Source: Bacillota bacterium
GTDB lineage: Bacteria; Bacillota; Limnochordia; Darwinibacteriales; JAAYFS01
Assembly (NCBI GenBank): GCA_012728115.1
Contig: JAAYFS010000006.1
Coordinates: 1-62,599 of the forward strand
Direction: 5' to 3'
DNA length: 62,599 nucleotides
Shown here: positions 1 through 62,599 of the stretch, piece after piece
How positions within the stretch are numbered: position 1 is the first letter of the stretch
Layout of the letters: each line of letters starts with the position of its first letter
The notes under the pieces: model-generated
Databases searched by the model: none
The model's input: the letters and a program-made list of their open reading frames with translations, nothing else
Told to the model about the DNA's origin: nothing
Made by a program: the position numbers and the translations under genes

Positions 1-74
1 GGAACAAATCCCAATTGATTAGGATCAGTAGTTTGTAATCTGGCACCACAACCAAGACATTTTTGCTGTTCCAT
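1..74 (-). CDS. yqeH: YqeH-like GTPase, N-terminal fragment
   Basis: Only the first 24 codons are inside the window; the gene runs off the left edge. The peptide begins MEQQKCLGCGARLQTTD, with CxxC at residues 6-9. This matches the start of the treble-clef zinc finger that opens YqeH, a circularly permuted GTPase needed for 30S ribosome assembly. The ATG (72-74, complement) has an AGGAGG SD six bases upstream that overlaps the stop of yqeG. The yqeG-yqeH order is the usual one in Bacillota and supports the call. The GTPase domain itself cannot be seen. Confidence 0.75.
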   Translation of the reverse strand, partial: MEQQKCLGCGARLQTTDPNQLGFV

Positions 75-84
75 AATTGCCCTC

Positions 85-615
85 CTATAAATAACGGTCT
101 TTGAGCGTTTGGGAACAGAGTAAACCCTTTTCAACAAGTTTTTTTAGTACCCAACGTTCGATTTTGCGCACAAACTTCGTAGTGCGTAGCTCCTGTTTAC
201 TCAATGGATCAATTAATATCGTATACAATCCAAGTCGATTTCCCCCAAAGACATCGGTGAAAAGTTGGTCGCCGATCACCGCAACATTCTCAGGAGCTAA
301 CTCCAATGCCCTCAAACCCCAGCGGAACGCCCTCTTGCGAGGCTTCTGTGCTTTAGCAATCGCAGGAATACCCATTGAAAGTGCGAACTGATTCACTCGT
401 TTAGTAAGACCATTTGACACGATACATACTTTAAAACCATGCCTCTTTGCTTCTTTGATCCATTCTCGAAATCTGTCCTCCATAACAGATTTATCCCAGC
501 AAACCAAGGTGTTGTCTAAATCGAGAATCAAACCCCGAATTCCTTGGTTCCAAAGGGCTTGCAAATCGATATCTAACACGGAGGATAACACTCGGCTTGG
601 ACATAAAATTTCCAT
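85..615 (-). CDS. yqeG: YqeG family HAD-type phosphatase
   Basis: A 176-residue HAD-superfamily hydrolase. Motif I is LDLDNTLVCWD near residue 30, motif II is the SNG after the strand CIVSN, and motif III is in VIGDQLFTDVFGGNRLG near residue 115. Length and motifs match YqeG of the IIIA subfamily, a presumed phosphatase of unknown natural substrate. The frame stays open further upstream, but MEILCPSRVL is preferred as the start: it has an AAAGGA SD and matches the family N-terminus. It lies between sigK and yqeH and is probably cotranscribed with yqeH, since its stop overlaps the yqeH SD. Confidence 0.88.
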   Translation of the reverse strand: MEILCPSRVLSSVLDIDLQALWNQGIRGLILDLDNTLVCWDKSVMEDRFREWIKEAKRHGFKVCIVSNGLTKRVNQFALSMGIPAIAKAQKPRKRAFRWGLRALELAPENVAVIGDQLFTDVFGGNRLGLYTILIDPLSKQELRTTKFVRKIERWVLKKLVEKGLLCSQTLKDRYL

Positions 616-680
616 GGTTTTTGTCCTTTCTCTTGCAAAATCAGGCATATTATACCACAAGAAAGGCATATTTAGCAAAA

Positions 681-708
681 ATTAAAGAGGGTTTAAACCC
701 TCTTTAAT
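681..708 (-). terminator. Palindromic terminator at the 3' end of sigK
   Basis: A 28-base perfect inverted repeat (ATTAAAGAGGG / CCCTCTTTAAT around TTTAAA) whose right end contains the sigK stop codon. An A/T-rich stretch follows on the minus strand. It probably ends sigK transcription, although some read-through into yqeG-yqeH is possible. Confidence 0.7.
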
Positions 709-1405
709 CGATACACATTGCATTCTGCAATTTCATCAAAGCTCTTTTCTCAATCCTCGAAACATATGAGCGGGAAATCCCCAGCGCTTTACTGATTTCT
801 CGTTGGGTTTGCCTTTCACAATCCCCTAGCCCATACCGTAATTCTAATACCGTCTTTTCTCGCTTTGTCAAGAATCCCAGTTTTTCTTTTAACTCCTCTT
901 GATCCGCATTCAATTCTACTTGAGCTACAACGTCATCTTCGTCACTACCAACAATATCCATCAGATTTACTTCATTTCCCTCACGGTCTGAACCAATTGG
1001 TTCATACAACAATACCTCGTTACGCAAACGCTTTGTCGATCGTAGATGCATTAGCACTTCATTCTCAATACATCTAGCGGCATAGGTAGCTAATCTGGTA
1101 TTTTTTGAAACGTCAAAAGTATTAATCGCTTTAATAAGGCCTATCGTTCCGATTGAAATAAGATCCTCGCTATCCTCGCCAGTGTTATCAAATTTCTTGA
1201 CAACATGAGCTACCAAGCGCAAATTTCGCTCAATCAGAATATTCCGTGCTTCTTCATCACCCGCAAACATCTTTTGTAGCAACTTCTTTTCTTCTGCCGA
1301 TGAAAGCGGTTTCGGAAAAATGTTATTGTTAGCAATGTACGAAACTAATACTCCAATTCCTTGGAATATTAGACCTGCAGCAATGGTGGCTAACGACGGT
1401 ATCAT
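704..1405 (-). CDS. sigK: RNA polymerase sporulation sigma factor SigK (pro-form)
   Basis: A 233-residue sigma-70 family factor. A hydrophobic pro-sequence (residues 1-22, [20 protein letters not shown]) precedes the SigK start block [11 protein letters not shown]. Region 2 contains [20 protein letters not shown] and [12 protein letters not shown]; region 4 is a clear helix-turn-helix ([20 protein letters not shown]). Pro-sigma-K is inserted in the mother-cell-side forespore membrane and activated by SpoIVFB cleavage late in sporulation. The gene is uninterrupted, so there is no skin-type element splitting it as in Bacillus subtilis. The ATG has a GGGAGGTGA SD. SigE is the nearest paralogue, but the pro-sequence and first block favour SigK. 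Confidence 0.9.
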
Positions 1406-1481
1406 AGCTTCACCTCCCAGAGAGTAGAGCTCACTGTCTAATCTATGAAAGGTAAGCTAAATTTGTGCCTGTCAGAAAAAA

Positions 1482-2687
1482 TTAATAATCTACCATTTTC
1501 GTTTCATAACCTAGTTCACAAAGTGTGGTGATAATAGAATTACCGTGTTCTTTGTCCCTGATTTCTAACATTAAACTTACTTCCGCACTATCGATCAAGA
1601 CATTTGGGGCTTGTCGATTATGACTGATCTCTAAAATATTTCCTCTTAATTCAGCAATCACTTTCGTTATTTCACTCAAAGCCCCTGGTCGGTCAGGGAG
1701 AATCACTCTAAGTTTCATTCTGCGATTATTTTTCACTAAACCACGTTCAATTAAGAGCGCTATTCGATTAACATCAATATTGCCTCCACTAAGAACCAAC
1801 GCCGTCGGTCCATTTAACGAAAGTTTTCCATGCAACAAAGCTGCCAATGGTACGGCGCCAGCGCCCTCTAACACCGTTTTCTTTCTTTCCAAACCATAAA
1901 GAATTGCACTTGCGATTTCTTCTTCGGTCACTGTCACAATTTCATCGACATATCTTTGGCAATAAGCAAATGTGAGATCGCCTGGGCTTTTAACCGCAAT
2001 ACCATCTGCGATGGTTTTAACATGTCTAAGCGTTGTCTTGGATCCTATGTTTAAAGACTGATACATCGACGCTGCATTGGTAGCTTCAACTCCGATGACC
2101 CGAATCTTTTTATTCTTCGATTTTAAGGCGATAGCTACCCCTGAGATCAACCCTCCGCCACCGATTGGAACAACAACTGTACCTACATTTGGGAGTTGAT
2201 CGTATATTTCTAATCCTATTGTGCCTTGCCCTGCAATAATTAGCTCATCATCGAATGGATGAATATACTCATAACCATATTCCTCTTTAAGTTCATTAGC
2301 TTTTACAAATGAATCGTCAACAGTCTCGCCAGCTAAAACGACCTGTGCCCCATAAGATTTTGTTGCTGAGATTTTTGAGATCGGTGCGTTCTCAGGCATC
2401 ACAATAATAGCTGGGATCCCATGGCGCTGCGCTGAAAATGCTACACCCTGAGCATGATTACCCGCAGATGCGGCTATTATTCCTTTTAATTTCTTTTCCT
2501 CACATAAGGCAGCAACCTTATTTAGTGCGCCTCGAATCTTAAATGAACCAGTTACCTGTAAATTTTCTAGTTTTAAATGTATAGGATGCCCGCTTTGGGC
2601 ACTCAAAGTGCTAGAAAATTCTAAAGAAGTCCTTCTGACGGTGTTCGCTACTCGTTGACTTGCTTCCTTTAAGAGTTTTAAGCGCAA
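1482..2687 (-). CDS. ilvA: Threonine ammonia-lyase with C-terminal ACT domain
   Basis: A 401-residue fold-type II PLP enzyme. The Schiff-base lysine is in GSFKIRGA (K50), substrate-binding SAGNHAQG follows near residue 75, and the PLP phosphate loop is PIGGGGLISG near residue 174. An ACT regulatory domain (LRVILPDRPGALSEITKVI) covers about residues 325-401. It converts threonine to 2-oxobutanoate and ammonia, feeding isoleucine synthesis or threonine fermentation. The short form with one ACT domain is typical of Bacillota and often called tdcB/ilvA. The start is a TTG with a GGGGTGA SD. It is transcribed alone, with no isoleucine genes nearby, so biosynthetic versus catabolic use is open. Confidence 0.9.
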   Translation of the reverse strand: MRLKLLKEASQRVANTVRRTSLEFSSTLSAQSGHPIHLKLENLQVTGSFKIRGALNKVAALCEEKKLKGIIAASAGNHAQGVAFSAQRHGIPAIIVMPENAPISKISATKSYGAQVVLAGETVDDSFVKANELKEEYGYEYIHPFDDELIIAGQGTIGLEIYDQLPNVGTVVVPIGGGGLISGVAIALKSKNKKIRVIGVEATNAASMYQSLNIGSKTTLRHVKTIADGIAVKSPGDLTFAYCQRYVDEIVTVTEEEIASAILYGLERKKTVLEGAGAVPLAALLHGKLSLNGPTALVLSGGNIDVNRIALLIERGLVKNNRRMKLRVILPDRPGALSEITKVIAELRGNILEISHNRQAPNVLIDSAEVSLMLEIRDKEHGNSIITTLCELGYETKMVDY

Positions 2688-2792
2688 CCCAGATCACCCC
2701 AATCTTTTCATTAGTATCATTATAATCCAAGAAAAATCTGGATACAAGCGAAAGAAACAAAACGGAAAAATAGGTAGAAAAAACAAGAAACA

Positions 2793-2808
2793 ACTACATA
2801 TTGTGTTT
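2793..2808. promoter_or_regulatory. Possible NrdR box upstream of nrdD
   Basis: ACTACATATTGTGTTT resembles the 16-base imperfect palindrome bound by NrdR (A/T core flanked by ACA...TGT). It lies about 30 bases upstream of the nrdD -35 element. NrdR sites usually come in pairs about 31 bases apart; I see no convincing second copy, so confidence is modest. Confidence 0.35.
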
Positions 2809-2838
2809 AAATCCTGTGATAACCCCAAGATGTAAACT

Positions 2839-2867
2839 TTGACTAAATCCTGAGGATCTAGTATATT
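2839..2867 (+). promoter_or_regulatory. Sigma-A-type promoter of nrdD
   Basis: TTGACT (2839-2844), a 17-base spacer and TATATT (2862-2867): near-consensus. The predicted start is about 2874, leaving a leader of roughly 43 bases before the ATG of nrdD. Confidence 0.7.
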
Positions 2868-2916
2868 AAATTCGAGTAAAATATTTTATGGTTAATTCCG
2901 CCAAGGAGGGAATTTC

Positions 2917-5046
2917 ATGGAAGCCAACATTATTTCCGTTTCAACCAAACGTATCACGCATATTGTGAAACGGGACGGAAGAAGGGTTGAGTATAATCCC
3001 GACAAGATTCGAATTGCAGTAGAAAAAGCAGCTATTCATGTCGGCGAACCAGTGAACGTTGCCGAAAAGGTCACGGAATTGGTTGAAAAGTACTTGTTTG
3101 AAATGTTTCAAGATCTCGATCCTCATGTAGAAAATATTCAAGACCTAGTAATCAGAGCAATGGAAGAACTCGGTCACACAGTGTTAAAGGATGCTTATGT
3201 TAAACATAGAGAAACACGTAGTAGAATTCGTCGTTCAACTTCAGGTTTACACAAAAAATTGGAAGAAATTGTGTGGTCTCTTAATCGTGGCGTAGAAGCA
3301 AACGCCAATGTTGGCTCGAATTTTAGTGCAAAATTATTACTCGGTGCAAGCGAAGCATTTAAAGAATTTTATCTTGACGCTGTCATACCCGAACACATGG
3401 CTGAAGCTCATCGTATCGGTACTATCCATATCCATGATTTAGATAGTTATGGCACAACCGTAAATTGTCTCCAGATTCCTTTTGCAAAGCTGTGGCAAAG
3501 AGATGGGATCAATACCGGTTATGGTTGGTTACGAAGAGCAAAAAGAATTAGTTCTGCTCTTGCTCAAGAAGCAATTATTCTTCAAGCTAATCAAAACGAT
3601 ATGTTTGGAGGACAATCTGATCCTCGTTTTGAGGATGCAGCGGTCTTTATTCCCGAACGATATGAACAATTAGCAGAAATATCCTGTGATCAATTAACTG
3701 ATGAACAAGCTATTGAGAAACAAGCTATTGAACGCGAAACGTTCCAAGCTTGCGAAGCATTAGTGCATAATCTTAATACCATGCACTCAAGAGCTGGATC
3801 ACAAGTCCCCTTCTCCAGCATCAATTTGGGTTGTCCAAGAAACCATCGCGAAAAGATGTTGGACAGAGAGTTTCTTAAAGCTTTCTATCAGGGTCTAGGT
3901 CGTGGTGAAACACCAATCTTTCCTAATGTGGTATTCCGGTTGAAAAAAGGAGTTAATTTTAACCCTGAAGATCCACATTATGATCTTTACAAATTGGCAC
4001 TAAAAGTTGCTGCCAGAAGAATGAATCCCACTTTCTCGTTTATGGATTCGTCATTTAATGCTCCTTTTGGCGATAAAGTTTCCTACATGGGATGTAGATC
4101 AAGAGTAATGGCTAACAGACATGGCGAAGCTGTTGCTGAAGGCCGCGGTAACATCGCTCCTGTAAGTATTAATCTACCTAGAATCGCCATTCTAAGCGAC
4201 GGACCGATTTATAAGAAAAACATAATCGATTTTTGGAATAAATTTGATAAGATTATTGATCTGTGTGAGGAACAATTACTTCATAGATTAGAGGTTTTAA
4301 AAAGGCTTAAGGTAAAAGATTTACCATTTACTATGGGACAAAGGCTTTACATGGGTTCTGACGAATTAGGACCTGAAGATAGTATTTGGGAAGCTATTAA
4401 GCATGGAACTCTAAGCATCGGCTATATCGGCTTAGCAGAAACCCTAAAAGCCTTGACTGGAAAACATCATGGCGAAAACCAACGTTCTTACCAATTGGCT
4501 CTCGAGATAGTTGCCCATCTACGGAGACGGTGTGAGCAAATGGGGGACAAGCATAATCTTAATGTAACATGTTATGCGACTCCTGCTGAAGGTCTTTCTG
4601 GAAGATTCGTAGCCCTTGATAGACAACAATTTGGCATAATTCCGCATGTAACAGATAAAGATTTTTATACGAATTCGTTCCACCTACCAGTATATTATAA
4701 GACCACAATTGCCGAAAAAATCGAACTAGAAGGTCCATTCCATAAGTTTCATGATGCTGGTCATATCTCATATATCGAAGTGGAATCATCGCTCGAGAAC
4801 AATCTTGAAGCTTACGAGAAAATTCATAGGATGATGGCTGCTGCTGATATGGGTTATGCGGGTGTTAACTTCCCGATCGATGAATGTGAAACATGTGCTT
4901 ACCACGGAATAATTGACAATGAATGTCCAAATTGTGGAAGCACAAATATTAACCGGGTCAGAAGAGTAACAGGCTATTTATCCTATCTGCACCGGTTTGC
5001 AAGTGGAAAGAAAGCAGAATATGAAAGCAGGACGACCCATGATTAA
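2917..5046 (+). CDS. nrdD: Anaerobic (class III) ribonucleoside-triphosphate reductase
   Basis: A 709-residue glycyl-radical enzyme that reduces ribonucleoside triphosphates to deoxy forms without oxygen. An ATP-cone regulatory domain opens the protein (about residues 12-100, HIVKRDGRRVEYNPDKI). The barrel follows, and the C-terminus carries the zinc site CETCAYHG...CPNCG and the radical-bearing glycine in RRVTGYL (G685). The ATG has a GGAGGG SD. A strong promoter and a possible NrdR site precede it. Its activase nrdG lies 1.3 kb downstream on the same strand but is separated by an opposite-strand arsR and by sleB, so the pair is not one simple operon. Confidence 0.95.
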   Translation: MEANIISVSTKRITHIVKRDGRRVEYNPDKIRIAVEKAAIHVGEPVNVAEKVTELVEKYLFEMFQDLDPHVENIQDLVIRAMEELGHTVLKDAYVKHRETRSRIRRSTSGLHKKLEEIVWSLNRGVEANANVGSNFSAKLLLGASEAFKEFYLDAVIPEHMAEAHRIGTIHIHDLDSYGTTVNCLQIPFAKLWQRDGINTGYGWLRRAKRISSALAQEAIILQANQNDMFGGQSDPRFEDAAVFIPERYEQLAEISCDQLTDEQAIEKQAIERETFQACEALVHNLNTMHSRAGSQVPFSSINLGCPRNHREKMLDREFLKAFYQGLGRGETPIFPNVVFRLKKGVNFNPEDPHYDLYKLALKVAARRMNPTFSFMDSSFNAPFGDKVSYMGCRSRVMANRHGEAVAEGRGNIAPVSINLPRIAILSDGPIYKKNIIDFWNKFDKIIDLCEEQLLHRLEVLKRLKVKDLPFTMGQRLYMGSDELGPEDSIWEAIKHGTLSIGYIGLAETLKALTGKHHGENQRSYQLALEIVAHLRRRCEQMGDKHNLNVTCYATPAEGLSGRFVALDRQQFGIIPHVTDKDFYTNSFHLPVYYKTTIAEKIELEGPFHKFHDAGHISYIEVESSLENNLEAYEKIHRMMAAADMGYAGVNFPIDECETCAYHGIIDNECPNCGSTNINRVRRVTGYLSYLHRFASGKKAEYESRTTHD

Positions 5047-5062
5047 TGGTCGCTAATCAAGC

Positions 5063-5095
5063 TAGGGGGGCCTTTATGTACGGGGCTCCCTTTTT
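5063..5095 (+). terminator. Terminator of nrdD
   Basis: A G-rich arm (AGGGGGGCC) pairs imperfectly, with one bulge and a G-U pair, with GGGGCTCCCT. TTTTTT follows. It lies just after the nrdD stop and at the 3' end of the convergent arsR. Confidence 0.65.
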
Positions 5096-5388
5096 TAACC
5101 TTCTGCTGCCTTAGGAGTATCAAATAATTGTTCACATTCATGTTGTATTACGTCTTTGGTGCCAGGTTTTAATGAATAAAAACACCATGTTCCTTCACAG
5201 CGGCGCTCAATTAACCCTGCGGACAACATTAGTTTTAAATGGTAGGAAACCTTAGGTTGACTCATATTCAATTCTTTCGTTAACTCACCTACGCATTTTT
5301 CTCCCCCCTGCAGGAGTTTGATTATCCTTAATCGGATTGGATCTGCTAGGACGTGGAATCGCCTGGATGCTTTTTCTAAATTTGCCAT
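5095..5388 (-). CDS. ArsR/SmtB family transcriptional repressor
   Basis: A 97-residue winged helix-turn-helix protein. LADPIRLRIIKLL is helix 1-2, and MSQPKVSYHLKLMLSAGLIERR is the recognition helix and turn into the wing. The alpha-3 position has a single cysteine (EKCVGEL) rather than the classic CVCDL, and two more cysteines occur in the wing (CEGTWC), so a thiol- or metal-sensing role is possible but the ligand is unknown. MANLEKASRRF is taken as the start because it has an AGGAGGT SD. A dyad immediately upstream is probably its own operator. It converges on nrdD. Confidence 0.85.
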   Translation of the reverse strand: MANLEKASRRFHVLADPIRLRIIKLLQGGEKCVGELTKELNMSQPKVSYHLKLMLSAGLIERRCEGTWCFYSLKPGTKDVIQHECEQLFDTPKAAEG

Positions 5389-5400
5389 TTCAATACCTCC

Positions 5401-5416
5401 TGTGAAAATATTCACA
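5401..5416. promoter_or_regulatory. Probable autoregulatory operator of the ArsR gene
   Basis: TGTGAA-AATA-TTCACA is a perfect 6+6 inverted repeat 13 bases upstream of the arsR-family start. Length and position fit an ArsR-family operator controlling its own gene. Its effect on the divergent sleB is unclear. Confidence 0.5.
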
Positions 5417-5546
5417 TATCATTGTAGCACTTTGAAATACTAAATCCAAGATAAATGACTTTAATATTTCATGCATTTAGTGAATTTATTGTTAACATTT
5501 CTATACATTTGTTAACCATTATCCCTTACGGGAAGACTTTGGATCA

Positions 5547-5576
5547 TTGACGCCCCTCCCTAGGTGATGTTATAGT
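5547..5576 (+). promoter_or_regulatory. Candidate promoter of sleB
   Basis: TTGACG (5547-5552), an 18-base spacer and TATAGT (5571-5576). This is a sigma-A-like pattern ending 22 bases upstream of the sleB ATG. Cortex hydrolases are often transcribed by sigma-G, so this could be a second or chance promoter. Confidence 0.45.
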
Positions 5577-5598
5577 TCTCACGAAGGAGGGCGAAGTG

Positions 5599-6282
5599 AT
5601 GAGAAAAACAACCACGTTTGTTACAGTATTGATTATGTTGATTGCCACCTTCAGCCTTACTATTCCTCTCCAAGCACAATCACAAATTAACGGAACAGTG
5701 TACGCTAAGGAATCGGGGTTACCACTTCAACAAGGTTCTGTACGCTTAGGTGATAAAGTGTTTGCGATTGTAAATGGAGAATTTTTTGTTGAATCAATCC
5801 AACCTGGAAAATATAAAGTAACAATAGATGGTCCTTTTAGACAAGCTAAAGAAACTACTATAATAGTAAAAAATGGATTAAATAAACTTACATTCAATGT
5901 AGAAACAAACCTTTCTCAATCTGAAATCGATTTGTTAGCAAAAATAACACGGGCTGAAGCTGAAGGTGAATCTGAGTTAGGAAAAGTTGCTGTAGCTGCC
6001 ACTGTCCTAAACCGAGTGTTGAGTCCAAAATACCCTAGTTCCGTAAAAGAAGTGGTATATCAGAGAATTAACGGCAGAACACAGTATTCCCCAGTTAGAG
6101 ATGGTAGAATAAACCTTAGTCCGCGTCGTCAGGATTATGAAGCAGCTTATCAGGCACTAGCTGGTAATGATCCTAGCAATGGAGCTACAGGCTTTTTTAA
6201 CCCAGCTAAAACCAAGGATGCTTGGGTTCATTCTCGACCTGTAACTACCCGCATCGGAGGACACACTTTCTTTTCTTATTAG
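5599..6282 (+). CDS. sleB: Secreted SleB-type cell wall hydrolase with N-terminal beta domain
   Basis: About 227 residues. A signal peptide (MRKTTTFVTVLIMLIATFSL...LQAQS) is followed by a small carboxypeptidase-regulatory-like beta-sandwich (INGTVYAKESGLPLQQGSVRL, about 30-105). A hydrolase_2/SleB domain begins at IDLLAKITRAEAEGESELGKVAVAATVLNRV and includes the family features RTQYSPV and GATGFFNP. SleB/CwlJ proteins are lytic transglycosylases or amidases that degrade spore cortex muramic-lactam peptidoglycan at germination. Usual SleB has a peptidoglycan-binding N-domain instead, so the fusion here is atypical. A GTG lies three bases earlier; the ATG has better SD spacing. Confidence 0.82.
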   Translation: MRKTTTFVTVLIMLIATFSLTIPLQAQSQINGTVYAKESGLPLQQGSVRLGDKVFAIVNGEFFVESIQPGKYKVTIDGPFRQAKETTIIVKNGLNKLTFNVETNLSQSEIDLLAKITRAEAEGESELGKVAVAATVLNRVLSPKYPSSVKEVVYQRINGRTQYSPVRDGRINLSPRRQDYEAAYQALAGNDPSNGATGFFNPAKTKDAWVHSRPVTTRIGGHTFFSY

Positions 6283-6328
6283 AATTTCTTAGTATTTCAG
6301 GTATTAGCATTAAATATTTGGAATCAAA

Positions 6329-6364
6329 AAACCAAATGTGGACTACCCTGTTCACATTTGGTTT
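6329..6364 (+). terminator. Hairpin between sleB and nrdG
   Basis: A 12-base-pair perfect stem, AAACCAAATGTG and CACATTTGGTTT, with a 12-base loop. It probably terminates sleB. It ends 20 bases before the nrdG start, so it could also limit or protect the nrdG message. The U-run is short. Confidence 0.5.
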
Positions 6365-6383
6365 CCATATTGGGAGGGATACC

Positions 6384-6875
6384 ATGAATCTTAATCTTGG
6401 AGGATTAATTGAAGAATCTTTAGTTGACGGTCCTGGAATTAGACTTGTAATCTTTGCCCAAGGATGCAAACATCAGTGTCCTGGTTGCTTTAATGAAGAA
6501 CTCCAGGCTTTTGAGACCAATACCTTAATGACTGTAGAAGAATTATTAACCAAAATCGATCAACTCCCCCATCTATCAGGCGTAACCCTTTCAGGAGGAG
6601 ATCCGTTCGAACAAGCTCGAGAGTTTGCATCGTTGGCAAAAGAAATTAAGAAACGGAATCTATCAGTATGGGCTTATACAGGCTATTATTATGAAGAATT
6701 AGAACAAGAGCCAGAAAAACGTCAATTACTTACCCAAATTGATGTATTGGTTGATGGACCTTTTGAGATGGACAAAAAAGATATCACTCTCCCCTATCGT
6801 GGTTCGAGCAATCAAAGAATTATCGATGTACAACAATCCTTACATAAAGGTAAGGTTATACTATATGAACTATAG
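6384..6875 (+). CDS. nrdG: Anaerobic ribonucleotide reductase activating protein
   Basis: A 163-residue radical-SAM enzyme. It starts MNLNLGGLIEESLVDGPGIR and carries the iron-sulfur motif CKHQCPGC (CxxxCxxC), then TLSGGDPF for S-adenosylmethionine binding. It generates the glycyl radical on NrdD. The upstream frame is open, but the ATG at 6384 has a GGGAGGG SD and matches the family N-terminus. The last six bases overlap the 3' end of the convergent DUF1893 gene. Confidence 0.93.
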   Translation: MNLNLGGLIEESLVDGPGIRLVIFAQGCKHQCPGCFNEELQAFETNTLMTVEELLTKIDQLPHLSGVTLSGGDPFEQAREFASLAKEIKKRNLSVWAYTGYYYEELEQEPEKRQLLTQIDVLVDGPFEMDKKDITLPYRGSSNQRIIDVQQSLHKGKVILYEL

Positions 6876-7313
6876 CATCTCTTTTTCCCTAAAAAAATTC
6901 AGTAAAACCTTTCTTCCTTCAGCTGGATCAGAAATATTGGCGACTAATCTCTCCATCATACATTGATTCTGACCATCTGGGGCAAGGATCTCCGAAACGA
7001 CGCTTAAAGCGTCGTTTTTTATTCTCGCCTGATTAAAAAGCTCTCTAGCTCCTTCACTCATAGTTGGTGAATATACTTGTTCAACCTGAGCCTGGATCAA
7101 TAGCATAGCAGCTGCCCTACCTATCACTTTATCGACAACAGTTGCCCCTTTTGCTCTCTCCTTTAACTGTTCGATGGCTTTAATCAACGGCAGTAAAGAA
7201 GATTGAACATCTGTGTACAATACTTCTGTATGCTTAACAAAAACGAGGGCGAGTTTCTTTGTCTGAAATTCCTCTTTAGCTAAATATAAATCTTCAGTAA
7301 GTCGAAATTCCAT
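6870..7313 (-). CDS. DUF1893 domain protein
   Basis: A 147-residue protein of the DUF1893 family, which resembles the cytidine-deaminase fold. Recognisable blocks are LALVFVKHTEVLYTD, GATVVDKVIGRAAAMLLIQA and the C-terminal CMMERLVANISDPAEG. No reaction is established for the family; it is found singly in anaerobic Bacillota and archaea. The gene overlaps the end of the upstream DUF123 gene by 20 bases, so the two are probably translated together. Confidence 0.8.
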   Translation of the reverse strand: MEFRLTEDLYLAKEEFQTKKLALVFVKHTEVLYTDVQSSLLPLIKAIEQLKERAKGATVVDKVIGRAAAMLLIQAQVEQVYSPTMSEGARELFNQARIKNDALSVVSEILAPDGQNQCMMERLVANISDPAEGRKVLLNFFREKEML

Positions 7314-7722
7314 TGTCTTCTTCCCTTTCTTGGACCTTTGGTGTTAATAAGGGTGTATACACCAAATGTGAAATACATTTGCAATCTGAGGATCCAAACC
7401 CTTTAACTAAGAACTGCGCACCAGGAATATGAAGTACTTGCTGAGTCAACCAGCACTCTCCTTCTTTTTCCATTTCCAACACCAATACTCCTATTACCCT
7501 TGCATGGAGCAAAAAATAATCGATATGCCACCGAAGTTTCTTGTCGGAGCGGCAATGACGCTTAATTCTATGGGTTAAGTTATTTTGGGCGCTACCACAA
7601 TAAGCATAAACACCTTGCGGAAAATGCCGTTTACCCAATTTTCCAATAGTTATTTCCACTGATTTGGGCAAGTATATCCATAATACATAAACTCCCGATT
7701 GAATTAAAGGATTTAAACTCAT
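7294..7722 (-). CDS. DUF123 (GIY-YIG-like) protein
   Basis: A 142-residue protein with the conserved DUF123 blocks: GVYVLWIYLPK, FPQGVYAYCGSAQNNL, the HxxxxKKLRWHIDYFL segment, GECW, and the closing FGSSDCKCISHLVY. DUF123 is related to the GIY-YIG nuclease fold and is found alone or fused to endonuclease III, suggesting a DNA-repair link, but its activity is unproven. It is first of a two-gene unit with the DUF1893 gene. Confidence 0.82.
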   Translation of the reverse strand: MSLNPLIQSGVYVLWIYLPKSVEITIGKLGKRHFPQGVYAYCGSAQNNLTHRIKRHCRSDKKLRWHIDYFLLHARVIGVLVLEMEKEGECWLTQQVLHIPGAQFLVKGFGSSDCKCISHLVYTPLLTPKVQEREEDNGISTY

Positions 7723-7837
7723 TTTGTTCCTTTCTTAGGAAGGTTTTTCCTCAGAATTACGAGAATTATAGTTAGGATCCTTAAGTTCCAATTTCTATTG
7801 TAGCACACTATTCAAAGATTCAAAGGAGGGAATAGAT

Positions 7838-8896
7838 TTGGACATAAAAAAGTTTTTATGCGAAATGTCAGAGAGTCCTGGAATATCGGGCTATGAACAT
7901 GATTTAGCTCAAAAAATATCTGAGAACTGTCCATGGGCCGATGAAACACGTAGCGACAAACTTGGAAATCTGATTTTACTGAAGAGAGGAAAAGACGATC
8001 AAAATTCGCGTCCAAAAATTATGCTTGCTGCTCATATGGACGAGATCGGTTTGATGGTAACAAAGATCGAAAAAGAAGGTTTTATTCGCTTTAGTACTGT
8101 CGGTGGATTTGACCAGCGAGTACTCCTCGCACAAGAAGTAGTAGTCCATGGTAAGAAAGATTTACCTGGAGTAATTGGTGCAAAACCACCTCATTCTCTT
8201 ACCGCTGAAGAACGCCGTAGAACCGTGAGCATTGAAGATATGTTCATCGATATTGGTTTTGACTCGTTTGAAAAAGTTTCGCAATACGTAAACGTTGGTG
8301 ACCTAATTACTATTAAGAGAGATTGCCTCTCGTTACAAGGCAACTATATTACTGGTAAAGCTATGGACGACCGCGTCGGAGTAGCTGTTATGTTAGAATG
8401 TCTCAAGGAATTAGCAAAAAGAGAGCACATCGCTGATGTTTACGCTGTTTGCACAGTTCAAGAGGAAGTTGGACTGAGAGGAGCCACTACAAGTACTTAT
8501 GGAATCGTACCTGATATCGGAATTGCGATCGATGTAGGTTTTGGCGATATGCCTGGTATCCCCGAATATGATTCGATTAAGATGAGTAACGGACCTGGAA
8601 TCACTGTTGGTCCACAAGTGCATCCAAAACTTCATGAACGCATGGTAAAAACAGCTCGCGATTGGAACATACCTTTCTCACCTGAAGCCACCCCTTCACC
8701 TGGTGGAACAGATACTTATGCGATGCAGGTTACTCGTTCAGGTATTCCAACCATGCTACTTTCTGTCCCAATCAGGTACATGCACACTCCTGTTGAAACA
8801 GTAGATTATACTGATGTAATTAGAACTGGACGACTGCTAGCGTTATTCATTGCGGAGTTGGACCATGAATTTCTGGAGGGATTAAAGTGCTTTTAA
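7838..8896 (+). CDS. M42 family metallo-aminopeptidase, copy 1
   Basis: A 352-residue dinuclear zinc/cobalt aminopeptidase of the TET/FrvX/YsdC type, which forms large dodecameric peptide-trimming shells. Metal and catalytic residues are visible: AAHMDEIG (H66, D68), KAMDDRVG (Asp bridging both metals), VQEEVGLRG (catalytic Glu plus ligand Glu), AIDVGFGD (Asp ligand) and the final histidine in RYMHTPVE. The start is a TTG with a strong AAAGGAGGG SD. It heads a tightly packed three-gene set and its last 10 bases overlap copy 2. Confidence 0.9.
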   Translation: MDIKKFLCEMSESPGISGYEHDLAQKISENCPWADETRSDKLGNLILLKRGKDDQNSRPKIMLAAHMDEIGLMVTKIEKEGFIRFSTVGGFDQRVLLAQEVVVHGKKDLPGVIGAKPPHSLTAEERRRTVSIEDMFIDIGFDSFEKVSQYVNVGDLITIKRDCLSLQGNYITGKAMDDRVGVAVMLECLKELAKREHIADVYAVCTVQEEVGLRGATTSTYGIVPDIGIAIDVGFGDMPGIPEYDSIKMSNGPGITVGPQVHPKLHERMVKTARDWNIPFSPEATPSPGGTDTYAMQVTRSGIPTMLLSVPIRYMHTPVETVDYTDVIRTGRLLALFIAELDHEFLEGLKCF

Positions 8897-9921
8897 AAAG
8901 ACTATCTGAAGCCTGTGGTGGCCCTGGGAAGGAAAGTGTAGTACGTGATTTGATCAAACAAGAGATCACTGAACAGAATCTGGCTGATGAGATTATTTGC
9001 GATGCCATAGGAAACCTTATTGTTAAGAAAGATGGGACAAAATCCGATGGTCCAAAAGTAATGTTGGCAGCCCATATGGATGAAGTCGCATTAATGATCA
9101 GCAATGTTGAAAAGAATGGTTTACTGAAATTTAAACCTGTTGGCGGCATCGACCTAAGGATTTTAGTTGGCAAGAGCGTCTATGTAGGAGCTAATAAAGT
9201 TTCTGGTGTAATCGGTGCTAAACCTATTCACATGCAAAGACCTGAAGAGAGAAATACGCCTTTAGGACTTAATGAACTATATATCGATCTTGGTGTAAGG
9301 TCACAAGAGGAAGCCGAACGGCTCGTCAAGGTTGGTGATTACGCTTACTTTACCACCTCCTTTAGTGAGTTTGGTGACAACCTTTATAAAGGTAAAGCCT
9401 TCGATGATAGAGTTGGTTGTGCAGTATTAATGGAGGTCTTGAAAGAAAGATATGAATTCCCTCTTTATGTTGCTTTCACCGTTCAAGAAGAGATTGGTCT
9501 AAGAGGTTCAACCGTTGCTGGATATACTGTTGAACCAGATCTAGCACTAGTAATTGAGGGCACTGCAGCTAACGACATACCTGATTCAAAGGAACATCAA
9601 CAATCCACTAACCTTGGAAAAGGCCCAGCTCTCACAATGATGGACAGAAGCGTTATCCCTAATCCACGCTTAGTTAGCGAAATCTTAAAAGTAGCAGATG
9701 AACATAAGATCCCTGTGCAAATCCGTCGTGGTACTCAAGGAGGAACCGACGCAGGTAAAATCCAAGGAACCAAAGGTGGAGTGCCTGTTGCAGTGATATC
9801 TGTCCCCTGTCGTTACATCCATGGGCCAGTCTCTGTTATGAACAAGAATGACTACAATAACACCATTGAGTTAGTCAAGAATTTCCTAAAAACCCTTGAG
9901 CAAAGAGGAGGCGTTTTATAA
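8887..9921 (+). CDS. M42 family metallo-aminopeptidase, copy 2
   Basis: A 344-residue M42 peptidase with AAHMDEVA, KAFDDRVG, QEEIGLRG and RYIHGPVS. The fourth metal ligand is a glutamate here (VIEGTAANDIP) where copies 1 and 3 have an aspartate; both occur in M42 enzymes and the change may shift metal or substrate preference. It starts with GTG and a TGGAGGG SD lying inside copy 1, so translation is coupled. It is clearly divergent from its neighbours, not a recent duplicate. Confidence 0.9.
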   Translation: MLLKRLSEACGGPGKESVVRDLIKQEITEQNLADEIICDAIGNLIVKKDGTKSDGPKVMLAAHMDEVALMISNVEKNGLLKFKPVGGIDLRILVGKSVYVGANKVSGVIGAKPIHMQRPEERNTPLGLNELYIDLGVRSQEEAERLVKVGDYAYFTTSFSEFGDNLYKGKAFDDRVGCAVLMEVLKERYEFPLYVAFTVQEEIGLRGSTVAGYTVEPDLALVIEGTAANDIPDSKEHQQSTNLGKGPALTMMDRSVIPNPRLVSEILKVADEHKIPVQIRRGTQGGTDAGKIQGTKGGVPVAVISVPCRYIHGPVSVMNKNDYNNTIELVKNFLKTLEQRGGVL

Positions 9922-10913
9922 TGAAAGAAATCATCAAGCAACTTGTCGAAGCTTATGGTCCCTCAGGATACGAAGGCCAAGTAACCGACATTATTACTGA
10001 GCTTGTTAAGGATTATGTCGACGAGTTAACCACTGATGTCTTAGGTAACTTGATCGCAGTGAAAAAAGGTACTTCTGGAAAAAAAGTAATGTTCTCAGCT
10101 CATACCGATGAAATTGGATTTGTGATCACTCACATTGATGATAAAGGCTTTTTACGTTTTTCCAATGTAGGTGGCCTCAATATTCTTACCTTAGTCGGTG
10201 GCCGCGTTCGCTTTGCTAATGGCACAATCGGCGTAATCGGCAAAGAAAAAGGCGACCTAAAAGAACTTGATTTGGATAAACTCTTTATTGATATCGGAGC
10301 GAAAAACCGCGAAGATGCACTAGAAAAGGTAAAAGTTGGTGACTTCGCGATCGCACATAGAGAGTACAATGATTTAGGTAATCGTATTGTCTCTAAAGCA
10401 ATGGACGACCGAATCGGCTGTGTTGTATTAATAGAAGCGCTCAAAAAGATCAGCAAACCAGTCCATGATCTCTACTTTGTCTTTAGCTCACAAGAAGAAG
10501 TTGGTTTACGCGGAGCAAGAACTTCCTCTTATGCTATCGATCCAGACCTAGGTATCGCGGTAGACGTTACACCTACTGGAGATACACCTGAAGCACCTAG
10601 AAGCGAAGTTGCGCTCGGTAATGGAGCAGCAATTAAAGTGATGGACACTTCTGTGATCGCCCACCCTAAGGTGAAAGCATTACTAACTCGTTTAGCAGAA
10701 GCTAAAGGAATTAAGTATCAGTATGAAGTTCTCACTCGCGGCGGAACCGATGCAGGTGCCATCCACTTAACCAAGGAAGGAGTTCCAAGCGGATGTATTT
10801 CGATCCCTGTTCGTCATGTCCATACTCCTTCAGAAATGATCGATCTTGATGACGTTCAAGCATGTGTCGATTTAGTTGTAGCAGTGGCTGAAGATGCTTT
10901 AGCCGACTTTTAG
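9921..10913 (+). CDS. M42 family metallo-aminopeptidase, copy 3
   Basis: A 330-residue M42 peptidase. Visible ligands are SAHTDEIG, SKAMDDRIG, SSQEEVGLRG, AVDVTPTGD and RHVHTPSE. Its ATG overlaps the stop of copy 2 (TAATG), confirming a single transcript. Three paralogues with different specificity pockets could act side by side on peptides released by proteasome-like or Clp proteases, or form mixed TET shells as seen in some archaea. That role is inference. Confidence 0.9.
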   Translation: MKEIIKQLVEAYGPSGYEGQVTDIITELVKDYVDELTTDVLGNLIAVKKGTSGKKVMFSAHTDEIGFVITHIDDKGFLRFSNVGGLNILTLVGGRVRFANGTIGVIGKEKGDLKELDLDKLFIDIGAKNREDALEKVKVGDFAIAHREYNDLGNRIVSKAMDDRIGCVVLIEALKKISKPVHDLYFVFSSQEEVGLRGARTSSYAIDPDLGIAVDVTPTGDTPEAPRSEVALGNGAAIKVMDTSVIAHPKVKALLTRLAEAKGIKYQYEVLTRGGTDAGAIHLTKEGVPSGCISIPVRHVHTPSEMIDLDDVQACVDLVVAVAEDALADF

Positions 10914-10942
10914 TTGACAGCTAATAGTATCTTTGGTATTAT
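10914..10942 (+). promoter_or_regulatory. Consensus promoter driving the M-box/mgtE transcript
   Basis: TTGACA, exactly 17 bases, then TATTAT. It begins one base after the stop of the third M42 gene. The predicted start near 10949 leaves room for the whole riboswitch, so mgtE has its own transcript and does not rely on read-through. Confidence 0.8.
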
Positions 10943-10961
10943 TAGGGCGAAAATAATAATA

Positions 10962-11172
10962 ACCTCTTCGTTAGGTGAGGCTCCTACAGAGGATGAGCTA
11001 CTGCCCAAAAACGTCGAGAGACGCCAATGGGTCAACAGATCTTATCGGATTAAGGTATGATCTAATGTAGCGGGCTTAATACCTTACTCTGTAGTGCTAA
11101 AGCTCAACAAGGGAGGCTTATATTGTTATCGCATTTTTGCGAGAACAAACCCCTCCCTATTGGAGGGGTTTT
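10962..11172 (+). promoter_or_regulatory. M-box (ykoK) magnesium riboswitch with expression platform
   Basis: The aptamer shows the conserved M-box strings in order: CGTTAGGTGAGGCTCCTA, then GCTACTGCCCAAAAA, GACGCCAATGGGTCAACAG, and AGTGCTAAAGCTC near 11090-11105. In this class Mg2+ compacts the aptamer and favours the terminator at 11148-11172. The GGGAGG at 11111-11116 can pair with the left terminator arm (CCCTCC) to form an antiterminator when Mg2+ is low. Position before mgtE matches the known regulon. Confidence 0.93.
11148..11172 (+). terminator. Intrinsic terminator of the M-box expression platform
   Basis: AACCCCTCC and GGAGGGGTT pair perfectly around a five-base loop, followed by a short T-run. 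It competes with the antiterminator pairing of GGGAGG at 11111-11116. Confidence 0.85.
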
Positions 11173-11196
11173 CTAATATTCAAGGAGGTGAACCAA

Positions 11197-11316
11197 GTGG
11201 ACAGCGACTCGCGACCTAAACCGAATAATAAAGATAACACATTATGCAAATTAATAAAATACGGTCGTTGTCTAAAGGCGTCCATGGTTCATTGTTTCCA
11301 TCAAAGACTCCTTTAG
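11197..11316 (+). CDS. Possible 39-residue leader peptide upstream of mgtE
   Basis: A GTG with a very strong SD (AAGGAGGTG, six bases away) lies directly after the riboswitch terminator. It opens a frame encoding VDSDSRPKPNNKDNTLCK and on to CFHQRLL. I do not recognise the peptide. Its TAG stop (11314-11316) lies inside the left arm of a hairpin that pairs with the mgtE SD, so ribosomes ending there would be expected to open that hairpin. It may be a regulatory leader rather than a functional protein. Expression is unproven. Confidence 0.55.
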   Translation: MDSDSRPKPNNKDNTLCKLIKYGRCLKASMVHCFHQRLL

Positions 11317-11336
11317 CTACGTCCGTGTTAAAGGAG
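11308..11336 (+). promoter_or_regulatory. Hairpin sequestering the mgtE Shine-Dalgarno
   Basis: CTCCTTTAGC (11308-11317) pairs with GTTAAAGGAG (11327-11336): ten pairs including one G-U, with a nine-base loop. The right arm contains the mgtE SD (AAAGGAGG) and the left arm contains the stop codon of the 39-codon frame. Confidence 0.65.
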
Positions 11337-11344
11337 GAACTTTC

Positions 11345-12718
11345 ATGACCATTGAAATCATTTATGAGAACATTCAAACTGCAATTCGCGAAAATCGATT
11401 GGATACAATAAAAAATCTGCTTAGGGACGAAAACCCTATCAACATTGCGAGACTGATTCGCCTTTTACCCCTGAACCAACAAAGCGTTATCTTTCGGCTT
11501 CTACCAAAAAACCTTGCCTTAGATGTTTTCGAACAATTGGATGTTGAGGATAAACAAACCTTATTCAAGAGTTTTAATGAGGGAACTGCTGTTGAGTTAT
11601 TTAGCCATCTTGATCCAGATGACCAGGTTGAATTATTGGATGAATTGCCAGCTAATGTAGCAAATAAACTATTATCTCACCTTTCCCAAGAAGATCGCAA
11701 TACTCTTGGTATCTTAATGGGTTATCCTGCGGAATCAGCGGGTCGGATTATGACACCTGCACTAGTAAGATTAAAAGAAAATCTCACTGTCCAGCAAGCG
11801 ATCGAACGGATAAGAGAAGTTGGGGTGCATTCTGAAACCATTTACTATTGTTATGTTACTGATGAAAAGCGAATTTTAACTGGCGTAGTGTCTCTACGAG
11901 ATCTGGTGATGGCAAAGGCTGATGCTTTAATTAAGGATATTATGAAAACCGATGTAATAGTAGCCAACACCCATGACGATCAAGAAAAAGTAGCTAGACA
12001 GATCCAAGAGCATGATTTTCTAGCTGTCCCGATTGTGGACAAAGAGAACCGATTGGTAGGAATCGTGACGGTAGACGACGCTATGGATGTCCTTCAAGAA
12101 GAAGCTACTGAAGATCTTTTTATTAAGGCTGGATTAGGACATATTCAAAGTTCAGAAATCGCACGAAGCTATGATTTGGTAAAAGGTAATGTAGCCGCAG
12201 CATTGCGAGCACGCCTCCCCTATTTAATAATTACCCTCTTTGGAGGAATGCTTGCTGGTGGAATCATAGGGGTTTTTGAAGAATCATTAAAAAGCATTCT
12301 AGCTTTAGCCTTCTTTATCCCCGTGATTATGGATATGGGAGGAAATGTTGGAACCCAATCTTCAACCATCTTTACTCGCGGCCTGTTGCTGGGACATATC
12401 ACCATGAATCAGTTTTGGCGGCAATTATTTAGGGAGGTAAAAGTCGGTTTAGCTATGGGGTTGTTCCTCGGGACTTGTTCTGGAATCTTCGGATGGGTTT
12501 GGCAAGGTAGCATTCGTATCGGGTTGGTTTTAATGCTCAGTATTCTATTAACCATTACCCTCGCTACTGTCGTTGGATTTGCGGTTCCATATGCTCTCAA
12601 AAAATGGGGATTTGATCAAGCTGCTGGGGCGGACCCACTCATAACCACCATAGAGGATATCACAGGATTAATTATCTATTTTGCGGTAGCAACCTTATTT
12701 CTTGGGCATCTAATGTAA
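11345..12718 (+). CDS. mgtE: Magnesium transporter MgtE
   Basis: A 457-residue MgtE channel/transporter. An acidic helical N-domain (about 1-130, including LDPDDQVELLDELP) is followed by two CBS domains (about 135-255) that sense cytosolic Mg2+. Five membrane helices follow, with the pore signatures MDMGGNVGTQSS and DPLITTIEDITGLIIYF. It takes up Mg2+ across the inner membrane and closes when internal Mg2+ is high. Expression appears controlled at two levels upstream: the M-box, then the SD-masking hairpin coupled to a leader frame. Confidence 0.96.
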   Translation: MTIEIIYENIQTAIRENRLDTIKNLLRDENPINIARLIRLLPLNQQSVIFRLLPKNLALDVFEQLDVEDKQTLFKSFNEGTAVELFSHLDPDDQVELLDELPANVANKLLSHLSQEDRNTLGILMGYPAESAGRIMTPALVRLKENLTVQQAIERIREVGVHSETIYYCYVTDEKRILTGVVSLRDLVMAKADALIKDIMKTDVIVANTHDDQEKVARQIQEHDFLAVPIVDKENRLVGIVTVDDAMDVLQEEATEDLFIKAGLGHIQSSEIARSYDLVKGNVAAALRARLPYLIITLFGGMLAGGIIGVFEESLKSILALAFFIPVIMDMGGNVGTQSSTIFTRGLLLGHITMNQFWRQLFREVKVGLAMGLFLGTCSGIFGWVWQGSIRIGLVLMLSILLTITLATVVGFAVPYALKKWGFDQAAGADPLITTIEDITGLIIYFAVATLFLGHLM

Positions 12719-12720
12719 AA

Positions 12721-12746
12721 AACCAGGGAGATTTTTCTCCCTGGTT
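12721..12746. terminator. Bidirectional terminator between mgtE and the nucleoside hydrolase
   Basis: AACCAGGGAG and CTCCCTGGTT form a 10-pair stem with loop ATTTTT. It lies between two convergent genes, with A/T-rich flanks on both sides. Confidence 0.75.
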
Positions 12747-13636
12747 CAATTTATTCGTTCCAAAAACAGATCAATCGCTTGCTTAGCTTTTACTTTATAA
12801 GCAATCTTAATACTAGAGTTTGCGGGCTCGCCAAATATCAATTTCCCACGGTTTTGTCCATCCAAAACCACATCTAGTTTTTTCTTACATTCAACGTATT
12901 CTAATAATCCTGGGAAAATGCTTGCTAGAATCACCAATGGGTCGTTTATGAATAACCCTTGGGGAAATCTCCTCAACATCCTTACTATTAATTCTGCTAC
13001 TGGTTCCGAGCGTTCCTCAAAAACTTTCCAAGCATCAGGTGTTAAAAGTACTTTTCTGGTTACATCCAATCCGAAAATTGTTGTTGTGTTTTCTATATGA
13101 TTAAGCACGAAACTTGCTGCTTCAGGGTCAACCCAGAAGTTAAATTCCGCATTCGGAGTGATATTTCCTGGAACTTCAACCGCTCCCCCCATTATAAAAA
13201 CTTCTTTGTATTTAGCGATCGCTTCACAGTCTTTTTTAAGGGCTAAAGCAAGATTGGTTAACGGTCCCAGGCAGATTAAAGTAATTTCATTAGGATATTT
13301 TTTCGGCAGTTCGATCATTACGTCAACTGCACTCTGGTTCTCATATTGGCGACTACTTATAGGCCAACCACAATCCCCCAGCCCGTCCTCTCCGTGAAAC
13401 AAACTCGTACGCAACGCCTTTTTTAGAGGTTGTTCTGCTTCTTTATATACTAAGGGAAGATTGCCTGCGAAGGCATCAAAAACTCGCAAAGCATTTCTTG
13501 CCCCTTGCTCCGCTACTACATTTCCCGCTACAATCGTGATCGCTTTGATCATTAATTCCGATGACTTGATCGCCAAAGCCAGAGCTAATGCATCATCGAT
13601 ACCTGGATCGGTATCGATGATTACCCGTTTTTTCAA
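12746..13636 (-). CDS. Inosine/uridine-preferring nucleoside hydrolase
   Basis: A 296-residue nucleoside hydrolase. The N-terminal calcium-binding motif IIDTDPGIDDALAL is intact; further conserved segments are ICLGPLTNLALAL, FIMGGAVEVPGNITPNAEFNFWVDPEAA and the final Asp region (FINDPLVI). It cleaves the N-glycosidic bond of nucleosides to free base and ribose. It begins 16 bases after the stop of the oxaloacetate decarboxylase alpha gene on the same strand, so it is probably the last gene of that operon. The metabolic link is not obvious. Confidence 0.9.
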   Translation of the reverse strand: MKKRVIIDTDPGIDDALALALAIKSSELMIKAITIVAGNVVAEQGARNALRVFDAFAGNLPLVYKEAEQPLKKALRTSLFHGEDGLGDCGWPISSRQYENQSAVDVMIELPKKYPNEITLICLGPLTNLALALKKDCEAIAKYKEVFIMGGAVEVPGNITPNAEFNFWVDPEAASFVLNHIENTTTIFGLDVTRKVLLTPDAWKVFEERSEPVAELIVRMLRRFPQGLFINDPLVILASIFPGLLEYVECKKKLDVVLDGQNRGKLIFGEPANSSIKIAYKVKAKQAIDLFLERIN

Positions 13637-13652
13637 AGTTATCGCTTAACCT

Positions 13653-14975
13653 CTAAGCGTTTCTGCTCTCGAAGAATTTCTTGGCGATCTCGGGAAACAA
13701 AACATAAGTAAGCACATCTTCGGGTTGTTGGATATGTTCAGCGATTTCTTGGCGTGCTTTTTCTAACATTGGCTCCAGCAGATCAGCTGGTCTACCAGTA
13801 ATAGGCTCCCCTTCAATGATCATTTCGATTATTTCTGGTGACAACTGGGTCGGTGGTCTACCATACAAGCCCTTTACATAATCTTTTATCTCCTTAGATT
13901 TGACACCGTATCTTTGCCCAGTGATTACATTAAAGAGTGATTGAACTCCTACGATTTGGCTCATCGGTGTAACCAAGGGCGGATAGCCCAAGTCACGACG
14001 GACTTTTGGTACCTCTTGAAGAATATCAGGATACTTTTCCCCCATTTTTTGTTGCTCTAACTGCGACTGCAAGTTAGAAAGCATTCCACCAGGAATTTGG
14101 CTCACCAACACATTGGTGTCAACCGCGATCGGAGGTTTCTTGTAGTTCTCTAAAATCTTGGTTAAACGTTTACTTGCTTTAGTTAGCGACTGAAGATCTA
14201 TCTTCGTATCATACCCAGTATCCTTCAAAGCAGCTACTAACGTTTCTGTTGGCGGTTGTGAGGTCCCTAACGCTAGTGGTGAAAGTGCGGTATCAATTAC
14301 ATCGACTCCCGCTTCGATCGCAGCAAGATAACTCATTGATGCCAAACCACTCGTGTAATGACAATGCAATTGGATTGGAATAGAAACTGCTTCTTTTAGT
14401 CCTGCAACCAGTTTCTTAGCATCTAATGGTTTTAATAGACCTGCCATATCTTTAATGCAAATCGAATCCGCATCCAATTTGGCCAGTTCAACCCCTAGCT
14501 CGATAAAGCCTTCGATCGTGTGTACTGGACTTACAGTATATACAATAGTTGCTTGTGCATGTGCTCCAGCCTTTTTCGTGGCGTAGATCGCTCGTTCAAG
14601 ATTTCTAGTATCATTAAGTGCATCAAAGATTCGAATAATATCGATTCCATTATCCACTGATCGAGCAACAAACTCATCCACAACATCATCTGGATATTGA
14701 CGATAGCCTAAAAGATTCTGTCCACGTAACAACATTTGTAGCTTAGAGTTGGGTAAATATTTTCTTAAGGATCTTAATCTTTCCCAAGGGTCTTCATTAA
14801 GGTATCTAAGACAACTATCAAATGTTGCGCCTCCCCACACTTCTAAAGAATGAAAACCAGCGTTATCTAATATTTCCGTAAGTTCTAACATGTCCTTTGT
14901 TTCAAGCCTCGTAGCTAACAAGGACTGATGAGCGTCGCGAAAAATAGTTTCTGTAATCTTAATCTGTTTACTCAT
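13653..14975 (-). CDS. oadA: Oxaloacetate decarboxylase / pyruvate carboxylase-type carboxyltransferase, alpha subunit
   Basis: A 440-residue carboxyltransferase subunit with a TIM-barrel start (KITETIFRDAHQSLLATR), metal and substrate residues in the DSICIKDMAGLL and IQLHCHYTSGLA blocks, and the PYC_OADA tail (MLSNLQSQLEQQ). It lacks the biotin-carrier domain usually fused at the C-terminus; that is supplied by the separate carrier gene. It transfers carboxyl from oxaloacetate (or a related acid) to biotin. The start MSKQIKITET has an AGGAGG SD; an in-frame start eight codons upstream is less likely. The substrate (oxaloacetate versus methylmalonyl-CoA pathway) is inferred from the family. 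Confidence 0.88.
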   Translation of the reverse strand: MSKQIKITETIFRDAHQSLLATRLETKDMLELTEILDNAGFHSLEVWGGATFDSCLRYLNEDPWERLRSLRKYLPNSKLQMLLRGQNLLGYRQYPDDVVDEFVARSVDNGIDIIRIFDALNDTRNLERAIYATKKAGAHAQATIVYTVSPVHTIEGFIELGVELAKLDADSICIKDMAGLLKPLDAKKLVAGLKEAVSIPIQLHCHYTSGLASMSYLAAIEAGVDVIDTALSPLALGTSQPPTETLVAALKDTGYDTKIDLQSLTKASKRLTKILENYKKPPIAVDTNVLVSQIPGGMLSNLQSQLEQQKMGEKYPDILQEVPKVRRDLGYPPLVTPMSQIVGVQSLFNVITGQRYGVKSKEIKDYVKGLYGRPPTQLSPEIIEMIIEGEPITGRPADLLEPMLEKARQEIAEHIQQPEDVLTYVLFPEIAKKFFESRNA

Positions 14976-15011
14976 TTCCCAACCTCCTTTTACTATCAAC
15001 TACCCGTGTCC

Positions 15012-16115
15012 TTACCCAATAACTGATAAGAATATTCCCGCAACGATCGCGGAACCAATAACACCAGCAACGTTAGGGCCCATCGCATGCATTAAGAGAA
15101 AATTGGATTTATCCTCATCTTGACCGATTTTATGAACAACCCGCGCAGCCATCGGCACAGCAGATACTCCTGCAGCACCGATCATCGGATTTACCTTACC
15201 ATTGGTTCGGATCGCTTCGAGTTTACCGAACAAAACACCTGTGGCGGTGCCTAGGGCAAATGAGATAATACCTAGGACCAGGATCGAAATCGTTCTTAGA
15301 GTTAAGAAGGTTTGAGCATTCGCAGTTGCCCCGACCGTCAAACCAACCAGTATCGTAGTTATATTAATTAGTTCATTCTGAGCAGTTTTAGCTAAACGAT
15401 CAGTAACACCAGATTCACGGAGAATATTCCCTAACATCAAAGGTCCAAGCAACGGCAAAGCACTAGGAACAAAAAGCCCAGCGATCAAAGTAACTGCAAC
15501 TGGGAAAACCAAACGTTCAATCTTTCCAACTGGCCTTAATTGTTCCATCTGGATTTGCCGTTCCTTTTTAGTTGTTAATAGGTATATTACCTTTGGCTGA
15601 ATAACAGGGACTAAAGCCATGTAAGAGTACGCGGCGATGGCTATAGGTGCAAGAAGTTCAGGAGCTAAAGCAGTAGTCAGATAAATAGCTGTTGGGCCAT
15701 CAGCGCCACCAATAATTCCAATTGAAGCGCTTTCAGCAAGAGTAAAGTTAAGTAAACGTGCACCTAGAAAAGTTAAGAAAATACCCACTTGCGCCGCTCC
15801 GCCGAAGAGAAAACTTCGCGGATAGGCTATCAATGGTCCAAAATCCGTCATTGCTCCAATACCAAGAAAAACTAATGAAGGATATAATCCCGTCTTAATT
15901 CCTTTATAAAGTACACCTAGAAGTTCATTTTCTTCCATAATCGTACTTAAAGGAAAGTTTGCTAATAATACGCCGAAGGCGATAGGAATCAGCAATAATG
16001 GTTCATACTCTTTGAAGATTCCCAAGTATAAAAGAAAAATCGCTATGGCAAACATCACTAATTCTCGCCAAGTTAGAGCACTCCACCCAGCACTGTACCA
16101 TAATTGCTCCCACAT
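15012..16115 (-). CDS. oadB: Sodium-ion-translocating decarboxylase, beta subunit
   Basis: A 367-residue polytopic membrane protein of the OadB/GcdB/MmdB family. Signature segments are FLGIGAMTDFGPLIA, ESASIGIIGGADGPTAIYL (Na+ and proton-coupling region) and MGPNVAGVIGSAIVAG at the end. It decarboxylates carboxybiotin on the carrier and exports Na+, so the complex turns a decarboxylation into a sodium gradient. It sits between the biotin carrier (11 bases upstream) and the alpha gene (36 bases downstream). Confidence 0.94.
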   Translation of the reverse strand: MWEQLWYSAGWSALTWRELVMFAIAIFLLYLGIFKEYEPLLLIPIAFGVLLANFPLSTIMEENELLGVLYKGIKTGLYPSLVFLGIGAMTDFGPLIAYPRSFLFGGAAQVGIFLTFLGARLLNFTLAESASIGIIGGADGPTAIYLTTALAPELLAPIAIAAYSYMALVPVIQPKVIYLLTTKKERQIQMEQLRPVGKIERLVFPVAVTLIAGLFVPSALPLLGPLMLGNILRESGVTDRLAKTAQNELINITTILVGLTVGATANAQTFLTLRTISILVLGIISFALGTATGVLFGKLEAIRTNGKVNPMIGAAGVSAVPMAARVVHKIGQDEDKSNFLLMHAMGPNVAGVIGSAIVAGIFLSVIG

Positions 16116-16125
16116 ATTTATCCTC

Positions 16126-16479
16126 CTATCCGATAGTAACTAGTATCTGACCCACTTCCTCCGTAGCTCCTTCCGCTACCAGAACATCCAGAACCGTTCC
16201 ATCAATCGGAGAATAAATCTCATTCTCTAATTTAAGTGCTTCCAAGGAGAGTAACAAGTCTCCTTTATTAACCTTTTCGCCTGGTTTTACTTTGATAGCC
16301 ATAATCGTTCCAGCCAATGGGGCCTCAACTTTTGTACCTTGATTCGTTCCTGGGTCAATTCCTCGGTCCGTTCCTTGGTTTGTTCCTTGCTGTTTTTTTT
16401 GTAGCTTTTGCGATTCTTCCAACAACTCGACCACTACCTCGTAAGCGCGACCATCAATCGTTACTTTGTACTTAGACAT
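16126..16479 (-). CDS. Biotin carrier protein of the decarboxylase complex
   Basis: A 117-residue biotinyl carrier. The N-terminal MSKYKVTIDGRAYEVVVE is followed by a Gly/Thr/Gln-rich flexible linker with repeated GTNQGT units (about 35-50). The biotinyl domain runs from VEAPLAGTIMAIKVKPG to the end. The biotin lysine is in EALKLENEI; the residue before it is leucine where nearly all relatives have methionine (EAMK). A second ATG six bases upstream overlaps the SD; the later ATG has proper spacing from GGAGG. It is the separate form of the domain usually fused to OadA. Confidence 0.9.
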   Translation of the reverse strand: MSKYKVTIDGRAYEVVVELLEESQKLQKKQQGTNQGTDRGIDPGTNQGTKVEAPLAGTIMAIKVKPGEKVNKGDLLLSLEALKLENEIYSPIDGTVLDVLVAEGATEEVGQILVTIG

Positions 16480-16505
16480 GTTCATCCTCCTCGTATTCTT
16501 AGTGA

Positions 16506-16739
16506 TTAATTCAGTGCCTTAATCTTTATTTCTCCCGTATGTCCCATTTCTTTCATCAGAGCAACTATAATTGCCGTGTCTTTAAGCTTAACATCATCGT
16601 CTGAACGAACAATACTTTTTTGACATTTCTCTGTCTGCCTAATCAAGCGACTGATCCCCGAAAATATTAAAGTCATCAAATAGAGGATTCCCATTACTAC
16701 AAGAATACCGAAAACAGAGATTTTAATTGCTTCTAACAA
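16506..16739 (-). CDS. oadG: Decarboxylase gamma subunit (OadG-like)
   Basis: A small single-span membrane protein. One N-terminal helix (EAIKISVFGILVVMGILYLM) and a charged tail match OadG-family gamma subunits, which anchor and assemble the sodium pump. The frame can be opened from ATGs further upstream (to 16787), but those overlap a likely -10 element and have no SD. The TTG at 16737-16739 has GGAGGTGA four bases away and gives the normal family length (77 residues). First gene of the operon. Confidence 0.75.
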   Translation of the reverse strand: MLEAIKISVFGILVVMGILYLMTLIFSGISRLIRQTEKCQKSIVRSDDDVKLKDTAIIVALMKEMGHTGEIKIKALN

Positions 16740-16782
16740 AGACTCACCTCCATCTAGATATTCAAAAAACTTCCCCATTATT

Positions 16783-16788
16783 ATCATA
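16783..16788 (-). promoter_or_regulatory. Extended -10 element of the decarboxylase operon
   Basis: On the minus strand ATGGTATGAT gives an extended -10 (TGG-TATGAT). The expected start is near 16776. The -35 is poor, as is usual with extended -10 promoters. It implies that the oadG start lies downstream, at 16739. Confidence 0.5.
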
Positions 16789-16838
16789 CCATAACAAAAG
16801 GCAGCTAAGGTTAGGAGAGATGTAAATGAATTGTAAAA

Positions 16839-16860
16839 AAGGAATGGATTACCATTCCTT
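16839..16860 (-). terminator. Terminator of the mutS-mutL-miaA operon
   Basis: AAGGAATGG and CCATTCCTT form a nine-pair stem with a four-base loop. On the minus strand a run of T follows. It is 11 bases past the miaA stop. Confidence 0.8.
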
Positions 16861-16870
16861 TATAACACGA

Positions 16871-17794
16871 TTATCGATAGCTATTTATTATTATCTCAAT
16901 CGCCTTCTCTTTCTCTATTTCTGATAAATCCAACCATTTTATCCGTTTATCTCTTCTAAACCAAGACAATTGACGTTTGGCATACCTACGAGTATCACGC
17001 TTTAGAACATAAATCGCTTCTTCAAGACTGCATTCTCCGTTTAAGTACTCAGCTAACTCTTTATATCCGAGAGCTTGAAGCGCAGTCGGTTGATGAGGAT
17101 ATTTATCCAAAAGCTTTTTCACTTCCTCAATCAGCCCATCGGTTATCATTATATCAACCCGTTGATTGATCCGCTGGTACAACTCACTCCGATCCCTAGT
17201 CAAACCAAACATTATCGCATTGTACTTTGCTTCTTTACCTTGAGCTTTTCTTTGCAATTGACTTATTGGTTTTCCTGTAGAGTAGTATACCTCCAACGCT
17301 CTAACTATGCGTCGGATATCGTTGACATGAAGTTTAGCCGCTGCATCAGGATCAACCACTTTCAGTTTCTCGTACAAAGCTTGATTATCTTCCTCTGCTT
17401 CCAGTAAAAGTCTTCTTCTTATTTTGGGATCCGCCCCTTGCTCTGGAAACAAGAAGCCATCGATCAAAGCGTGAATATATAGACCTGTTCCACCAGAAAT
17501 AATCGGTACTTTTCCACGGTCACTTATTTCCTTAATCACTTGTTCCGCTAACCTCACATAATCCGCTACATTAAACTCTTGATCTGGAGTAACAACATCG
17601 ATTAAATGATGGCTTATACCGTCTCTTTCTTGTGGAGTCGGTTTAGCGGTTCCGATATCTAGGCCTTGATAGATTTGCATTGAATCAGCGGTAATAATTT
17701 CCCCATCAAGAGTTTTAGCCACTTCGATAGCTAATTCCGTTTTCCCTACTGCTGTGGGACCGACAATCGTTAAAACTTTTATTTTATCTGGCAT
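16871..17794 (-). CDS. miaA: tRNA dimethylallyltransferase
   Basis: A 307-residue MiaA. The P-loop is VGPTAVGKTELAIEVA, substrate segments are ITADSMQIYQGLDIGTAKPT and IISGGTGLYIHALIDG, and the C-terminal RRYAKRQLSWFRRD is diagnostic. It adds a dimethylallyl group to A37 of UNN-reading tRNAs, providing the substrate that MiaB (also in this window) methylthiolates. It is nine bases after mutL, last gene of the mutS-mutL-miaA unit. Confidence 0.96.
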   Translation of the reverse strand: MPDKIKVLTIVGPTAVGKTELAIEVAKTLDGEIITADSMQIYQGLDIGTAKPTPQERDGISHHLIDVVTPDQEFNVADYVRLAEQVIKEISDRGKVPIISGGTGLYIHALIDGFLFPEQGADPKIRRRLLLEAEEDNQALYEKLKVVDPDAAAKLHVNDIRRIVRALEVYYSTGKPISQLQRKAQGKEAKYNAIMFGLTRDRSELYQRINQRVDIMITDGLIEEVKKLLDKYPHQPTALQALGYKELAEYLNGECSLEEAIYVLKRDTRRYAKRQLSWFRRDKRIKWLDLSEIEKEKAIEIIINSYR

Positions 17795-17803
17795 CTATCC
17801 AAC

Positions 17804-19606
17804 CTACTTCCTACCAAAACGTCGTTGAATCTCATCGTTATCCAAACGTACTATGATTGGGCGACCATGCGGGCAAGTAAATGGATTTTCGGTACTAGCA
17901 AGCTGTTTTAACAGGACATCCATTTGCCGTTGTTCTAAATACTCTCCAGCTTTTATTGCACCTTTACAAGCTAAGGTAATCGCAGTTTTAGCAGTCCATT
18001 TGTCTTCTGTTTCCAAATTCTGCGCTATTTCCAAGATATCTTTTTCCCATTCACCTTTAATATGCCCAAATCCTTGAGGTAGCCCTCGTAATAGAAAACT
18101 ATGTGTTCCCCATGGTTCAAGTGGAATACCAAGTGTTTCTAAAACTTCAACTTTCTCCTTAATCAATTCAAAATCTTGAGGAGAAAAGTCCAAAAGCTGA
18201 GGTAGCATCTGCTGAACAGCAATAGGTTCCGTTCTATTTATTAGCTTTTCAAAAAGAATTCTTTCGTGAACTATATGTTGATCTAAGAGCCACAAACCAA
18301 ACTCAGTTTCTAAGAGGATATAGGTTTGATGTAATTGACCGATGATCCGACCATTAAGCAACTGGTCGCGCACTTGGTTGGCATTTTCCATAGGAGAGTT
18401 TATTGGTTCGCTAACAGGAACTGGACTAGGCTCGTCCACTTTTTCGATGGTTTTAGCTAGTGGTGGAGCAAATGTTTCTTTAAGATCTTCGCGAAGTATC
18501 AGTGCATCAACTTTGTCCCAGGTAACAGGTTCAAAAAGCGTGTCTACCTCGAGAGTTAATTGCTCCTTTTCTTTATGCTCCACTTCCACCTTGGGCGTAA
18601 TACTCACAGAAGCAGTTAGATCTCCACCAAGTAAACCAGACTTTACCGCGTGCAAGATATCGCGATATACTTCTTGATCATTTGCGAATTTAACCTGAGA
18701 TTTACTTGGATGAACATTTACATCAACAAACGAAGGATCGACATTGATCACTAAAATCGAAAAGGGATATTGTCTAAACGATAATATTCCTTGGTACGCT
18801 TTTTCCATCGCATTTGTAATTAGGGAAGATTCGATCACTCTGCCATTAAGAACGATCGTTTGCATCGACCGATTTCCACGTGCTAGTTCTGGTAACCCAA
18901 TGAAGCCATTGATCCTGCCCCAATCGGCTTGATAATCTACTGGTAACACTTTTTTGGATATAGAGTGGCCATACACAGAAGCAATTGCACCACGCAACTC
19001 ACCTTTGCCATCGGTAGACAATACCCGCTTTCCATCGCACACCAAACTAAAAGCAACAAATGGATGTGCCAAACTTATCTGAGTTACTAACTCCACTACA
19101 TATCTACGTTCGGTTGAGGAAGTCTTAAGAAACTTGTAGCGAGCAGGGGTGTTATAAAACAACTGAGATACTTCCACTGTAGTGCCTGCAGGAATGCCAG
19201 CAGGTTCCTTATGAAACTCACCGTCGATGATCCGAACGGTAAAGCCACTGACAGCTGTATGCGAGCGGGTTTTTAACACTAACCTTGAAACGCTTGCGAT
19301 GCTTGGTAAGGCTTCCCCTCGAAACCCGAGAGTCTTAATATAAAAAAGATCCTCAATCGTGTGCAACTTACTGGTTGCATGGCGCATAAAGGCAGTTTCT
19401 AAATCTTCTTCCTCGATTCCTGTTCCATCATCAGTTACGCGAATATACTCTTTACCACCATCTTTAATTTCTATTTCGATCCGAGTTGCTTTGGCATCGA
19501 GTGCGTTTTCAACTAACTCCTTTACAACCGAGGCTGGTCTTTCCACTACTTCTCCAGCAGCTATCTTGTGCGCTAAATCATCAGGTAATAATTTTATCTT
19601 ACCCAT
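17804..19606 (-). CDS. mutL: DNA mismatch repair endonuclease MutL
   Basis: 600 residues. The N-terminal GHKL ATPase shows ELVENALDAKATRIEIEI, TDDGTGI and TLGFRGEALPSI. A variable linker (about 335-400) leads to the C-terminal endonuclease/dimerisation domain with LLDQHIVHERILFE (a DQHx2-type metal motif, isoleucine replacing the usual alanine) and the closing CPHGRPIIVRL. The metal motif marks it as the nicking type of MutL, typical where there is no MutH. The start ATG overlaps the mutS stop (TAATG); a longer frame upstream lacks its own SD. Confidence 0.95.
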   Translation of the reverse strand: MGKIKLLPDDLAHKIAAGEVVERPASVVKELVENALDAKATRIEIEIKDGGKEYIRVTDDGTGIEEEDLETAFMRHATSKLHTIEDLFYIKTLGFRGEALPSIASVSRLVLKTRSHTAVSGFTVRIIDGEFHKEPAGIPAGTTVEVSQLFYNTPARYKFLKTSSTERRYVVELVTQISLAHPFVAFSLVCDGKRVLSTDGKGELRGAIASVYGHSISKKVLPVDYQADWGRINGFIGLPELARGNRSMQTIVLNGRVIESSLITNAMEKAYQGILSFRQYPFSILVINVDPSFVDVNVHPSKSQVKFANDQEVYRDILHAVKSGLLGGDLTASVSITPKVEVEHKEKEQLTLEVDTLFEPVTWDKVDALILREDLKETFAPPLAKTIEKVDEPSPVPVSEPINSPMENANQVRDQLLNGRIIGQLHQTYILLETEFGLWLLDQHIVHERILFEKLINRTEPIAVQQMLPQLLDFSPQDFELIKEKVEVLETLGIPLEPWGTHSFLLRGLPQGFGHIKGEWEKDILEIAQNLETEDKWTAKTAITLACKGAIKAGEYLEQRQMDVLLKQLASTENPFTCPHGRPIIVRLDNDEIQRRFGRK

Positions 19607-22182
19607 TATATTTCTTCCTTCCATTTAGCGATTAAGTTCAATGCTTCAAGCGGAGTAAGCGCATTGATATCGAGTTCTTGAATCTCATCAAGCACTTCAC
19701 TCGAAGTGGCAACTTCCTCATTGACTGCCGAATTAGTAAACAAGTTTAGCTGATACGGCTTCTGCTGCTTAATTTCAAGCTTAAGCAATAGTTCTTGTGC
19801 TCGTTTTAAGATCCCCTTAGGAATCCCCGCCATTCTAGCGACATTAATTCCGTAGCTGCGATCGGCATTACCTGGAACCACTTTATGAAGGAAGTAAATT
19901 TGACCATCCTGTTCCTTTACTTCCATCCTAAAGGTCGCTAATTTTTCCAATGTTTCCTGTAATTTGGTTAATTCATGGTAATGAGTGGAAAAAAGAGTAC
20001 GGGAGCCAATGCTATTATGGATATGCTCGATTACCGCTTGAGCGATCGCCATTCCATCGAAAGTGCTTGTCCCGCGTCCTAACTCGTCGAGAATAATCAA
20101 GGACTTTTCCGTTGAGTTTAAAAGAAGGTTCGCAGTTTCCGAACATTCTACCATAAAGGTACTCTGTCCCGTGCTTAAATCATCCGCTGCTCCAATCCTG
20201 GTAAAGATCTTATCAACTATTCCTATTTGGGCTTCGGTTGCTGGGACATAACTACCTATCTGTGCCATAATCACAATTAGGGCAACCTGACGCAGAAAGG
20301 TACTCTTTCCCGCCATATTCGGTCCCGTTAAGAGAATCACTCTTTGCTCTTCATCCAATGATAGATCGTTTGGAACAAAATCATTTTGCATCGTTTCAAT
20401 CACTGGATGCCTACCTTCTTTAATATTAAGCACTAAATCGTTGGACAAAACAGGACAACAATATCCTTCTTCTACTGCAACGCTACTCAAACTTTGCAGA
20501 ACATCGAGCATCGCAAGACAGTACGCATTTTGCTGGATAGGTTCGATATAATCTCGTACTTGCTCCCTGATTTGGCAGAACAATTCATATTCAATGCTGG
20601 TAATTCTCTCCTCGGCACCAAGTATTAATGATTCCTTTTCTTTTAACTCTGGGGTAATAAACCTTTCGGCGTTGGCTAGCGTCTGTTTCCGCTCGTAGGA
20701 TTCTGGCACATTATGAATATTAGCTTTGGTCACTTCAATATAATAGCCAAACACCTTGTTAAACCCTACTTTCAAAGACTTAATTCCAGTTTTTTCTCTT
20801 TCAGCACTTTCTAATGCTGCTATCCAGTTCTTACCCTCTTTACTGGCTGTGCGCAAAGAATCAAGTTCTTCATGAAAACCTTTTTTTATTAAATGACCTT
20901 CCTTTACACTGATCGGAGGTTCATCAACAATTGCTCTTTCGATTAAGTCAACTAGATCCGAAACCTCATCTAATTTTTGATATAAATCCTTAAATAGACT
21001 AGCCGTTCTTCCTTGGATTAATTGACGAACAATAGGAATACGTTTTAATGATTGCTTAAGAGATACTAAATCCCGAGCATTACCCGATCCAATTGTTAAC
21101 CGACTTAAAATTCTTTCAAGATCTAAGCAACCAGTAAGAACTTCTCGAAGCTCCAGACGAAATTCGGTGGAATTTACTAATTCAGTCACTGCTTCTTGAC
21201 GCCATAGGATTTGTTCCTGCTTTATCAATGGCTTTTCAATCCAACTTCTTAACATTCGTCCGCCCATACTAGTAACAGTTCGATCAAGAACTCCAAGTAA
21301 TGAACCCTGTTTTCTACCTTCTATCGATGTTCGAATCAATTCTAAACTTCGTTGACTCGCTCCATCAATTTCCAAATAATCATTTTGCGAATATGTGGAT
21401 ATTTTGGCGATATGTTTGATACTATTTCTTTGAGTATCCATTATGTATTGAAGAGCCAAACCAGCAGCCTTGATACTTGTTCTATGCTCATTGCTCCTAT
21501 CATCTAAGCCATAAGCCATAAGTGAATGAACTTGGAAATGCTCGAGTAAAGTGTTTCTGCAAAGAATAAAATTGTCCTGTCTATTATCGAGCTCCGTAAC
21601 ACTGCACCCTAAGATTCTTGTTAGATCATTTAATATCTCTAACTCGCTTAGTCGCTCTGGGAAGATAATCTCTGCTGGTTGCACTCGGATCAATTCGTTA
21701 CGAAGTTGTTCAACACTATCAAAACCAGCAACCTTAAACTCACCTGTAGATAAATCTACTAAGGCTATTGACATTTCCTTCAATGCTTGGTCAGAACTAA
21801 TCGCTGCTAAGTAGGTATTTGTCTTAGAATCGGTCTCACCTTCGATAAACGTGCTTGGAGTAATAACTCTTACTACATCGCGTTTTACTACTCCCTTAGC
21901 TTGTTTGGGATCTTCTAATTGTTCACATACCGCAACTTTGAAGCCATTCTTGATCAACGTTGCTAAATATCCCGTGGCAGCATGATGGGGTACACCGCAC
22001 ATTGGAATTCTATCCTTTTTCCCCGCATCACGACTTGTCAAAGCTATATCTAAAACTTTCGATGCTACGATGGCATCGTCACCGAACATTTCATAAAAAT
22101 CTCCTAAACGAAAAAAGAGAATCGCATCAGGGTACTGCTCTTTGATCCGATTATATTGCTGCATCATTGGGGTAACACTCAT
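19606..22182 (-). CDS. mutS: DNA mismatch recognition protein MutS
   Basis: 858 residues, the full length of bacterial MutS1. The N-terminal mismatch-binding motif is FFRLGDFYEMF (the Phe-x-Glu wedge), followed by connector, core and clamp domains. The ATPase has LLTGPNMAGKSTFLRQVA, the DDLSTGQSTFM signature region, LIILDELGRGTSTFDG and the STHYHEL switch. A beta-clamp/tetramer tail follows. It is translationally coupled to mutL. Confidence 0.97.
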   Translation of the reverse strand: MSVTPMMQQYNRIKEQYPDAILFFRLGDFYEMFGDDAIVASKVLDIALTSRDAGKKDRIPMCGVPHHAATGYLATLIKNGFKVAVCEQLEDPKQAKGVVKRDVVRVITPSTFIEGETDSKTNTYLAAISSDQALKEMSIALVDLSTGEFKVAGFDSVEQLRNELIRVQPAEIIFPERLSELEILNDLTRILGCSVTELDNRQDNFILCRNTLLEHFQVHSLMAYGLDDRSNEHRTSIKAAGLALQYIMDTQRNSIKHIAKISTYSQNDYLEIDGASQRSLELIRTSIEGRKQGSLLGVLDRTVTSMGGRMLRSWIEKPLIKQEQILWRQEAVTELVNSTEFRLELREVLTGCLDLERILSRLTIGSGNARDLVSLKQSLKRIPIVRQLIQGRTASLFKDLYQKLDEVSDLVDLIERAIVDEPPISVKEGHLIKKGFHEELDSLRTASKEGKNWIAALESAEREKTGIKSLKVGFNKVFGYYIEVTKANIHNVPESYERKQTLANAERFITPELKEKESLILGAEERITSIEYELFCQIREQVRDYIEPIQQNAYCLAMLDVLQSLSSVAVEEGYCCPVLSNDLVLNIKEGRHPVIETMQNDFVPNDLSLDEEQRVILLTGPNMAGKSTFLRQVALIVIMAQIGSYVPATEAQIGIVDKIFTRIGAADDLSTGQSTFMVECSETANLLLNSTEKSLIILDELGRGTSTFDGMAIAQAVIEHIHNSIGSRTLFSTHYHELTKLQETLEKLATFRMEVKEQDGQIYFLHKVVPGNADRSYGINVARMAGIPKGILKRAQELLLKLEIKQQKPYQLNLFTNSAVNEEVATSSEVLDEIQELDINALTPLEALNLIAKWKEEI

Positions 22183-22321
22183 TGGTTTGCACCTCCATCT
22201 TCTGCTATTTCATTTCGCTTTTTCATTTTATATCTCCTTCAACGGTAAGTTTGTACCTATTCTCAAACCAAGGCTTTTAATCTGTGGATAAGTTTTGGTA
22301 TTACTATCAAATATGCTTGAA

Positions 22322-22358
22322 ATAAAAAAGAACTTTCGCACTCTGGCGAAGGTTCTTT
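22322..22358 (-). terminator. Terminator of the miaB/PRC-barrel unit
   Basis: AAAGAACTTTCGC and GCGAAGGTTCTTT pair over 13 positions (one G-T) with a six-base loop; TTTTTT follows on the minus strand. About 200 bases between this gene pair and mutS otherwise hold only the mutS leader. Confidence 0.8.
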
Positions 22359-22386
22359 CTCAATGTTTACTTTTTATCCCATCTAC

Positions 22387-22722
22387 CTATTCCCAATAAG
22401 GCTTTTTGGAAATTATTCGATAAATCTCCATTTCCTTCTCCCTATTTATTTCCTCATTAAATTCTGGTAATTGAGCTACTCTGTCGGAATCGACATTACA
22501 ATAGACCTTATCGTCGATAGAAAACACTGTATCAGACGGCAACAAGAAGTGTCTGTTGGTATCGGACGAATACACTTTAAAATACCTTACCATACAAGCA
22601 GATGGTTGCACTATTTGAGCGGTTACATTTCCAAAATACTCACCCGCTTGATTGACAACTGGCAATTGCCAGGTATCAACATTCCGACTTTCTACTAATT
22701 GTTTGTCGCTATCGATCCACAC
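22387..22722 (-). CDS. Small PRC-barrel-like protein
   Basis: About 111 residues. The central part (GEYFGNVTAQIVQPSACM...FLLPSDTVFSIDDKVYCN) has the rhythm of a PRC-barrel domain, a small beta-barrel found in RimM and the photosynthetic reaction-centre H subunit and often an RNA- or protein-binding module. The assignment is by pattern only. The GTG start is chosen because GGGAGGG lies six bases upstream; an ATG five codons earlier has no SD. It follows miaB by 16 bases and is probably cotranscribed, so a link to tRNA or ribosome maturation is conceivable but unproven. Confidence 0.6.
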   Translation of the reverse strand: MWIDSDKQLVESRNVDTWQLPVVNQAGEYFGNVTAQIVQPSACMVRYFKVYSSDTNRHFLLPSDTVFSIDDKVYCNVDSDRVAQLPEFNEEINREKEMEIYRIISKKPYWE

Positions 22723-22738
22723 AGAGTTCCCTCCCATT

Positions 22739-24076
22739 TTATGAAAGTAGTTTCCCTTTCAAACTCCATGTTTGAGCTTCAGTCACCTTTACTGTGACAA
22801 ACTGCCCAACTAGCTGAGGATTACCTGAGAACGATACTTGTATATTGGTTCTCGTTCTACCACTAACTAGATCACTCTCTGGTTGAGTCGAATCTACAAA
22901 GATCTCAACTTCTTTGCCTACATATTTTTTCATAATATCTGCACTTATTCTATTCTGAACTTCAATCAAACGATATATTCGTTCTTTTTTCACTTCTTCT
23001 GGAATTTGATTCGGCATCTTGGCTGCTGGTGTACCTTTACGCGGTGAGTAGATAAAAGTGAACGCTGAACTAAAACCAACCTCCTCAACAAGGCGCAGAG
23101 TATCTTCAAAATCCTGGTCGCTTTCACCTGGGAAACCAACAATCAAATCTGTCGTCAGGCTAATATCAGGAATAGCTTTCTTAACTTTATCCACTAAGTC
23201 CAGATAATACTTGCGAGTATAGCCACGGTTCATTCTTCTTAATACATCATTACTACCAGATTGCACAGGCAAATGCAGATGCTCGCACACTTTGGAATAT
23301 TCAGCCATTGTGGTAATTAATTTATCTTTCATATCACGTGGATGACTAGTAGTGAAACGAATTCTCTGAATACCCTCTATTTCATTTAATCTCATTAAAA
23401 GATCAGAAAAGTCAAAGGCGGTTTCTAAATCCTTTCCATAAGCATTAACGTTCTGACCTAGAAGCGTAACCTCTTTAAAACCTTCGCTTGCTAAAGCCGA
23501 AACCTCAGAAATAATATGTTCTGGCAGTCTGCTTCTTTCTCTTCCGCGGGTATAAGGAACAATGCAGTAGCTGCAAAAGTTTGTACAGCCATAGATAATA
23601 TTTACAAATGCCTTAAGGTTATTGCTTCTTTGCACAGGCAGATCTTCGACAATTCCCGTACTTTCATCCCAAACTTCGATTACACGTTCTCCACTAACCG
23701 CCCTCTCTAGCAATTCTGGAAGGCGGTGAATATTGTGGGTTCCAAAAATTAAATCAACGTGCGGAAGCTTGTTGATAATCTGCTCACGTTCATCACTTTG
23801 TTGAGGCATACAACCGCAAATCCCGATCACCAGATTCGGATTCTTCTCCTTTAAAGCCTTAAATGCACCAATGTGTCCATAAACCTTTCGTTCGGGATTC
23901 TCCCGCACACAGCAAGTGTTATAAAGAATCAGGTCTGCCTCTTCTACTTCATCAGTTCTTTCATAACCCAAATTTCGGAGGATGCCTACCATTACTTCGG
24001 AATCATGTTCATTCATTTGACATCCCATAGTCTTCAGATAGAATTTGGCAACTCCTGCTTTGAGTAAATGGCTCAT
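22739..24076 (-). CDS. miaB: tRNA-2-methylthio-N6-dimethylallyladenosine synthase
   Basis: A 445-residue methylthiotransferase. The N-terminal UPF0004 domain has three cluster cysteines (TMGCQMN, NTCCVREN, ICGCMPQQ). The radical-SAM motif is GCTNFCSYCIVPYTRGRERSR, and a C-terminal TRAM domain (EVEIFVDS...QFVTVKVTEA) binds tRNA. It adds a methylthio group to the i6A37 made by MiaA. It is the first gene of a short unit with the PRC-barrel-like gene. Confidence 0.96.
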   Translation of the reverse strand: MSHLLKAGVAKFYLKTMGCQMNEHDSEVMVGILRNLGYERTDEVEEADLILYNTCCVRENPERKVYGHIGAFKALKEKNPNLVIGICGCMPQQSDEREQIINKLPHVDLIFGTHNIHRLPELLERAVSGERVIEVWDESTGIVEDLPVQRSNNLKAFVNIIYGCTNFCSYCIVPYTRGRERSRLPEHIISEVSALASEGFKEVTLLGQNVNAYGKDLETAFDFSDLLMRLNEIEGIQRIRFTTSHPRDMKDKLITTMAEYSKVCEHLHLPVQSGSNDVLRRMNRGYTRKYYLDLVDKVKKAIPDISLTTDLIVGFPGESDQDFEDTLRLVEEVGFSSAFTFIYSPRKGTPAAKMPNQIPEEVKKERIYRLIEVQNRISADIMKKYVGKEVEIFVDSTQPESDLVSGRTRTNIQVSFSGNPQLVGQFVTVKVTEAQTWSLKGKLLS

Positions 24077-24103
24077 TTCGTTCTCCCCTTACCTATTTCA
24101 AAC

Positions 24104-24310
24104 TTAAACCACTTCGTATCCCGCATCTTGAATTGCTTTAATAAATGCATCCTTATTAATTGCGGAAGGGTAAAAGGAAATACTTACTTCCTTATTCTCT
24201 ATATCTACTTCTACCTTTTCAATTCCATCTAGTTTTCCAATAGCTCTCTTTATATTCTCAGCACAACGCTGACAATTCATCCCATCAACTTTAAGTACAA
24301 CTTTTTCCAT
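24104..24310 (-). CDS. copZ: CopZ-like heavy-metal-associated (copper chaperone) protein
   Basis: A 68-residue single HMA domain with the metal motif GMNCQRC (CxxC at residues 13-16) and the ferredoxin-like pattern ending AIQDAGYEVV. Such proteins carry Cu(I) to CopA-type ATPases or to CsoR. No copA or csoR lies beside it, but a consensus promoter and a CsoR-like operator precede it, which fits copper regulation. Possible alternative: a mercury- or zinc-binding homologue. Confidence 0.85.
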   Translation of the reverse strand: MEKVVLKVDGMNCQRCAENIKRAIGKLDGIEKVEVDIENKEVSISFYPSAINKDAFIKAIQDAGYEVV

Positions 24311-24334
24311 TTTTTCTCCTCTAATCTTGATTGG

Positions 24335-24351
24335 ATACCCCTATGGTGTAT
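24335..24351. promoter_or_regulatory. CsoR-like operator upstream of copZ
   Basis: ATACCCC-TAT-GGTGTAT is a near-perfect dyad (6 of 7 positions) resembling the ATACCCnnnnGGGGTAT operator bound by the copper sensor CsoR in Bacilli. It lies just downstream of the copZ -10, where bound repressor would block transcription. Confidence 0.5.
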
Positions 24352-24360
24352 TGTGTGTTA

Positions 24361-24389
24361 ATTTTACTTGACTAGTCAGATTATGTCAA
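24361..24389 (-). promoter_or_regulatory. Consensus promoter of copZ
   Basis: On the minus strand TTGACA, 17 bases, TAAAAT. The spacer contains a 10-base palindrome TGACTAGTCA (24369-24378) that may be a second protein site. Confidence 0.75.
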
Positions 24390-24447
24390 GCAAGGTTGGT
24401 AAGAAAACTATGGTGTTGGTTAAACTATTCTAACGGAGGTGCGATTC

Positions 24448-25125
24448 GTGTTAATCGTTTTTATTCGGACTTTCATATTGTATAGTGTTGTGGTACTAAC
24501 GGTACGATTGATGGGAAAAAGGCAAATCGGACAATTAGAACCATATGAATTAGTGATCGCCATTATGATCGCTGAATTAGCATCGGTACCGATGGAAGAT
24601 AAGAACATCCCTTTAATAAATGGGTTGATACCAATTCTTACCCTCTTTTTCATTCAAGTTTCAATTTCATTTCTGTCATTGAAAAACAACTGGTTTCGTT
24701 CACTAATGGATGGAAGACCAAGCGTGCTAGTGAGTGGAGGAAAAATCCAAATTAAAGAAATGTACAAAGCGCGCTTTAACCTTGACGAGCTTTTGGAACA
24801 ATTGAGGATCAAAGGCTATGCAAATATTGCTGATGTGGAGTTCGTCATTTTGGAACCAAGTGGAAACTTAAGTGTGATTCCAAAGTCACAAAAACGCCCT
24901 ATAACTGCTGAGGATTTAAATATTGATACTCAATATGAAGGATTACCCATCCCATTGATCATGGATGGAAAGATTGAGTATCGGAATCTCATAAAAATTA
25001 ACTTAGATGAAAAATGGTTAAGGAATAAGCTCGCAGAATTCGGGATAACCGATATTAAGAGAGTTTTTCTTGCTTCCTTGGATACGCAAGGAAAATTATT
25101 CTATCAAACTAAGGAGGAAGGATAA
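24448..25125 (+). CDS. DUF421 (YetF-type) membrane protein
   Basis: About 225 residues. Two or three N-terminal membrane helices, with the conserved RLMGKRQIGQLEPYELVIAIMIAELAS between them, are followed by a cytosolic C-terminal domain with DGRPSVLVSGGKIQ, MYKARFNLDELLEQLR and ADVEFVILEPSGNLSV. This is the YetF/YrbG/YkjA group, whose members are found in spores and vegetative membranes; function is not established. The second in-frame GTG is preferred because GGAGG lies eight bases upstream. A DUF4363 gene follows directly, a common pairing. Confidence 0.85.
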   Translation: MLIVFIRTFILYSVVVLTVRLMGKRQIGQLEPYELVIAIMIAELASVPMEDKNIPLINGLIPILTLFFIQVSISFLSLKNNWFRSLMDGRPSVLVSGGKIQIKEMYKARFNLDELLEQLRIKGYANIADVEFVILEPSGNLSVIPKSQKRPITAEDLNIDTQYEGLPIPLIMDGKIEYRNLIKINLDEKWLRNKLAEFGITDIKRVFLASLDTQGKLFYQTKEEG

Positions 25126-25127
25126 AA

Positions 25128-25508
25128 ATGCGATTATTAATATCTTTATCCGTAATAATTGTGATTTTTATTGGATTCGCATTCCATATTCAAAATGACA
25201 TTCTAGCCGAAGTTAATGATATGAGAAGTTGGGTAGCAGAAATTACCGATTTAGTACAAAAAGAAGATTGGCATGAGGCAAGGATCAACATCCTTAACCT
25301 CAGAGAAAATTGGAAAGAAATCGAAGGTAAATGGGATTTGTTTCTTTCTCATCACGAAATCGATGAATTCGATCTAATCTTAGTGAGAGTGATTAGTTTT
25401 ATTGAATCGAAAGAATCGCCTTCTGCTTTAGCTGAACTAGCTAGCCTTTATACCAAGCTAGGTCATATTTATAGCAAAGAATCATTGAGTTTTCAAAACA
25501 TTCTTTAG
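25128..25508 (+). CDS. DUF4363 family membrane-anchored protein
   Basis: 126 residues. One N-terminal hydrophobic helix (LLISLSVIIVIFIGFAFHI) is followed by a helical extracytoplasmic domain with WVAEITDLVQKEDW and SHHEIDEFDLILVRV. The pattern matches DUF4363, small proteins encoded next to DUF421 genes in Bacillota. Only two bases separate it from the DUF421 gene, so the two are one unit and likely partners. Function unknown. Its last four bases overlap the convergent Gx-transporter gene. Confidence 0.78.
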   Translation: MRLLISLSVIIVIFIGFAFHIQNDILAEVNDMRSWVAEITDLVQKEDWHEARINILNLRENWKEIEGKWDLFLSHHEIDEFDLILVRVISFIESKESPSALAELASLYTKLGHIYSKESLSFQNIL

Positions 25509-26014
25509 GATACTACCCGCCAGTATTTCTGAAGCTGATAGGTGACTAATCCGACGAAGAAACCTGTCGGAATCGCAAAAAACAGTAGATAAGGGAGGTA
25601 ATAAACAATACCAAAGGTATCAACCAAAAAGGCCGCCACCAATACTTGCGTAATATTATGAGTTAAGGCACCAATAATACTAATTCCAATAAAACTAAGA
25701 TGTTTCTTAAAGAGAGTGTAAGTAATACCCATCGAAATCGCACTTACAATTCCTCCAGAAAAACTTAGAAAAAACGGGATACTTAAGAAAGTTCCACCAA
25801 TTAATGAACCGAGGACAACACGTAAAAAAGCGACTAACACTCCTTCTTTTACGCCGAAGTTTACGATTACGAATAAGCTTATTATATTTGCTAATCCAAG
25901 TTTAGCACCAGGAAATAGATAAGGCAGGGGAAGCATCGCTTCAAAAGCATGTAATCCCATTGCCAACCCCACCATCAAACCAAGATATACAATTTTTTTT
26001 GTGGATGATGACAT
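25505..26014 (-). CDS. Gx transporter family / heptaprenyl diphosphate synthase component I-like protein
   Basis: A 169-residue membrane protein with about five helices. Recognised segments are GLHAFEAMLPLPYLFPGAKLGLANIISL, GSLIGGTFLS and GALTHNITQVLVAAFL. The family is annotated either as a Gx (ECF-type S component) transporter or as heptaprenyl diphosphate synthase component I; the membrane topology favours a transporter-like role. It is the last gene of the minus-strand chemotaxis/fapA series, 17 bases after the fapA-like gene, and its ATG has an AAAGGAG SD. Confidence 0.78.
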   Translation of the reverse strand: MSSSTKKIVYLGLMVGLAMGLHAFEAMLPLPYLFPGAKLGLANIISLFVIVNFGVKEGVLVAFLRVVLGSLIGGTFLSIPFFLSFSGGIVSAISMGITYTLFKKHLSFIGISIIGALTHNITQVLVAAFLVDTFGIVYYLPYLLFFAIPTGFFVGLVTYQLQKYWRVVS

Positions 26015-26031
26015 TAAGACTTCTCCTTTTA

Positions 26032-27999
26032 TCAGTTCAGAGATAAAGAACCTGAATAGACCTTCATTTCACCATCAGAGACATAAGCCCTGACTGCCGA
26101 ATAATCATTGTCAAACTTATATCTTTGGTTATTAATACTAATTCGGGCATTTGTATATACTTTTCCAATGTTAATAGTTCCCTCGTGAAGAATTTCTGCT
26201 TCGGTTACGATACCGCTTGGACCGCCAAGTTCCTGTAAATTAATATTCCCCTTTGTAACTACAATCTTACCGCCGCGAAAAACTCCCCTGGTCATTCTAA
26301 AACCAGTTCCTGCAACTACATTGGAATAGAAGCACCCCTGTCCTGTAATTTCTACCATCCCTGATGCTTCTAAGCTACTGTTCTGAAGATATGCCGCCTT
26401 AATATTCGCTTCATTTGAATAATCCTGAGTAATTCTATCAATCAGACCCTGCATTGTTTCATGAATAAGCACCAGCTTACTTATACCAGAAATCCTGAAA
26501 AGACCTCTTCTAGGAAACATGTCTGCTAGTTGGATTGAAAGATCCTCAATAGTAGTATTACGCAAATGTGTTTCAGAGTCAACATATTCAATAAATTCCC
26601 GAGCTATATCTATTAATTTGGTATATTTAAGTTCTAACAAGCTACCTATGAGAGTTTCTTCATCAAGATCGGAACCACTCGATTTATTTTTTATAAGTTC
26701 GATAGCCTGAAGTAAGTTAACAAATTGTTCCTCCAATGATGTCAACAGGGTTTTAACACGCAAATAGACCACTGATAGTCCACCAGCGTACACTTGCGAA
26801 CGAACCACTGTTTTGTTAATAACAATATCATTATCCGCACTTATATAAGCTCCATACACCGTTCCGTAAACTCTTACTCCACCCTTAGTTGCGGAAACTT
26901 TTACTTGGTCAGCAACATTTCCATGGATTATTACTTCACCTTCAAAACGAATATTGCCAGTAGAAACATCAGCATCGCCACGCAGTTCATATACTTGGAG
27001 AACCTTAAGAACATCCTTAACAAGGAGAGGCATTCCAGAAACTGTAGCGTAAGCCTCCATACCATCCTCGCTCAGTTCAACACCTTCCCCTACTTTTAAC
27101 TCAACCGTCCGCGGCTCTCGCGCTGAAATTTTTTCTCCAAAGACGTCCCTACCATCCTTACCAGGTATTCCCGGAACTACTCTAGCAATTAAATCTCCCT
27201 CACTGCAACTAGAAACAGTTGCATGAACTTCTAGAAGATCAATTCTGCTGGATTCTAAATCCACATCTGGTTTATTTTCAAAAATATACTCGATTCTAGC
27301 ATCGACGGGTTCTGTCGGATACTCGCCTCTAGCTACAACTGATTCAAAGCTTGTCCGCGCTAAGAACTTTTCGATCTGTGTTAGATCGACACCATATTTA
27401 ATACCTAAGAATGATAGCTTTGCCTCAATTTCGCCAATTGTAATTTCGGTACATGGAATTGGGGTAGTTTCCAATTTTAACTCTAAATACTCGGTTGGAT
27501 AAGCATCCTTTAAACTGTAAGAAACACCATTAAACCGATTACATAAGACGGTCGCAATCATATTGTCATCAGATACGCTACACCTTATCTCTTTAAATGG
27601 CTCTTGTGAGTCGGGTAATTGAATTTCCAAAGATGAGATTCCTTCACTTAGTTCAATTTTTCCTGCAACTTCTTTTCCTTGATATTGTGCTGTGATTCTT
27701 GGATCAAGGACAAGGACTGGAGCTTTCTGTCCTTCCGCTGGAGGAAAATAAATGATCTGTCCATTTTTTACTCCAACAGCACCCGTAATCTCAGGTTTCC
27801 TTGTCTTAACTTCGGAAACTTCCTTTTCTTTGACAGTCACTTTAATGGACACCTCTTTTTTACCGAGAAGTCCGAAAAGTCTACCGTGTGACTGGTCTAG
27901 AACTTCAACTTCCACTTCTTCCCTTGAAGTATTAAGCTTTTTGAGAGCTGACTCTAAAGCTTCATCAACGGTTCTTCCCTTAGTGACTATCGATCTCAT
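26032..27999 (-). CDS. FapA/DUF342 family protein with N-terminal Jag-like domain
   Basis: 655 residues. An N-terminal Jag_N module (TVDEALESALKKLNTSREEVEVEVLD...GRLFGLLGKKE) is followed by a DUF342/FapA core: the polyA-domain region (VDARIEYIFENKPDVD, VVPGIPGKDGRDVFGEKI) and a right-handed parallel beta-helix with repeated turns (VHATVSSCSEGD, GNVADQVKVSATKGGVRVYGTV). Family members act in flagellar placement or polymer assembly (FapA of Vibrio) and in Bacillus-type cells have unknown roles. Its ATG lies ten bases after cheR, so it belongs to the chemotaxis operon. Confidence 0.82.
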   Translation of the reverse strand: MRSIVTKGRTVDEALESALKKLNTSREEVEVEVLDQSHGRLFGLLGKKEVSIKVTVKEKEVSEVKTRKPEITGAVGVKNGQIIYFPPAEGQKAPVLVLDPRITAQYQGKEVAGKIELSEGISSLEIQLPDSQEPFKEIRCSVSDDNMIATVLCNRFNGVSYSLKDAYPTEYLELKLETTPIPCTEITIGEIEAKLSFLGIKYGVDLTQIEKFLARTSFESVVARGEYPTEPVDARIEYIFENKPDVDLESSRIDLLEVHATVSSCSEGDLIARVVPGIPGKDGRDVFGEKISAREPRTVELKVGEGVELSEDGMEAYATVSGMPLLVKDVLKVLQVYELRGDADVSTGNIRFEGEVIIHGNVADQVKVSATKGGVRVYGTVYGAYISADNDIVINKTVVRSQVYAGGLSVVYLRVKTLLTSLEEQFVNLLQAIELIKNKSSGSDLDEETLIGSLLELKYTKLIDIAREFIEYVDSETHLRNTTIEDLSIQLADMFPRRGLFRISGISKLVLIHETMQGLIDRITQDYSNEANIKAAYLQNSSLEASGMVEITGQGCFYSNVVAGTGFRMTRGVFRGGKIVVTKGNINLQELGGPSGIVTEAEILHEGTINIGKVYTNARISINNQRYKFDNDYSAVRAYVSDGEMKVYSGSLSLN

Positions 28000-28008
28000 A
28001 CCGCTCAC

Positions 28009-28722
28009 CTACCCCGCTTTCTGATAAATACAGTAGCCCTTCCTGACTAAATTATAGGATGCTGGATTCATTATCTGCTCAGCAGAACCAACGATAAAAA
28101 ATCCTCCGTCCTTGAGCGCATCCACGAAACGTTCTGTCAACATAGCTTGAGTTTCATTTTTAAAATAAATGAATACATTTCTACACAGGATTAAATCATA
28201 ATCAGTGCCAAACTCATCCACAAGTAAATTATGCTGCTTGAACTCTACTTTTCGTTTCACTTCATCAACTATTTGGTATTTGTCATCCCTTCTGATGAAG
28301 TATTTTCCTAAAACACTAGCTGGTACACCTGAAATTTGGTTTGACATGAAAATGCCCTTTTTTGCTTTGGCTAAGACTACCTCGTTGATATCTGTTGCAA
28401 AAATAGGGCTAAAAGAAAACCCTTGTTCCAAGAGCAGGATTGCGATCGAATATGGTTCGGCACCTATTGAGCAAGCAGCACTCCAAATCTTTGGATTTCG
28501 ATTAAGTTCTGGTAGGATATCGGTTTTGATTGTTTCGAATACTTTAATATCGCGAAAAAACTGTGATGTATTGATCGTAAGGTATTCTTGGAAGGCTTTT
28601 CGGAACTCGTCATCCACTTTTAGTCGTTGCAGTAATCCCTTCCAATCCCCAATTCTATGTCTAGCCATCCACTGCAAAATCCGCCGATGCATCTGCTGCT
28701 CCTTATACTCGTTTAAATCCAT
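28009..28722 (-). CDS. cheR: Chemotaxis methyltransferase CheR (N-terminus problematic)
   Basis: From the first ATG the protein has 237 residues: an N-terminal helical domain (YLTINTSQFFRDIKVFETI) and a SAM-dependent methyltransferase domain (IWSAACSIGAEPYSIAILL, FATDINEVVLAKAKKGIF, YDLILCRNVFIYF). It methylates glutamates of chemoreceptors. The usual CheR start (dYerFk...tGidLxxYKexQmxRRI) is present in frame upstream of this ATG as FDYERFK to about 28767, but no ATG, GTG or TTG is available in frame there. A GTG one base out of frame sits right behind an AAAGGA SD. The true start is therefore uncertain, or one base is extra. Confidence 0.85.
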   Translation of the reverse strand: MDLNEYKEQQMHRRILQWMARHRIGDWKGLLQRLKVDDEFRKAFQEYLTINTSQFFRDIKVFETIKTDILPELNRNPKIWSAACSIGAEPYSIAILLLEQGFSFSPIFATDINEVVLAKAKKGIFMSNQISGVPASVLGKYFIRRDDKYQIVDEVKRKVEFKQHNLLVDEFGTDYDLILCRNVFIYFKNETQAMLTERFVDALKDGGFFIVGSAEQIMNPASYNLVRKGYCIYQKAG

Positions 28723-28791
28723 ACCAATAACATCGGCACTCTCTAGTTTAAACCGCTCGTAGTCGAATTTAGTGCACGTCCTTTCTATTCT

Positions 28792-29841
28792 TTATCTCGA
28801 CATCTTAGCGACCAATTGAGTTATTGTTTGCCCAATTTGTCCCAATGGCAAAATATAATCGGCATTTCCTTCTTCGGCTACCGCTCTTGGCATACTATAA
28901 ATCACGGAAGTTCCTTTGTCCTGGGCGATGGTGATTCCGTTTGCTTGCTTTATTAAACTCATTCCTTTTGCACCATCTTTGCCCATTCCAGTAAGAATAA
29001 CGCCAACAATTGCATTTCCATATTGTCTCGGCAATGATGCCATAGTCACGTCAACACTTGGTCGTAAAAACTGAACAGGAGGATCTTGATTTAAGAAAAT
29101 CCTCCGCCCATTACCTACAGTCATGTGATAATCTCCAGGCGCAACATACGCCCTGCCAGCTTCTACCAGATCGCCATGTTCTGCTTCTTTAACACTTACT
29201 GAAACTATCCGATCTAAACGTTCCGCAAAACTTCTTGTAAACTCTTTCGGCATGTGTTGAGTAATCAAGATTCCAGCTTTTATTGAAGCAGGTATATTCG
29301 AAAGCACCTCTTCTACTGCCTTCGGACCTCCTGTAGATGATCCAATTGCTACTACTATATTCGCTGCGACTCCTGAAGTCGGTGCTGGAATTTTCGGTTC
29401 ACGTTCGATCATGAACGGTTGTTTTCGCAATATTGGTTCGACCTTTGCCAAAGCAGCGGCCTTTACTTTAGCAACAATATCAGCACCGATCGTCTTTAAG
29501 TCTAATGAAATGGAACCCGAAGGTTTAAGAACAAAGTCTACTGCACCTAAAGATAACGCTTTGATAGTAATTTCCGATCCACGTTTCGTCAATGAACTAA
29601 GCATTACCACTGGGATCGGTCTAGTCTTCATAATATGTTCGAGTGTAGTTATGCCATCCATCACAGGCATTTCAACGTCTAGAGTTACAACATCAACCTG
29701 AAGCCGTGCTAACTTGTCTAGGGCGTCCCGTCCGTTTCTTGCGGTGGCTACAACGTCGATATCAGGTTCACTGCTAAGTATTTCTGAAATTAGCTTCCTC
29801 ATAAAAGCACTATCATCTACCACTAATACGCGGATACCCAT
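28792..29841 (-). CDS. cheB: Chemotaxis response regulator protein-glutamate methylesterase CheB
   Basis: 349 residues. The receiver domain has the phospho-Asp in LDVEMP (D55) and the DD pair at residues 9-10. The C-terminal methylesterase shows AIGSSTGGPKAVEEVL (Ser), ITQHMPKEFT (His) and LTGMGKDGAKG (Asp), completing the catalytic triad. It demethylates and deamidates receptors in adaptation. The ATG at 29841 has a GAGGTGA SD; an earlier GTG lies inside that SD. The last codons precede the cheR region by 69 bases. Confidence 0.95.
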   Translation of the reverse strand: MGIRVLVVDDSAFMRKLISEILSSEPDIDVVATARNGRDALDKLARLQVDVVTLDVEMPVMDGITTLEHIMKTRPIPVVMLSSLTKRGSEITIKALSLGAVDFVLKPSGSISLDLKTIGADIVAKVKAAALAKVEPILRKQPFMIEREPKIPAPTSGVAANIVVAIGSSTGGPKAVEEVLSNIPASIKAGILITQHMPKEFTRSFAERLDRIVSVSVKEAEHGDLVEAGRAYVAPGDYHMTVGNGRRIFLNQDPPVQFLRPSVDVTMASLPRQYGNAIVGVILTGMGKDGAKGMSLIKQANGITIAQDKGTSVIYSMPRAVAEEGNADYILPLGQIGQTITQLVAKMSR

Positions 29842-29851
29842 TAATTTCACC

Positions 29852-30334
29852 TCAAATCTCGACAGGCTGTTGACCTACTGAAGTAACAATTACTATTCCT
29901 GTTTCGATTGATAATCTCATTTTTCTTCCTTTGTTTCCTGCTACCTGCTCTCCGACAATAGGGATTTGGTATTTTTCTAATTGCTCTCTTACAGCAATAA
30001 TATTCTGTTGTCCAATACTCAATCCGTTAGCGGATAAATTATTAAAGATATTTGCTCCACCAGCTAATTTTGCTTCTAGCCTACGTTGCCTCGCACCGAG
30101 GGATTCAACCAGATCTATCAAGGCTTTCACACCTGTATCGGCATATTTACCTGGTAGTTCTGGGGCTTTTTCACTATTCGGATTTCTAGCTAGAAAAATA
30201 TGCGCCATCCCTCCCACCTGAGCAACTGGATCGTAGATAGTTAGACCGATACACGAACCTAATCCGACAGTAGTCAATACTCCAGAAGACTTTAAAGCGG
30301 CCATTTCTCCCATGTTAACGAAAAGCTCTTGCAT
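29852..30334 (-). CDS. cheD: Chemoreceptor glutamine deamidase CheD
   Basis: 160 residues. The catalytic cysteine lies in VGLGSCIGLTIYDP and the histidine in GGMAHIFLAR, followed by the conserved KLAGGANIF and NIIAVREQL. It deamidates receptor glutamines and binds CheC to enhance its phosphatase activity. The ATG overlaps the cheC stop (TGATG), so the two are co-translated. Confidence 0.94.
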   Translation of the reverse strand: MQELFVNMGEMAALKSSGVLTTVGLGSCIGLTIYDPVAQVGGMAHIFLARNPNSEKAPELPGKYADTGVKALIDLVESLGARQRRLEAKLAGGANIFNNLSANGLSIGQQNIIAVREQLEKYQIPIVGEQVAGNKGRKMRLSIETGIVIVTSVGQQPVEI

Positions 30335-30933
30335 CAATATGCCTCCATACCAAGACTTTGAGCTAGTCTTCCGAAATCTTGCTCGCTAGGTAAGAATAGG
30401 ATACTGCCTGAAATTTCAATTTCATCTGCGGTGAACATCGTTTTGATCAAGGTAATTATATCCGCAACGGCAGCACCGGCTAAAATACTATCCCAGACAG
30501 CACCCGCCATATCGATTGCAACAGCAGGAACACTAGGAGCTAAGAAAAGATCAGTCATTGTTGCTAATGCATTTAGATATGAGGTGACCATTATATTCCC
30601 AACTTCTTGGAGTGCAGATTGTCCTAGTTCGTCACTAATATCTACTTTGTTATCGGTTAATGAGCGAACTAGAGTCTTGGCGCTTTCAAAATCAAGAATG
30701 AATGCCATGTGACCCTGAATATCACCAGAAACTCCGATATAGATTCCAGCTACGATTTGATCCAGCGCTCCGATATGTGTTGAGATCTGATCAAAAGAAA
30801 TTAGCAATATCTCTGGAACATCGATAACTAACCTTTTATTATCTAACATAGTTGATAAGGCAGTTGTGGCATGACCTGTTCCGATATTCGCCAATTCCTT
30901 GAGGAAATCTAATTGTTGATAATTCATTTCCAT
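30334..30933 (-). CDS. cheC: CheY-P phosphatase CheC
   Basis: 199 residues with two CheC active-site motifs, DFLKELANIGTGHATTALS near residue 9 and SALQEVGNIMVTSYLNAL near residue 105. Both fit the (D/S)xxxExxN signature, so it is expected to dephosphorylate CheY-P. Its neighbours cheD and cheY are its functional partners. Confidence 0.93.
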   Translation of the reverse strand: MEMNYQQLDFLKELANIGTGHATTALSTMLDNKRLVIDVPEILLISFDQISTHIGALDQIVAGIYIGVSGDIQGHMAFILDFESAKTLVRSLTDNKVDISDELGQSALQEVGNIMVTSYLNALATMTDLFLAPSVPAVAIDMAGAVWDSILAGAAVADIITLIKTMFTADEIEISGSILFLPSEQDFGRLAQSLGMEAY

Positions 30934-30963
30934 TCTTTATCCGCCTAACTGTTAACTTATAAA

Positions 30964-31326
30964 CTAACCTGCAGCCTTTTTGAGAGCTTCAATAACGCGG
31001 TCTGGATCAAATGGCTTGACTAAGAAATCTTTTGCACCAGCATTGATCGCTTCGATTACCATAGGCTTTTGCCCCATAGCACTGCACACAATGATCCTTG
31101 CATCTGGATCAAATTTAACGATCTCTTTGATCGCAGTTATTCCATCCATCTTAGGCATGGTGATGTCCATAGTAACTAGATCTGGTCTTAGCCGCTTATA
31201 TTGCTCGATAGCTTCCTCCCCATCTGCAGCTTCACCAACTACCTCGAATCCGCTCTTTTCAACCACTTTACGCAGATTCATTCTCATAAAAGCTGTATCA
31301 TCAGTTATTAGTACTCTGTAGGACAT
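30964..31326 (-). CDS. cheY: Chemotaxis response regulator CheY
   Basis: A stand-alone receiver domain of about 120 residues: acidic pair TDD at 9-10, phosphoacceptor Asp in VTMDITMPKMDG (D54), Thr/Ser switch in IIVCSAMG and Lys in FLVKPFDPD. There is no output domain, so it acts by binding the flagellar switch (FliM/FliY here). The ATG at 31326 is chosen over an in-frame GTG at 31335 that overlaps the SD. Confidence 0.94.
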   Translation of the reverse strand: MSYRVLITDDTAFMRMNLRKVVEKSGFEVVGEAADGEEAIEQYKRLRPDLVTMDITMPKMDGITAIKEIVKFDPDARIIVCSAMGQKPMVIEAINAGAKDFLVKPFDPDRVIEALKKAAG

Positions 31327-31331
31327 TTTTC

Positions 31332-33335
31332 TCACACTCCTTGCTTAATAATTGTACCAGTATCTAGAATTAAAGCTACTCTGCCGTCGCCGAGTACTGC
31401 AGCGCCAGCAATACCAGGCACATCGCCTAGAATTTCACTGAGTGATTTAATCACAATCTCTTGTTGGCCTATCAGTTGATCAACTAAAAAACCAACCTTC
31501 TCTCCCCTGACATCAACGATGATCACTGATAGTAGATCATTTTTCATCTCGGTTTGTCCAAAGCCAAGGCATTCTGCCAGGTCGAATAAGGGGATTATTT
31601 CTTCGCGCACAACTATTACTTGTTTTCGTTGTACCGTTTTTATATCTTCAAGCGAAACATGAAGATTTTCCCTGATCGATTGAATAGGTATCGCATAAAC
31701 ATCTTCTTGACATTCGACCAGTAAAGTCTTGATGATCGCCAGCGTCAATGGTAGCCTAATCTGAATTGTGGAACCTTTTCCTGGCTCGGAAAACATTTCA
31801 ATGCTTCCGCTCAAGGATTCCACTACTGTTTTAACAGCATCCATTCCCACTCCACGACCAGAGATATCTGAGACTTTCTCGGCAGTACTAAAACCAGGAG
31901 TAAACAAAAGTTCTACTGCTTCAGGAATCGAAAGTTCTTGGCTATCTGCAGGAAGCAATCCTTTCTCTATTGCACGTTTCTTAACCCGCTCAACATCAAT
32001 TCCGTTGCCATCATCCGAAACTTCGATGATCACATATCCACCTTCATGTCTGGCACCGACATTGATTGTACCTTGTTCGTCTTTACCTGCCCGTATCCTC
32101 GCTTCAGGAGTTTCAATTCCGTGATCAACACTGTTCCTGATTAGATGCACTAGCGGATCTCCAATTTGATTAACCAATGAACGATCAAGTTCGGTATCCT
32201 CTCCAGATAAAACTAAGTTGATTTTCTTACCGCATTCTTGTGCTAGGTCTCTAACCATACGAGGAAAACGACTAAAGACTTGTCTAATTGGTACCATGCG
32301 CAATTTCATCGAAGCATACTGCAAATCAGTAGTAACTTTATCGAGTTGAGTCAGCGCATTTCTTTGCTGTTCGTTACCATCTAGATATTTTGCCATTTCT
32401 AATACCTGGGTTCTACTGATAACCAGCTCACCAACAAGGTTAATCAATGCATCCAAGCGTTCTGTTTCTACTCTAACAAATTTGTCCACAAATTGTGTCC
32501 TACTTGCTTGCAGAACGTCGTTTGGGCTACGCAAACTTGTGGCTGCCGCCTCTTGTTCCGCTTCCTCAAATTCTGGACGTACCGTTTCGCTCGGATCCAA
32601 AGGGATTGCTTCTACCTTGAAACTTTCAATTTCGGAAACTCTCTCAATTACTTCTTCAACAATAGATCTTGTTTCAGTAGAAACATAGACTAATGAAAAC
32701 TCTCGGTCAAATTTTTCTTCTTCCAAATCCTCAACCGATGGAATCGCTTTAATTATTATTCCTGCTGACTCCAAAGCTTGGAATATAGTATAAACACGAA
32801 CAGACTTGAGTAAGGTATTTTCTTTTAGAACTATCGTTATGTAATACCCATTATACCCTTGGGTCGCAGCCTGTTTTAAAACATCCTGATCTATATCATT
32901 TAACGATTTCTCTGCACCCGAGGTATCTAATCTTTCTTGATCTTCCTCTTTGGCAATGATCTTTCCGTTAGTCATCAACTCTTCTAAAAGTGAAATTACT
33001 TCACGAAAATCATCTATTTCTTCATCATTAATTGTTTGCTCTAGTAAGATTTCAAGAGTATCGATTGACTTGAATAGGGCGTTAACCACCTCAGAATTAG
33101 CACTTAACTCTCCAGTGCGCAAAAGATCAAGAATATTCTCCATTTGGTGAGTAAAATGAGCTAACTGTTCAAAGCCCATCGTACTAGCCATACCCTTTAG
33201 ACTATGGGCAGCTCGAAACATATCATCTAGTACTGCGCGATCAGAGTTATTAGCCTCCAATGCCAGCAGGGAATCATTCAGAGACTGCAAATATTCACGA
33301 GCCTCCGCCTCAAAGATCTCCCGAAATTCATCCAC
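31332..33335 (-). CDS. cheA: Chemotaxis histidine kinase CheA
   Basis: 667 residues: P1 phosphotransfer domain with the histidine in FRAAHSLKGMA (H44), a P2-like region (about 160-250), dimerisation P3 (FVRVETERLDALINLVGELVISR), P4 ATPase (LIRNSVDHGIETPEAR, SDDGNGID, GRGVGMDAV) and a C-terminal CheW-like P5. It phosphorylates CheY and CheB in response to receptors. GTG start with a GAGGGGG SD; transcribed just before cheY. Confidence 0.95.
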   Translation of the reverse strand: MDEFREIFEAEAREYLQSLNDSLLALEANNSDRAVLDDMFRAAHSLKGMASTMGFEQLAHFTHQMENILDLLRTGELSANSEVVNALFKSIDTLEILLEQTINDEEIDDFREVISLLEELMTNGKIIAKEEDQERLDTSGAEKSLNDIDQDVLKQAATQGYNGYYITIVLKENTLLKSVRVYTIFQALESAGIIIKAIPSVEDLEEEKFDREFSLVYVSTETRSIVEEVIERVSEIESFKVEAIPLDPSETVRPEFEEAEQEAAATSLRSPNDVLQASRTQFVDKFVRVETERLDALINLVGELVISRTQVLEMAKYLDGNEQQRNALTQLDKVTTDLQYASMKLRMVPIRQVFSRFPRMVRDLAQECGKKINLVLSGEDTELDRSLVNQIGDPLVHLIRNSVDHGIETPEARIRAGKDEQGTINVGARHEGGYVIIEVSDDGNGIDVERVKKRAIEKGLLPADSQELSIPEAVELLFTPGFSTAEKVSDISGRGVGMDAVKTVVESLSGSIEMFSEPGKGSTIQIRLPLTLAIIKTLLVECQEDVYAIPIQSIRENLHVSLEDIKTVQRKQVIVVREEIIPLFDLAECLGFGQTEMKNDLLSVIIVDVRGEKVGFLVDQLIGQQEIVIKSLSEILGDVPGIAGAAVLGDGRVALILDTGTIIKQGV

Positions 33336-33357
33336 GCATTGTTCCCCCTCTCAGCCG

Positions 33358-34347
33358 CTATTTAACACTACTGATTCTATCTTCGTGTGTCGTAATCTCA
33401 AGTATGCGGATACCAAACTGTTCCCCAACAACTACTACTTCACCTTTGGCGATCAAAGTATCGTTAGCGTAGACATCGATCGGCTCACCATCTAAAGTAT
33501 CAAGTTCCATAATATATCCAGGACTGAGTTTCAAAATATTATTGATCGTCATGTTCGATTTACCAAGAATGGCGCGAATCTGAACAGGTATGTTCTTAAT
33601 CAAATCGATATTGATGTTCTTCAGATAGATTTCTGAGGCGGCGGCTGCTTCTCTGGTTGCTTCACCTTCCGTAAGATCCGCCCAGTCTGTAAAAGCAGAT
33701 ACCGTTTGTGCCACCTCAATTGGCTCCTCAGTCTTCGACATCACATGATCCTGTGCATGAAGATTGGCCACCATTTCTTTTGCAAAAGGCAACTCGATAA
33801 CTTGAAGCATTGTGCTATCAACCAAATCATCGATTTCGATCTTAAACATTATTACAGCTACTGGAACATCACTATGAACTTCGAACTTTGTGGACGAGAG
33901 ATCTACTTTTTCGCTTGTCGGTGGGGATATATCTATTAGCCTAGCAAATAAGTCCGACATTGCAGTGGCAGCCGAACCCATCATCATATTCATCGCTTCA
34001 GTAACCGCGCTTAGGTATAATTCATCAAGTACTTGTGGAGGGTTTGTTCCGTCTTTACCCATCATTAAGTCTCCGATTACGGCAGCGTCTTGTTCCTTTA
34101 TTACTAGCATATTTGAACCTTCAAGCCCAGCTAAGTATTCCACTTTAACTAAAATGCATGGAACAGGATAAATTTCATTTATCTTCTGCGGGATACTTAC
34201 GAAGACCTCGGGAACGGTAATAACAACCTTGCGATTAATAACGGTGCTTAGAGCTGTTGCTGCAGAACCCATGGAGATATTTCCGATCTCAGCAAGAGTA
34301 TCACGTTCCATCTCGGTCAAAACGTTTTCCCTCAGCTCGTCATTCAT
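33358..34347 (-). CDS. fliY: Flagellar motor switch phosphatase FliY
   Basis: About 329 residues. Two CheC-type phosphatase motifs (RDTLAEIGNISMGSAATALS and SAVTEAMNMMMGSAATA) and a C-terminal FliN/SpoA domain (NIDLIKNIPVQIRAILGKS...GEQFGIRILEIT) make this a FliY, the switch-complex protein that dephosphorylates CheY-P. The ATG inside the end of fliM has a GGAGGGGG SD; the longer upstream frame lacks one. The N-terminal CheY-binding peptide known from Bacillus FliY is not evident. Confidence 0.93.
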   Translation of the reverse strand: MNDELRENVLTEMERDTLAEIGNISMGSAATALSTVINRKVVITVPEVFVSIPQKINEIYPVPCILVKVEYLAGLEGSNMLVIKEQDAAVIGDLMMGKDGTNPPQVLDELYLSAVTEAMNMMMGSAATAMSDLFARLIDISPPTSEKVDLSSTKFEVHSDVPVAVIMFKIEIDDLVDSTMLQVIELPFAKEMVANLHAQDHVMSKTEEPIEVAQTVSAFTDWADLTEGEATREAAAASEIYLKNINIDLIKNIPVQIRAILGKSNMTINNILKLSPGYIMELDTLDGEPIDVYANDTLIAKGEVVVVGEQFGIRILEITTHEDRISSVK

Positions 34348-35335
34348 CAGAAACCCCCTCCGTATCCAATACTTGTTCAATCTTAATACCTAGTCTCCCA
34401 CCTAAGCTACCAGGTGTACCCCTAAACTTAGTTAGTGAACCAACTTTAACGTCCAATAAATCATCTTTAAGCTTATTCAAAGGAATTACATCTCCAGGTT
34501 CAAGTTCCAATAAATCTGCTACCGTTAATTCAGCTGTACCTAACTCCACTTCAACTGGTACTTGAGCTGCTCTTACCTTCTCCTCAAGCAATTTGATCTT
34601 TGAAGGATCTGGTTGACGCAGTTGATCAAAGAAGCGATGCTGAGTAAGTTGCTTCATAATCGGTTCCAAAGTGCGATAAGGAATACAAATACTGATCATA
34701 TCCTGAACTTCGTTTAGTTCAAAGGAAAGTGAAATCAGAATTACGATATCGCGATCCGCGGCGGATTGCAAAAATTGAGGGTTAGTTTCCAAATACTCAT
34801 AATCAAAATGAATATCCGCAACTTCCTGCCAGGAATCCTTTAACATCTGGCAAAAGACGGTGACAACCTGCCTACGCAGAACAGCCATTTCGATCTCAGT
34901 AAGAGTCCGTTCAGGACCTTCCAGACGACCTGGTCCTCCGCACAAACGATCATGAAGAAGCGAGGCAATGCTAGGAGTAAACTGCACAACAACATTACCC
35001 TCAAGAGGCTCAGCACTTAATACGATCAATACCGTTGGATTAGGCAATGATCGGGTAAATTCACCGAAGGTCAACTGCTCAATCGATTCCACTTTTAAAT
35101 CGTGCCTAGACCGAAGTTTGGCAGACATTATTCCACCATAGGTCGAACAAAACTGTTCGTGGATTCTCTCTAGAGCCCGGATCTGTTCCTTGGAGAATTT
35201 ACTAGGCCTCTTAAAGTCGTAACGCTCGCCTTTTACACTAACCGCTTCAACAGGATCCTCAAAATCTGGTTTGACAATTTTATTCGCTGTTTTTATCAAT
35301 AAATCAATCTCTTCTTGGGAAAGTATATCTTCCAC
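34340..35335 (-). CDS. fliM: Flagellar motor switch protein FliM
   Basis: 331 residues. The N-terminal LSQEEIDLLIKT is the CheY-P-binding peptide; the middle CheC-like domain includes FCSTYGGIMSAKLRSRHDLKV, and the C-terminal SpoA domain has VPVEVELGTAELTVADLLELEPGDVIPL. It forms the rotor C-ring. GTG start with a GAGGTGA SD. It overlaps fliY by eight bases. Other flagellar genes are not in this window. Confidence 0.95.
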   Translation of the reverse strand: MEDILSQEEIDLLIKTANKIVKPDFEDPVEAVSVKGERYDFKRPSKFSKEQIRALERIHEQFCSTYGGIMSAKLRSRHDLKVESIEQLTFGEFTRSLPNPTVLIVLSAEPLEGNVVVQFTPSIASLLHDRLCGGPGRLEGPERTLTEIEMAVLRRQVVTVFCQMLKDSWQEVADIHFDYEYLETNPQFLQSAADRDIVILISLSFELNEVQDMISICIPYRTLEPIMKQLTQHRFFDQLRQPDPSKIKLLEEKVRAAQVPVEVELGTAELTVADLLELEPGDVIPLNKLKDDLLDVKVGSLTKFRGTPGSLGGRLGIKIEQVLDTEGVSDE

Positions 35336-35360
35336 GTATACTTCACCTCTTTGTTAAGGA

Positions 35361-35384
35361 AACGAGAGGGTTTTCCCTCTCGTT
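35361..35384 (-). other. Intercistronic hairpin between cheW and fliM
   Basis: AACGAGAGGG and CCCTCTCGTT form a perfect ten-pair stem with loop TTTT. No U-run follows on either strand, so it looks more like a processing or stability element between cheW and fliM than a terminator; partial termination is possible. Confidence 0.5.
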
Positions 35385-35412
35385 ACTATATCGTCATAAT
35401 TCGAGCTCTTCT

Positions 35413-35901
35413 TCAGTTATTTAAGTGTTTTTCTAGCTTGGAAAATTCCAGTGGTTCATTTTCGAGCATAATTCTATCGATATGTAATAGAATTAGTAAC
35501 CTGTCATCATGTTTAGCGATGCCTTCAAGGTACGTTGAACTCAAGCCAGCAACGTTACTGGGCGGTGGATCAATGGCATCTGAAGGCACTCGTAGTACTT
35601 CCTTAACTTCATCTACTATGAATCCAACTTTGCTGGAATCAATATCGACAATAATTATCCGCGTATCTTGAGTTTCTTCTTCTTCCTCCAGACCAAATCT
35701 CTTCCGCAGATTTACGACAGGTATTACCTCACCTCTAAGATTTGTTACACCTTCGATGTATTTTGCAACATGTGGTAAGCGCGTTATTTCTGTTACCTTT
35801 ATTATCTCACGTACCTTAGTAATACCAAGAGCAAACTCTTCTTCAGCGAGTCTAAACACTACAAATTGCTGTTCAGAAATAGCTGTTTGAGAAGTAGTCA
35901 T
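35413..35901 (-). CDS. cheW: Chemotaxis coupling protein CheW
   Basis: About 162 residues, a single CheW domain: FVVFRLAEEEFALGITKVREII, RLPHVAKYIEGVTNLRGEVIPVVNLRKRFG and IIIVDIDSSKVGFIVDEVKEVL. It links receptors to CheA. The ATG at 35901 has GGAGGAG upstream. It is the first gene of the chemotaxis cluster. Confidence 0.95.
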   Translation of the reverse strand: MTTSQTAISEQQFVVFRLAEEEFALGITKVREIIKVTEITRLPHVAKYIEGVTNLRGEVIPVVNLRKRFGLEEEEETQDTRIIIVDIDSSKVGFIVDEVKEVLRVPSDAIDPPPSNVAGLSSTYLEGIAKHDDRLLILLHIDRIMLENEPLEFSKLEKHLNN

Positions 35902-36016
35902 TACAACTCCTCCGTTCATTATCGAGATTTTTCGACAAAAAACTTGGCTTCTATTCTGAACTAATTTATTCGATACCCAGTTTGGTATTTCCTGCCTAAA
36001 TAACTAATTACATCTT

Positions 36017-36367
36017 TTATTTTCTGGGTTTGGCTATTAATGCAATAATACTTGCAAATACAACGGCGGCGGTAACACCTAACCCAGTAATCTCAAAAGC
36101 TCCTGTAAACAACCCTTCCCAACCTAGACGCTTAACTTCAGCGAGCATTCCACTAGCAATGGCACTACCAAAACCGCTTACAGGTATTAATGCACCAGCA
36201 CCAGCAAATTGGATGAAAGGCTCGTAAATCCCTAATCCGTTTAGAATAGCTCCAGTTATCGTAAATCCAACCAGGACATGGGCTGGGGTTAGTTTGGTAG
36301 TATCCAACACAATTTGCCCTATCGCACAAATTGTTCCACCAACTAAGAATGCAATTAATAGACTCAT
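36017..36367 (-). CDS. spoVAE: Stage V sporulation protein AE
   Basis: A 116-residue membrane protein with about four helices. GGTICAIGQIVLDTTKLTPAHVLV and PVSGFGSAIASGMLAEVKRLGWEGLFTG match SpoVAE(b). It is part of the inner-membrane channel that moves dipicolinic acid into and out of the spore. Last gene of a three-gene spoVA set. Confidence 0.92.
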   Translation of the reverse strand: MSLLIAFLVGGTICAIGQIVLDTTKLTPAHVLVGFTITGAILNGLGIYEPFIQFAGAGALIPVSGFGSAIASGMLAEVKRLGWEGLFTGAFEITGLGVTAAVVFASIIALIAKPRK

Positions 36368-36379
36368 TCTTCCTACCTC

Positions 36380-37387
36380 CTATACTTCAAGTACGATTGC
36401 ATGACCGATTCCAGGGATTGATTCTCCTTGTTGAAAGGTTAGTGCATTCATTAACGCACCTGTAGCAATTAATAAGACGCGACGAAATCTCCCTTGGTAC
36501 ATTTCTTTCATCACATATCCAATCGTTACCACCGCAGCACAAGCACAACCACTAGCGCCGGCTCCAACATCTTGTTGTGGTGAAAATATTAAGTCTCCAG
36601 CGTCCTGGTGTTTATTACCTAGTGAAATTCCTTTCTCCTTGGCAAGTAACCCAAACATCTTTTTCCCTTGGGACGCCAAATCTCCCGTCAAAATCAAATC
36701 GTAATCAGCAACGGAACGATTAGTATCTTGTAAATGTTGCACCAATGTATCCACTGCCGCGGGAGCCATTGCCGATCCCATATCATTTACATCTTTTAAT
36801 CCCATATCAATAACTTTTCCAAAGGTTGCATGAGTGACCTTGATACCATCGCCAGCATTTGCTAAAATTGATACCCCCGCACCTGTAACTGTTACTTGGT
36901 TGGAAGTTTTCCGTTGGATATTTAACTCGATCGGATACCGAAACTGTCTTTCGGCGGTTTGATAATGACTAGTTGTTGCGACCAACACTTTATCTGCATA
37001 ACTACCGTCTATTAAAACTGAACCGAGACCTAACCCTTCTGCATAAGAAGAACAAGCGCCATAAATACCGATGAATGGAACTCCTAGTGTTCTGGCACTG
37101 AAAGAAGAGCTAATAATTTGGTTTAGAAGATCACCTGAAATGTAATAATGGATCTCTTCCTTTTTCAATTTGGCTTGGGCTAACGTTTGTTCGATTGTGG
37201 ATTCTAGCATCTTTAACTCGGCCTTCTCCGCGGTCTTTTGTCCAAGCATTGGGTCCTCTAGAATATCATTAAAATACTGAGCTAAAGGGCCCTTACCTTC
37301 ATCAGGGCCAACTGTTGCAAAACTCGAGATTATGCGTGGTGGATTGCGAAATACAATTGTTTGTTGTCCAACACGGTTTTCAGCCAT
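36380..37387 (-). CDS. spoVAD: Stage V sporulation protein AD
   Basis: About 335 residues with a thiolase-like fold. Family segments are IVFRNPPRIISSFATVGPDEGKGPL, GIYGACSSYAEGLGLGSVLIDG and ASGCACAAVVTIGYV. SpoVAD binds dipicolinic acid during uptake into the forespore. The ATG at 37387 has proper spacing from AGGAAGG; a GTG three codons earlier overlaps the SD. It lies between spoVAC and spoVAE. Confidence 0.93.
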   Translation of the reverse strand: MAENRVGQQTIVFRNPPRIISSFATVGPDEGKGPLAQYFNDILEDPMLGQKTAEKAELKMLESTIEQTLAQAKLKKEEIHYYISGDLLNQIISSSFSARTLGVPFIGIYGACSSYAEGLGLGSVLIDGSYADKVLVATTSHYQTAERQFRYPIELNIQRKTSNQVTVTGAGVSILANAGDGIKVTHATFGKVIDMGLKDVNDMGSAMAPAAVDTLVQHLQDTNRSVADYDLILTGDLASQGKKMFGLLAKEKGISLGNKHQDAGDLIFSPQQDVGAGASGCACAAVVTIGYVMKEMYQGRFRRVLLIATGALMNALTFQQGESIPGIGHAIVLEV

Positions 37388-37403
37388 ATTTCTCACACCT
37401 TCC

Positions 37404-37865
37404 TTACGGGAAAAGACCTAGTAACGAGGCTTTGATTAAAGTAACCAGGAAACCAGCTAAAATTCCGTACACTAGTACTGGGCCAGCAATTACAAACATT
37501 TTTGCAGCCATTCCTAAAAGAAACCCTTCACGTCTAAACTCCATAGCCGATGCCACAACAGTATTAGCAAATCCAGTAATCGGAATGGCTGCGCCAGCAC
37601 CACCGATTTCCCCAAGGATATCATAAACACCAAATCCAGTAGCCATCGCCCCTAAGAAAATCATAAAAGCTAGCGTGGTGGCAGCTGCTTCGCCTTGAGT
37701 TCGTTCAACGGTTGAAAAATAATTTAATGCTATTTGCCCAATTAAGCAAATGGAACCGCCAATAAGGAAAGCTAACACTACATGTTTTAAAATTGGTGTT
37801 TTTTTGGAATGGCCCTTTACCAATTCCTGATATTTCTTTTGTTCTGCTTTTGTTTTTGGATCCAT
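37404..37865 (-). CDS. spoVAC: Stage V sporulation protein AC
   Basis: A 153-residue membrane protein. The pattern KHVVLAFLIGGSICLIGQIALNYF and GAAIPITGFANTVVASAMEFRREGF is typical of SpoVAC, a mechanosensitive channel component for dipicolinic acid release. This operon contains only the C-D-E core; spoVAA, AB and AF are absent here. A forespore-type promoter is a possibility 40-70 bases upstream. Confidence 0.93.
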   Translation of the reverse strand: MDPKTKAEQKKYQELVKGHSKKTPILKHVVLAFLIGGSICLIGQIALNYFSTVERTQGEAAATTLAFMIFLGAMATGFGVYDILGEIGGAGAAIPITGFANTVVASAMEFRREGFLLGMAAKMFVIAGPVLVYGILAGFLVTLIKASLLGLFP

Positions 37866-37905
37866 AGGTTGGTTATCATCCTTTCCACTATCTTAAAATC
37901 ATACC

Positions 37906-37936
37906 TATTATTTATCACAACATTAGTTTCTATTCG
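37906..37936 (-). promoter_or_regulatory. Possible sigma-G/F promoter of spoVAC
   Basis: On the minus strand CGAATA, 18 bases, AATAATA, compared with the forespore consensus (TGAATA and CATACTA). Two to three mismatches; position is right. Confidence 0.35.
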
Positions 37937-37971
37937 ATTAGCTGGATAAAGGATGAATACCACACCGTAAA

Positions 37972-37999
37972 TCGACACACACTAAAATTGAACTATAGA
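37972..37999 (+). promoter_or_regulatory. Weak promoter reading into the structured intergenic region
   Basis: TCGACA, 16 bases, TATAGA on the plus strand. The spacer is one short and each hexamer is off consensus by one or two, so this is only suggestive. The expected start is near 38006. Confidence 0.35.
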
Positions 38000-38005
38000 T
38001 GGCCG

Positions 38006-38361
38006 AGTTAAGATCACTTCAGTGGTCGAGCGACTGGTCAGAAATGGCTTGAGCGAAGGTTGTTAAGAGAGCTTTTAGGATTGATTGAGGCTATTATCGG
38101 TCTTAGTTGGTCTAAGTGGTTATCTTAACAGCTGAACCAAGACAAATGGGATTGTTCAAGTTATGATCAACTGCCGCAAGGTAGTTGGTTGTAGCAAAGG
38201 ATAGACCCGTTTGTTGGGAAAAGATCTTTATGGGTTGTGATAGTTTTCAATAGGATCGTTAGACTCTGTTGGTAGCTTAAGCGATTCATAGAGGTCGGAG
38301 CGAAGGTCATCTGAGGTTCAAAAAAAGAGAGCTTTTACTATCCACAGTAAAAGCTCTCTTT
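38006..38361 (+). ncRNA. Candidate structured non-coding RNA (unrecognised class)
   Basis: The 533-base gap between the Omp-alpha-like gene and spoVAC has no sizeable reading frame but has RNA-like structure. AACTGCC-GCAA-GGTAGTT (38169-38186) is a stem capped by a GNRA tetraloop with one G-U pair. GATCAC-TTCA-GTGGTC (38012-38027) is a stem with one U-G pair. TGTTAAGA (38061-38068) pairs with TCTTAACA (38122-38129) around smaller hairpins. The wobble pairs work only on the plus strand. It ends at a strong 16-pair hairpin. I tested it by eye against RNase P RNA, tmRNA, SRP and 6S RNA and found no match. Degenerate sequence cannot be excluded. Confidence 0.4.
38324..38361. terminator. Strong 16-pair terminator after the Omp-alpha-like gene
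   Basis: AAAGAGAGCTTTTACT and AGTAAAAGCTCTCTTT pair perfectly with a six-base loop. On the minus strand a run of seven T spans the stem base, so it ends the envelope operon; on the plus strand the tail is only moderately T-rich. It may serve both directions. Confidence 0.85.
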
Positions 38362-38398
38362 CATTCTTTGTCATCAAGTCTGACTAATAACAATCAAA

Positions 38399-39595
38399 CT
38401 ATTTTACATATCCAAGTAATACACTAATAGCAGCAACTCCAATTGCGATATAGGTAGTGCTCTTGGCAGATTTTATCTCCTTTTCCATATTGGTTTTATA
38501 AGAAGCAAAATCTTCCTCGAGAGTTTTTAGTTGTCGTTCCAATCTTTGCTCTCGTAACAAGTTGGCATTTAATTGCGCATAGATTTCGTCAGTTACAGTT
38601 TTTGTCAGTAACGCTAACTCATCTTCGGATAAGCCTACTTGTTGCTCTAACGAATCTAAACGTTTGTTTATCTCTGAAGCTAAGGCTTCTCTATTCTGTC
38701 CTTCTCTAGTAATTCGGATCGCCAAGTTCTGCATATCTTTTTCCATCTCTTGATTTCTAGTAGTGATGGAGTTGATTTGCCCAGTCAATTTCTCGATGTC
38801 CTTGACGAATTGACCGTCAGTACGCCCGACTAAATCTACCAAACTGTCCAGTGATTCTTCAAGAGTTTTTAATTGCTGTTTTAATTCATCTAGATCTTTT
38901 CTTAACGTACTATCATCAGCTTGCATAGCAACAAAGACTGCGGCTTTTTCGCTCGCCCAATTTTCAAGTTCGCTTAAGGATACTCCTTGTTCCAATAAAA
39001 TAGATTCGAGAGCAATTAAGGCGTTTTCTACATCCGAGAGGGACTCTTTAAGAGTTGCAATTGCTTCAATTTGCTCAGCTAATGAAATGGCATGTTGTTC
39101 AATTGTTTCATTTTGCTTCTTAATCTCATTATAGATATCTGCTTTGATTTTTTCCACTTCTTCTTGCAAATCGGTTTGCGATGCTACCACTCTGCTTACC
39201 CTATCCTCGGTGATTTGGAGCATAACTTGTGTATTTGCTAATTGTTCTTCTACTGCATCTTTTTGAGCATACCATTGAACAAGTTCTTCCCGAAATTCGA
39301 TCGTTAACTCCTGTAAAAGCTCTAGATCATCGATCGAACTGCGAACTCGCCCAGCTTCGATTTCATCAAGAATTCGGGCAATCGTTATCGCTAACGTATA
39401 ACGATCAACAGCCTTGGTTCCTTGAAAAGATCCGTCTTCAAACACAGTTAAGTAACCTTTGTTCACTAACGATACCACCGCTTGGTATGCCCAGTGGTCA
39501 GGAGGTACGTCTTTAACGTTCGCACTTACTGGTACAATACCAACCATTCCCATCACCATCGTAACTACAAGAACCCAAATGCCTAGTTTTTTCAC
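38399..39595 (-). CDS. SLH-domain coiled-coil protein with C-terminal membrane helix (Omp-alpha-like tether)
   Basis: 398 residues. Signal peptide (KKLGIWVLVVTMVMGMVGIVPVSA), one SLH domain (about 27-75: VPPDHWAYQAVVSLVNKGYL...TKAVDRYTLAITIARIL), a very long heptad-rich coiled coil (about 85-370) and a single hydrophobic C-terminal helix (STTYIAIGVAAISVLLGYVK). This is the architecture of Omp-alpha, which spans the Thermotoga periplasm from peptidoglycan-bound SLH to the outer membrane. The GTG at 39595 is preferred as GGAGG lies eight bases upstream. It is last in the exbB-exbD-tonB operon. An inner-membrane-anchored spacer is the alternative. The outer-membrane assignment is inference. Confidence 0.75.
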   Translation of the reverse strand: MKKLGIWVLVVTMVMGMVGIVPVSANVKDVPPDHWAYQAVVSLVNKGYLTVFEDGSFQGTKAVDRYTLAITIARILDEIEAGRVRSSIDDLELLQELTIEFREELVQWYAQKDAVEEQLANTQVMLQITEDRVSRVVASQTDLQEEVEKIKADIYNEIKKQNETIEQHAISLAEQIEAIATLKESLSDVENALIALESILLEQGVSLSELENWASEKAAVFVAMQADDSTLRKDLDELKQQLKTLEESLDSLVDLVGRTDGQFVKDIEKLTGQINSITTRNQEMEKDMQNLAIRITREGQNREALASEINKRLDSLEQQVGLSEDELALLTKTVTDEIYAQLNANLLREQRLERQLKTLEEDFASYKTNMEKEIKSAKSTTYIAIGVAAISVLLGYVK

Positions 39596-39612
39596 AATAC
39601 TAACCTCCACCC

Positions 39613-41649
39613 TTAAGGTTTTACAACTATCTCACGCTCGATCACTTGATAGTTCGTGATCTCGCCTGTTTCATCACGAATAACCAGATTTTCTAAACCT
39701 ATCAGTGTCTTACCTGGAGCTTTAGCTCTAAAATGAATAGTAACCAATGAGCCAAAGGCTAATGGCAAAGGTGTGCCTCCCCGTTCGCCACTGATATTAC
39801 TCACCCGTCCAGTATAGTTATCTACAGAGGATACGGACCATGGTAAAAATACAGGAGGATTGGTAGTTTCATCAACAAAGAGCGAACCTCTACTGATATC
39901 TAACTTTCGTCCGACTATTTCCACTACCTCTGGGTCATAGACTAGATCAAGACTTGCACTCTGAAAATCAACAATATTGGTTGCTAATACGGTTACCGAA
40001 AAATGGTCTCCTGCTTTTATATCGCCACCATGAACCACTCTTGGTTCCTCAACAATAATCTTTGGTTGCAAACCTGGGATGAATATCCAATTGTTTGTAA
40101 CTTCGCGTCCAACACTGGAGTTTAGATACAGTGAATAGTACAGATTTCCAGATACACCTGTTGGCTCCAAACGCCAATTTACTCTCACTTCTTCACCAGG
40201 TCGGATGGTACCAGGATACTTGGTTGCCCGTTCACCTGGAGCTAGCTTCAATCCAAAAGGACAATAGATAGTTAGACCCACGCGATAAGCATCGCTATCG
40301 CCCACATTTCTTATAATTGCGGTAGCTTCAAACGGTACAGGTGTTAGACGTTCTGATTGAATGGTCAAATGAGTAGTACCGACAAAGTCGAGCTGAAGCT
40401 TGGCGGGGCGAATAATTTCGATATCCCTTTGCACACTGTTTGACTCACTATTAATCGCATCAACCGTTACTTTGTAAGTAACTTTTCCACTCACTTTACC
40501 AGTCGGAATCACCATCCAGCTAGTTTGGATAGTCTCGCCAACCTGCAAATTACCTAACCTTCGTTCGTTTTGACCATCTGCTAACTGCAAACCTTCTGGC
40601 AGATCCAGGGTTGCAACTACGTCAAGAGCCTCACCTTTTCCAGTGTTTTGGACATAAGCCACTAGCGTAAAGCTTTGCTGTGAAAGCTCGTCAGCAATCA
40701 CTTGTGCAGGCGAGGTTACTCCTACCGAAATCTCCCCAGGGGCGATTGTAACTCCACCTAAACCGTAATAAGCAACGTAACTACGACTCTCCCCTGCTCT
40801 TAACGGAACAGGATCCCAAAAAAGAGCAATCGCACTATCTAATTCGAATTCACCTTTTCGAGTAAAATCTCGTCCTGGCTGAAAATCAAAATTCCAAAGA
40901 TCATCTGCTAAACTACCCCAGTTGGTGAAGTACACACGATCAGGGATTGAAACCTGATCGCTTCGCAAAGTGCCTTGCGACATAACCTGAGGATCAGACA
41001 ACGAATCAAATGCCTGCCAAAACTCAGGCATATTATCACGATAAAAAACTGAATCTGTCAACAACGCCTGATCATTAACTCTGAAAGGAGCTCCATCGTT
41101 CTCACCAAGCATAGTATCAAGCATAATTCGCAAGCCTACCATGTGGGAAACATTATCGACGTTATGAAGTTCATACTCGATCCGAGCGGTATCTAATAAG
41201 CCAGTTGTACTGCTCCTGGCGAAACTTAATCTTTGTGTTACTTCAATCGGACCAGTTTTCCAGGTACTTATGATCGCTCCATCCTCAATGGTCGGTGCTT
41301 GGATCATTTCGCCGAACAAACCCTCGCGACCAGACCTACTATTGGTTTGACCCCCGAAGACCCAACTCTCGTTACCAATTCGAATGGTAGTATACGAAGT
41401 CCAAGGTTCATTACCGCCATAAATCAAATGTTTATTTTGGTCGGTATTCCGTTCTGGGTCACCACCTGTTGTCCCTACTGAGAATCTGCCAACATTAAAC
41501 TCCCCTGTATTTACTACGATGCGAATATATTCGTTAGCGATCTCTAATTTTGATTCAGAAGCATAGGCTGATCCGCTAGTAAAAAACAGCACCGTTATCA
41601 AGAGAAGGAATACCATTAAGTTTGTTGCTCGAACTTTGAAAGAAGCCAA
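39613..41649 (-). CDS. Secreted multidomain protein with C-terminal cohesin-like domain
   Basis: About 678 residues. After a signal peptide (NLMVFLLLITVLFFTSGSAYA) comes an unrecognised beta-rich N-terminal domain (about 35-305). Two repeat-like immunoglobulin-type (CARDB/NEW3-like) modules follow (around 310-530, marked by VAYVQNTGKGEALDVVATL and ATAIIRNVGDSDAYRVGL). The last about 140 residues have the cohesin pattern: AGDHFSVTVLATNIVDFQSASLDLVYDPEVVEIVG and GSLVTIHFRAKAPGKTLIGLENL. No catalytic motif is visible. The TTG start with AAGGAGG directly follows the tonB stop, so it is translationally coupled. A binding or scaffold role at the cell surface or periplasm is likely; the ligand is unknown. 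Confidence 0.75.
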   Translation of the reverse strand: MASFKVRATNLMVFLLLITVLFFTSGSAYASESKLEIANEYIRIVVNTGEFNVGRFSVGTTGGDPERNTDQNKHLIYGGNEPWTSYTTIRIGNESWVFGGQTNSRSGREGLFGEMIQAPTIEDGAIISTWKTGPIEVTQRLSFARSSTTGLLDTARIEYELHNVDNVSHMVGLRIMLDTMLGENDGAPFRVNDQALLTDSVFYRDNMPEFWQAFDSLSDPQVMSQGTLRSDQVSIPDRVYFTNWGSLADDLWNFDFQPGRDFTRKGEFELDSAIALFWDPVPLRAGESRSYVAYYGLGGVTIAPGEISVGVTSPAQVIADELSQQSFTLVAYVQNTGKGEALDVVATLDLPEGLQLADGQNERRLGNLQVGETIQTSWMVIPTGKVSGKVTYKVTVDAINSESNSVQRDIEIIRPAKLQLDFVGTTHLTIQSERLTPVPFEATAIIRNVGDSDAYRVGLTIYCPFGLKLAPGERATKYPGTIRPGEEVRVNWRLEPTGVSGNLYYSLYLNSSVGREVTNNWIFIPGLQPKIIVEEPRVVHGGDIKAGDHFSVTVLATNIVDFQSASLDLVYDPEVVEIVGRKLDISRGSLFVDETTNPPVFLPWSVSSVDNYTGRVSNISGERGGTPLPLAFGSLVTIHFRAKAPGKTLIGLENLVIRDETGEITNYQVIEREIVVKP

Positions 41650-41651
41650 GA

Positions 41652-42638
41652 CTATTCCTCCTTTATCGAAATTACCCATTCAGTTTCACCAAACAGTGGT
41701 TCACCAGCAACTTCTTGTCCAATTTCAAAAGGAATACCCATTACAAGTAAGTAGTCATGTGTCGCACTTTCAAATATATAATAATTGCTTTTAACTGAGA
41801 GCAACGCTTGCTGATCCAACCTTGTATCTCCAGAAGATTCCTTGATCTTAACGTCAAGTAATTCTCCCGAAGCTGATACATAGATTTCTAACCAAACTAC
41901 ACCCTCAGCGCCATCATCGTATGCCCTTTTTGGATAAACAGGTGCTCTACCGCCACCGAATAGACTACTTCCAGATGGAACTGGTGGTGGTGCAGGTGGT
42001 GCAACTGGTGCATCTCCTTCTCCGGAACCTTGTTGACCTGCTTCTTCATCAACACCCGCAGTATCTTCTGTGCCCGATCCACTAGAACCTTGATCCTCAA
42101 AGATCTCTTCTGGAAGCGATTCGACAACAATAGCCTCCTCTACTTCTATCTCAACTGGTTCTAATTCTTTCACTTCTTCAACCACAACAGTATGAGAGCT
42201 GGATTCACTTGTAAGCAATCCTTCACTTTCGATCGGAGTAGGTTCTAACTCCTTGATAACCTCTGGTTCTGGTTGCACAGGAACTTGTGCCTCTTGTTCT
42301 GGCTCAGTTCGTGGTCGAGGTAATGGGGTGACGCTTTCTTCCCGTGCTGGCTCGACAGCCTCAGAAACAGCTAAGTGTCTTGGTTGACCTGGATTTGGCT
42401 TGGGCTCGTTAACCCTCGGTGCCAAAGTTCGCGATAAAGGATCGCGATATGTAGAAGGCTCAAAGGTAGAAGGTCCTTCATAGTGCACAATCTGAATAAC
42501 CCCGCCTCCAGTACGACTGCTAGGCACATTCGAAATAAAAAACGAATTCCACAATGGATAGGTTAAAAATAGTACCAGATGTAATAAGAAGGACACAAAC
42601 AACCATGTGCTCAACGATTGTTCATCATTGTAATACAT
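41652..42638 (-). CDS. tonB: TonB energy-transducing protein
   Basis: 328 residues. One N-terminal membrane helix (STWLFVSFLLHLVLFLTYPLW) holds a Ser-x3-His pair at residues 16 and 20, exactly the spacing of the essential TonB helix motif. A long acidic/proline-rich periplasmic stretch (about 70-225) leads to a TonB C-terminal domain (PVYPKRAYDDGAEGVVWLEIYVSASGELLDVKI, SGDTRLDQQALLSVKSNYY) with an extra tail. TonB conveys proton-motive force from ExbB/ExbD to outer-membrane receptors. No such receptor is in the window. Confidence 0.92.
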   Translation of the reverse strand: MYYNDEQSLSTWLFVSFLLHLVLFLTYPLWNSFFISNVPSSRTGGGVIQIVHYEGPSTFEPSTYRDPLSRTLAPRVNEPKPNPGQPRHLAVSEAVEPAREESVTPLPRPRTEPEQEAQVPVQPEPEVIKELEPTPIESEGLLTSESSSHTVVVEEVKELEPVEIEVEEAIVVESLPEEIFEDQGSSGSGTEDTAGVDEEAGQQGSGEGDAPVAPPAPPPVPSGSSLFGGGRAPVYPKRAYDDGAEGVVWLEIYVSASGELLDVKIKESSGDTRLDQQALLSVKSNYYIFESATHDYLLVMGIPFEIGQEVAGEPLFGETEWVISIKEE

Positions 42639-42675
42639 TTAATCACCCTTTATTTTTGGGATTCAACCCTTCCTT

Positions 42676-43083
42676 CTATCTCACTGGTTCGGTTGTTCCT
42701 AAACCAAATTTCTCTACTCCGCCAGCACGAATATAATCCGCAGCTCTAATAATGGAGTTATAATCCGCATGTTTGTCGCCTTTGACAATAACAAAGGTAT
42801 TCGGATCCGTTTTGACAGCTTCGCGGACGATAGCTTGAATCTCTGGTCCAGTTACTACCTTACCTTCCAAGTAAAAAATCCCGTCTCTATCAACTACAAC
42901 CTCTAGTTGGATATTTTCTTGAGGATTACCTGTAACCGCTTCTGGTAGCTCCACTTCCATCCCCATACTAGATTGATAAAAATTAGCAAAAACCATGAAA
43001 AAAGTTACCAGAAAAAACATGATATCGATTAACGGCACGATATTTGGTTGTGGATTTCTTCGCCTTGAACGATAAAAGTTCAT
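42676..43083 (-). CDS. exbD: ExbD/TolR family biopolymer transporter
   Basis: 135 residues. One helix carries the essential Asp (NIVPLIDIMFFLVTFFMVFA, D20) followed by a periplasmic domain ending VEKFGLGTTEPVR. It forms the proton-conducting motor with ExbB. The start overlaps the exbB stop by one base. Confidence 0.94.
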   Translation of the reverse strand: MNFYRSRRRNPQPNIVPLIDIMFFLVTFFMVFANFYQSSMGMEVELPEAVTGNPQENIQLEVVVDRDGIFYLEGKVVTGPEIQAIVREAVKTDPNTFVIVKGDKHADYNSIIRAADYIRAGGVEKFGLGTTEPVR

Positions 43084-43697
43084 TAATAATCACCTCTTGA
43101 ATCTAATACCTCCAAAAGTTCATTACTCCTCTTGGTCATGTCTGCCGTAAATCGATCGATTAAACTGGTGAGATAAGTATAAATCACCATCGTAGGAATA
43201 GCAATAATAAGCCCAGTTGCAGTAGTAATTAAAGCTTCGGCAATACCTGCACTTAGCTCCACAGCAGTACCAAGTCCGTGCATGCCAGCAAGAACGTCAA
43301 AACTTTTAATGATACCAGTTACCGTACCCAAAATTCCTAATAGAGGGGCGATAACAGAGATCGCCTCTAGAATACTAAGCCAGCGTTCCATTTTAAAGAT
43401 CTCTTCTCTTCCTATTTCTTCCATTTTAGCTTTAATTTCTTCTTTATCACGATCATAATGAGCAATTCCTGATGCTAAAGTAGCAGCGACTGGCCCTCTT
43501 GTTTTCTTTGCTAATTGAACAGCTTCTAATACTTTTCCTTGTCCTAGGGCTAATCTAATTTCATCGATTAAATCCTCGGTATCTACCCGTGCCTTTAATA
43601 GATACCATAAACGTTCTAATCCGACAGCTAGCGCAACCACTGAACAAAAAATCAATGGATACATTACTGGGCCGCCTCGTACAATTAAGTCAAGCAT
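43083..43697 (-). CDS. exbB: ExbB/MotA/TolQ family proton channel
   Basis: 204 residues with three membrane helices. Family segments are MYPLIFCSVVALAVGLERLWYLL, LSILEAISVIAPLLGILGTVTGIIKSF and AEALITTATGLIIAIPTMVIYTYL (the conserved proton-channel threonines). First gene of exbB-exbD-tonB-cohesin-tether; its ATG has a GGAGGGG SD. TolQ is the alternative, but the following tonB with a TonB C-domain favours ExbB. Confidence 0.93.
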   Translation of the reverse strand: MLDLIVRGGPVMYPLIFCSVVALAVGLERLWYLLKARVDTEDLIDEIRLALGQGKVLEAVQLAKKTRGPVAATLASGIAHYDRDKEEIKAKMEEIGREEIFKMERWLSILEAISVIAPLLGILGTVTGIIKSFDVLAGMHGLGTAVELSAGIAEALITTATGLIIAIPTMVIYTYLTSLIDRFTADMTKRSNELLEVLDSRGDY

Positions 43698-43810
43698 GAA
43701 TACCCCTCCAATTAGTTGCTAAATTAGACATTGAATTTCTCACCACTAAATTCGCCATACCTACTTAATATTCCTTTCGTTATTCTATAACAAATAACTG
43801 GGGTCATAAA

Positions 43811-43838
43811 AATAAGCCGCAAAATTTTGCGGCTTATT
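43811..43838 (-). terminator. Terminator of the GNAT gene
   Basis: A perfect 28-base palindrome, AATAAGCCGCAAAA and TTTTGCGGCTTATT, nine bases past the GNAT stop. Confidence 0.8.
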
Positions 43839-43846
43839 CGGGTATT

Positions 43847-44401
43847 TTAACTTGCCTTTTTAATTCGATCATTGCGGCGAAGAAATTCATCTTTTAGAAT
43901 GCGCATCAACAAGATTTCCCGAAACCCTTCATTGTTTTCGGTTGAGCGACGAAGTCTACCTTCTTTTTTAAAGCCTACCTTTTCGTAACATCTAATTGCT
44001 CGATGATTATCGGCATATACCCTAAGATAGACACGAGAAAGATTAAGGTTTAAAAAGGCGAATGCCAATAGGGTTCTAACCGAATCGGTTCCATAACCCT
44101 TATCCCAAAGCACCTTTTTGCCGATCCTAATCCGTAACTCGGCATCTCCGCTTCGCCAAGTAATATGATCCAGTTCGATATCGCCAATCAATTCTTTATT
44201 CAATTCGATTGCAAATCTTTCTTGATAGCGATTACTCTTACTTCTTTTTAGCCATTGGTGACATTCGCTCAATGTTAGAGGATAATCACCCTCGCTATAT
44301 GAATTGATTTCTGAATCATTTGACCAGGCGACAAGATCCTCAAAATCAGATTCTTGGATTGGCCGTAGGCTAATTTTCTCCCCTTTTAGTTTCATGTTCA
44401 A
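43847..44401 (-). CDS. GNAT family N-acetyltransferase (RimJ/RimL-like)
   Basis: 184 residues. GEKISLRPIQESDFEDLVAW opens a GNAT fold of the RimJ/RimL/SpeG type; acetyl-CoA binding lies around KVLWDKGYGTDSVRTLLAFAF, and LRVYADNHRAIRCYEKVGFKKEG is the classical C-terminal motif. It transfers an acetyl group to an amine (protein N-terminus, polyamine or antibiotic cannot be told apart). The start is TTG with AAGGAG six bases upstream. It is alone between two terminators. Confidence 0.85.
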   Translation of the reverse strand: MNMKLKGEKISLRPIQESDFEDLVAWSNDSEINSYSEGDYPLTLSECHQWLKRSKSNRYQERFAIELNKELIGDIELDHITWRSGDAELRIRIGKKVLWDKGYGTDSVRTLLAFAFLNLNLSRVYLRVYADNHRAIRCYEKVGFKKEGRLRRSTENNEGFREILLMRILKDEFLRRNDRIKKAS

Positions 44402-44519
44402 TTAGCACTCCTTCTGAAGATTGGATTACGATCCTGTGCTACTCGATAAGGGAAATATACCACAAACACTATGTAGAGATTTCTCGCTTTCTTCTCATTA
44501 ACCTTTAAGTAATACTAAC

Positions 44520-45362
44520 CTATATTCCTAGAATATGGCTCTGTTTTAATAGTTGCTCCGCCCATTCATCAGGGATGGTCCATTTCCCTATCATAATCGT
44601 ATCCTTACCAGAAGGACCATGGCAATCCGAACCACCTGTTGGAAGTAAATTTAGCTCGCTAGCGAGGTTAGAATAAAAGGAAGTTCTTTCCTCGCTATGT
44701 TCAGGGTGAATTACCTCGATTCCTTTTAGTCCAAAACTTTGAAACAAACGGATGCTGGCAATTTCCTCTTCTAAAGATCTAAATCCGATCGCCCCAGGAT
44801 GAGCTAGCACGGCTAAACCACCTGCAGAGTAAATTAGTTTAATCGCTTTCTCCACAGTAAGTTTAAAGCGTTCAATATATGCTGGTTGCCCCTTGTTAAG
44901 AAATTTCTCAAAAGCCTCTTGTCTCGTTTTCACATACCCTCTCGCCATCATCACATTAGCAAAATGTAATCTCCCTATATTCTCGCCTTTTGCCTCCGCA
45001 ACAATTTCTGTTAGATCGATCTCCATTCCTAGTTCGTTTAACCTTTCAACCATTTTCTGGGCGCGATAAAATCTTGCATCACGCATTTTGGCGAGCTGAT
45101 TTTGCAACTTCTGATCCTGGTAATCAAATCCGTAACCCAAAATATGGATATCATAATGTTCGAAATACGCCCCTAGTTCAATGCCTGAGATAATGGAAAT
45201 ACCATGCGGAGCACCCTTGAGTGCCAAAGCGATTCCCTCAGTAGAATCATGATCGGTGATCGAAATATACGAAAGGCCTAGTCTGTAAGCTATTTCCCCA
45301 ATCCTTTTAGGCTCCCATTTACCATCGGAAGCGGTGGTATGAATATGCAAATCCGAAGACAT
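44520..45362 (-). CDS. PHP domain phosphoesterase
   Basis: 280 residues. The metal site is assembled from DLHIHTTASDG, SITDHDSTEG, the ISGIELGA block, VLAHPGAIG and PTGGSDCHGPS. This set matches the YciV/RnaAM type of PHP phosphoesterase, which acts on 3',5'-nucleoside bisphosphates or short 5' RNA ends. Exact substrate not established. It lies just after sigF (24 bases) and may be cotranscribed with the spoIIA operon. Confidence 0.88.
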   Translation of the reverse strand: MSSDLHIHTTASDGKWEPKRIGEIAYRLGLSYISITDHDSTEGIALALKGAPHGISIISGIELGAYFEHYDIHILGYGFDYQDQKLQNQLAKMRDARFYRAQKMVERLNELGMEIDLTEIVAEAKGENIGRLHFANVMMARGYVKTRQEAFEKFLNKGQPAYIERFKLTVEKAIKLIYSAGGLAVLAHPGAIGFRSLEEEIASIRLFQSFGLKGIEVIHPEHSEERTSFYSNLASELNLLPTGGSDCHGPSGKDTIMIGKWTIPDEWAEQLLKQSHILGI

Positions 45363-45386
45363 TAATCTACTCCTAACTAAGAATAA

Positions 45387-46142
45387 TTAATAATACTTGC
45401 GCATTTCAAGCATAATCCGCTTTTCAATTCTTGATACCTGCGCCTGTGATATACCGAGAATCTTCGCCACTTCTGTTTGGCTTTTCTCGGCAAAATAGCG
45501 TAGCATCAGAAATTTTTGATCCTCTGGTTCTAGCTTTTCCATCATGCGCTTGATTATGATAGTGGTATCTTCGCCTGGATCGGCTTGAGTTGCGGCAATC
45601 TGATCTTCTAGCAATAATGGATCTCCATCATTCTCATGGATAATCTGGTGCAATGAGTGCACTGGTTTAATGGCATCTAAAGCGACCACTATATCTTCTC
45701 GATCCACACCTAAGTGTTCTGCAACTTCCTGAACGGTTGGTGTTCGACCCAAATCAAAAGTTAACTGCTCTTGAATTTGGATAGCCTTTTGTGCAAGTTC
45801 TTTTAAAGAACGAGAAACCCTTATGGTAGATGATTCACGTATGTAACGCTTAATCTCCCCGACAATCTTAGGAACGGCATAAGTAGAAAAACGCACGTTA
45901 TAAGAAAGATCAAAACCATCGATAGCCTTCATAAGCCCGATCGAGCCGATCTGAAACAAGTCATCGCTGTCAAAGCCTCGATGCTGGAATCTTTTCACTA
46001 CGCTAGCTACTAAGCGCAAATTATTTTCGATCAAGATATTCCTGGCTTCTAGATCGCCTTGTTGTGAACGACGTATCAAACATTTAATCTCAGCATCAGA
46101 CAATCTTTTGTTAGGTAGGACTTTGATATAATCGTAATCCAT
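45387..46142 (-). CDS. sigF: RNA polymerase sporulation sigma factor SigF
   Basis: 251 residues. Region 2 has ARNILIENNLRLVASVVKRFQHRG and DLFQIGSIGLMKAIDGFDLSYNVRFSTYAVPKIVGEIKRYIRES, region 3 RTPTVQEVAEHLGV, and region 4 KSQTEVAKILGISQAQVSRIEK. With the preceding anti-sigma gene this is SigF, the first forespore-specific sigma factor, rather than SigG. Starts 9 bases after spoIIAB. Confidence 0.95.
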   Translation of the reverse strand: MDYDYIKVLPNKRLSDAEIKCLIRRSQQGDLEARNILIENNLRLVASVVKRFQHRGFDSDDLFQIGSIGLMKAIDGFDLSYNVRFSTYAVPKIVGEIKRYIRESSTIRVSRSLKELAQKAIQIQEQLTFDLGRTPTVQEVAEHLGVDREDIVVALDAIKPVHSLHQIIHENDGDPLLLEDQIAATQADPGEDTTIIIKRMMEKLEPEDQKFLMLRYFAEKSQTEVAKILGISQAQVSRIEKRIMLEMRKYY

Positions 46143-46151
46143 TTAGATCAC

Positions 46152-46580
46152 CTAATACATAGCAGTCTTTGGCGTTTTTTCCATTATTACCTTTGTTCCC
46201 TTTTCTTTTTCAGAAATGATTTCAACTTTGTCCATACATTCCTTCATCCAGAGAATTCCGCTACCAAGATGATCCATTTTCGTCTCTGGTTCCGATTCTT
46301 CATCTTCATCAGGAGAAAACCCCTTGCCAAAGTCTTCGATAATTATCGTCAGCGTTTTGCCATCATGCGATGCTTCAACAATAATTAGTTCAGGTTCATT
46401 TTGGTACCCGTGAACTATTGAGTTAGTAACCGCTTCATCAACTGAGTCTTTGATATCTTCAATTTCTTCCAGAGTGAATTCTAGTTGCGAAGCAAAAACC
46501 GCCACTGTCGTTCTGGCAAATCTGGCATTTTCAGATAGGCTTGGAAACTCGATTCTCATCCAGTTTTTTCTATCTTCCAC
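46152..46580 (-). CDS. spoIIAB: Anti-sigma-F factor SpoIIAB
   Basis: 142 residues, a GHKL kinase: EIEDIKDSVDEAVTNSIVHGY (N-box) and IIIEDFGKGFSPDED and GSGILWMKECMD (G-boxes). It holds SigF inactive and phosphorylates SpoIIAA. GTG start inside the 3' end of spoIIAA (11-base overlap), preceded by GGGAGGG. Confidence 0.95.
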   Translation of the reverse strand: MEDRKNWMRIEFPSLSENARFARTTVAVFASQLEFTLEEIEDIKDSVDEAVTNSIVHGYQNEPELIIVEASHDGKTLTIIIEDFGKGFSPDEDEESEPETKMDHLGSGILWMKECMDKVEIISEKEKGTKVIMEKTPKTAMY

Positions 46581-46929
46581 TGCTATCCCTCCCTAGCTTG
46601 AGTAACGCCTCATTTGTTGAGTCGACAAAAGAAGCTATTCTTTCTACTCCCGAGATTTCTAATAAACGCTTTACTCTTGGGCTCGCTTTCACAAAAATTA
46701 ACTTTCCGCCTCTTTCTTGGATAGCTCTATAACGGCCGATTATCACTACCAAGCCTGTACTATCAATAAAGTCAACATATTCCAGATCCATTAGAATGTT
46801 TTTGATCTTCGGGTTTTCTTTCAGGTAATTATCGATTGAATCCTTCATTGGCTTAGATGTATGCAGATCTAGTTCTCCCGTTAAAGATACTAGCAGCACA
46901 TCATCAAGCACTTTGAATTGCTGTTCCAT
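46570..46929 (-). CDS. spoIIAA: Anti-sigma-F factor antagonist SpoIIAA
   Basis: 119 residues, a STAS domain. The phosphorylated serine is S57 in YVDFIDSTGLVV. Unphosphorylated it removes SpoIIAB from SigF. First gene of spoIIAA-spoIIAB-sigF. Confidence 0.95.
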   Translation of the reverse strand: MEQQFKVLDDVLLVSLTGELDLHTSKPMKDSIDNYLKENPKIKNILMDLEYVDFIDSTGLVVIIGRYRAIQERGGKLIFVKASPRVKRLLEISGVERIASFVDSTNEALLKLGRDSSGR

Positions 46930-46962
46930 TTACTCCCCTCCACTTTTAGATCATAAAATACT

Positions 46963-46990
46963 TTTTCGGGTTGAAATGGCAAAGTCCTGC
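46963..46990 (-). promoter_or_regulatory. Possible sigma-H promoter of the spoIIA operon
   Basis: On the minus strand GCAGGACTT, 12 bases, CCGAAAA, resembling the sigma-H pattern (RnAGGAwww and a GAAT-type -10). The spoIIA operon is sigma-H dependent in Bacillus. The -10 match is imperfect and no clear Spo0A box is visible. Confidence 0.4.
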
Positions 46991-46997
46991 TTAAAAG

Positions 46998-47028
46998 GCA
47001 AAAAACGGGAAAAATTCCCGTTTTTGCC
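46998..47028 (-). terminator. Terminator of dacF
   Basis: GGCAAAAAACGGGAA and TTCCCGTTTTTGCC form a long stem with A/T bulge region, 22 bases past the dacF stop. Confidence 0.75.
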
Positions 47029-47050
47029 AATTTACAAACTCATTAGTCAT

Positions 47051-48211
47051 TCACTGAACAACTTGGATTATTGAGCGCATCATCCGAAAGACCAGCGTAA
47101 AAAACCCAGCTCGTTTAATTTCACTAGTTACAGTCAAATTAGCCGAACCTAGCTTTTGTTCATTAAGATATCCATTGATCTCGCCGATACTTTCTCCAGG
47201 CATTAAAGGGAATTCTATATTTTCTTTTAAAATATATTTTGTTTCGACTTGCTTTTCTTCACCGCGCTCAATCGTAACATTTAGATCTTCAGCCAAAACG
47301 ATCTTAACTTGTTCAGGAACAGCCTTTTTTAAGATAACTGTATCAATTTCTTCACCCTGGGTATGCACAGTGTAATTACGGTACTTTCTAAAACCATAAT
47401 CTAGAAGAGTACGCACATCATTTTCCCGATCCGCTTCCGTCTCGCTACCAAACACGACACAAATAAGGCGCAAACCATCTCGCTGAGCTGTAGCAACAAT
47501 GCAATAACCAGCTTCTGACGTAAACCCTGTTTTAATGCCGTCCACCCCTTGGTACCGTCTTAATAAACGATTATAATTCCATAATTGAGGTCGTTGACTA
47601 CCATCTTTCCTCATTGTGTATTCATACGTAGAGACAAAATCCATCATCAACGGAACATTAATCACATGCTGTGCCAACTTAGCTGCATCTTTAGCACTCA
47701 TTGCGTGAGGACTTCCGTCCGCTACTGGAAGACCACTTGAATTAGCAAAAATCGTGCTTTCTAAACCTAATTCTTTTGCACGTTTATTCATTTGCTTAAC
47801 AAAGGCCTGCTCTGAACCAGCTATATACTCAGCAACCGCTACGGATGCGTCGTTTGCTGAACCTACAGCTATCGCATACACTAACTCCCTTAGGGGAAAT
47901 TGCTCTCCTGGTTCTAACCACACATGGGTACCCATAATCGAAGCTGCGTAAGGGCTAACACTTACGATATCATCAAGCGAGATTTTTTCAGCAGCCACCG
48001 CTTCAAGGATAAGGGTTAAAGTCATCATTTTGGTCACACTAGCCATTGGTAAGGGTTGTTCTGAATTCTTTTCATAAAAAACCATGCCACTACGAGCATC
48101 GATCAGAATGGCAGCCTTACCATTTATTTCAGGTACCTGAGCCATTACACTGGAAGTAAACACTAATACCGCGATCAAGAATACTGCCCCAAAGAAACTA
48201 GCCCGTCTCAT
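47051..48211 (-). CDS. dacF: D-alanyl-D-alanine carboxypeptidase (DacF-type)
   Basis: 386 residues. Signal peptide (SFFGAVFLIAVLVFTSSVMAQ), then the serine peptidase S11 motifs: PMASVTKMM (SxxK), VGSANDASVAVA (SxN) and GIKTGFTSEAG (KTG). A C-terminal beta domain and an amphipathic tail (FRMMRSIIQVVQ) anchor it to the membrane. It trims pentapeptides in peptidoglycan. Immediately upstream of spoIIAA, as dacF is in Bacillus, so a forespore role is likely. Confidence 0.92.
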   Translation of the reverse strand: MRRASFFGAVFLIAVLVFTSSVMAQVPEINGKAAILIDARSGMVFYEKNSEQPLPMASVTKMMTLTLILEAVAAEKISLDDIVSVSPYAASIMGTHVWLEPGEQFPLRELVYAIAVGSANDASVAVAEYIAGSEQAFVKQMNKRAKELGLESTIFANSSGLPVADGSPHAMSAKDAAKLAQHVINVPLMMDFVSTYEYTMRKDGSQRPQLWNYNRLLRRYQGVDGIKTGFTSEAGYCIVATAQRDGLRLICVVFGSETEADRENDVRTLLDYGFRKYRNYTVHTQGEEIDTVILKKAVPEQVKIVLAEDLNVTIERGEEKQVETKYILKENIEFPLMPGESIGEINGYLNEQKLGSANLTVTSEIKRAGFFTLVFRMMRSIIQVVQ

Positions 48212-48248
48212 CCTTTATCACCCGCCCTTTAAATCATTCCTAATAATA

Positions 48249-48272
48249 AATATGGGGCCAATGGCCCCAATA
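48249..48272 (-). terminator. Terminator of the pdp operon
   Basis: TGGGGCC and GGCCCCAA form a G/C-rich stem around AAT with a one-base bulge; a T-rich tail follows on the minus strand. Confidence 0.65.
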
Positions 48273-48284
48273 TACGTGATTTTC

Positions 48285-49604
48285 TTATTCTAAATCTTTC
48301 GACGTGACTTTTCCATAGATCAAGTCATGGTAGGCTGGTTTAACACTGCTTAATTTGTAGGCACCTCTGATCTTTTCCGCAACTCCAGAAATGACATCTT
48401 GGCTATTACTATAAATAACAGCAATTCTTTCATCAGCCCTAACAAAATCTCCAATCTTTTTTCTCATCTCCAGACCAACCGCTAGATCGATTTTCTCATC
48501 CTTACTTCCACGTCCAGCACCTAGCTTCATTGCACTTAATCCAATTTCCTTAGTATCAATTTCTGTTACATATCCTTCTCGGGCAATCTTAACATCATAT
48601 TTATACTTTGCTTGCGGCAATAAATCCAAGTTATCAACTACTCTCCTATCTCCACCTTGAATCTCAATCATTTCGGCAAATTTTTGTAGGGCTTTCTTAC
48701 TCCTTAGCTTACTTTCTAAAAGTTTTCGCGCCTCTGATTCGTTAGCTGAACATCCTGCTATTACTAGCATCGATGAGCCTAATTGCACCGAAAGTTCAAC
48801 TAAATCCTCTGGCCCCTCTCCATTAAGAGTAAGGATCGCCTCTTGCACTTCCAATGAATTACCAACCAAGCGTCCTAATGGTTGATTCATATCAGTTATA
48901 TAGGCGATGGTTTCCTTACCGACTGTTTTTCCAATACCAACCAAGGTACGAGCGAGTTCGAAAGCCTCTTCTACTGTTGCCATAAAGGCACCATTTCCTG
49001 TTTTTACATCTAAAACAAAATTATCAGCGCCTGAAGCTATTTTCTTACTCATAATTGAGGAAGCGATCAACGGGATTGAATCAACAGTTGCAGTTACATC
49101 TCGCAGCGAATACAGATACTTATCTGCTGGCGCCAATTCATTTGTCTGAGCAATTACGCTTAACCCTATTTTGTTTACCTGCTGAATAAACTCTTCTTTC
49201 TTTAAATTGACATTAAAACCAGGAATACTTTCCAATTTATCGATCGTTCCGCCAGTGTGGCCCAGACCTCTACCAGACATCTTGGCAACCTTCACTCCGC
49301 AACTCGCTACCAATGGAGTTACAACCAAAGTTGTTTTATCGCCAACACCGCCTGTGGAGTGTTTGTCAATCTTTTTCCCCTGTATACCGCTTAGATCAAC
49401 GATTTCCCCCGAATGAGCCATTTTTAAAGTAAGATTTGAAATTTCTTTCCTGTCCATACCCTGAAAAAATATAGCCATACAAAGGGCTGCTACTTGATAA
49501 TCAGGGATCGCCCTGGTAGTGATACCTTCCACAAAAAATTCAATCTCTTGCTCACTCAAATTTAAACCATCTCGTTTTTTGGCAATCAAATCAACTACTC
49601 GCAT
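48285..49604 (-). CDS. pdp: Pyrimidine-nucleoside phosphorylase
   Basis: 439 residues. Characteristic blocks are [29 protein letters not shown] (phosphate binding) and [25 protein letters not shown]. It cleaves uridine and thymidine (deoxyuridine) with phosphate to base and (deoxy)ribose-1-phosphate, the substrate of the neighbouring phosphopentomutase. The length suits Pdp better than the thymidine-only enzyme. [10 protein letters not shown] at 49604 is the start, with GAGGTGAGG upstream; the frame extends upstream but inside deoB. It overlaps deoB by 14 bases. Confidence 0.93.
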
Positions 49605-50787
49605 CAGCCTCACCTCGACAGATTTCTTTAAAGAAACTTGTCCCCGCCAGATTTGCTTCGATACCAAAGAATTCAGCGATTGTTGCCGCAACATCGGCGT
49701 AAGTAGAACGAATTCCAAGATCAATAGGACGAACATTCTTACCATAAACTAATAACGGTACATACTCGCGAGTGTGATCTGTGCCTGGGAAGGTTGGGTC
49801 ACAGCCATGATCAGCTGTGATACACAATATATCATCACTACCTAATGCATCGATTAGTTCTGGTAGTTGTGCATCCAATGCCATCAAACCAGCAGCATAT
49901 CCTTCAACATCATTTCGATGCCCCCAGAGCATATCAAAATCCACACAGTTTGCAAAGATCAACGAAGGCTCCCCAACTGTCTTAAGGTAGTAAAGAACTC
50001 CATCAAGAGTTTCCAAATTGTTATGCGCTGCCAACGAATTAGTAATTCCCCGATTAGCGAAAATATCGGCGATCTTGCCAACTGTGTTCACTTGAATATT
50101 GTTCTTGATTAAAAAATCTAGGATAGTTTTAGCGAAAGGTTCGATACTAAAGTCACGACGCCTATTCGTTCGTTGATAATTACCACTCGTTCCTATAAAT
50201 GGCCTTGCGATCACTCTTCCAACATTATGCGGACTGACAAGTAACTTTCGAGCAATTCTGCACCATTGATATAAAAGTTCCACATCGACAACTTCTTCAT
50301 GAGCAGCAATTTGAAAAACACTGTCAGCCGATGTGTAAACGATCGGATCTCCAGTTTCTACATGTAGATCTCCCAACTCTTGGATGATTACGGTACCTGA
50401 GGCAACTTTATTGCCAATAACCTTGCGATCAATTCTTTCTTCAAATGCCTTAATAATCGATTCAGGAAAACCATTTGGATACGTTGGGAAAGGTTCTTCC
50501 ACAATCAAGCCCGCCAACTCCCAATGACCTGTTGTGGTATCTTTACCCGCAGATTTTTCCGCCATTTTTCCAAACGCCGCTCGATGATCTTTTCTTCTTA
50601 TTACACCCTGGATATCGATAATATTTCCTAGCCCTAGTGTCTCTAGATTCGGTAGAGAGATCCCTCCAATATGCCGTGCGATATTTCCTAAAGTATTACT
50701 TCCTTGATCCCCATAGGCAGCAGCATCTGGTAAAGCACCTACCCCAACACTATCAAGCACCAAGAGAATGAATCGCTTTTTCATCAT
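49591..50787 (-). CDS. deoB: Phosphopentomutase
   Basis: 398 residues of the alkaline-phosphatase superfamily. Motifs: [33 protein letters not shown] (catalytic Thr), and the manganese ligands in [25 protein letters not shown]. It isomerises (deoxy)ribose-1- to 5-phosphate, linking nucleoside salvage to the pentose pathway. The ATG overlaps the xerD stop (TAATG). Confidence 0.95.
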
Positions 50788-51683
50788 TATCCCTCCATAT
50801 TTCGCTTTGCTCTAGGATGTGTCTGATCATAAACGTTTAATAAATGTTCGGAAGTTAGGTGGGTATAGATCTGCGTTGTTGCAATATCTACATGACCAAG
50901 CATTTCTTGCACTGACCGCAAATCAGCGCCATTTTGTAATAAATGAGTTGCAAAGGAATGCCTCAGTGTATGTGGCGTTATTTCTTGCTTAATACCTGCT
51001 AATTTACCATATTTCTTTAAGATTTTCCAAAAACCTTGCCTCGTCATCCTTTTTCCCCGCATATTTACAAATAATGCCTGCTCCCTTAGTGATTTTACAA
51101 TTTTGCCACGCGAAAACCTCAAATAATCATCAACCGCCCGTTGAGCTGAGCGACCTAAGGGAATAATCCGTTCCTTACTACCTTTCCCAAAACAGCGGAC
51201 AAATCCAAGCGGATCAATATCACCGATATCGAGCCCAATCAATTCTGATACTCTCATTCCTGTTGCGTAAAGAACCTCAAGCATTGCCTTATCTCGATAT
51301 CCAGCTTCAGTAGTTAAATCTGGAACAGCTAACAAACAATCAACCTCCTCCATGGTTAGAACCGCTGGAAGTTTTCTCTCTTGTTTTGGCGAATCCATGA
51401 AGGCACAAGGATTGTGTTCCAGCTTGTCCTCCAGGACTAGAAATTGAAAAAACCCTCGGATGGCTGTTCCCTTACGAGCTAAACTACTAGGGGCTTGTCC
51501 TTCCATTTTTAAGCGATGAAGAAAACTTAAGATAGTGAACGGATCAACATCCTCAATAGATTTATCAAGTTCAAAACAAAAATCTAAAAATTGTATTAGA
51601 TCGTTTCGATAGGCTTCAATGGTATTCTGAGCAAGACCACGCTCAATCAACAAATGACTTAGATAGTGCTCTAAAAAATCCAA
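50787..51683 (-). CDS. xerD: Tyrosine recombinase XerD
   Basis: 298 residues. N-terminal SAM-like domain ([21 protein letters not shown]), then catalytic segments: [10 protein letters not shown] (Arg), [12 protein letters not shown] (His-x-x-Arg), [15 protein letters not shown] (His and nucleophilic Tyr). It resolves chromosome dimers at dif. The TTG start has an AGGAGGG SD. Its neighbours spoIIM and deoB are those of xerD in Bacillus, which rules out a phage integrase. Confidence 0.92.
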
Positions 51684-51694
51684 CCGATTCCCTC

Positions 51695-52339
51695 CTAAAG
51701 AAACCTATTGCCGAACTCAATTAAAATTGGGGTTAAAAATGTTTCCACTAAGGCCCCCAACCCTAGCAAACACCAACTAAAAATCACCATGATCGCACAG
51801 CCAAAAAATTGGTGATAGATATTTTCATTATTTAAGCCGATAAGTGTTTTTAGTGCCGCGAAAGAAAATGATAGAGAGGCTGTTGCCCCGATAATGATCG
51901 CTGGAACAATAATTAGATTATGGGGTAAGATCGAAAGAAGGGTTAAAAATACACCTCTTAAAACAAGGTCCTCAACCAGGAACCCGATCGTAAATCCCAA
52001 TACAAAACCTCTTAAAAAAACCAAGGCAAGAATAAAAGGCGAACCAATTACGCTTAAACCCAGTAGCCACATCAATCCTGTAGTTTTAACAATATTGTCA
52101 ACCATTCCCTGGTGCGCAAGTTCAGCTCGGTTAAGAGAATGAATTTCCTCGGGAACAGACGTAAAAATACTGTGTAAATAATTAGATAAATCTTCCTTCT
52201 GATTCGTAGATAAAGTTTTCACTGTTAAAGCGCCAAATCCTGTTCCTATCGCAAAAACTAGTACTATGATCAAAATAAAAATCATTCGCCGCTGAATATA
52301 CCCATTAAAAATATCCCAAAACGTCCTGAATTTTGGCAT
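51695..52339 (-). CDS. spoIIM: Stage II sporulation protein M
   Basis: 214 residues, five membrane helices, with family segments ALTVKTLSTNQKEDL and VFLRGFVLGFTIGFLVEDLVLRGVFLTLLSILPHNLI. With SpoIID and SpoIIP it remodels septal peptidoglycan during engulfment. Eleven bases upstream of xerD. Confidence 0.93.
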   Translation of the reverse strand: MPKFRTFWDIFNGYIQRRMIFILIIVLVFAIGTGFGALTVKTLSTNQKEDLSNYLHSIFTSVPEEIHSLNRAELAHQGMVDNIVKTTGLMWLLGLSVIGSPFILALVFLRGFVLGFTIGFLVEDLVLRGVFLTLLSILPHNLIIVPAIIIGATASLSFSFAALKTLIGLNNENIYHQFFGCAIMVIFSWCLLGLGALVETFLTPILIEFGNRFL

Positions 52340-52390
52340 TTTATACCCCCGTTGCCTGTCTTAATAAATTCTATGTTCGGCAACGGCTGG

Positions 52391-52993
52391 TTATGCTAAA
52401 TGCCCAGTATCATTGATCGCCTCAATAAACCAATCGTGTTTATGAGAAATTATCGAAAGGCCAGCATTGTCTAACTGAAATCTATGGATCTGATTGGAAT
52501 CAAGTTTCAGAAAAAATCCGATTGCTAGACGAATCGCACCTCCATGGGAAACCACTACGATTTCATCATTTGGATGCATATCGTTAATTTTTTGTAAACA
52601 ATCCACTATTCGCTTTTGAACCTCCCCAGGAGTTTCAGCACCTGGTATTCTAGTGGTTTCCCAAAGGGTTTTCCTTTGTTGATAGAGTTCAGGATACTTT
52701 TCCTGAATCTCCTTTCTAGTTAGACCTTCCCAGATTCCAAAGGACATTTCTCTCAAACTTTCATTTGTCTCGATAGAGATTTTGTGATAACTTGCTATTT
52801 TTTCAGCAGTGCATTTAGCACGCTGTAAATCGCTACTAAACACTGCTTTTATTTTCCTAGAGGCTAATCTTAATGCGATTCTTTCTGCTTGATGTTTGCC
52901 TTCCTTTGATAAGGGAATATCTTTTTGGCCTTGATAACGCCCATGTTTATTCCATTCTGTTTCACCATGTCTCACTATATAGATTCGTCCCAT
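52391..52993 (-). CDS. Histidine phosphatase family protein
   Basis: 200 residues. RIYIVRHGETEWNKHGRYQGQKD carries the phospho-histidine RHG motif; SSDLQRAKCTAE, MSFGIWEGLT and VVSHGGAIRLA complete the active site. Phosphoglycerate-mutase-like fold; substrate not determined (alpha-ribazole phosphatase CobC or a general phosphatase are possible). The ATG overlaps the DUF3866 stop (TAATG) with AGAGGGGA upstream. Confidence 0.88.
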   Translation of the reverse strand: MGRIYIVRHGETEWNKHGRYQGQKDIPLSKEGKHQAERIALRLASRKIKAVFSSDLQRAKCTAEKIASYHKISIETNESLREMSFGIWEGLTRKEIQEKYPELYQQRKTLWETTRIPGAETPGEVQKRIVDCLQKINDMHPNDEIVVVSHGGAIRLAIGFFLKLDSNQIHRFQLDNAGLSIISHKHDWFIEAINDTGHLA

Positions 52994-54081
52994 TATTTCC
53001 CCTCTTGTTTCCGCTCTGCCACCAGTGCCGCGCTCATACCAGAAGCTATAGCACAATGAAAAAACGCGGGATCATCCTGTGGTCCTCTTTTCATCGAACT
53101 TAGTTCTAATCCGCTTTTGATTAACTTTTCAAAAACGGGGGTGGTCTCAATCCACACAATTTTATATCCTAGCTGCTCAAGGTGAAGCAATTGCTCATTT
53201 ATCCGCTTGTTTTCTTTCAATATTAATGGCACTGCGATTTTGCCACGAACCAAGGAGATCTGTTCTAAAGCAGTTAAAGTATGATGGCTGATCCCTTGAT
53301 GACGTTCTCTAGCATCAGCTAAACTAACCCTTAAAATTGATATTGGAGTCCCGCCGAGTGAATTTATCGCGTTGAGAAAAACACCCTGTTCAACAGCTGT
53401 AGTTCCGAAACGAGTGTCAGTTCCTACTACCCCAGGACCCATAAGTATTATAGCCGCATCAGCCTGACAAACATGCTTGGCGGCCAAAAGTGCGCTAAAC
53501 ACATTTACTGCCTCAAAATCGCCGCCAAAGGCATTACCGAAAGTGATCGTTTTATAAATCAATCCCCTTTGTTGCAATACAGGTACGATTCTACTGAAAC
53601 TGAGTGGCAAGGCTGCTCCATCGCTCATCAAATATACTAATCTTTTAGCGGTAGTAAAATTAAACGCAAATGCTGCTGGAGCAAGCATACTATGCAAGGT
53701 GCCAACAATTACTGGTAAACCATCGATAGATTTAGCTTCTTTTAAAACGTGATGGTAATTGCTCGCTGGCTCCTCAACACTTAAAACTCTACCTTGTAAA
53801 GGAGTATAGCGCAATTTCATTATATGCCCATCCGCTGGTCTCAGTTCCTTGCAAAGTTCTTGCCCCTCAATAGCGATCACAAAATGATACCCACCAGAAC
53901 CTAGTTCAAGCTGAACAGCCGTTGTATTTAGGATTACGCTATCATTCTTTTTACACCTACCAGTAAGTGTGTGGTAATTTATTGCTCTTTGATTCTCACC
54001 ATTAATCGAAACCGTTAATTCTTGATAATTGCTGTGTTCTTTTACCTCGACTACCGTGCCACGTTCAATAATACAATCCAT
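52993..54081 (-). CDS. DUF3866 family protein
   Basis: About 362 residues. Family blocks: ERGTVVEVKEH, RAINYHTLTGRCKKNDSVILNTTAVQLELGSGGYHFVIAI, ILMGPGVVGTDTRFGTTAVEQG and GISHHTLTAL. DUF3866 is found in spore-forming and related Bacillota, often near spoIIM/histidine-phosphatase genes; its reaction is unknown. MDCIIERGTVV is used as the start to match the family; the frame is open to 54138 but without an SD there. The chosen ATG also has only a weak SD, so the start is uncertain. Confidence 0.78.
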   Translation of the reverse strand: MDCIIERGTVVEVKEHSNYQELTVSINGENQRAINYHTLTGRCKKNDSVILNTTAVQLELGSGGYHFVIAIEGQELCKELRPADGHIMKLRYTPLQGRVLSVEEPASNYHHVLKEAKSIDGLPVIVGTLHSMLAPAAFAFNFTTAKRLVYLMSDGAALPLSFSRIVPVLQQRGLIYKTITFGNAFGGDFEAVNVFSALLAAKHVCQADAAIILMGPGVVGTDTRFGTTAVEQGVFLNAINSLGGTPISILRVSLADARERHQGISHHTLTALEQISLVRGKIAVPLILKENKRINEQLLHLEQLGYKIVWIETTPVFEKLIKSGLELSSMKRGPQDDPAFFHCAIASGMSAALVAERKQEGK

Positions 54082-54156
54082 TCGATAAATCCCTGCCTTT
54101 TTTGGATTCTCAAACGTTTCAGTGATTCGGTATGTCAAACAATCTTCGTTAACAAA

Positions 54157-54179
54157 AAAAGCAGGTTATGCCTGCTTTT
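54157..54179 (-). terminator. Terminator after pnp
   Basis: AAAAGCAGG and CCTGCTTTT pair with a five-base loop; T-rich on the minus strand. It covers the pnp stop codon and ends the ylxR-to-pnp transcript. Confidence 0.8.
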
Positions 54180-56280
54180 AATTACTATTTTCTTTTGTTA
54201 GTAGTTCTTTGCGTGATAAGTTGATTCTTCCTTGTTTATCTATTTCAGTGACTTTTACTAAAATCTCATCGCCTACTGAAACCACATCTTCTACCTTATT
54301 GACTCGTTCATGTGACAGTTGAGAAATGTGGACTAATCCTTCCTTACCAGGCAAAATCTCAACAAAGGCGCCAAAATTCATAAGCCTTTTAACCTTTCCA
54401 AGATAACTTTCGCCAACCTCAACATCTTTCACAAATGTTTCGATAAGCTTACGAGCTTTTTCTCCCGCTTCTTCCTCCACCGAAGCGATATATACTCTTC
54501 CATCATCTGCGATATCGATTTGTACACCAGTTTCATCAATGATTTGTCTAATAGTCTTTCCGCCTGGACCGATGATATCACGGATTTTGTCAACTGGTAC
54601 TTCAAATGTGATAATCCGTGGTGCGTACCTTGATAGCTCTGGACGTGGTTCGGCGATCGCTTCAGCCATTTTTTCAAGAATGAAAAATCTACCTCTTTTC
54701 GCTTGTTCAAGAGCATCTGCTAGGATTTCGCGACTAACCCCACTGATTTTGATATCCATTTGGAGTGCCGTAATACCATTATGCGTTCCTGCAACTTTAA
54801 AATCCATATCTCCTAATGCGTCTTCTAATCCTTGAATATCGGTTAGAATGGCGAATTTTTCACCATATTTAACTAAACCCATGGCAATCCCAGCTACTGG
54901 ACGTTTAATCGGAACACCAGCATCCATCAAAGCCAAAGTACTTCCACAGACACTTGCTTGTGAACTAGAACCATTACTTTCAAGAACTTCTGAAACTAGT
55001 CTGAGAGTATATGGAAACTCATCCTCTTGTGGGATTACTGGTAAAAGTGCTCTTTCAGCTAAAGCACCATGACCGATCTCGCGCCTACCTGGTCCCCGCA
55101 CGGGACGAACTTCACCAACGCTGAATCCTGGGAAATTGTAGTGGTGGATATAGCGTTTTCTATCCTCATCGGTTAGATTGTCCAGCATTTGTTCATCGGA
55201 TTTTAGCCCCAAGGTGCAAACTGTTAAAACCTGTGTCTGACCACGGGTAAAGAGTCCTGAACCATGAGTTCTTGGTAAAATACCCACTTCACAAGAAACT
55301 GGCCTTATTTCATCTAAATTCCGACCATCTGGTCGCATTGCCTCTTCAGTAATCAAGCGACGAACTTCTTCTTTCATCAAGTTTTGAAACACTGTATTTA
55401 GCGCCGAGACATCTTCTTCAAACTTCTCTTCGCCAAATTCATTTAAGTACATTTCCTCAAGTCCTTGTCGAACTTGCTCCACCGAGTCTTCACGTTGTTT
55501 CTTATCTGCGGAATTTAGTGCATGTTTGAGATTTTCTAATCCCTTTTCTCTCACCCAGTTAACGATTGCCTCTTCAGGTTCGAACAAAGTGACTTCAATC
55601 TTTTCGACTCCGATTGCCTCACGCATCTCGTCTTGTTTAATGCATAATTCCTTAATTGCCTCATGCCCAAACATAATGGCTTCAAGGACCACATCTTCTG
55701 TAACCTCGTTTGCTCCCGCCTCTACCATCATTACTGCATCCTTGGTACCAGCAACTACTAGATCTAGATCGGATTTATGCGATTGTTCCAATGTTGGGTT
55801 AATTACAAACTCACCATTAACTCTTCCTATTTGTACCGCTGCAACTGGACCAGAAAAAGGAATATTGGAAATATGCAAAGCGGCACTAGCACCGATCACT
55901 GCAGCCAAAGATGGCGAATTATCCATATCGACCGACAATACTGTCGCCACAACGTGAACATCATTACGGAAACCCTCTGGGAATAACGGGCGAAGTGGTC
56001 TATCGATCATTCTTGCAGCTAAGATTGCTTGTTCGCTCGGTCTACCTTCACGCCTACCCCATCCACCAGGAATTTTGCCGACTGCATACATCCTTTCCTC
56101 ATAGTCAACAAGCAGTGGGAAGAAATCGATACCCGCGCGCGGTTCTTTACTCATGGTAGCGGTTACCAATACTACTGTGTCTCCGTAGCGAACAGTGACT
56201 GCACCATTAGCTTGTTTTGCGAGTTTTCCGACTTCCAAGACTAATGGTCGATCACCCACTACAAATCTAAATTGCTCCAT
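54178..56280 (-). CDS. pnp: Polyribonucleotide nucleotidyltransferase (PNPase)
   Basis: 700 residues. Two RNase PH-like domains ([51 protein letters not shown]; and [35 protein letters not shown]), then KH ([16 protein letters not shown]) and S1 ([29 protein letters not shown]) RNA-binding domains. It degrades RNA 3' to 5' using phosphate. A hairpin in its leader may be part of the usual autoregulation. Confidence 0.97.
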
Positions 56281-56298
56281 TTTTCTACCTCCCTGACA

Positions 56299-56321
56299 CT
56301 GTACATATTTAATATGTACAG
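56299..56321 (-). other. Hairpin in the pnp leader
   Basis: CTGTACATAT and ATATGTACAG form a perfect ten-pair stem with loop TTA, a few bases upstream of the pnp SD. In Escherichia coli a leader stem cleaved by RNase III is central to PNPase autocontrol; the same role here is inference. Confidence 0.5.
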
Positions 56322-56348
56322 TATTCCCTAAAAATCAACTTGTAAAAA

Positions 56349-56368
56349 CGAGCGGGAAATCCCGCTCG
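56349..56368 (-). terminator. Terminator/attenuator after rpsO
   Basis: CGAGCGGG and CCCGCTCG around AAAT, followed by TTTTTA on the minus strand, five bases past the rpsO stop. It probably separates rpsO from pnp at least partially. Confidence 0.8.
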
Positions 56369-56373
56369 AAACA

Positions 56374-56640
56374 TTAACGACGTAATCCTAGTTCTTCTAG
56401 GATATTCCTATAAGAATCAATATCTTTCTTGGCTAAGTAATTCAATAGCCCTCTGCGCTGACCAATCATTTTATAAAGACCGCGACGAGAGTGATGGTCC
56501 TTCTTGTGAACTTTCAAATGCTCAGTCAACTCTTGAATTCTCTTTGTCAAGATAGCGATTTGAACTTCAGGAGAACCAGTATCATTTTCGCTGCGTTTAA
56601 AGCGGTCAATGATGGCTTGCTTTTCCTCTTTAGAAATCAT
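56374..56640 (-). CDS. rpsO: 30S ribosomal protein S15
   Basis: 88 residues, normal length. [26 protein letters not shown] and [29 protein letters not shown] are diagnostic. Binds the central 16S rRNA three-way junction. Between ribF and pnp as usual. Confidence 0.98.
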
Positions 56641-56724
56641 GTTAACACCTCCATTTTTCCATTTACACCTCTCTCCAAGAATATCGTCGGAGATTCAAAT
56701 ATTCCTAGAAAAGGGTTTCCGTTG

Positions 56725-57696
56725 TTATTCTAACATACCATTGGTGCATTGTAAATGATAGGAGCCTATTTCGCGCTCAGCAACTTTAACATCATCAGCG
56801 ATTTGCTCAATCAACTCTTCTATAGTATCGAATTTAAAGATATCCCTTATACGTCTAAGAAAATGCACCTCTAGTTCTTGATAATACAAAGAACCGTTAA
56901 ATCCGAGTAAATAAGATTCAATGGTATGTTTTTCCCCATTAAAGGTTGGGTTATCACTGATAGACGTAACCGCAGGATAATAATTCTTGTGCACTCTACA
57001 ATAGGTTAAATAAACACCATCTAAGGGAATAACAAAATCTGGAGAAATTTCCAAATTTGCTGTCGGGAATCCCAGGCGTCGTCCCCTTTGAGAACCTTCC
57101 ACTACTTTTCCACAATAAAACGGGTACCTGCCCAACAACATAGTCGCTTCTGGGATAAGACCATTAGCTAATAATTGGCGAATCCTAGTACTACTAACTG
57201 GCTCATTTTCTATTAACAAAGGCGGAACCACTTCTACAGAAAACCCATATCTTTTTCCATACTCTGCTAAAAGTTCGGGATTTCCCCGCGCTCGGTAACC
57301 AAATCGATAGTTGTAACCACAAACCACGTGTTTGGCACAGAGGGTTTTTATTAAAAGTTCCTCAATAAAGACTTCTGGTTCCATTTTCGCAAATTCGTCC
57401 GAAAAATCTACCCAGGCAACCTCATCTATTCCAAAGCTATGAAGCAATCGAACTCTTTCAGTTAGACTCGTTACCAATTGAATCTTCTTATTAAAGTACT
57501 GCTCAGGTGGAATATTGAATGTAAGAACCATACTACTTAAGTTCTCGGTTCTCTCTTTCTGTGCAACTGCTCTTTTTAATAATTCTTGATGCCCAAGATG
57601 CACACCATCAAATGTACCTAAAGCAACACTCCTAGATCGTAAGTCATTCCGCTTGCTCCAATTCATCTTTAACCAAATACTTTGATTGGTTGACAT
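56725..57696 (-). CDS. ribF: Bifunctional riboflavin kinase / FAD synthetase
   Basis: 323 residues. FAD synthetase half: VALGTFDGVHLGHQELL, YRFGYRARGN, SSTRIRQLL; riboflavin kinase half: GRRLGFPTANLEI and KHTIESYLLGF. Makes FMN and FAD. The ATG lies 28 bases inside the end of truB with AGAGGT upstream. Confidence 0.94.
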   Translation of the reverse strand: MSTNQSIWLKMNWSKRNDLRSRSVALGTFDGVHLGHQELLKRAVAQKERTENLSSMVLTFNIPPEQYFNKKIQLVTSLTERVRLLHSFGIDEVAWVDFSDEFAKMEPEVFIEELLIKTLCAKHVVCGYNYRFGYRARGNPELLAEYGKRYGFSVEVVPPLLIENEPVSSTRIRQLLANGLIPEATMLLGRYPFYCGKVVEGSQRGRRLGFPTANLEISPDFVIPLDGVYLTYCRVHKNYYPAVTSISDNPTFNGEKHTIESYLLGFNGSLYYQELEVHFLRRIRDIFKFDTIEELIEQIADDVKVAEREIGSYHLQCTNGMLE

Positions 57697-58583
57697 ACTA
57701 ACTTACCTCTATTCTGAATTTCTCCTATAGCTAATAGATGATCAGCCTCATTGACAATCAAGACCTGGCTACCAACTACGAGATTGTCAGGAAGATCAAA
57801 ATCTATGTAATTTCCATTAAGAATTCGGCGCTCGCCCTCACCTGAGACAATTATTTTTTGCCAGTCGGATAAAACATCCTGAATCGAAGTAATAAAACTA
57901 TAATCCTCATTAGCGACCATTGTTTCAATTTCTTCGAGAGTAAAAGCCTCTTCCTGCTTAAAAGGGCCACTGACCGTGCGCGCTAAAAATGACATATGAG
58001 CCCCGACTCCCAGTCGAGTACCTATGTCATGACATAATGTTCTGATATAAGTTCCTTTAGAGCAATTAATCTCAAGTAACACTCGCGAACCAAATCGCAG
58101 TTCATCTTCAGTCTCAGGCCAAATCTTGTTAACATGGATCTCATGAATCTTTACTTTTCTGGCAGGTCGATCAATAGCCTTACCTTGCCTAGCCAATTCA
58201 TAAAGCCTCTTTCCTTGAACTCTAACTGCCGATGCCATAGGTGGAACTTGTTCTATTTCACCAAGAAAACCGCTTAATATATCAGCAAATCTACCTGGGC
58301 TAATAGCAAAGTCTAGATTGAAGTCCGTGGTATTTCCACTAGCATCTTGTGTATCAGTGGCGATTCCTAAAGTTAATTCTGCCACATAAGTCTTGTCCTC
58401 TTCCAAAAAAAACGAAGCGATCCTTGTTCCTTTCCCCACACAGATAGGCAAAACCCCAACCGCTCCTGGATCTAGTGTTCCTGTATGACCAACTCTTTTA
58501 ATACCAAGAGTCCTACGCAAAAAAGCAACCACTTGGTGCGATGACATCCCAGGAGGTTTGAGAACATTAATAATCCCATCCAA
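57669..58583 (-). CDS. truB: tRNA pseudouridine(55) synthase
   Basis: 304 residues. INVLKPPGMSSHQVVAFLRR and the catalytic-Asp motif GHTGTLDPGAVGVLPICVGKGTR, plus GTYIRTLCHDIG. A C-terminal PUA-like region is present. Modifies U55 of tRNAs. Confidence 0.95.
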   Translation of the reverse strand: MDGIINVLKPPGMSSHQVVAFLRRTLGIKRVGHTGTLDPGAVGVLPICVGKGTRIASFFLEEDKTYVAELTLGIATDTQDASGNTTDFNLDFAISPGRFADILSGFLGEIEQVPPMASAVRVQGKRLYELARQGKAIDRPARKVKIHEIHVNKIWPETEDELRFGSRVLLEINCSKGTYIRTLCHDIGTRLGVGAHMSFLARTVSGPFKQEEAFTLEEIETMVANEDYSFITSIQDVLSDWQKIIVSGEGERRILNGNYIDFDLPDNLVVGSQVLIVNEADHLLAIGEIQNRGKLVCQPIKVFG

Positions 58584-58588
58584 TTTGC

Positions 58589-59557
58589 TTACCTCCTAAA
58601 ATGCGCTAAAAGTTTTTCTGTTTCTGTAACAACTTGCTGGATCACCGAAGAAAGTTCTCCTGAAACTCTCGCTCCTGCGGCAAGTTTATGGCCACCACCA
58701 CCAAGCTTCGTAGCTAAAGATCGTACATCATATTGATGCGAGCGAAATCCGATTCTCACTTCATTAGGCTCTGTTTCCCGAAAGAGTAAGGCGATTTGAA
58801 CTCCTTCGATCATCCGCGCATACTGAACTAACTGATCAGTCTCCCGAGGATCGACCCCAAAATTTCTAAAATCTTCATTACTTAGTTTCATCCAAGCAAC
58901 TTCGCCAGAAGAATTCTTCTCCATGTTATTTAGGGCATGACCAAGCAACTTCATAAAATTCCATGATTTCGTTTCAAAAATCTCTCGCGAAATCTTTGCG
59001 GGGTCAGCTCCAAGTTCTACTAATTCGGACGCTACCAAAAGCACTTCACTAGTGGTATTAGCATAGCGAAATCCCCCTGTATCACCGAAAATCCCACCAT
59101 AGACATTGTAAGCGATCGCAGGAGTAATAGCTATATCTAGTCCTTTGAGAATCTTGTACACCATACTGGCAGTCGCTGGTTCAGTAGAATCGTGATATTT
59201 ATAGTCAGCGTGTTGACTGTTTCCAGGATGATGATCAACATTAAAAATAACTGGAATTGTAGTAACAAAATCTTTTAAGGAACCAGTACGAGTTATTTCA
59301 CAATCAAGAACGATAAGCGCCCTAAAGTCCCAATCCTCGATCGATGAATGTCCCTCTATCTCGTCAATATGGGGCCAGACTAGAGAAGAAGGGATAGGAT
59401 CGCTAGTTACCACCCGACACCTCTTCCCTAGCTGTTTCAATCCAAGGTAAAGACCAAGCATCGATCCGATACTATCAGCATCTGGATTCTCATGTGCGAC
59501 TATTAGATAGTCATCATATTTACGTAAAGCATCGAGAAACTCTTTGCTGGGGCTCAC
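58589..59557 (-). CDS. nrnA: DHH/DHHA1 oligoribonuclease / pAp phosphatase (NrnA-type)
   Basis: 322 residues. DHH motifs: VAHENPDADSIGSMLGLYLGL, VLDCE, FNVDHHPGN and GDTGGFRYANT; the DHHA1 tail has GGGGHKLAAGARV. NrnA degrades nanoRNA and dephosphorylates pAp. GTG start overlapping the rbfA stop (GTGA). Encoded in the infB operon as in other Bacillota. Confidence 0.92.
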   Translation of the reverse strand: MSPSKEFLDALRKYDDYLIVAHENPDADSIGSMLGLYLGLKQLGKRCRVVTSDPIPSSLVWPHIDEIEGHSSIEDWDFRALIVLDCEITRTGSLKDFVTTIPVIFNVDHHPGNSQHADYKYHDSTEPATASMVYKILKGLDIAITPAIAYNVYGGIFGDTGGFRYANTTSEVLLVASELVELGADPAKISREIFETKSWNFMKLLGHALNNMEKNSSGEVAWMKLSNEDFRNFGVDPRETDQLVQYARMIEGVQIALLFRETEPNEVRIGFRSHQYDVRSLATKLGGGGHKLAAGARVSGELSSVIQQVVTETEKLLAHFRR

Positions 59558-59907
59558 TGGTCAGTTCCTCCCGTATCAAGTTCCTTCAAAATCGCTGAGA
59601 TCCTCGCACCATGCTCTAAGGAGTCATCGTATATAAAGGCAAGTTCTGGGGTATGCCTAATCCGAATGCGCTTGCCTAATTCGGTGCGAATAAAACCAGC
59701 TGCCTTAGTTAAACCTTCCAGAGTTTTATTCCGTTCTTGTTCGTCTCCATAGACACTTACAAAAACCTTAGCGTGCGAGAAATCTCTTGATAATTCCACT
59801 GTGGTAATACTTAAAAATCCTAGTCTTGGATCTTTAACTTCTCTTTGGATAATATCGCTCAATTCTCTCCGGATTTCTTCGCTTAATCGTTGATTTCGCT
59901 GACTCAT
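59554..59907 (-). CDS. rbfA: Ribosome-binding factor A
   Basis: 117 residues. [46 protein letters not shown] and [14 protein letters not shown] are family features. Needed for 16S 5'-end maturation. Overlaps infB and nrnA by four bases each. Confidence 0.95.
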
Positions 59908-61988
59908 AGCTTTCTTTCCACCTTTTCCATTGTATAGGCTTCTAGAATATCGCCAAGCTTAATATCATTAAAACCCTCTACTCCGATTCCACACTCATAT
60001 CCTTGAGCCACTTCTCTCACATCATCCTTGAATCGTCTTAAAGAGCTAATCTTGCTTTCATAAACCACCACGTTATCGCGCACTACTCTAACTTGTGAAG
60101 AACGAACGATTTTTCCTTCAAGTATATAACAACCTGCAACCATGCCTATATTGGGCACCTTAAAGGTTTCGCGCACTTCGGCTCGACCAAGAGTTACTTC
60201 CTTGAATTCAGGGTCTAATAATCCAACCATAGCAGCTTTTACTTCGTCGATTAGATCATAAATTACCCTGTAGAGACGAATATCGATTTCTTCTTTTTCC
60301 GCTGCGATTCTTGCACCTGGCTCTGGTCTGACGTTAAATCCAACGATAATAGCATTCGCTGTAGCTGCTAAATTAACATCTGATTCGGTAATTCCACCGA
60401 CACCTTGGTGAATTACAACTACACGGACTTCATCGGTCGACAGTTTTTCTAGAGATTGTCTTACCGCTTCTGCCGAACCTTGTACGTCAGCCTTAAGCAC
60501 AACATTTAATTCTTTGACCTCGCCCTCTTTGATCTTGGCAAAGAGATCATCGAGAGTCACTCTGGAACTTTGACGAATAGTTTTCTCGCGTTGCTTATGT
60601 TGTTTGAGACTAGCAACTTGTCTAGCAGTTTGTTCATCATCAACAACCACTAATACGTCTCCAGCTTCGGGTACATCCGATATTCCAAGAATCTCAACAG
60701 GCTTAGAAGGTCCAGCTTCTTTTATTTGGCGTCCTTGGTCATCGATCAAGGCTCTAACCCTTCCAGATACATTTCCTACCGCAAAAATATCGCCCACTCT
60801 CAATGTTCCATTGGAAATCAACACAGTCGCAACTGGACCGCGCCCTTTATCCAACTTAGCCTCAATTACAGTACCTCGTGCTTGTCTATCAGGATTAGCT
60901 TTAAAGTCCTCCATCTCTGCTACTAACAAAATCATCTCTAATAATTCATCGATACCTTCACCTTTTAGAGCAGAAAGCGGAACACAAATTGTGTCGCCAC
61001 CCCATTCTTCGGGTAGTAAACCATGCTCGGTTAAACCTTGCTTAACGCGATCGGGGTCTGCGGTAGGTTTATCAATTTTATTGATCGCTACAATAATCGG
61101 TACTTTCGCTGCCTTGGCATGATTGATCGCCTCAACTGTTTGGGGCATGATTCCATCATCGGCTGCAACCACTAATATCGCAATATCTGTGACTTGAGCT
61201 CCTCTGGAACGCATTGCAGTAAAAGCTTCGTGACCTGGTGTATCTATGAAGGTTATTTTTTTACCGTTATAATCAACTTGATAAGCACCGATATGTTGAG
61301 TAATTCCGCCAGCTTCCGTGGCTGTTACTCTTGTAGCTCGGATACTATCAAGCAAAGTGGTCTTTCCATGGTCAACGTGTCCCATAATAGTCACTACTGG
61401 TGGTCTGTGCTGCAGGTCTTTTTCATCATCAGGTTGTTCTTCGAATATTGTTTCATCTAATGTTTTATATGGTTTCGACTCAACACCGAATTCTGAACAC
61501 ACAACGGACGCAGTCTCATAATCGATAGTCTGGTTTAGAGTAACCATGACACCAAGTTTAATAAGTTTCTTGATTATTTCTGAAGGAGTAGTACCCAATT
61601 TAGCGGCGAGATCCTTTACAACAATTGTATCTGGTAGTTCTAGCTCCTTTTCCTTAACCTGAGCTTCCCTTTTTCCATTTTTTTTCCTTTTGGTTTTTAC
61701 ATGACTTAATTTACTGCTATCATCGATCTCTTCGTCTTTACCGCTTTTTGAGCGTTTCCCTTTTCGCGGTTTTTTTACAAAAGTATCTTCTTCCTCATCC
61801 ACATCGATATCAACATCTAAGGATGACGAATCGTCTTTAAAATGGTCATAAACCATTTGTGCAATGTCATTCTCAATAGTGCTCATATGATTCTTTACAT
61901 CTGCGCCAAGATCTAGGAGAAAATCAACTAGCACCTTACTTTCAATATTCAGATCTTTGGCAAGTTCATACACTCTAATTTTTTTCAT
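59904..61988 (-). CDS. infB: Translation initiation factor IF-2
   Basis: About 694 residues. Two N-terminal IF2_N modules ([19 protein letters not shown] and [19 protein letters not shown]) flank a basic linker (about 70-110). The GTPase shows [31 protein letters not shown] and INKIDKP; beta-barrel and C-terminal domains follow. The ATG at 61988 is best spaced from AGGAG. Overlaps rbfA by four bases. The linker is short, as in many Clostridia-type IF-2 proteins. Confidence 0.97.
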
Positions 61989-61993
61989 TGGCA

Positions 61994-62341
61994 TCACTCC
62001 TGTAGTTTCTCCCCCTTAATTTCATCCATACTTGCTATCAAATCCTTGAGAGTTCGAGCAAAACCTCTGTCCATGACTCCAATGACCGCACGGCGAGATT
62101 TTCCAATAGCCAGACCCAATTCGTTCATTGTAGCAAATTCTCGAAGAGCTATGGAATAGCCCTTCGCTAAAGAGGTAAATTTGGTTTTGGTGTTTTTCGA
62201 ACAATCTTTTGCAACAAGTACTAAATGGACTTTACCTCTGCGAATAGCTGTTTCCACACCTTGCTCACCTGAAATTAAGTTTCCTGCTCTTTGCGCAAAG
62301 CCAAGCATGCTAAAAAGCTTATTCTTGATTAATTTGCTCAT
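61994..62341 (-). CDS. ylxQ: YlxQ, L7Ae/L30e-type RNA-binding protein
   Basis: 115 residues. [42 protein letters not shown] is an L7Ae-like kink-turn-binding fold. In Bacillota it lies between ylxR and infB. It overlaps the ylxR 3' end by 23 bases. Exact RNA target unknown. Confidence 0.88.
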
Positions 62342-62599
62342 TTAGCTGCATCTCCAATTCAGATCTACACTCTGACCCAATCGAACAGTTTAACGCTCGC
62401 TCCAATTGCTTACCATTCAATGCTTTTGCCAAGCAGTCTTCAGAAACACAAATGTATGCGCCTCGCCCAGATAATTTACCTGTACTATCTAACTTAATTT
62501 CATTTTCGGGGGTTCTTACAATCCTGATCAACTCTCGCTTCGGTTTGGCTGTTCGACAACCTATACAAGTACGTATCGGAATATGTTTTTTTTTAATAA
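62319..62599 (-). CDS. ylxR: YlxR family protein, 5' end off the window
   Basis: Reading continues in frame to the right edge: IPIRTCIGCRTAKPKRELIRIV is the YlxR N-terminus (CxGC motif), then NGRGAY-like GRGAYICVSEDC. YlxR is a small nucleic-acid-binding protein encoded after nusA. An internal TTG at 62531 is not the true start, since the conserved region extends upstream. The start codon and nusA should lie just beyond the window. Confidence 0.85.
   Translation of the reverse strand, partial: IKKKHIPIRTCIGCRTAKPKRELIRIVRTPENEIKLDSTGKLSGRGAYICVSEDCLAKALNGKQLERALNCSIGSECRSELEMQLNEQINQE

Follow-up and report, generated by a model that had tools for sequence, protein, structure and literature searches.

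The M-box is a textbook magnesium riboswitch, usually described as self-sufficient, which halts transcription when Mg2+ is plentiful. At the ykoK/mgtE locus of Bacillus subtilis, an M-box aptamer and a transcription terminator precede the MgtE gene, as they do in the locus presented here, and that M-box is described as a transcriptional off-switch only, a description in which no leader peptide figures.

Three further systems bear on the present case. MgtL, the leader peptide of mgtA, has a destabilizing EPDP start; at low Mg2+ there is ribosome drop-off at that motif and mgtA is transcribed (accessible sections of PMC11282234; Chadani 2017, cited there). The mgtQ ORF, in the Salmonella mgtC-mgtB intergenic region, has only 8 codons, with Asp2 and Glu5. 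Stems 1:2 and 3:4 compete there with stem 2:3, the 3:4 stem masks the mgtB ribosome-binding site (RBS), and the acidic residues are required for mgtB translation (accessible sections of PMC8092293). In mycobacteria, an M-box is followed by uORF1/uORF2 (Rv1805A) ahead of pe20, and uORF2 has a conserved N-terminus with a proline at position 7; the authors regard the uORF peptide as mycobacteria-specific and its role as unclear (accessible sections of PMC12810186, which also names the B. subtilis ykoK/mgtE M-box). Outside mycobacteria, no report of M-box leader peptides was found in the literature searched, which included accessible parts of PMC11109978, PMC8632094, PMC6429828 and PMC13009471 and a term search of PMC10219788, with preprints and most subscription papers outside its scope. 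The elements are known singly; what appears to be new is their combination, how widely it occurs and the form without an M-box described below.

By analogy, mgtQ is the nearest worked case for a locus in the window (the whole stretch of 62,599 nucleotides analysed, contig JAAYFS010000006.1 of a Bacillota bacterium), which would join the logic of mgtQ and MgtL to an M-box. We consider it reasonably probable that mgtE is here under two Mg2+ sensors in series, an M-box and then an acidic, proline-containing leader read by an early ribosome. The parts are as follows.

10914 to 10942, forward strand: sigma-70-like promoter, TTGACA-17-TATTAT with TG ahead of the second hexamer (pattern scan, 11 of 12 matches).
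10960 to 11122, forward strand: M-box (ykoK) magnesium riboswitch aptamer (RF00380, 131.1 bits, model positions 1-169 of 169).
11110 to 11116, forward strand: AGGGAGG, 3′ strand of aptamer P1 and antiterminator candidate (read from the sequence).
11150 to 11174, forward strand: intrinsic terminator, the M-box expression platform (sequence and a terminator-like site at 11154-11168).
11182 to 11191, forward strand: Shine–Dalgarno (SD) sequence of the leader ORF, AAGGAGGTGA (sequence; anti-SD duplex of −17.1 kcal/mol).
11197 to 11316, forward strand: leader ORF, GTG start at 11197-11199, 39 codons, TAG at 11314-11316 (sequence; N-terminus VDSDSRPKP).
11184 to 11216, forward strand: segment 1, the leader SD, start and first codons, with segment 2 as predicted partner (duplex energy).
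11258 to 11299, forward strand: segment 2, late leader, predicted to pair through 11263-11299 with segment 1 or, alternatively, through 11258-11282 with segment 3.
11306 to 11329, forward strand: segment 3, containing the leader stop codon, predicted to pair through 11308-11317 with segment 4 (masking; duplex energy).
11327 to 11336, forward strand: segment 4, predicted to mask the mgtE SD in the 3:4 hairpin (duplex energy).
11330 to 11337, forward strand: mgtE SD, AAAGGAGG (sequence).
11345 to 12718, forward strand: mgtE, MgtE-family Mg2+ transporter of 457 amino acids, ATG at 11345 (Pfam PF01769, PF03448 and, for CBS, PF00571).

The aptamer is assigned on a covariance-model score far above the gathering score of 44. 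AGGGAGG at 11110-11116 is the perfect complement of CCTCCCT at 11152-11158 in the terminator stem, whose full extent, read from the sequence, is 11150-11156 with 11162-11168; the pattern scan lists the terminator-like hairpin at 11154-11168, followed by TTTTCT. The window thus has a terminator with an alternative pairing to the P1 strand, as an M-box expression platform should, and a short SD-led ORF ahead of a Mg2+ transporter gene, as expected of a leader of the MgtL/MgtQ type. The promoter is a lead only, three such sites occurring in the region where 1.2 are expected in shuffles. A competing frame at 11244-11348 (ATG, 34 amino acids), whose TGA overlaps the mgtE ATG, was rejected as leader because any ATGA start makes such a stop and no strong SD was seen upstream; neither this frame nor the leader frame has a match in Pfam. 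Upstream, at 7838-10913, lie three consecutive ORFs of 352, 344 and 330 amino acids that appear mutually similar and, by eye, may be of the M42 aminopeptidase type.

The four segments are predicted to form an mgtQ-like fold, in which 1:2 and 3:4 exclude 2:3. In the window, the duplex of leader start and late leader (1:2) reaches −34.7 kcal/mol and that of late leader and stop-codon arm (2:3), into which segment 3 enters along its whole length (release), −27.2 kcal/mol, neither being equalled in 2000 dinucleotide shuffles; the masking duplex (3:4) has −14.8 kcal/mol, with 14 of 2000 shuffles as good. In the last of these, CTCCTTTAGC (11308-11317) pairs with GTTAAAGGAG (11327-11336) in ten pairs, one of them G-U, and GTTAAAGGAG includes most of the mgtE SD. 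The stretch 11174-11380 as a whole folds with z = −3.3, equalled by none of 200 shuffles. An initial annotation of this DNA had described an M-box, a terminator, a strong SD and a 39-codon GTG frame, which we find base for base as described, and had placed the TAG at 11314-11316 inside a hairpin pairing over ten positions with the mgtE SD region, which the duplex energies bear out. It had overlooked the acidic/proline N-terminus and helices 1:2 and 2:3, both stronger than 3:4.

Like mgtQ, as far as the accessible text describes it, the window leader has Asp at codon 2, acidic early residues and the same alternation of stems masking a transporter RBS. For mgtQ, holding a ribosome at the start shifts the balance to 2:3 and switches on the Mg2+ transporter; in the energy model of the window, an early ribosome likewise frees the mgtE SD. 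Unlike mgtQ, which in the same text has 8 codons, lies in an operon after mgtC and has no M-box, the window leader has 39 codons in the order M-box terminator, leader, mgtE. With enterobacterial mgtL, on the accessible account, the window shares a leader peptide with an acidic/proline start ahead of a Mg2+ transporter gene; the output of mgtL is Rho-dependent transcription termination, whereas in the window it would be a predicted RBS-masking fold, with an M-box as the first sensor. The likeness to mgtL and mgtQ is one of mode of action, and no homology is claimed, the peptides being too short for a homology test. The mycobacterial locus likewise has an M-box, then a small uORF, and an SD/anti-SD alternation, but there the M-box itself switches the uORF SD, and Mg2+-dependent ribosome destabilization is not mentioned in the accessible sections of that report (PMC12810186).

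We propose the following sequence of events. At high Mg2+ the M-box, whose aptamer and terminator are both identified in the window, would terminate transcription. Transcripts that read through would carry the leader ORF with its acidic, proline-rich start, on whose early codons ribosomes would pause, or from which they would drop off, at low Mg2+, as for MgtL and MgtQ. A ribosome dwelling early would cover segment 1, so that 2:3 could pair and the mgtE SD in segment 4 would be free; with easy elongation at high Mg2+, or with no ribosome on the leader, 1:2 and 3:4 would form and mgtE would be masked. Should drop-off be so fast that segment 1 is mostly empty, the fold would predict masking. The sensor is probably the acidic/proline start, through pausing or drop-off at low Mg2+, and not completion of the leader. 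We infer that the leader is translated; its dependence on Mg2+ and the direction in which the switch works are taken over from mgtQ and MgtL.

Modelled ribosome positions agree with release of mgtE by an early ribosome. Without a ribosome, 10.7 kcal/mol are needed to open the mgtE RBS in the window; a ribosome on codons 1-8 lowers this to 3.8 and one in mid-leader raises it to 13.4, and ribosomes placed four codons upstream of the stop and on the stop itself give 7.4 and 4.2. Over the 57 loci whose leader stops upstream of the transporter start, the transporter RBS is masked more than in shuffles when no ribosome is present (7.63 vs 6.26, p 5e-5) and less than in shuffles when an early ribosome is in place (6.14 vs 7.03, p 0.002); the release by an early ribosome, which in the energy model may be either paused or initiating, is 1.49 kcal/mol vs −0.77 in shuffles (p 1e-7). 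At least 2 kcal/mol is released by the early ribosome in 20 of the 57, where 2.7 are expected. For the 35 loci comparable at all positions, the early ribosome again gives a release (1.88 vs −0.67 kcal/mol shuffled, p 2.6e-6), and a mid-leader ribosome gives none above shuffles (p 0.65).

The same calculations bear on a different proposal, namely that mgtE is translated only if a ribosome completes the leader and so opens 3:4, or terminates there and re-initiates. In the window, the fall from 10.7 to 4.2 kcal/mol with a ribosome at the stop speaks for it, and to that extent the claim of the initial annotation, that finishing the leader frees the mgtE SD, holds as a possibility at this locus. 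As an essential step, however, completion is not supported: at the stop codon the release across the 35 loci is not above that of shuffles (0.98 vs 0.47 kcal/mol, p 0.24), and the stops are scattered. Among 73 loci, 16 leaders overlap the transporter start (Alkalithermobacter, Natronobacillus and Alkalibacterium among them), 18 stop 0-20 nt upstream, a distance compatible with re-initiation, 26 at 21-46 nt and 13 further, the range extending from overlap to 163 nt upstream. A conserved stop together with unmasking at the stop, the mark of stop-codon coupling, was thus not found across these loci. Coupling to the stop would also leave conservation of the N-terminus only, described below, unexplained, and if the acidic start causes drop-off at low Mg2+, mgtE would fall just when it is needed. 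We therefore hold this explanation to be unlikely. With an early-acting leader, by contrast, drop-off in the overlapping lineages would directly leave the transporter start free.

The four closest MgtE loci, with 61–67% identity over the matched part, all have an M-box and a terminator, followed by a GTG frame with an SD, the leaders of G019 and G001 having been missed by the blind SD-energy rule and read by eye, then folded with a hand-set start. A nucleotide search with the whole leader region aligned, in close relatives, the M-box part alone; the leaders were therefore compared by position, SD and translation. Their N-termini are VADDGDPLT (G019), VDDGDPLRR (G001), VDGVPRCW (G007) and VDGVPRCC (G004), and the window and its relatives have the leader start and the N-terminal type in common. 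Between 16 and 28 nt separate the leader stop from mgtE in four of the five loci; in G007 the distance is 141 nt. Close relatives, in short, keep the start and the N-terminal type of the leader and not its stop. Of the conservation that the initial annotation would have looked for in relatives, the start of the frame and its N-terminal type are present, and the position of the stop is not maintained. Nor is the hairpin conserved throughout, the SD-masking helix of G004 being no better than chance (165 of 500 shuffles as good). The mutually exclusive stems 1:2/3:4 and 2:3 are only partly present in the four relatives; with fixed segment borders, 1:2 and 2:3 of G001 (236 and 313 of 500 shuffles) and 1:2 of G019 (247 of 500) are at chance level. 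With an early ribosome, the opening cost falls from 8.1 to 4.1 kcal/mol in G019 and from 6.1 to 5.0 in G001, barely in G007 (7.2 to 7.1, or 7.8 to 6.0 with a shorter footprint) and not at all in G004 (8.1 to 8.1).

More generally, in the 73 of 86 loci that have a usable late stretch, the leader start pairs more strongly with the late leader than it does in shuffles (−20.6 vs −14.9, p 2.6e-11). Pairing of the main SD with the late leader is weak (−12.2 vs −11.4, p 0.005; 3 of 73 loci individually below 0.05), and masking of the SD through one simple helix is not claimed as a general feature.

An M-box is present in 135 of 398 genomes of the phylum. The Bacillota survey and named loci gave 167 distinct M-box loci, 17 of 154 listed places being left out for want of sequence and 31 of 33 further rows being used (one G019 duplicate and one at a contig end were omitted). 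Leaders were selected blind to the peptide, by locating the first start downstream of the M-box that has a strong SD. It belongs to a short ORF in 104 loci and to a long gene in 53; in 7 loci there is nothing of the kind, and 3 show something else. A leader is thus not required for every M-box gene. For the N-terminus, removal of ORFs with fewer than 8 codons left 101 of the 104, and removal of near-identical N-termini left 97. Asp or Glu occupies codon 2 in 73 of the 97 distinct leaders, which, where they come from related genomes, are only partly independent of one another, compared with 8 of 138 short SD-led control ORFs (p 3e-30) and 11 of 84 long SD-led ORFs (p 6e-18) from the same loci. 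At least one D/E and at least one P stand in residues 2-8 of 67 of the 97 leaders vs 19 of 138 controls (p 2e-18), and the +1 and +2 frames of the leaders show no bias of this kind. Position 4 is most often aspartate (37 of 97) and position 5 most often proline (39 of 97); a frequent start type is M-D-x-D/G-P, as in the EPDP of MgtL and in MgtQ. The start in the window, VDSDSRPKP (D2, D4, P7, P9), is milder than EPDP and fails the strict MDx(D/G)P pattern.

Leaders of this kind are found in named records (Alkalithermobacter MESDDFRR, Natronobacillus MEGDCDSS, Mediterraneibacter MDSGAS) and in two Spirochaetaceae (MDSDPGPS, MDADPDPY). A second set of 57 loci from Bacilli and Actinomycetota (for Bacilli, 30 loci plus L261 and L262) yielded, among the matches listed, 36 short ORFs, with D/E at codon 2 in 20 (p 1e-10) and at least one D/E and at least one P in residues 2-8 in 28. 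In 20 genomes, the combination of an SD and MDx(D/G)P occurs at 15 distinct sites, 11 of which immediately follow an M-box. With M-box loci of several phyla carrying it, the leader is no local curiosity; this spread and its presence in all four relatives lend good support to the initial suggestion that the M-box is followed by a further layer of control, linked to translation and resembling mgtL in its logic. Were the frame merely a chance ORF and the M-box the only control, the 53 loci in which the M-box terminator suffices for a leaderless gene would be readily understood, but the counts at codon 2, repeated in the second set, refute that reading for the leader group, and overall it is highly improbable.

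The proteins downstream, in nine loci scanned, are three MgtE, three CorA, one PRC with MgtE, one PRC alone (part read) and one ABC permease. The last belongs to L064, where an M-box and the leader MDADPGPQ precede an ABC permease (PF00528) that is not a known Mg2+ transporter, the main gene lying at +284. Two tandem ORFs of leader type, LGDDDLDSC and MDAGPEQR, stand before the main gene of L074, at +85 to +400 after the M-box. One Bacilli genome has two tandem M-boxes about 100 nt apart (G625:C3:349678-350100, minus strand).

Substitutions distinguish the two parts of the leader. For 18 independent leader pairs, the ratio of synonymous to non-synonymous changes is 14 to 21 in codons 2-8 and 20 to 121 in codons 9-25 (p 0.001). 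Third positions account for 22 of the 43 base changes in codons 2-8, whereas codons 9-25 have no codon-position bias, with 72, 71 and 61 differences at the first, second and third positions. Several synonymous codons are in use for Asp and for Pro in the leaders. The early acidic and proline codons are thus conserved as peptide, as a leader of the MgtL/MgtQ type would have them. From these sequence comparisons, only codons 2-8 look to be selected as peptide, and the remainder would evolve as RNA; this is most naturally understood if the nascent peptide is what counts in the first eight codons and RNA structure in the rest. A small functional protein made along with MgtE might account for the strong SD and for a start type that recurs in most M-box loci. 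It would sit badly with changes in codons 9-25 that disregard codon position, with widely varying leader length and with a window frame that matches no Pfam family, and we judge it extremely unlikely.

Leaders also occur without an M-box. Among 46 mgtE loci lacking an Rfam M-box, a short ORF with an SD lies upstream in seven, and four of these ORFs have Asp at codon 2: L201 MDAGDSRSR, L253 MDAGSSGS, L239 MDGSPHIC and L241 MDERPRS. A search for an M-box in the four found none, even at E 0.1. In L239 and L241, hairpins at the leader start are kept with different sequences, and a helix covers the mgtE SD. These standalone cases, though only four, support the leader as an independent regulator. 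In L201:2160-2416 and L253:1343-1570, a promoter and an acidic leader ORF stand before mgtE together with a terminator-like hairpin, an arrangement that may possibly be a standalone ribosome-based attenuator.

It could then be asked whether the leader acts on transcription, as enterobacterial MgtL does, through Rho or a second attenuator before or inside mgtE. There is precedent in MgtL (accessible sections of PMC11282234) and in Rho-dependent termination behind the mycobacterial M-box with uORFs (accessible sections of PMC12810186), and in L201 the 5′ arm of the terminator-like hairpin, at 2384-2416 between leader and mgtE, has an 11-pair alternative partner inside the leader. That hairpin, however, was read by eye and folded, and was not listed by the pattern scan, which likewise found no second terminator between leader and mgtE in the window. 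For the window, we regard action on transcription as distinctly improbable, and hold to the RBS-releasing fold governed by an early ribosome.

We incline slightly towards a more general proposal: in Bacillota, Actinomycetota and Spirochaetota, M-box regulation would have a second half that is ancient and widely distributed, a ribosome-based Mg2+ sensor, which in some mgtE genes takes the place of the riboswitch entirely and to which mycobacterial uORF2 would belong. The same type of peptide would serve several outputs, namely folds that release the RBS, leaders that overlap the transporter start, or attenuation of transcription. Actinobacterial M-box leaders of G805 and G859 (MSPSDSPY and similar) have proline 7 as in the published uORF2, a likeness to its description only, in the accessible text. 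If most M-box genes carry an MgtL/MgtQ-like leader, the sensing of free Mg2+ by RNA would be joined, over a wide range of bacteria, to the sensing of Mg2+ adequacy by ribosomes, and ribosome destabilization as a Mg2+ sensor would be no enterobacterial special case. It would also suggest a possible role for the mycobacterial M-box uORF, whose function is left open by the authors in the sections accessible (PMC12810186).

A separate observation concerns the mgtE loci themselves. In 11 of them (L216, L219, L221, L222, L224, L226, L231, L232, L235, L237 and L249), titled Syntrophomonadaceae, Dethiobacter, Bacillota or Firmicutes, a 6S RNA (RF00013) lies upstream of mgtE on the same strand, at about positions 1940-2440 in each.

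Follow-up and report, generated by a model that had tools for sequence, protein, structure and literature searches.

A Ton-type motor operon with a cohesin protein and an SLH coiled-coil protein looks like a Tol-Pal stand-in in two classes of two-membraned Bacillota

The window analysed in this work, i.e., the whole stretch of 62,599 nucleotides of DNA from a bacterium of the Limnochordia (Bacillota), harbors a compact operon in which exbB, exbD and tonB are joined to the genes for two further proteins, named here COH and SLHcc. With a probability that we place at about 0.55, these genes encode a proton-driven trans-envelope system acting on an outer-membrane tether and not on nutrient receptors, and typical of Limnochordia and Halanaerobiales. 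A few directed searches of the open-access literature retrieved no earlier description of the five-gene module; one could exist in a subscription paper.

Results

Gene organization and transcription unit

The five ORFs were confirmed on the minus strand, with almost no gaps between them, in the order exbB, exbD, tonB, COH and SLHcc, and both their positions and their family matches agree with the five packed genes described in the initial annotation, which had been made from the sequence alone. The features of the locus are the following (positions are those of the window):

43838-43811, minus strand: intrinsic terminator separating exbB from the upstream sigF-PHP-GNAT genes (T run; stem-loop of -18.1 kcal/mol, z -6.2)
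43083-43697, minus strand: exbB, ExbB/TolQ-type motor subunit, 204 aa (PF01618, 3.6e-30)
42676-43083, minus strand: exbD, ExbD/TolR-type subunit with the proton-carrying Asp, 135 aa (PF02472, 9.4e-27)
41652-42638, minus strand: tonB, 328 aa (PF03544, 1.9e-11; TIGR01352, 2.4e-12)
39613-41679, minus strand: COH, sugar-fold/Ig/cohesin protein, 688 aa (NEW3, 1.8e-8; Cohesin, 1.5e-6)
38399-39610, minus strand: SLHcc, SLH/coiled-coil/C-terminal-helix protein, 403 aa (SLH-bearing NCBIfam model, 1.1e-11)
38361-38324, minus strand: intrinsic terminator after SLHcc (stem-loop -23.5 kcal/mol, z -6.9, then a T run)

The overlaps are of 1 bp between exbB and exbD and of 28 bp between tonB and COH, and the gaps are of 37 bp between exbD and tonB and of 2 bp between COH and SLHcc. 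Upstream of the five genes the window carries spoIIAB-sigF-PHP-GNAT and downstream spoVAC-AD-AE. The terminators at the two ends of the unit have stems of 16-18 bp; the presence of strong terminators on both sides implies that the five genes form their own transcription unit, outside the flanking sigF and spoVA operons. A promoter scan revealed no excess over shuffled sequences. At a distance from the operon (10960-11122, plus strand), the window also contains an M-box magnesium riboswitch (Rfam RF00380, 131 bits).

Distribution of the module and its neighbours

The order exbB-exbD-tonB-COH-SLHcc was retrieved in 70 out of 70 distinct loci from Limnochordia and Halanaerobiales/Hydrogenispora, counted after the removal of duplicates and with enough flanking sequence to judge. 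This excludes chance and settles in the affirmative the question, raised in the initial annotation, of whether the order is conserved in relatives; the scattering of the last two genes away from tonB, which would have told against the initial annotation, did not occur, and COH and SLHcc are fixed partners of tonB at every one of these loci. Within the class Limnochordia, 70 of 73 genomes, from 39 of 42 genera, contain COH; in each of the three genomes lacking it, the contig with the core-type exbB stops within the operon. The module is usually single-copy across the class. When named genomes were scanned, the module also turned up in Hydrogenispora and, within Halanaerobiales, in Halanaerobacter jeridensis, Orenia metallireducens, Halonatronum saccharophilum and Candidatus Frackibacter.

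The genes flanking the module vary between lineages. Limnochordia have sigF and GNAT there, Halobacteroidaceae have PHP together with a cell-wall hydrolase (in Halanaerobacter the hydrolase gene, PF07486, lies just downstream), and other genes occupy these places elsewhere, so that the module itself is the conserved unit. Across the class, spoIIAB-sigF-(PHP)-GNAT is located directly before exbB (43847-46580 in the window). GNAT is almost always present in the class loci; in Halanaerobiales it is unlinked to the module, and it is PHP that is linked.

It might be supposed that the spoIIAB-sigF-(PHP)-GNAT linkage itself holds the key to the module, given that its adjacency to exbB extends across the class. 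We assign a very low probability to this reading, since the module of Halanaerobiales lies away from sigF, with no adjacency to it, and since in the window terminators part the module from GNAT and spoVA. The sigF/spoVA link is limited to a part of the range of the module and is interrupted by terminators, and a co-transcription with the sporulation genes is disfavoured on the same two grounds.

Outer-membrane genes in the host and their tie to COH

The suggestion that the host is a diderm was borne out by the rest of its genome, and the lack of outer-membrane biogenesis genes, which would have told against it, was not observed. Indeed, bamA lies in a region (contig C45, 4000-23900) that also codes for OmpH and LptF/G, for proteins resembling LpxB and PorV, for a weak match to LptD and for a large SLH protein of the OmpM type. 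BamA was found in 30 of the 31 genomes searched, that is, in this genome and in all the relatives but one. The coexistence of an outer membrane with sporulation genes had been presented as a paradox; diderm spore-formers have already been described, however, such as Limnochorda pilosa (cited in PMC11448272) and Halothermothrix orenii (PMC2626281), and sporulation in a diderm is therefore no contradiction.

A sample of 199 genomes of the phylum contained full-length COH in 45 and BamA in 49. BamA is present in all the 45 genomes with full-length COH, and full-length COH is missing from each of the 150 that are without BamA (Fisher p 2e-40, uncorrected for shared ancestry); four BamA-positive genomes of the sample are without COH. 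As full-length COH was absent from this sample wherever BamA was absent, the module bears on the loss of the outer membrane in Bacillota.

LpxC is absent from all the 37 genomes of the order of the window, as well as from family f12, and present in nearly all the other members of the class. With BamA, LptF/G, OmpH and the LpxB-like and weak LptD-like genes still there in the genome of the window, canonical lipid A may have been lost in this order and the outer membrane kept. The module is kept in this LpxC-less order and in the LpxC-bearing families alike.

The motor genes and the receptors

The best NCBIfam models for exbB were tolQ (2.7e-27) and exbB (1.5e-20), both under the equivalog cut-offs, and more generally tolQ and tolR are the top models for the motor proteins, with scores far under those cut-offs. 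The ExbB tree places the core copies in a single group with moderate support (72/93), apart from the receptor-linked exbB of the same class, and the receptor-linked copies of Limnochordia form a separate clade (98/96). TonB comprises an N-terminal helix with Ser16-x3-His20, a long Pro/Glu-rich linker and a C-terminal TonB domain (232-284), which is closer to TonB than to TolA (TonB_C 1.9e-11 vs tolA 5e-5); it has been reported that proline-rich TolA is structurally indistinguishable from TonB (PMC12204202). The Ser-x3-His pair is present in 71 of the 87 homologues scanned, the exceptions being mostly truncated or chimeric copies; in the Hydrogenispora-like group the His is retained and the Ser lost. 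The Asp of ExbD occurs in 80 of 80 copies (72 by motif, and eight reading MVD, MID or MD on inspection). Thus, these homologues of ExbB, ExbD and TonB carry the conserved motor residues of a Ton system, in line with the functional-looking motor already recognized in the initial annotation. The receptor-linked TonB proteins of the class, at the three loci considered, are 489-592 aa long, and the core TonB of the order of the window about 320-360 aa.

The genome of the window yielded neither the receptor barrel (PF00593) nor the plug (PF07715) in a search for TonB-dependent receptors, a search that the initial annotation had proposed without foreseeing that the system might be independent of them. 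The plug was found in 9 of the 73 class genomes and is absent in the other 64, the core exbB being present in nearly all. Six out of the seven Limnochordia receptor loci examined have their own exbB-exbD adjacent, and none was detected beside the seventh. Among the four receptor loci of Halanaerobiales and Hydrogenispora, exbB-exbD-tonB accompanies one and tonB only the other three; a separate exbB-exbD adjoins the Halanaerobacter receptor. No receptor gene lies inside the five-gene operon at any of the 70 loci. A receptor-driven Ton uptake as the main function was thus rejected, on the grounds that the plug occurs in 9 of 73 genomes and that most receptors have their own exbB, and the gene content indicates a five-gene system working without Ton receptors and not an ordinary Ton uptake system. 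A similar case was met in the 2009 genome paper of Halothermothrix orenii, in which ExbB/ExbD/TonB without detectable receptors were left unexplained as a puzzle (PMC2626281).

A related possibility is that of an uptake or export system using an outer-membrane receptor that is not of the plug/barrel type known today, e.g., an OmpM-like or other barrel, COH and SLHcc being accessory proteins of the periplasm. The TonB-like C-terminal domain would fit it, as would the additional barrel candidates in the outer-membrane gene region, such as the PorV-like protein. It appears unlikely to us, however, because the module is universal and usually single-copy across the entire class, no locus has a receptor gene in the operon, and the true receptors of the class are mostly provided with their own exbB.

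The COH protein

COH begins with a signal peptide and a galactose-mutarotase-like supersandwich (about 42-310). These are followed by a NEW3 module (336-407), another Ig-like module (about 428-534) and, at the C-terminus, a type-II-like cohesin (555-682) akin to structurally solved type II cohesins (best 4.4e-12). Its AlphaFold2 model has a mean pLDDT of 87, and that of the N-terminal domain alone a pTM of 0.87. With the entire model, a fold search retrieved nothing beyond generic strings of Ig-like domains, e.g., integrins; the N-terminal model matched GH94 phosphorylases, mutarotases and the periplasmic domain of YidC (best PDB match 1.1e-7, TM about 0.5-0.6). This domain is the most conserved part of the protein, with a mean column identity of 69% vs 45% for the whole. 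Galactose-mutarotase-like supersandwiches are often sugar binders, and on the basis of the modelled fold the domain might perhaps bind an envelope glycan. The relatives of the N-terminal half of COH in BamA-less Bacillota (four loci) are large secreted RHS-repeat or SLH surface proteins; they were considered as copies of the module and discarded as such.

The initial annotation had left a choice between an energised envelope-linking system and a surface scaffold, and had proposed a search for dockerins able to dock to the cohesin. The first of the two is supported, with the last two genes as its fixed partners. The second, a cellulosome-like surface scaffold energised by the Ton motor, has in its favour a genuine cohesin fold; nevertheless, no dockerin was found in the genome of the window and the 73 class genomes gave one marginal partial match, and each protein carries one cohesin only. 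The virtual absence of dockerins means that the cohesin of COH is no cellulosome part, and the idea, which we consider extremely improbable, was rejected.

The SLHcc protein

After its signal peptide, SLHcc has a single SLH module (about 33-75) and then a coiled coil of about 270 residues; at the C-terminus comes a hydrophobic helix, which only a very short tail follows. The SLH module of the window scores 16.1 bits with the Pfam model, whose cut-off is 20.8, and 26 of 32 homologues match SLH. The heptad power is 3.35 vs 1.00 +/- 0.32 in shuffled sequences, none of which (0/1000) was as high. The helix is present in 77 of 82 homologues; in 71 of these 77 it is preceded by Lys/Arg and followed by almost none, which is the wrong orientation for an inner-membrane tail. 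The charge pattern, together with analogy, is suggestive of a helix sitting in the outer membrane; the inner membrane could be an alternative site. The protein has the N-terminal SLH module, the long coiled coil and the C-terminal hydrophobic helix of Omp-alpha-type proteins, and it ends in this single helix, with no OmpM-type C-terminal beta-barrel.

The distance from the SLH module to the end of the protein varies from 179 to 1389 residues between lineages, which is odd for a tether spanning a fixed gap, and the lengths of TonB and SLHcc, compared as a possible gap ruler, are weakly correlated (rho 0.29). The calculated span of the 273-residue coil is about 40 nm at 0.1485 nm per residue, and the TonB linker of about 195 residues could have an equal reach. 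In one lineage, a second SLHcc-like SLH protein is encoded directly upstream of exbB (locus L163, 3986-4678), so that the module is able to carry two tether-like genes.

If SLHcc were placed in the inner membrane, the module might be a motor for other surface or wall mechanics, such as gliding-like movement or the control of peptidoglycan remodelling. ExbB/ExbD-type motors power gliding in other phyla, the sugar-fold domain of COH could bind glycan, and the hydrolase gene downstream of the Halanaerobacter module points in the same direction. The Lys/Arg pattern around the helix (71/77) and the strict tie of COH to BamA argue against this idea, and we regard it as rather improbable.

Discussion

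The action of this well-documented gene module on an outer-membrane tether can be inferred from its sequences as follows. The conserved motor residues suggest that an inner-membrane ExbB-ExbD complex would harvest the proton gradient and move TonB, which would cross the periplasm and, judging from the strict gene linkage, engage the secreted COH. COH, in turn, might bind SLHcc and perhaps also, by means of the sugar-fold domain, a glycan of the envelope, while SLHcc, whose anatomy matches that of Omp-alpha, would grip the peptidoglycan by the SLH module and the outer membrane by the C-terminal helix. The force exerted on COH might then load, release or relocate the tether, so that, for example, the outer membrane would be drawn in with the wall at division. 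More specifically, and to this we give somewhat less than an even chance, the module might be an independently built equivalent of Tol-Pal, in which a TonB-type transducer sets an Omp-alpha/SLH tether in motion by way of a sugar-fold/cohesin adaptor, as would be needed for outer-membrane constriction and stability. If this is true, no other motor-driven tether system would have been known before from diderm Terrabacteria.

The importance of such a system lies in the question of how the outer membrane is pulled in at division, and kept attached, in diderm Terrabacteria that possess no Pal and no TolB. The module offers a concrete and testable candidate, which is universal and tied to BamA in the sampled genomes and is available in cultured species (Halanaerobacter, Orenia, Halonatronum).

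Comparison with known systems

The module shares with Ton systems its ExbB, ExbD and TonB proteins, the conserved Ser/His and Asp residues included; it differs from them in being without a receptor in most genomes and in having two unrelated fixed partners, and true receptor-linked Ton clusters occur in the same class at other loci. Among diderm Firmicutes, Ton systems have been reported from Negativicutes alone, and further tethering systems are considered still to be found (PMC12204202). With cellulosomal type II cohesins it has in common the module at the end of COH; the differences are the lack of dockerins and the occurrence of one cohesin on a periplasm-directed protein.

As for the tethers, SLHcc resembles Omp-alpha (OmpA1) of Thermotoga maritima, a protein of 45.3 kDa with a coil of 316 residues and about 20 hydrophobic C-terminal residues (PMC3387000), in having SLH at the N-terminus, then a long coiled coil, and a hydrophobic stretch at the C-terminus. 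OmpM, in contrast, ends in a beta-barrel, which SLHcc does not have, and neither Omp-alpha nor OmpM has a known tie to a motor. A separate OmpM-like SLH protein is encoded near bamA in the genome of the window, so that tethering may not depend on SLHcc. PorE of Bacteroidota is another proposed lineage-specific stand-in for Tol-Pal (PMC12204202); it is, however, one lipoprotein that combines CpoB-, TolB- and Pal-like parts, and it shares no component with COH or SLHcc.

The closest parallel, overlooked in the initial annotation, is with tolQ-tolR-tolA-tolB-pal, whose order the module follows role by role: motor, motor, transducer, secreted periplasmic protein and wall-binding outer-membrane tether. 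The two share the motor superfamily, the single compact operon and the lack of a receptor; the likeness in gene order may also be a coincidence. Tol-Pal has been reported from Gracilicutes only (PMC12204202), and diderm Firmicutes have been reported to be without pal and tolB (PMC8871954). No TolB beta-propeller was found in the operon, COH being a chain of supersandwich, Ig-like modules and cohesin, and no Pal in the genome of the window, whose sole PF00691 (OmpA-family) protein is MotB beside MotA. SLHcc, with its SLH and C-terminal helix, likewise differs from Pal, an OmpA-domain lipoprotein, and the transducer has a TonB-type C-terminus. Lacking TolB and Pal, the module is no member of Tol-Pal; by analogy, it may nonetheless follow a Tol-Pal logic with unrelated end components.
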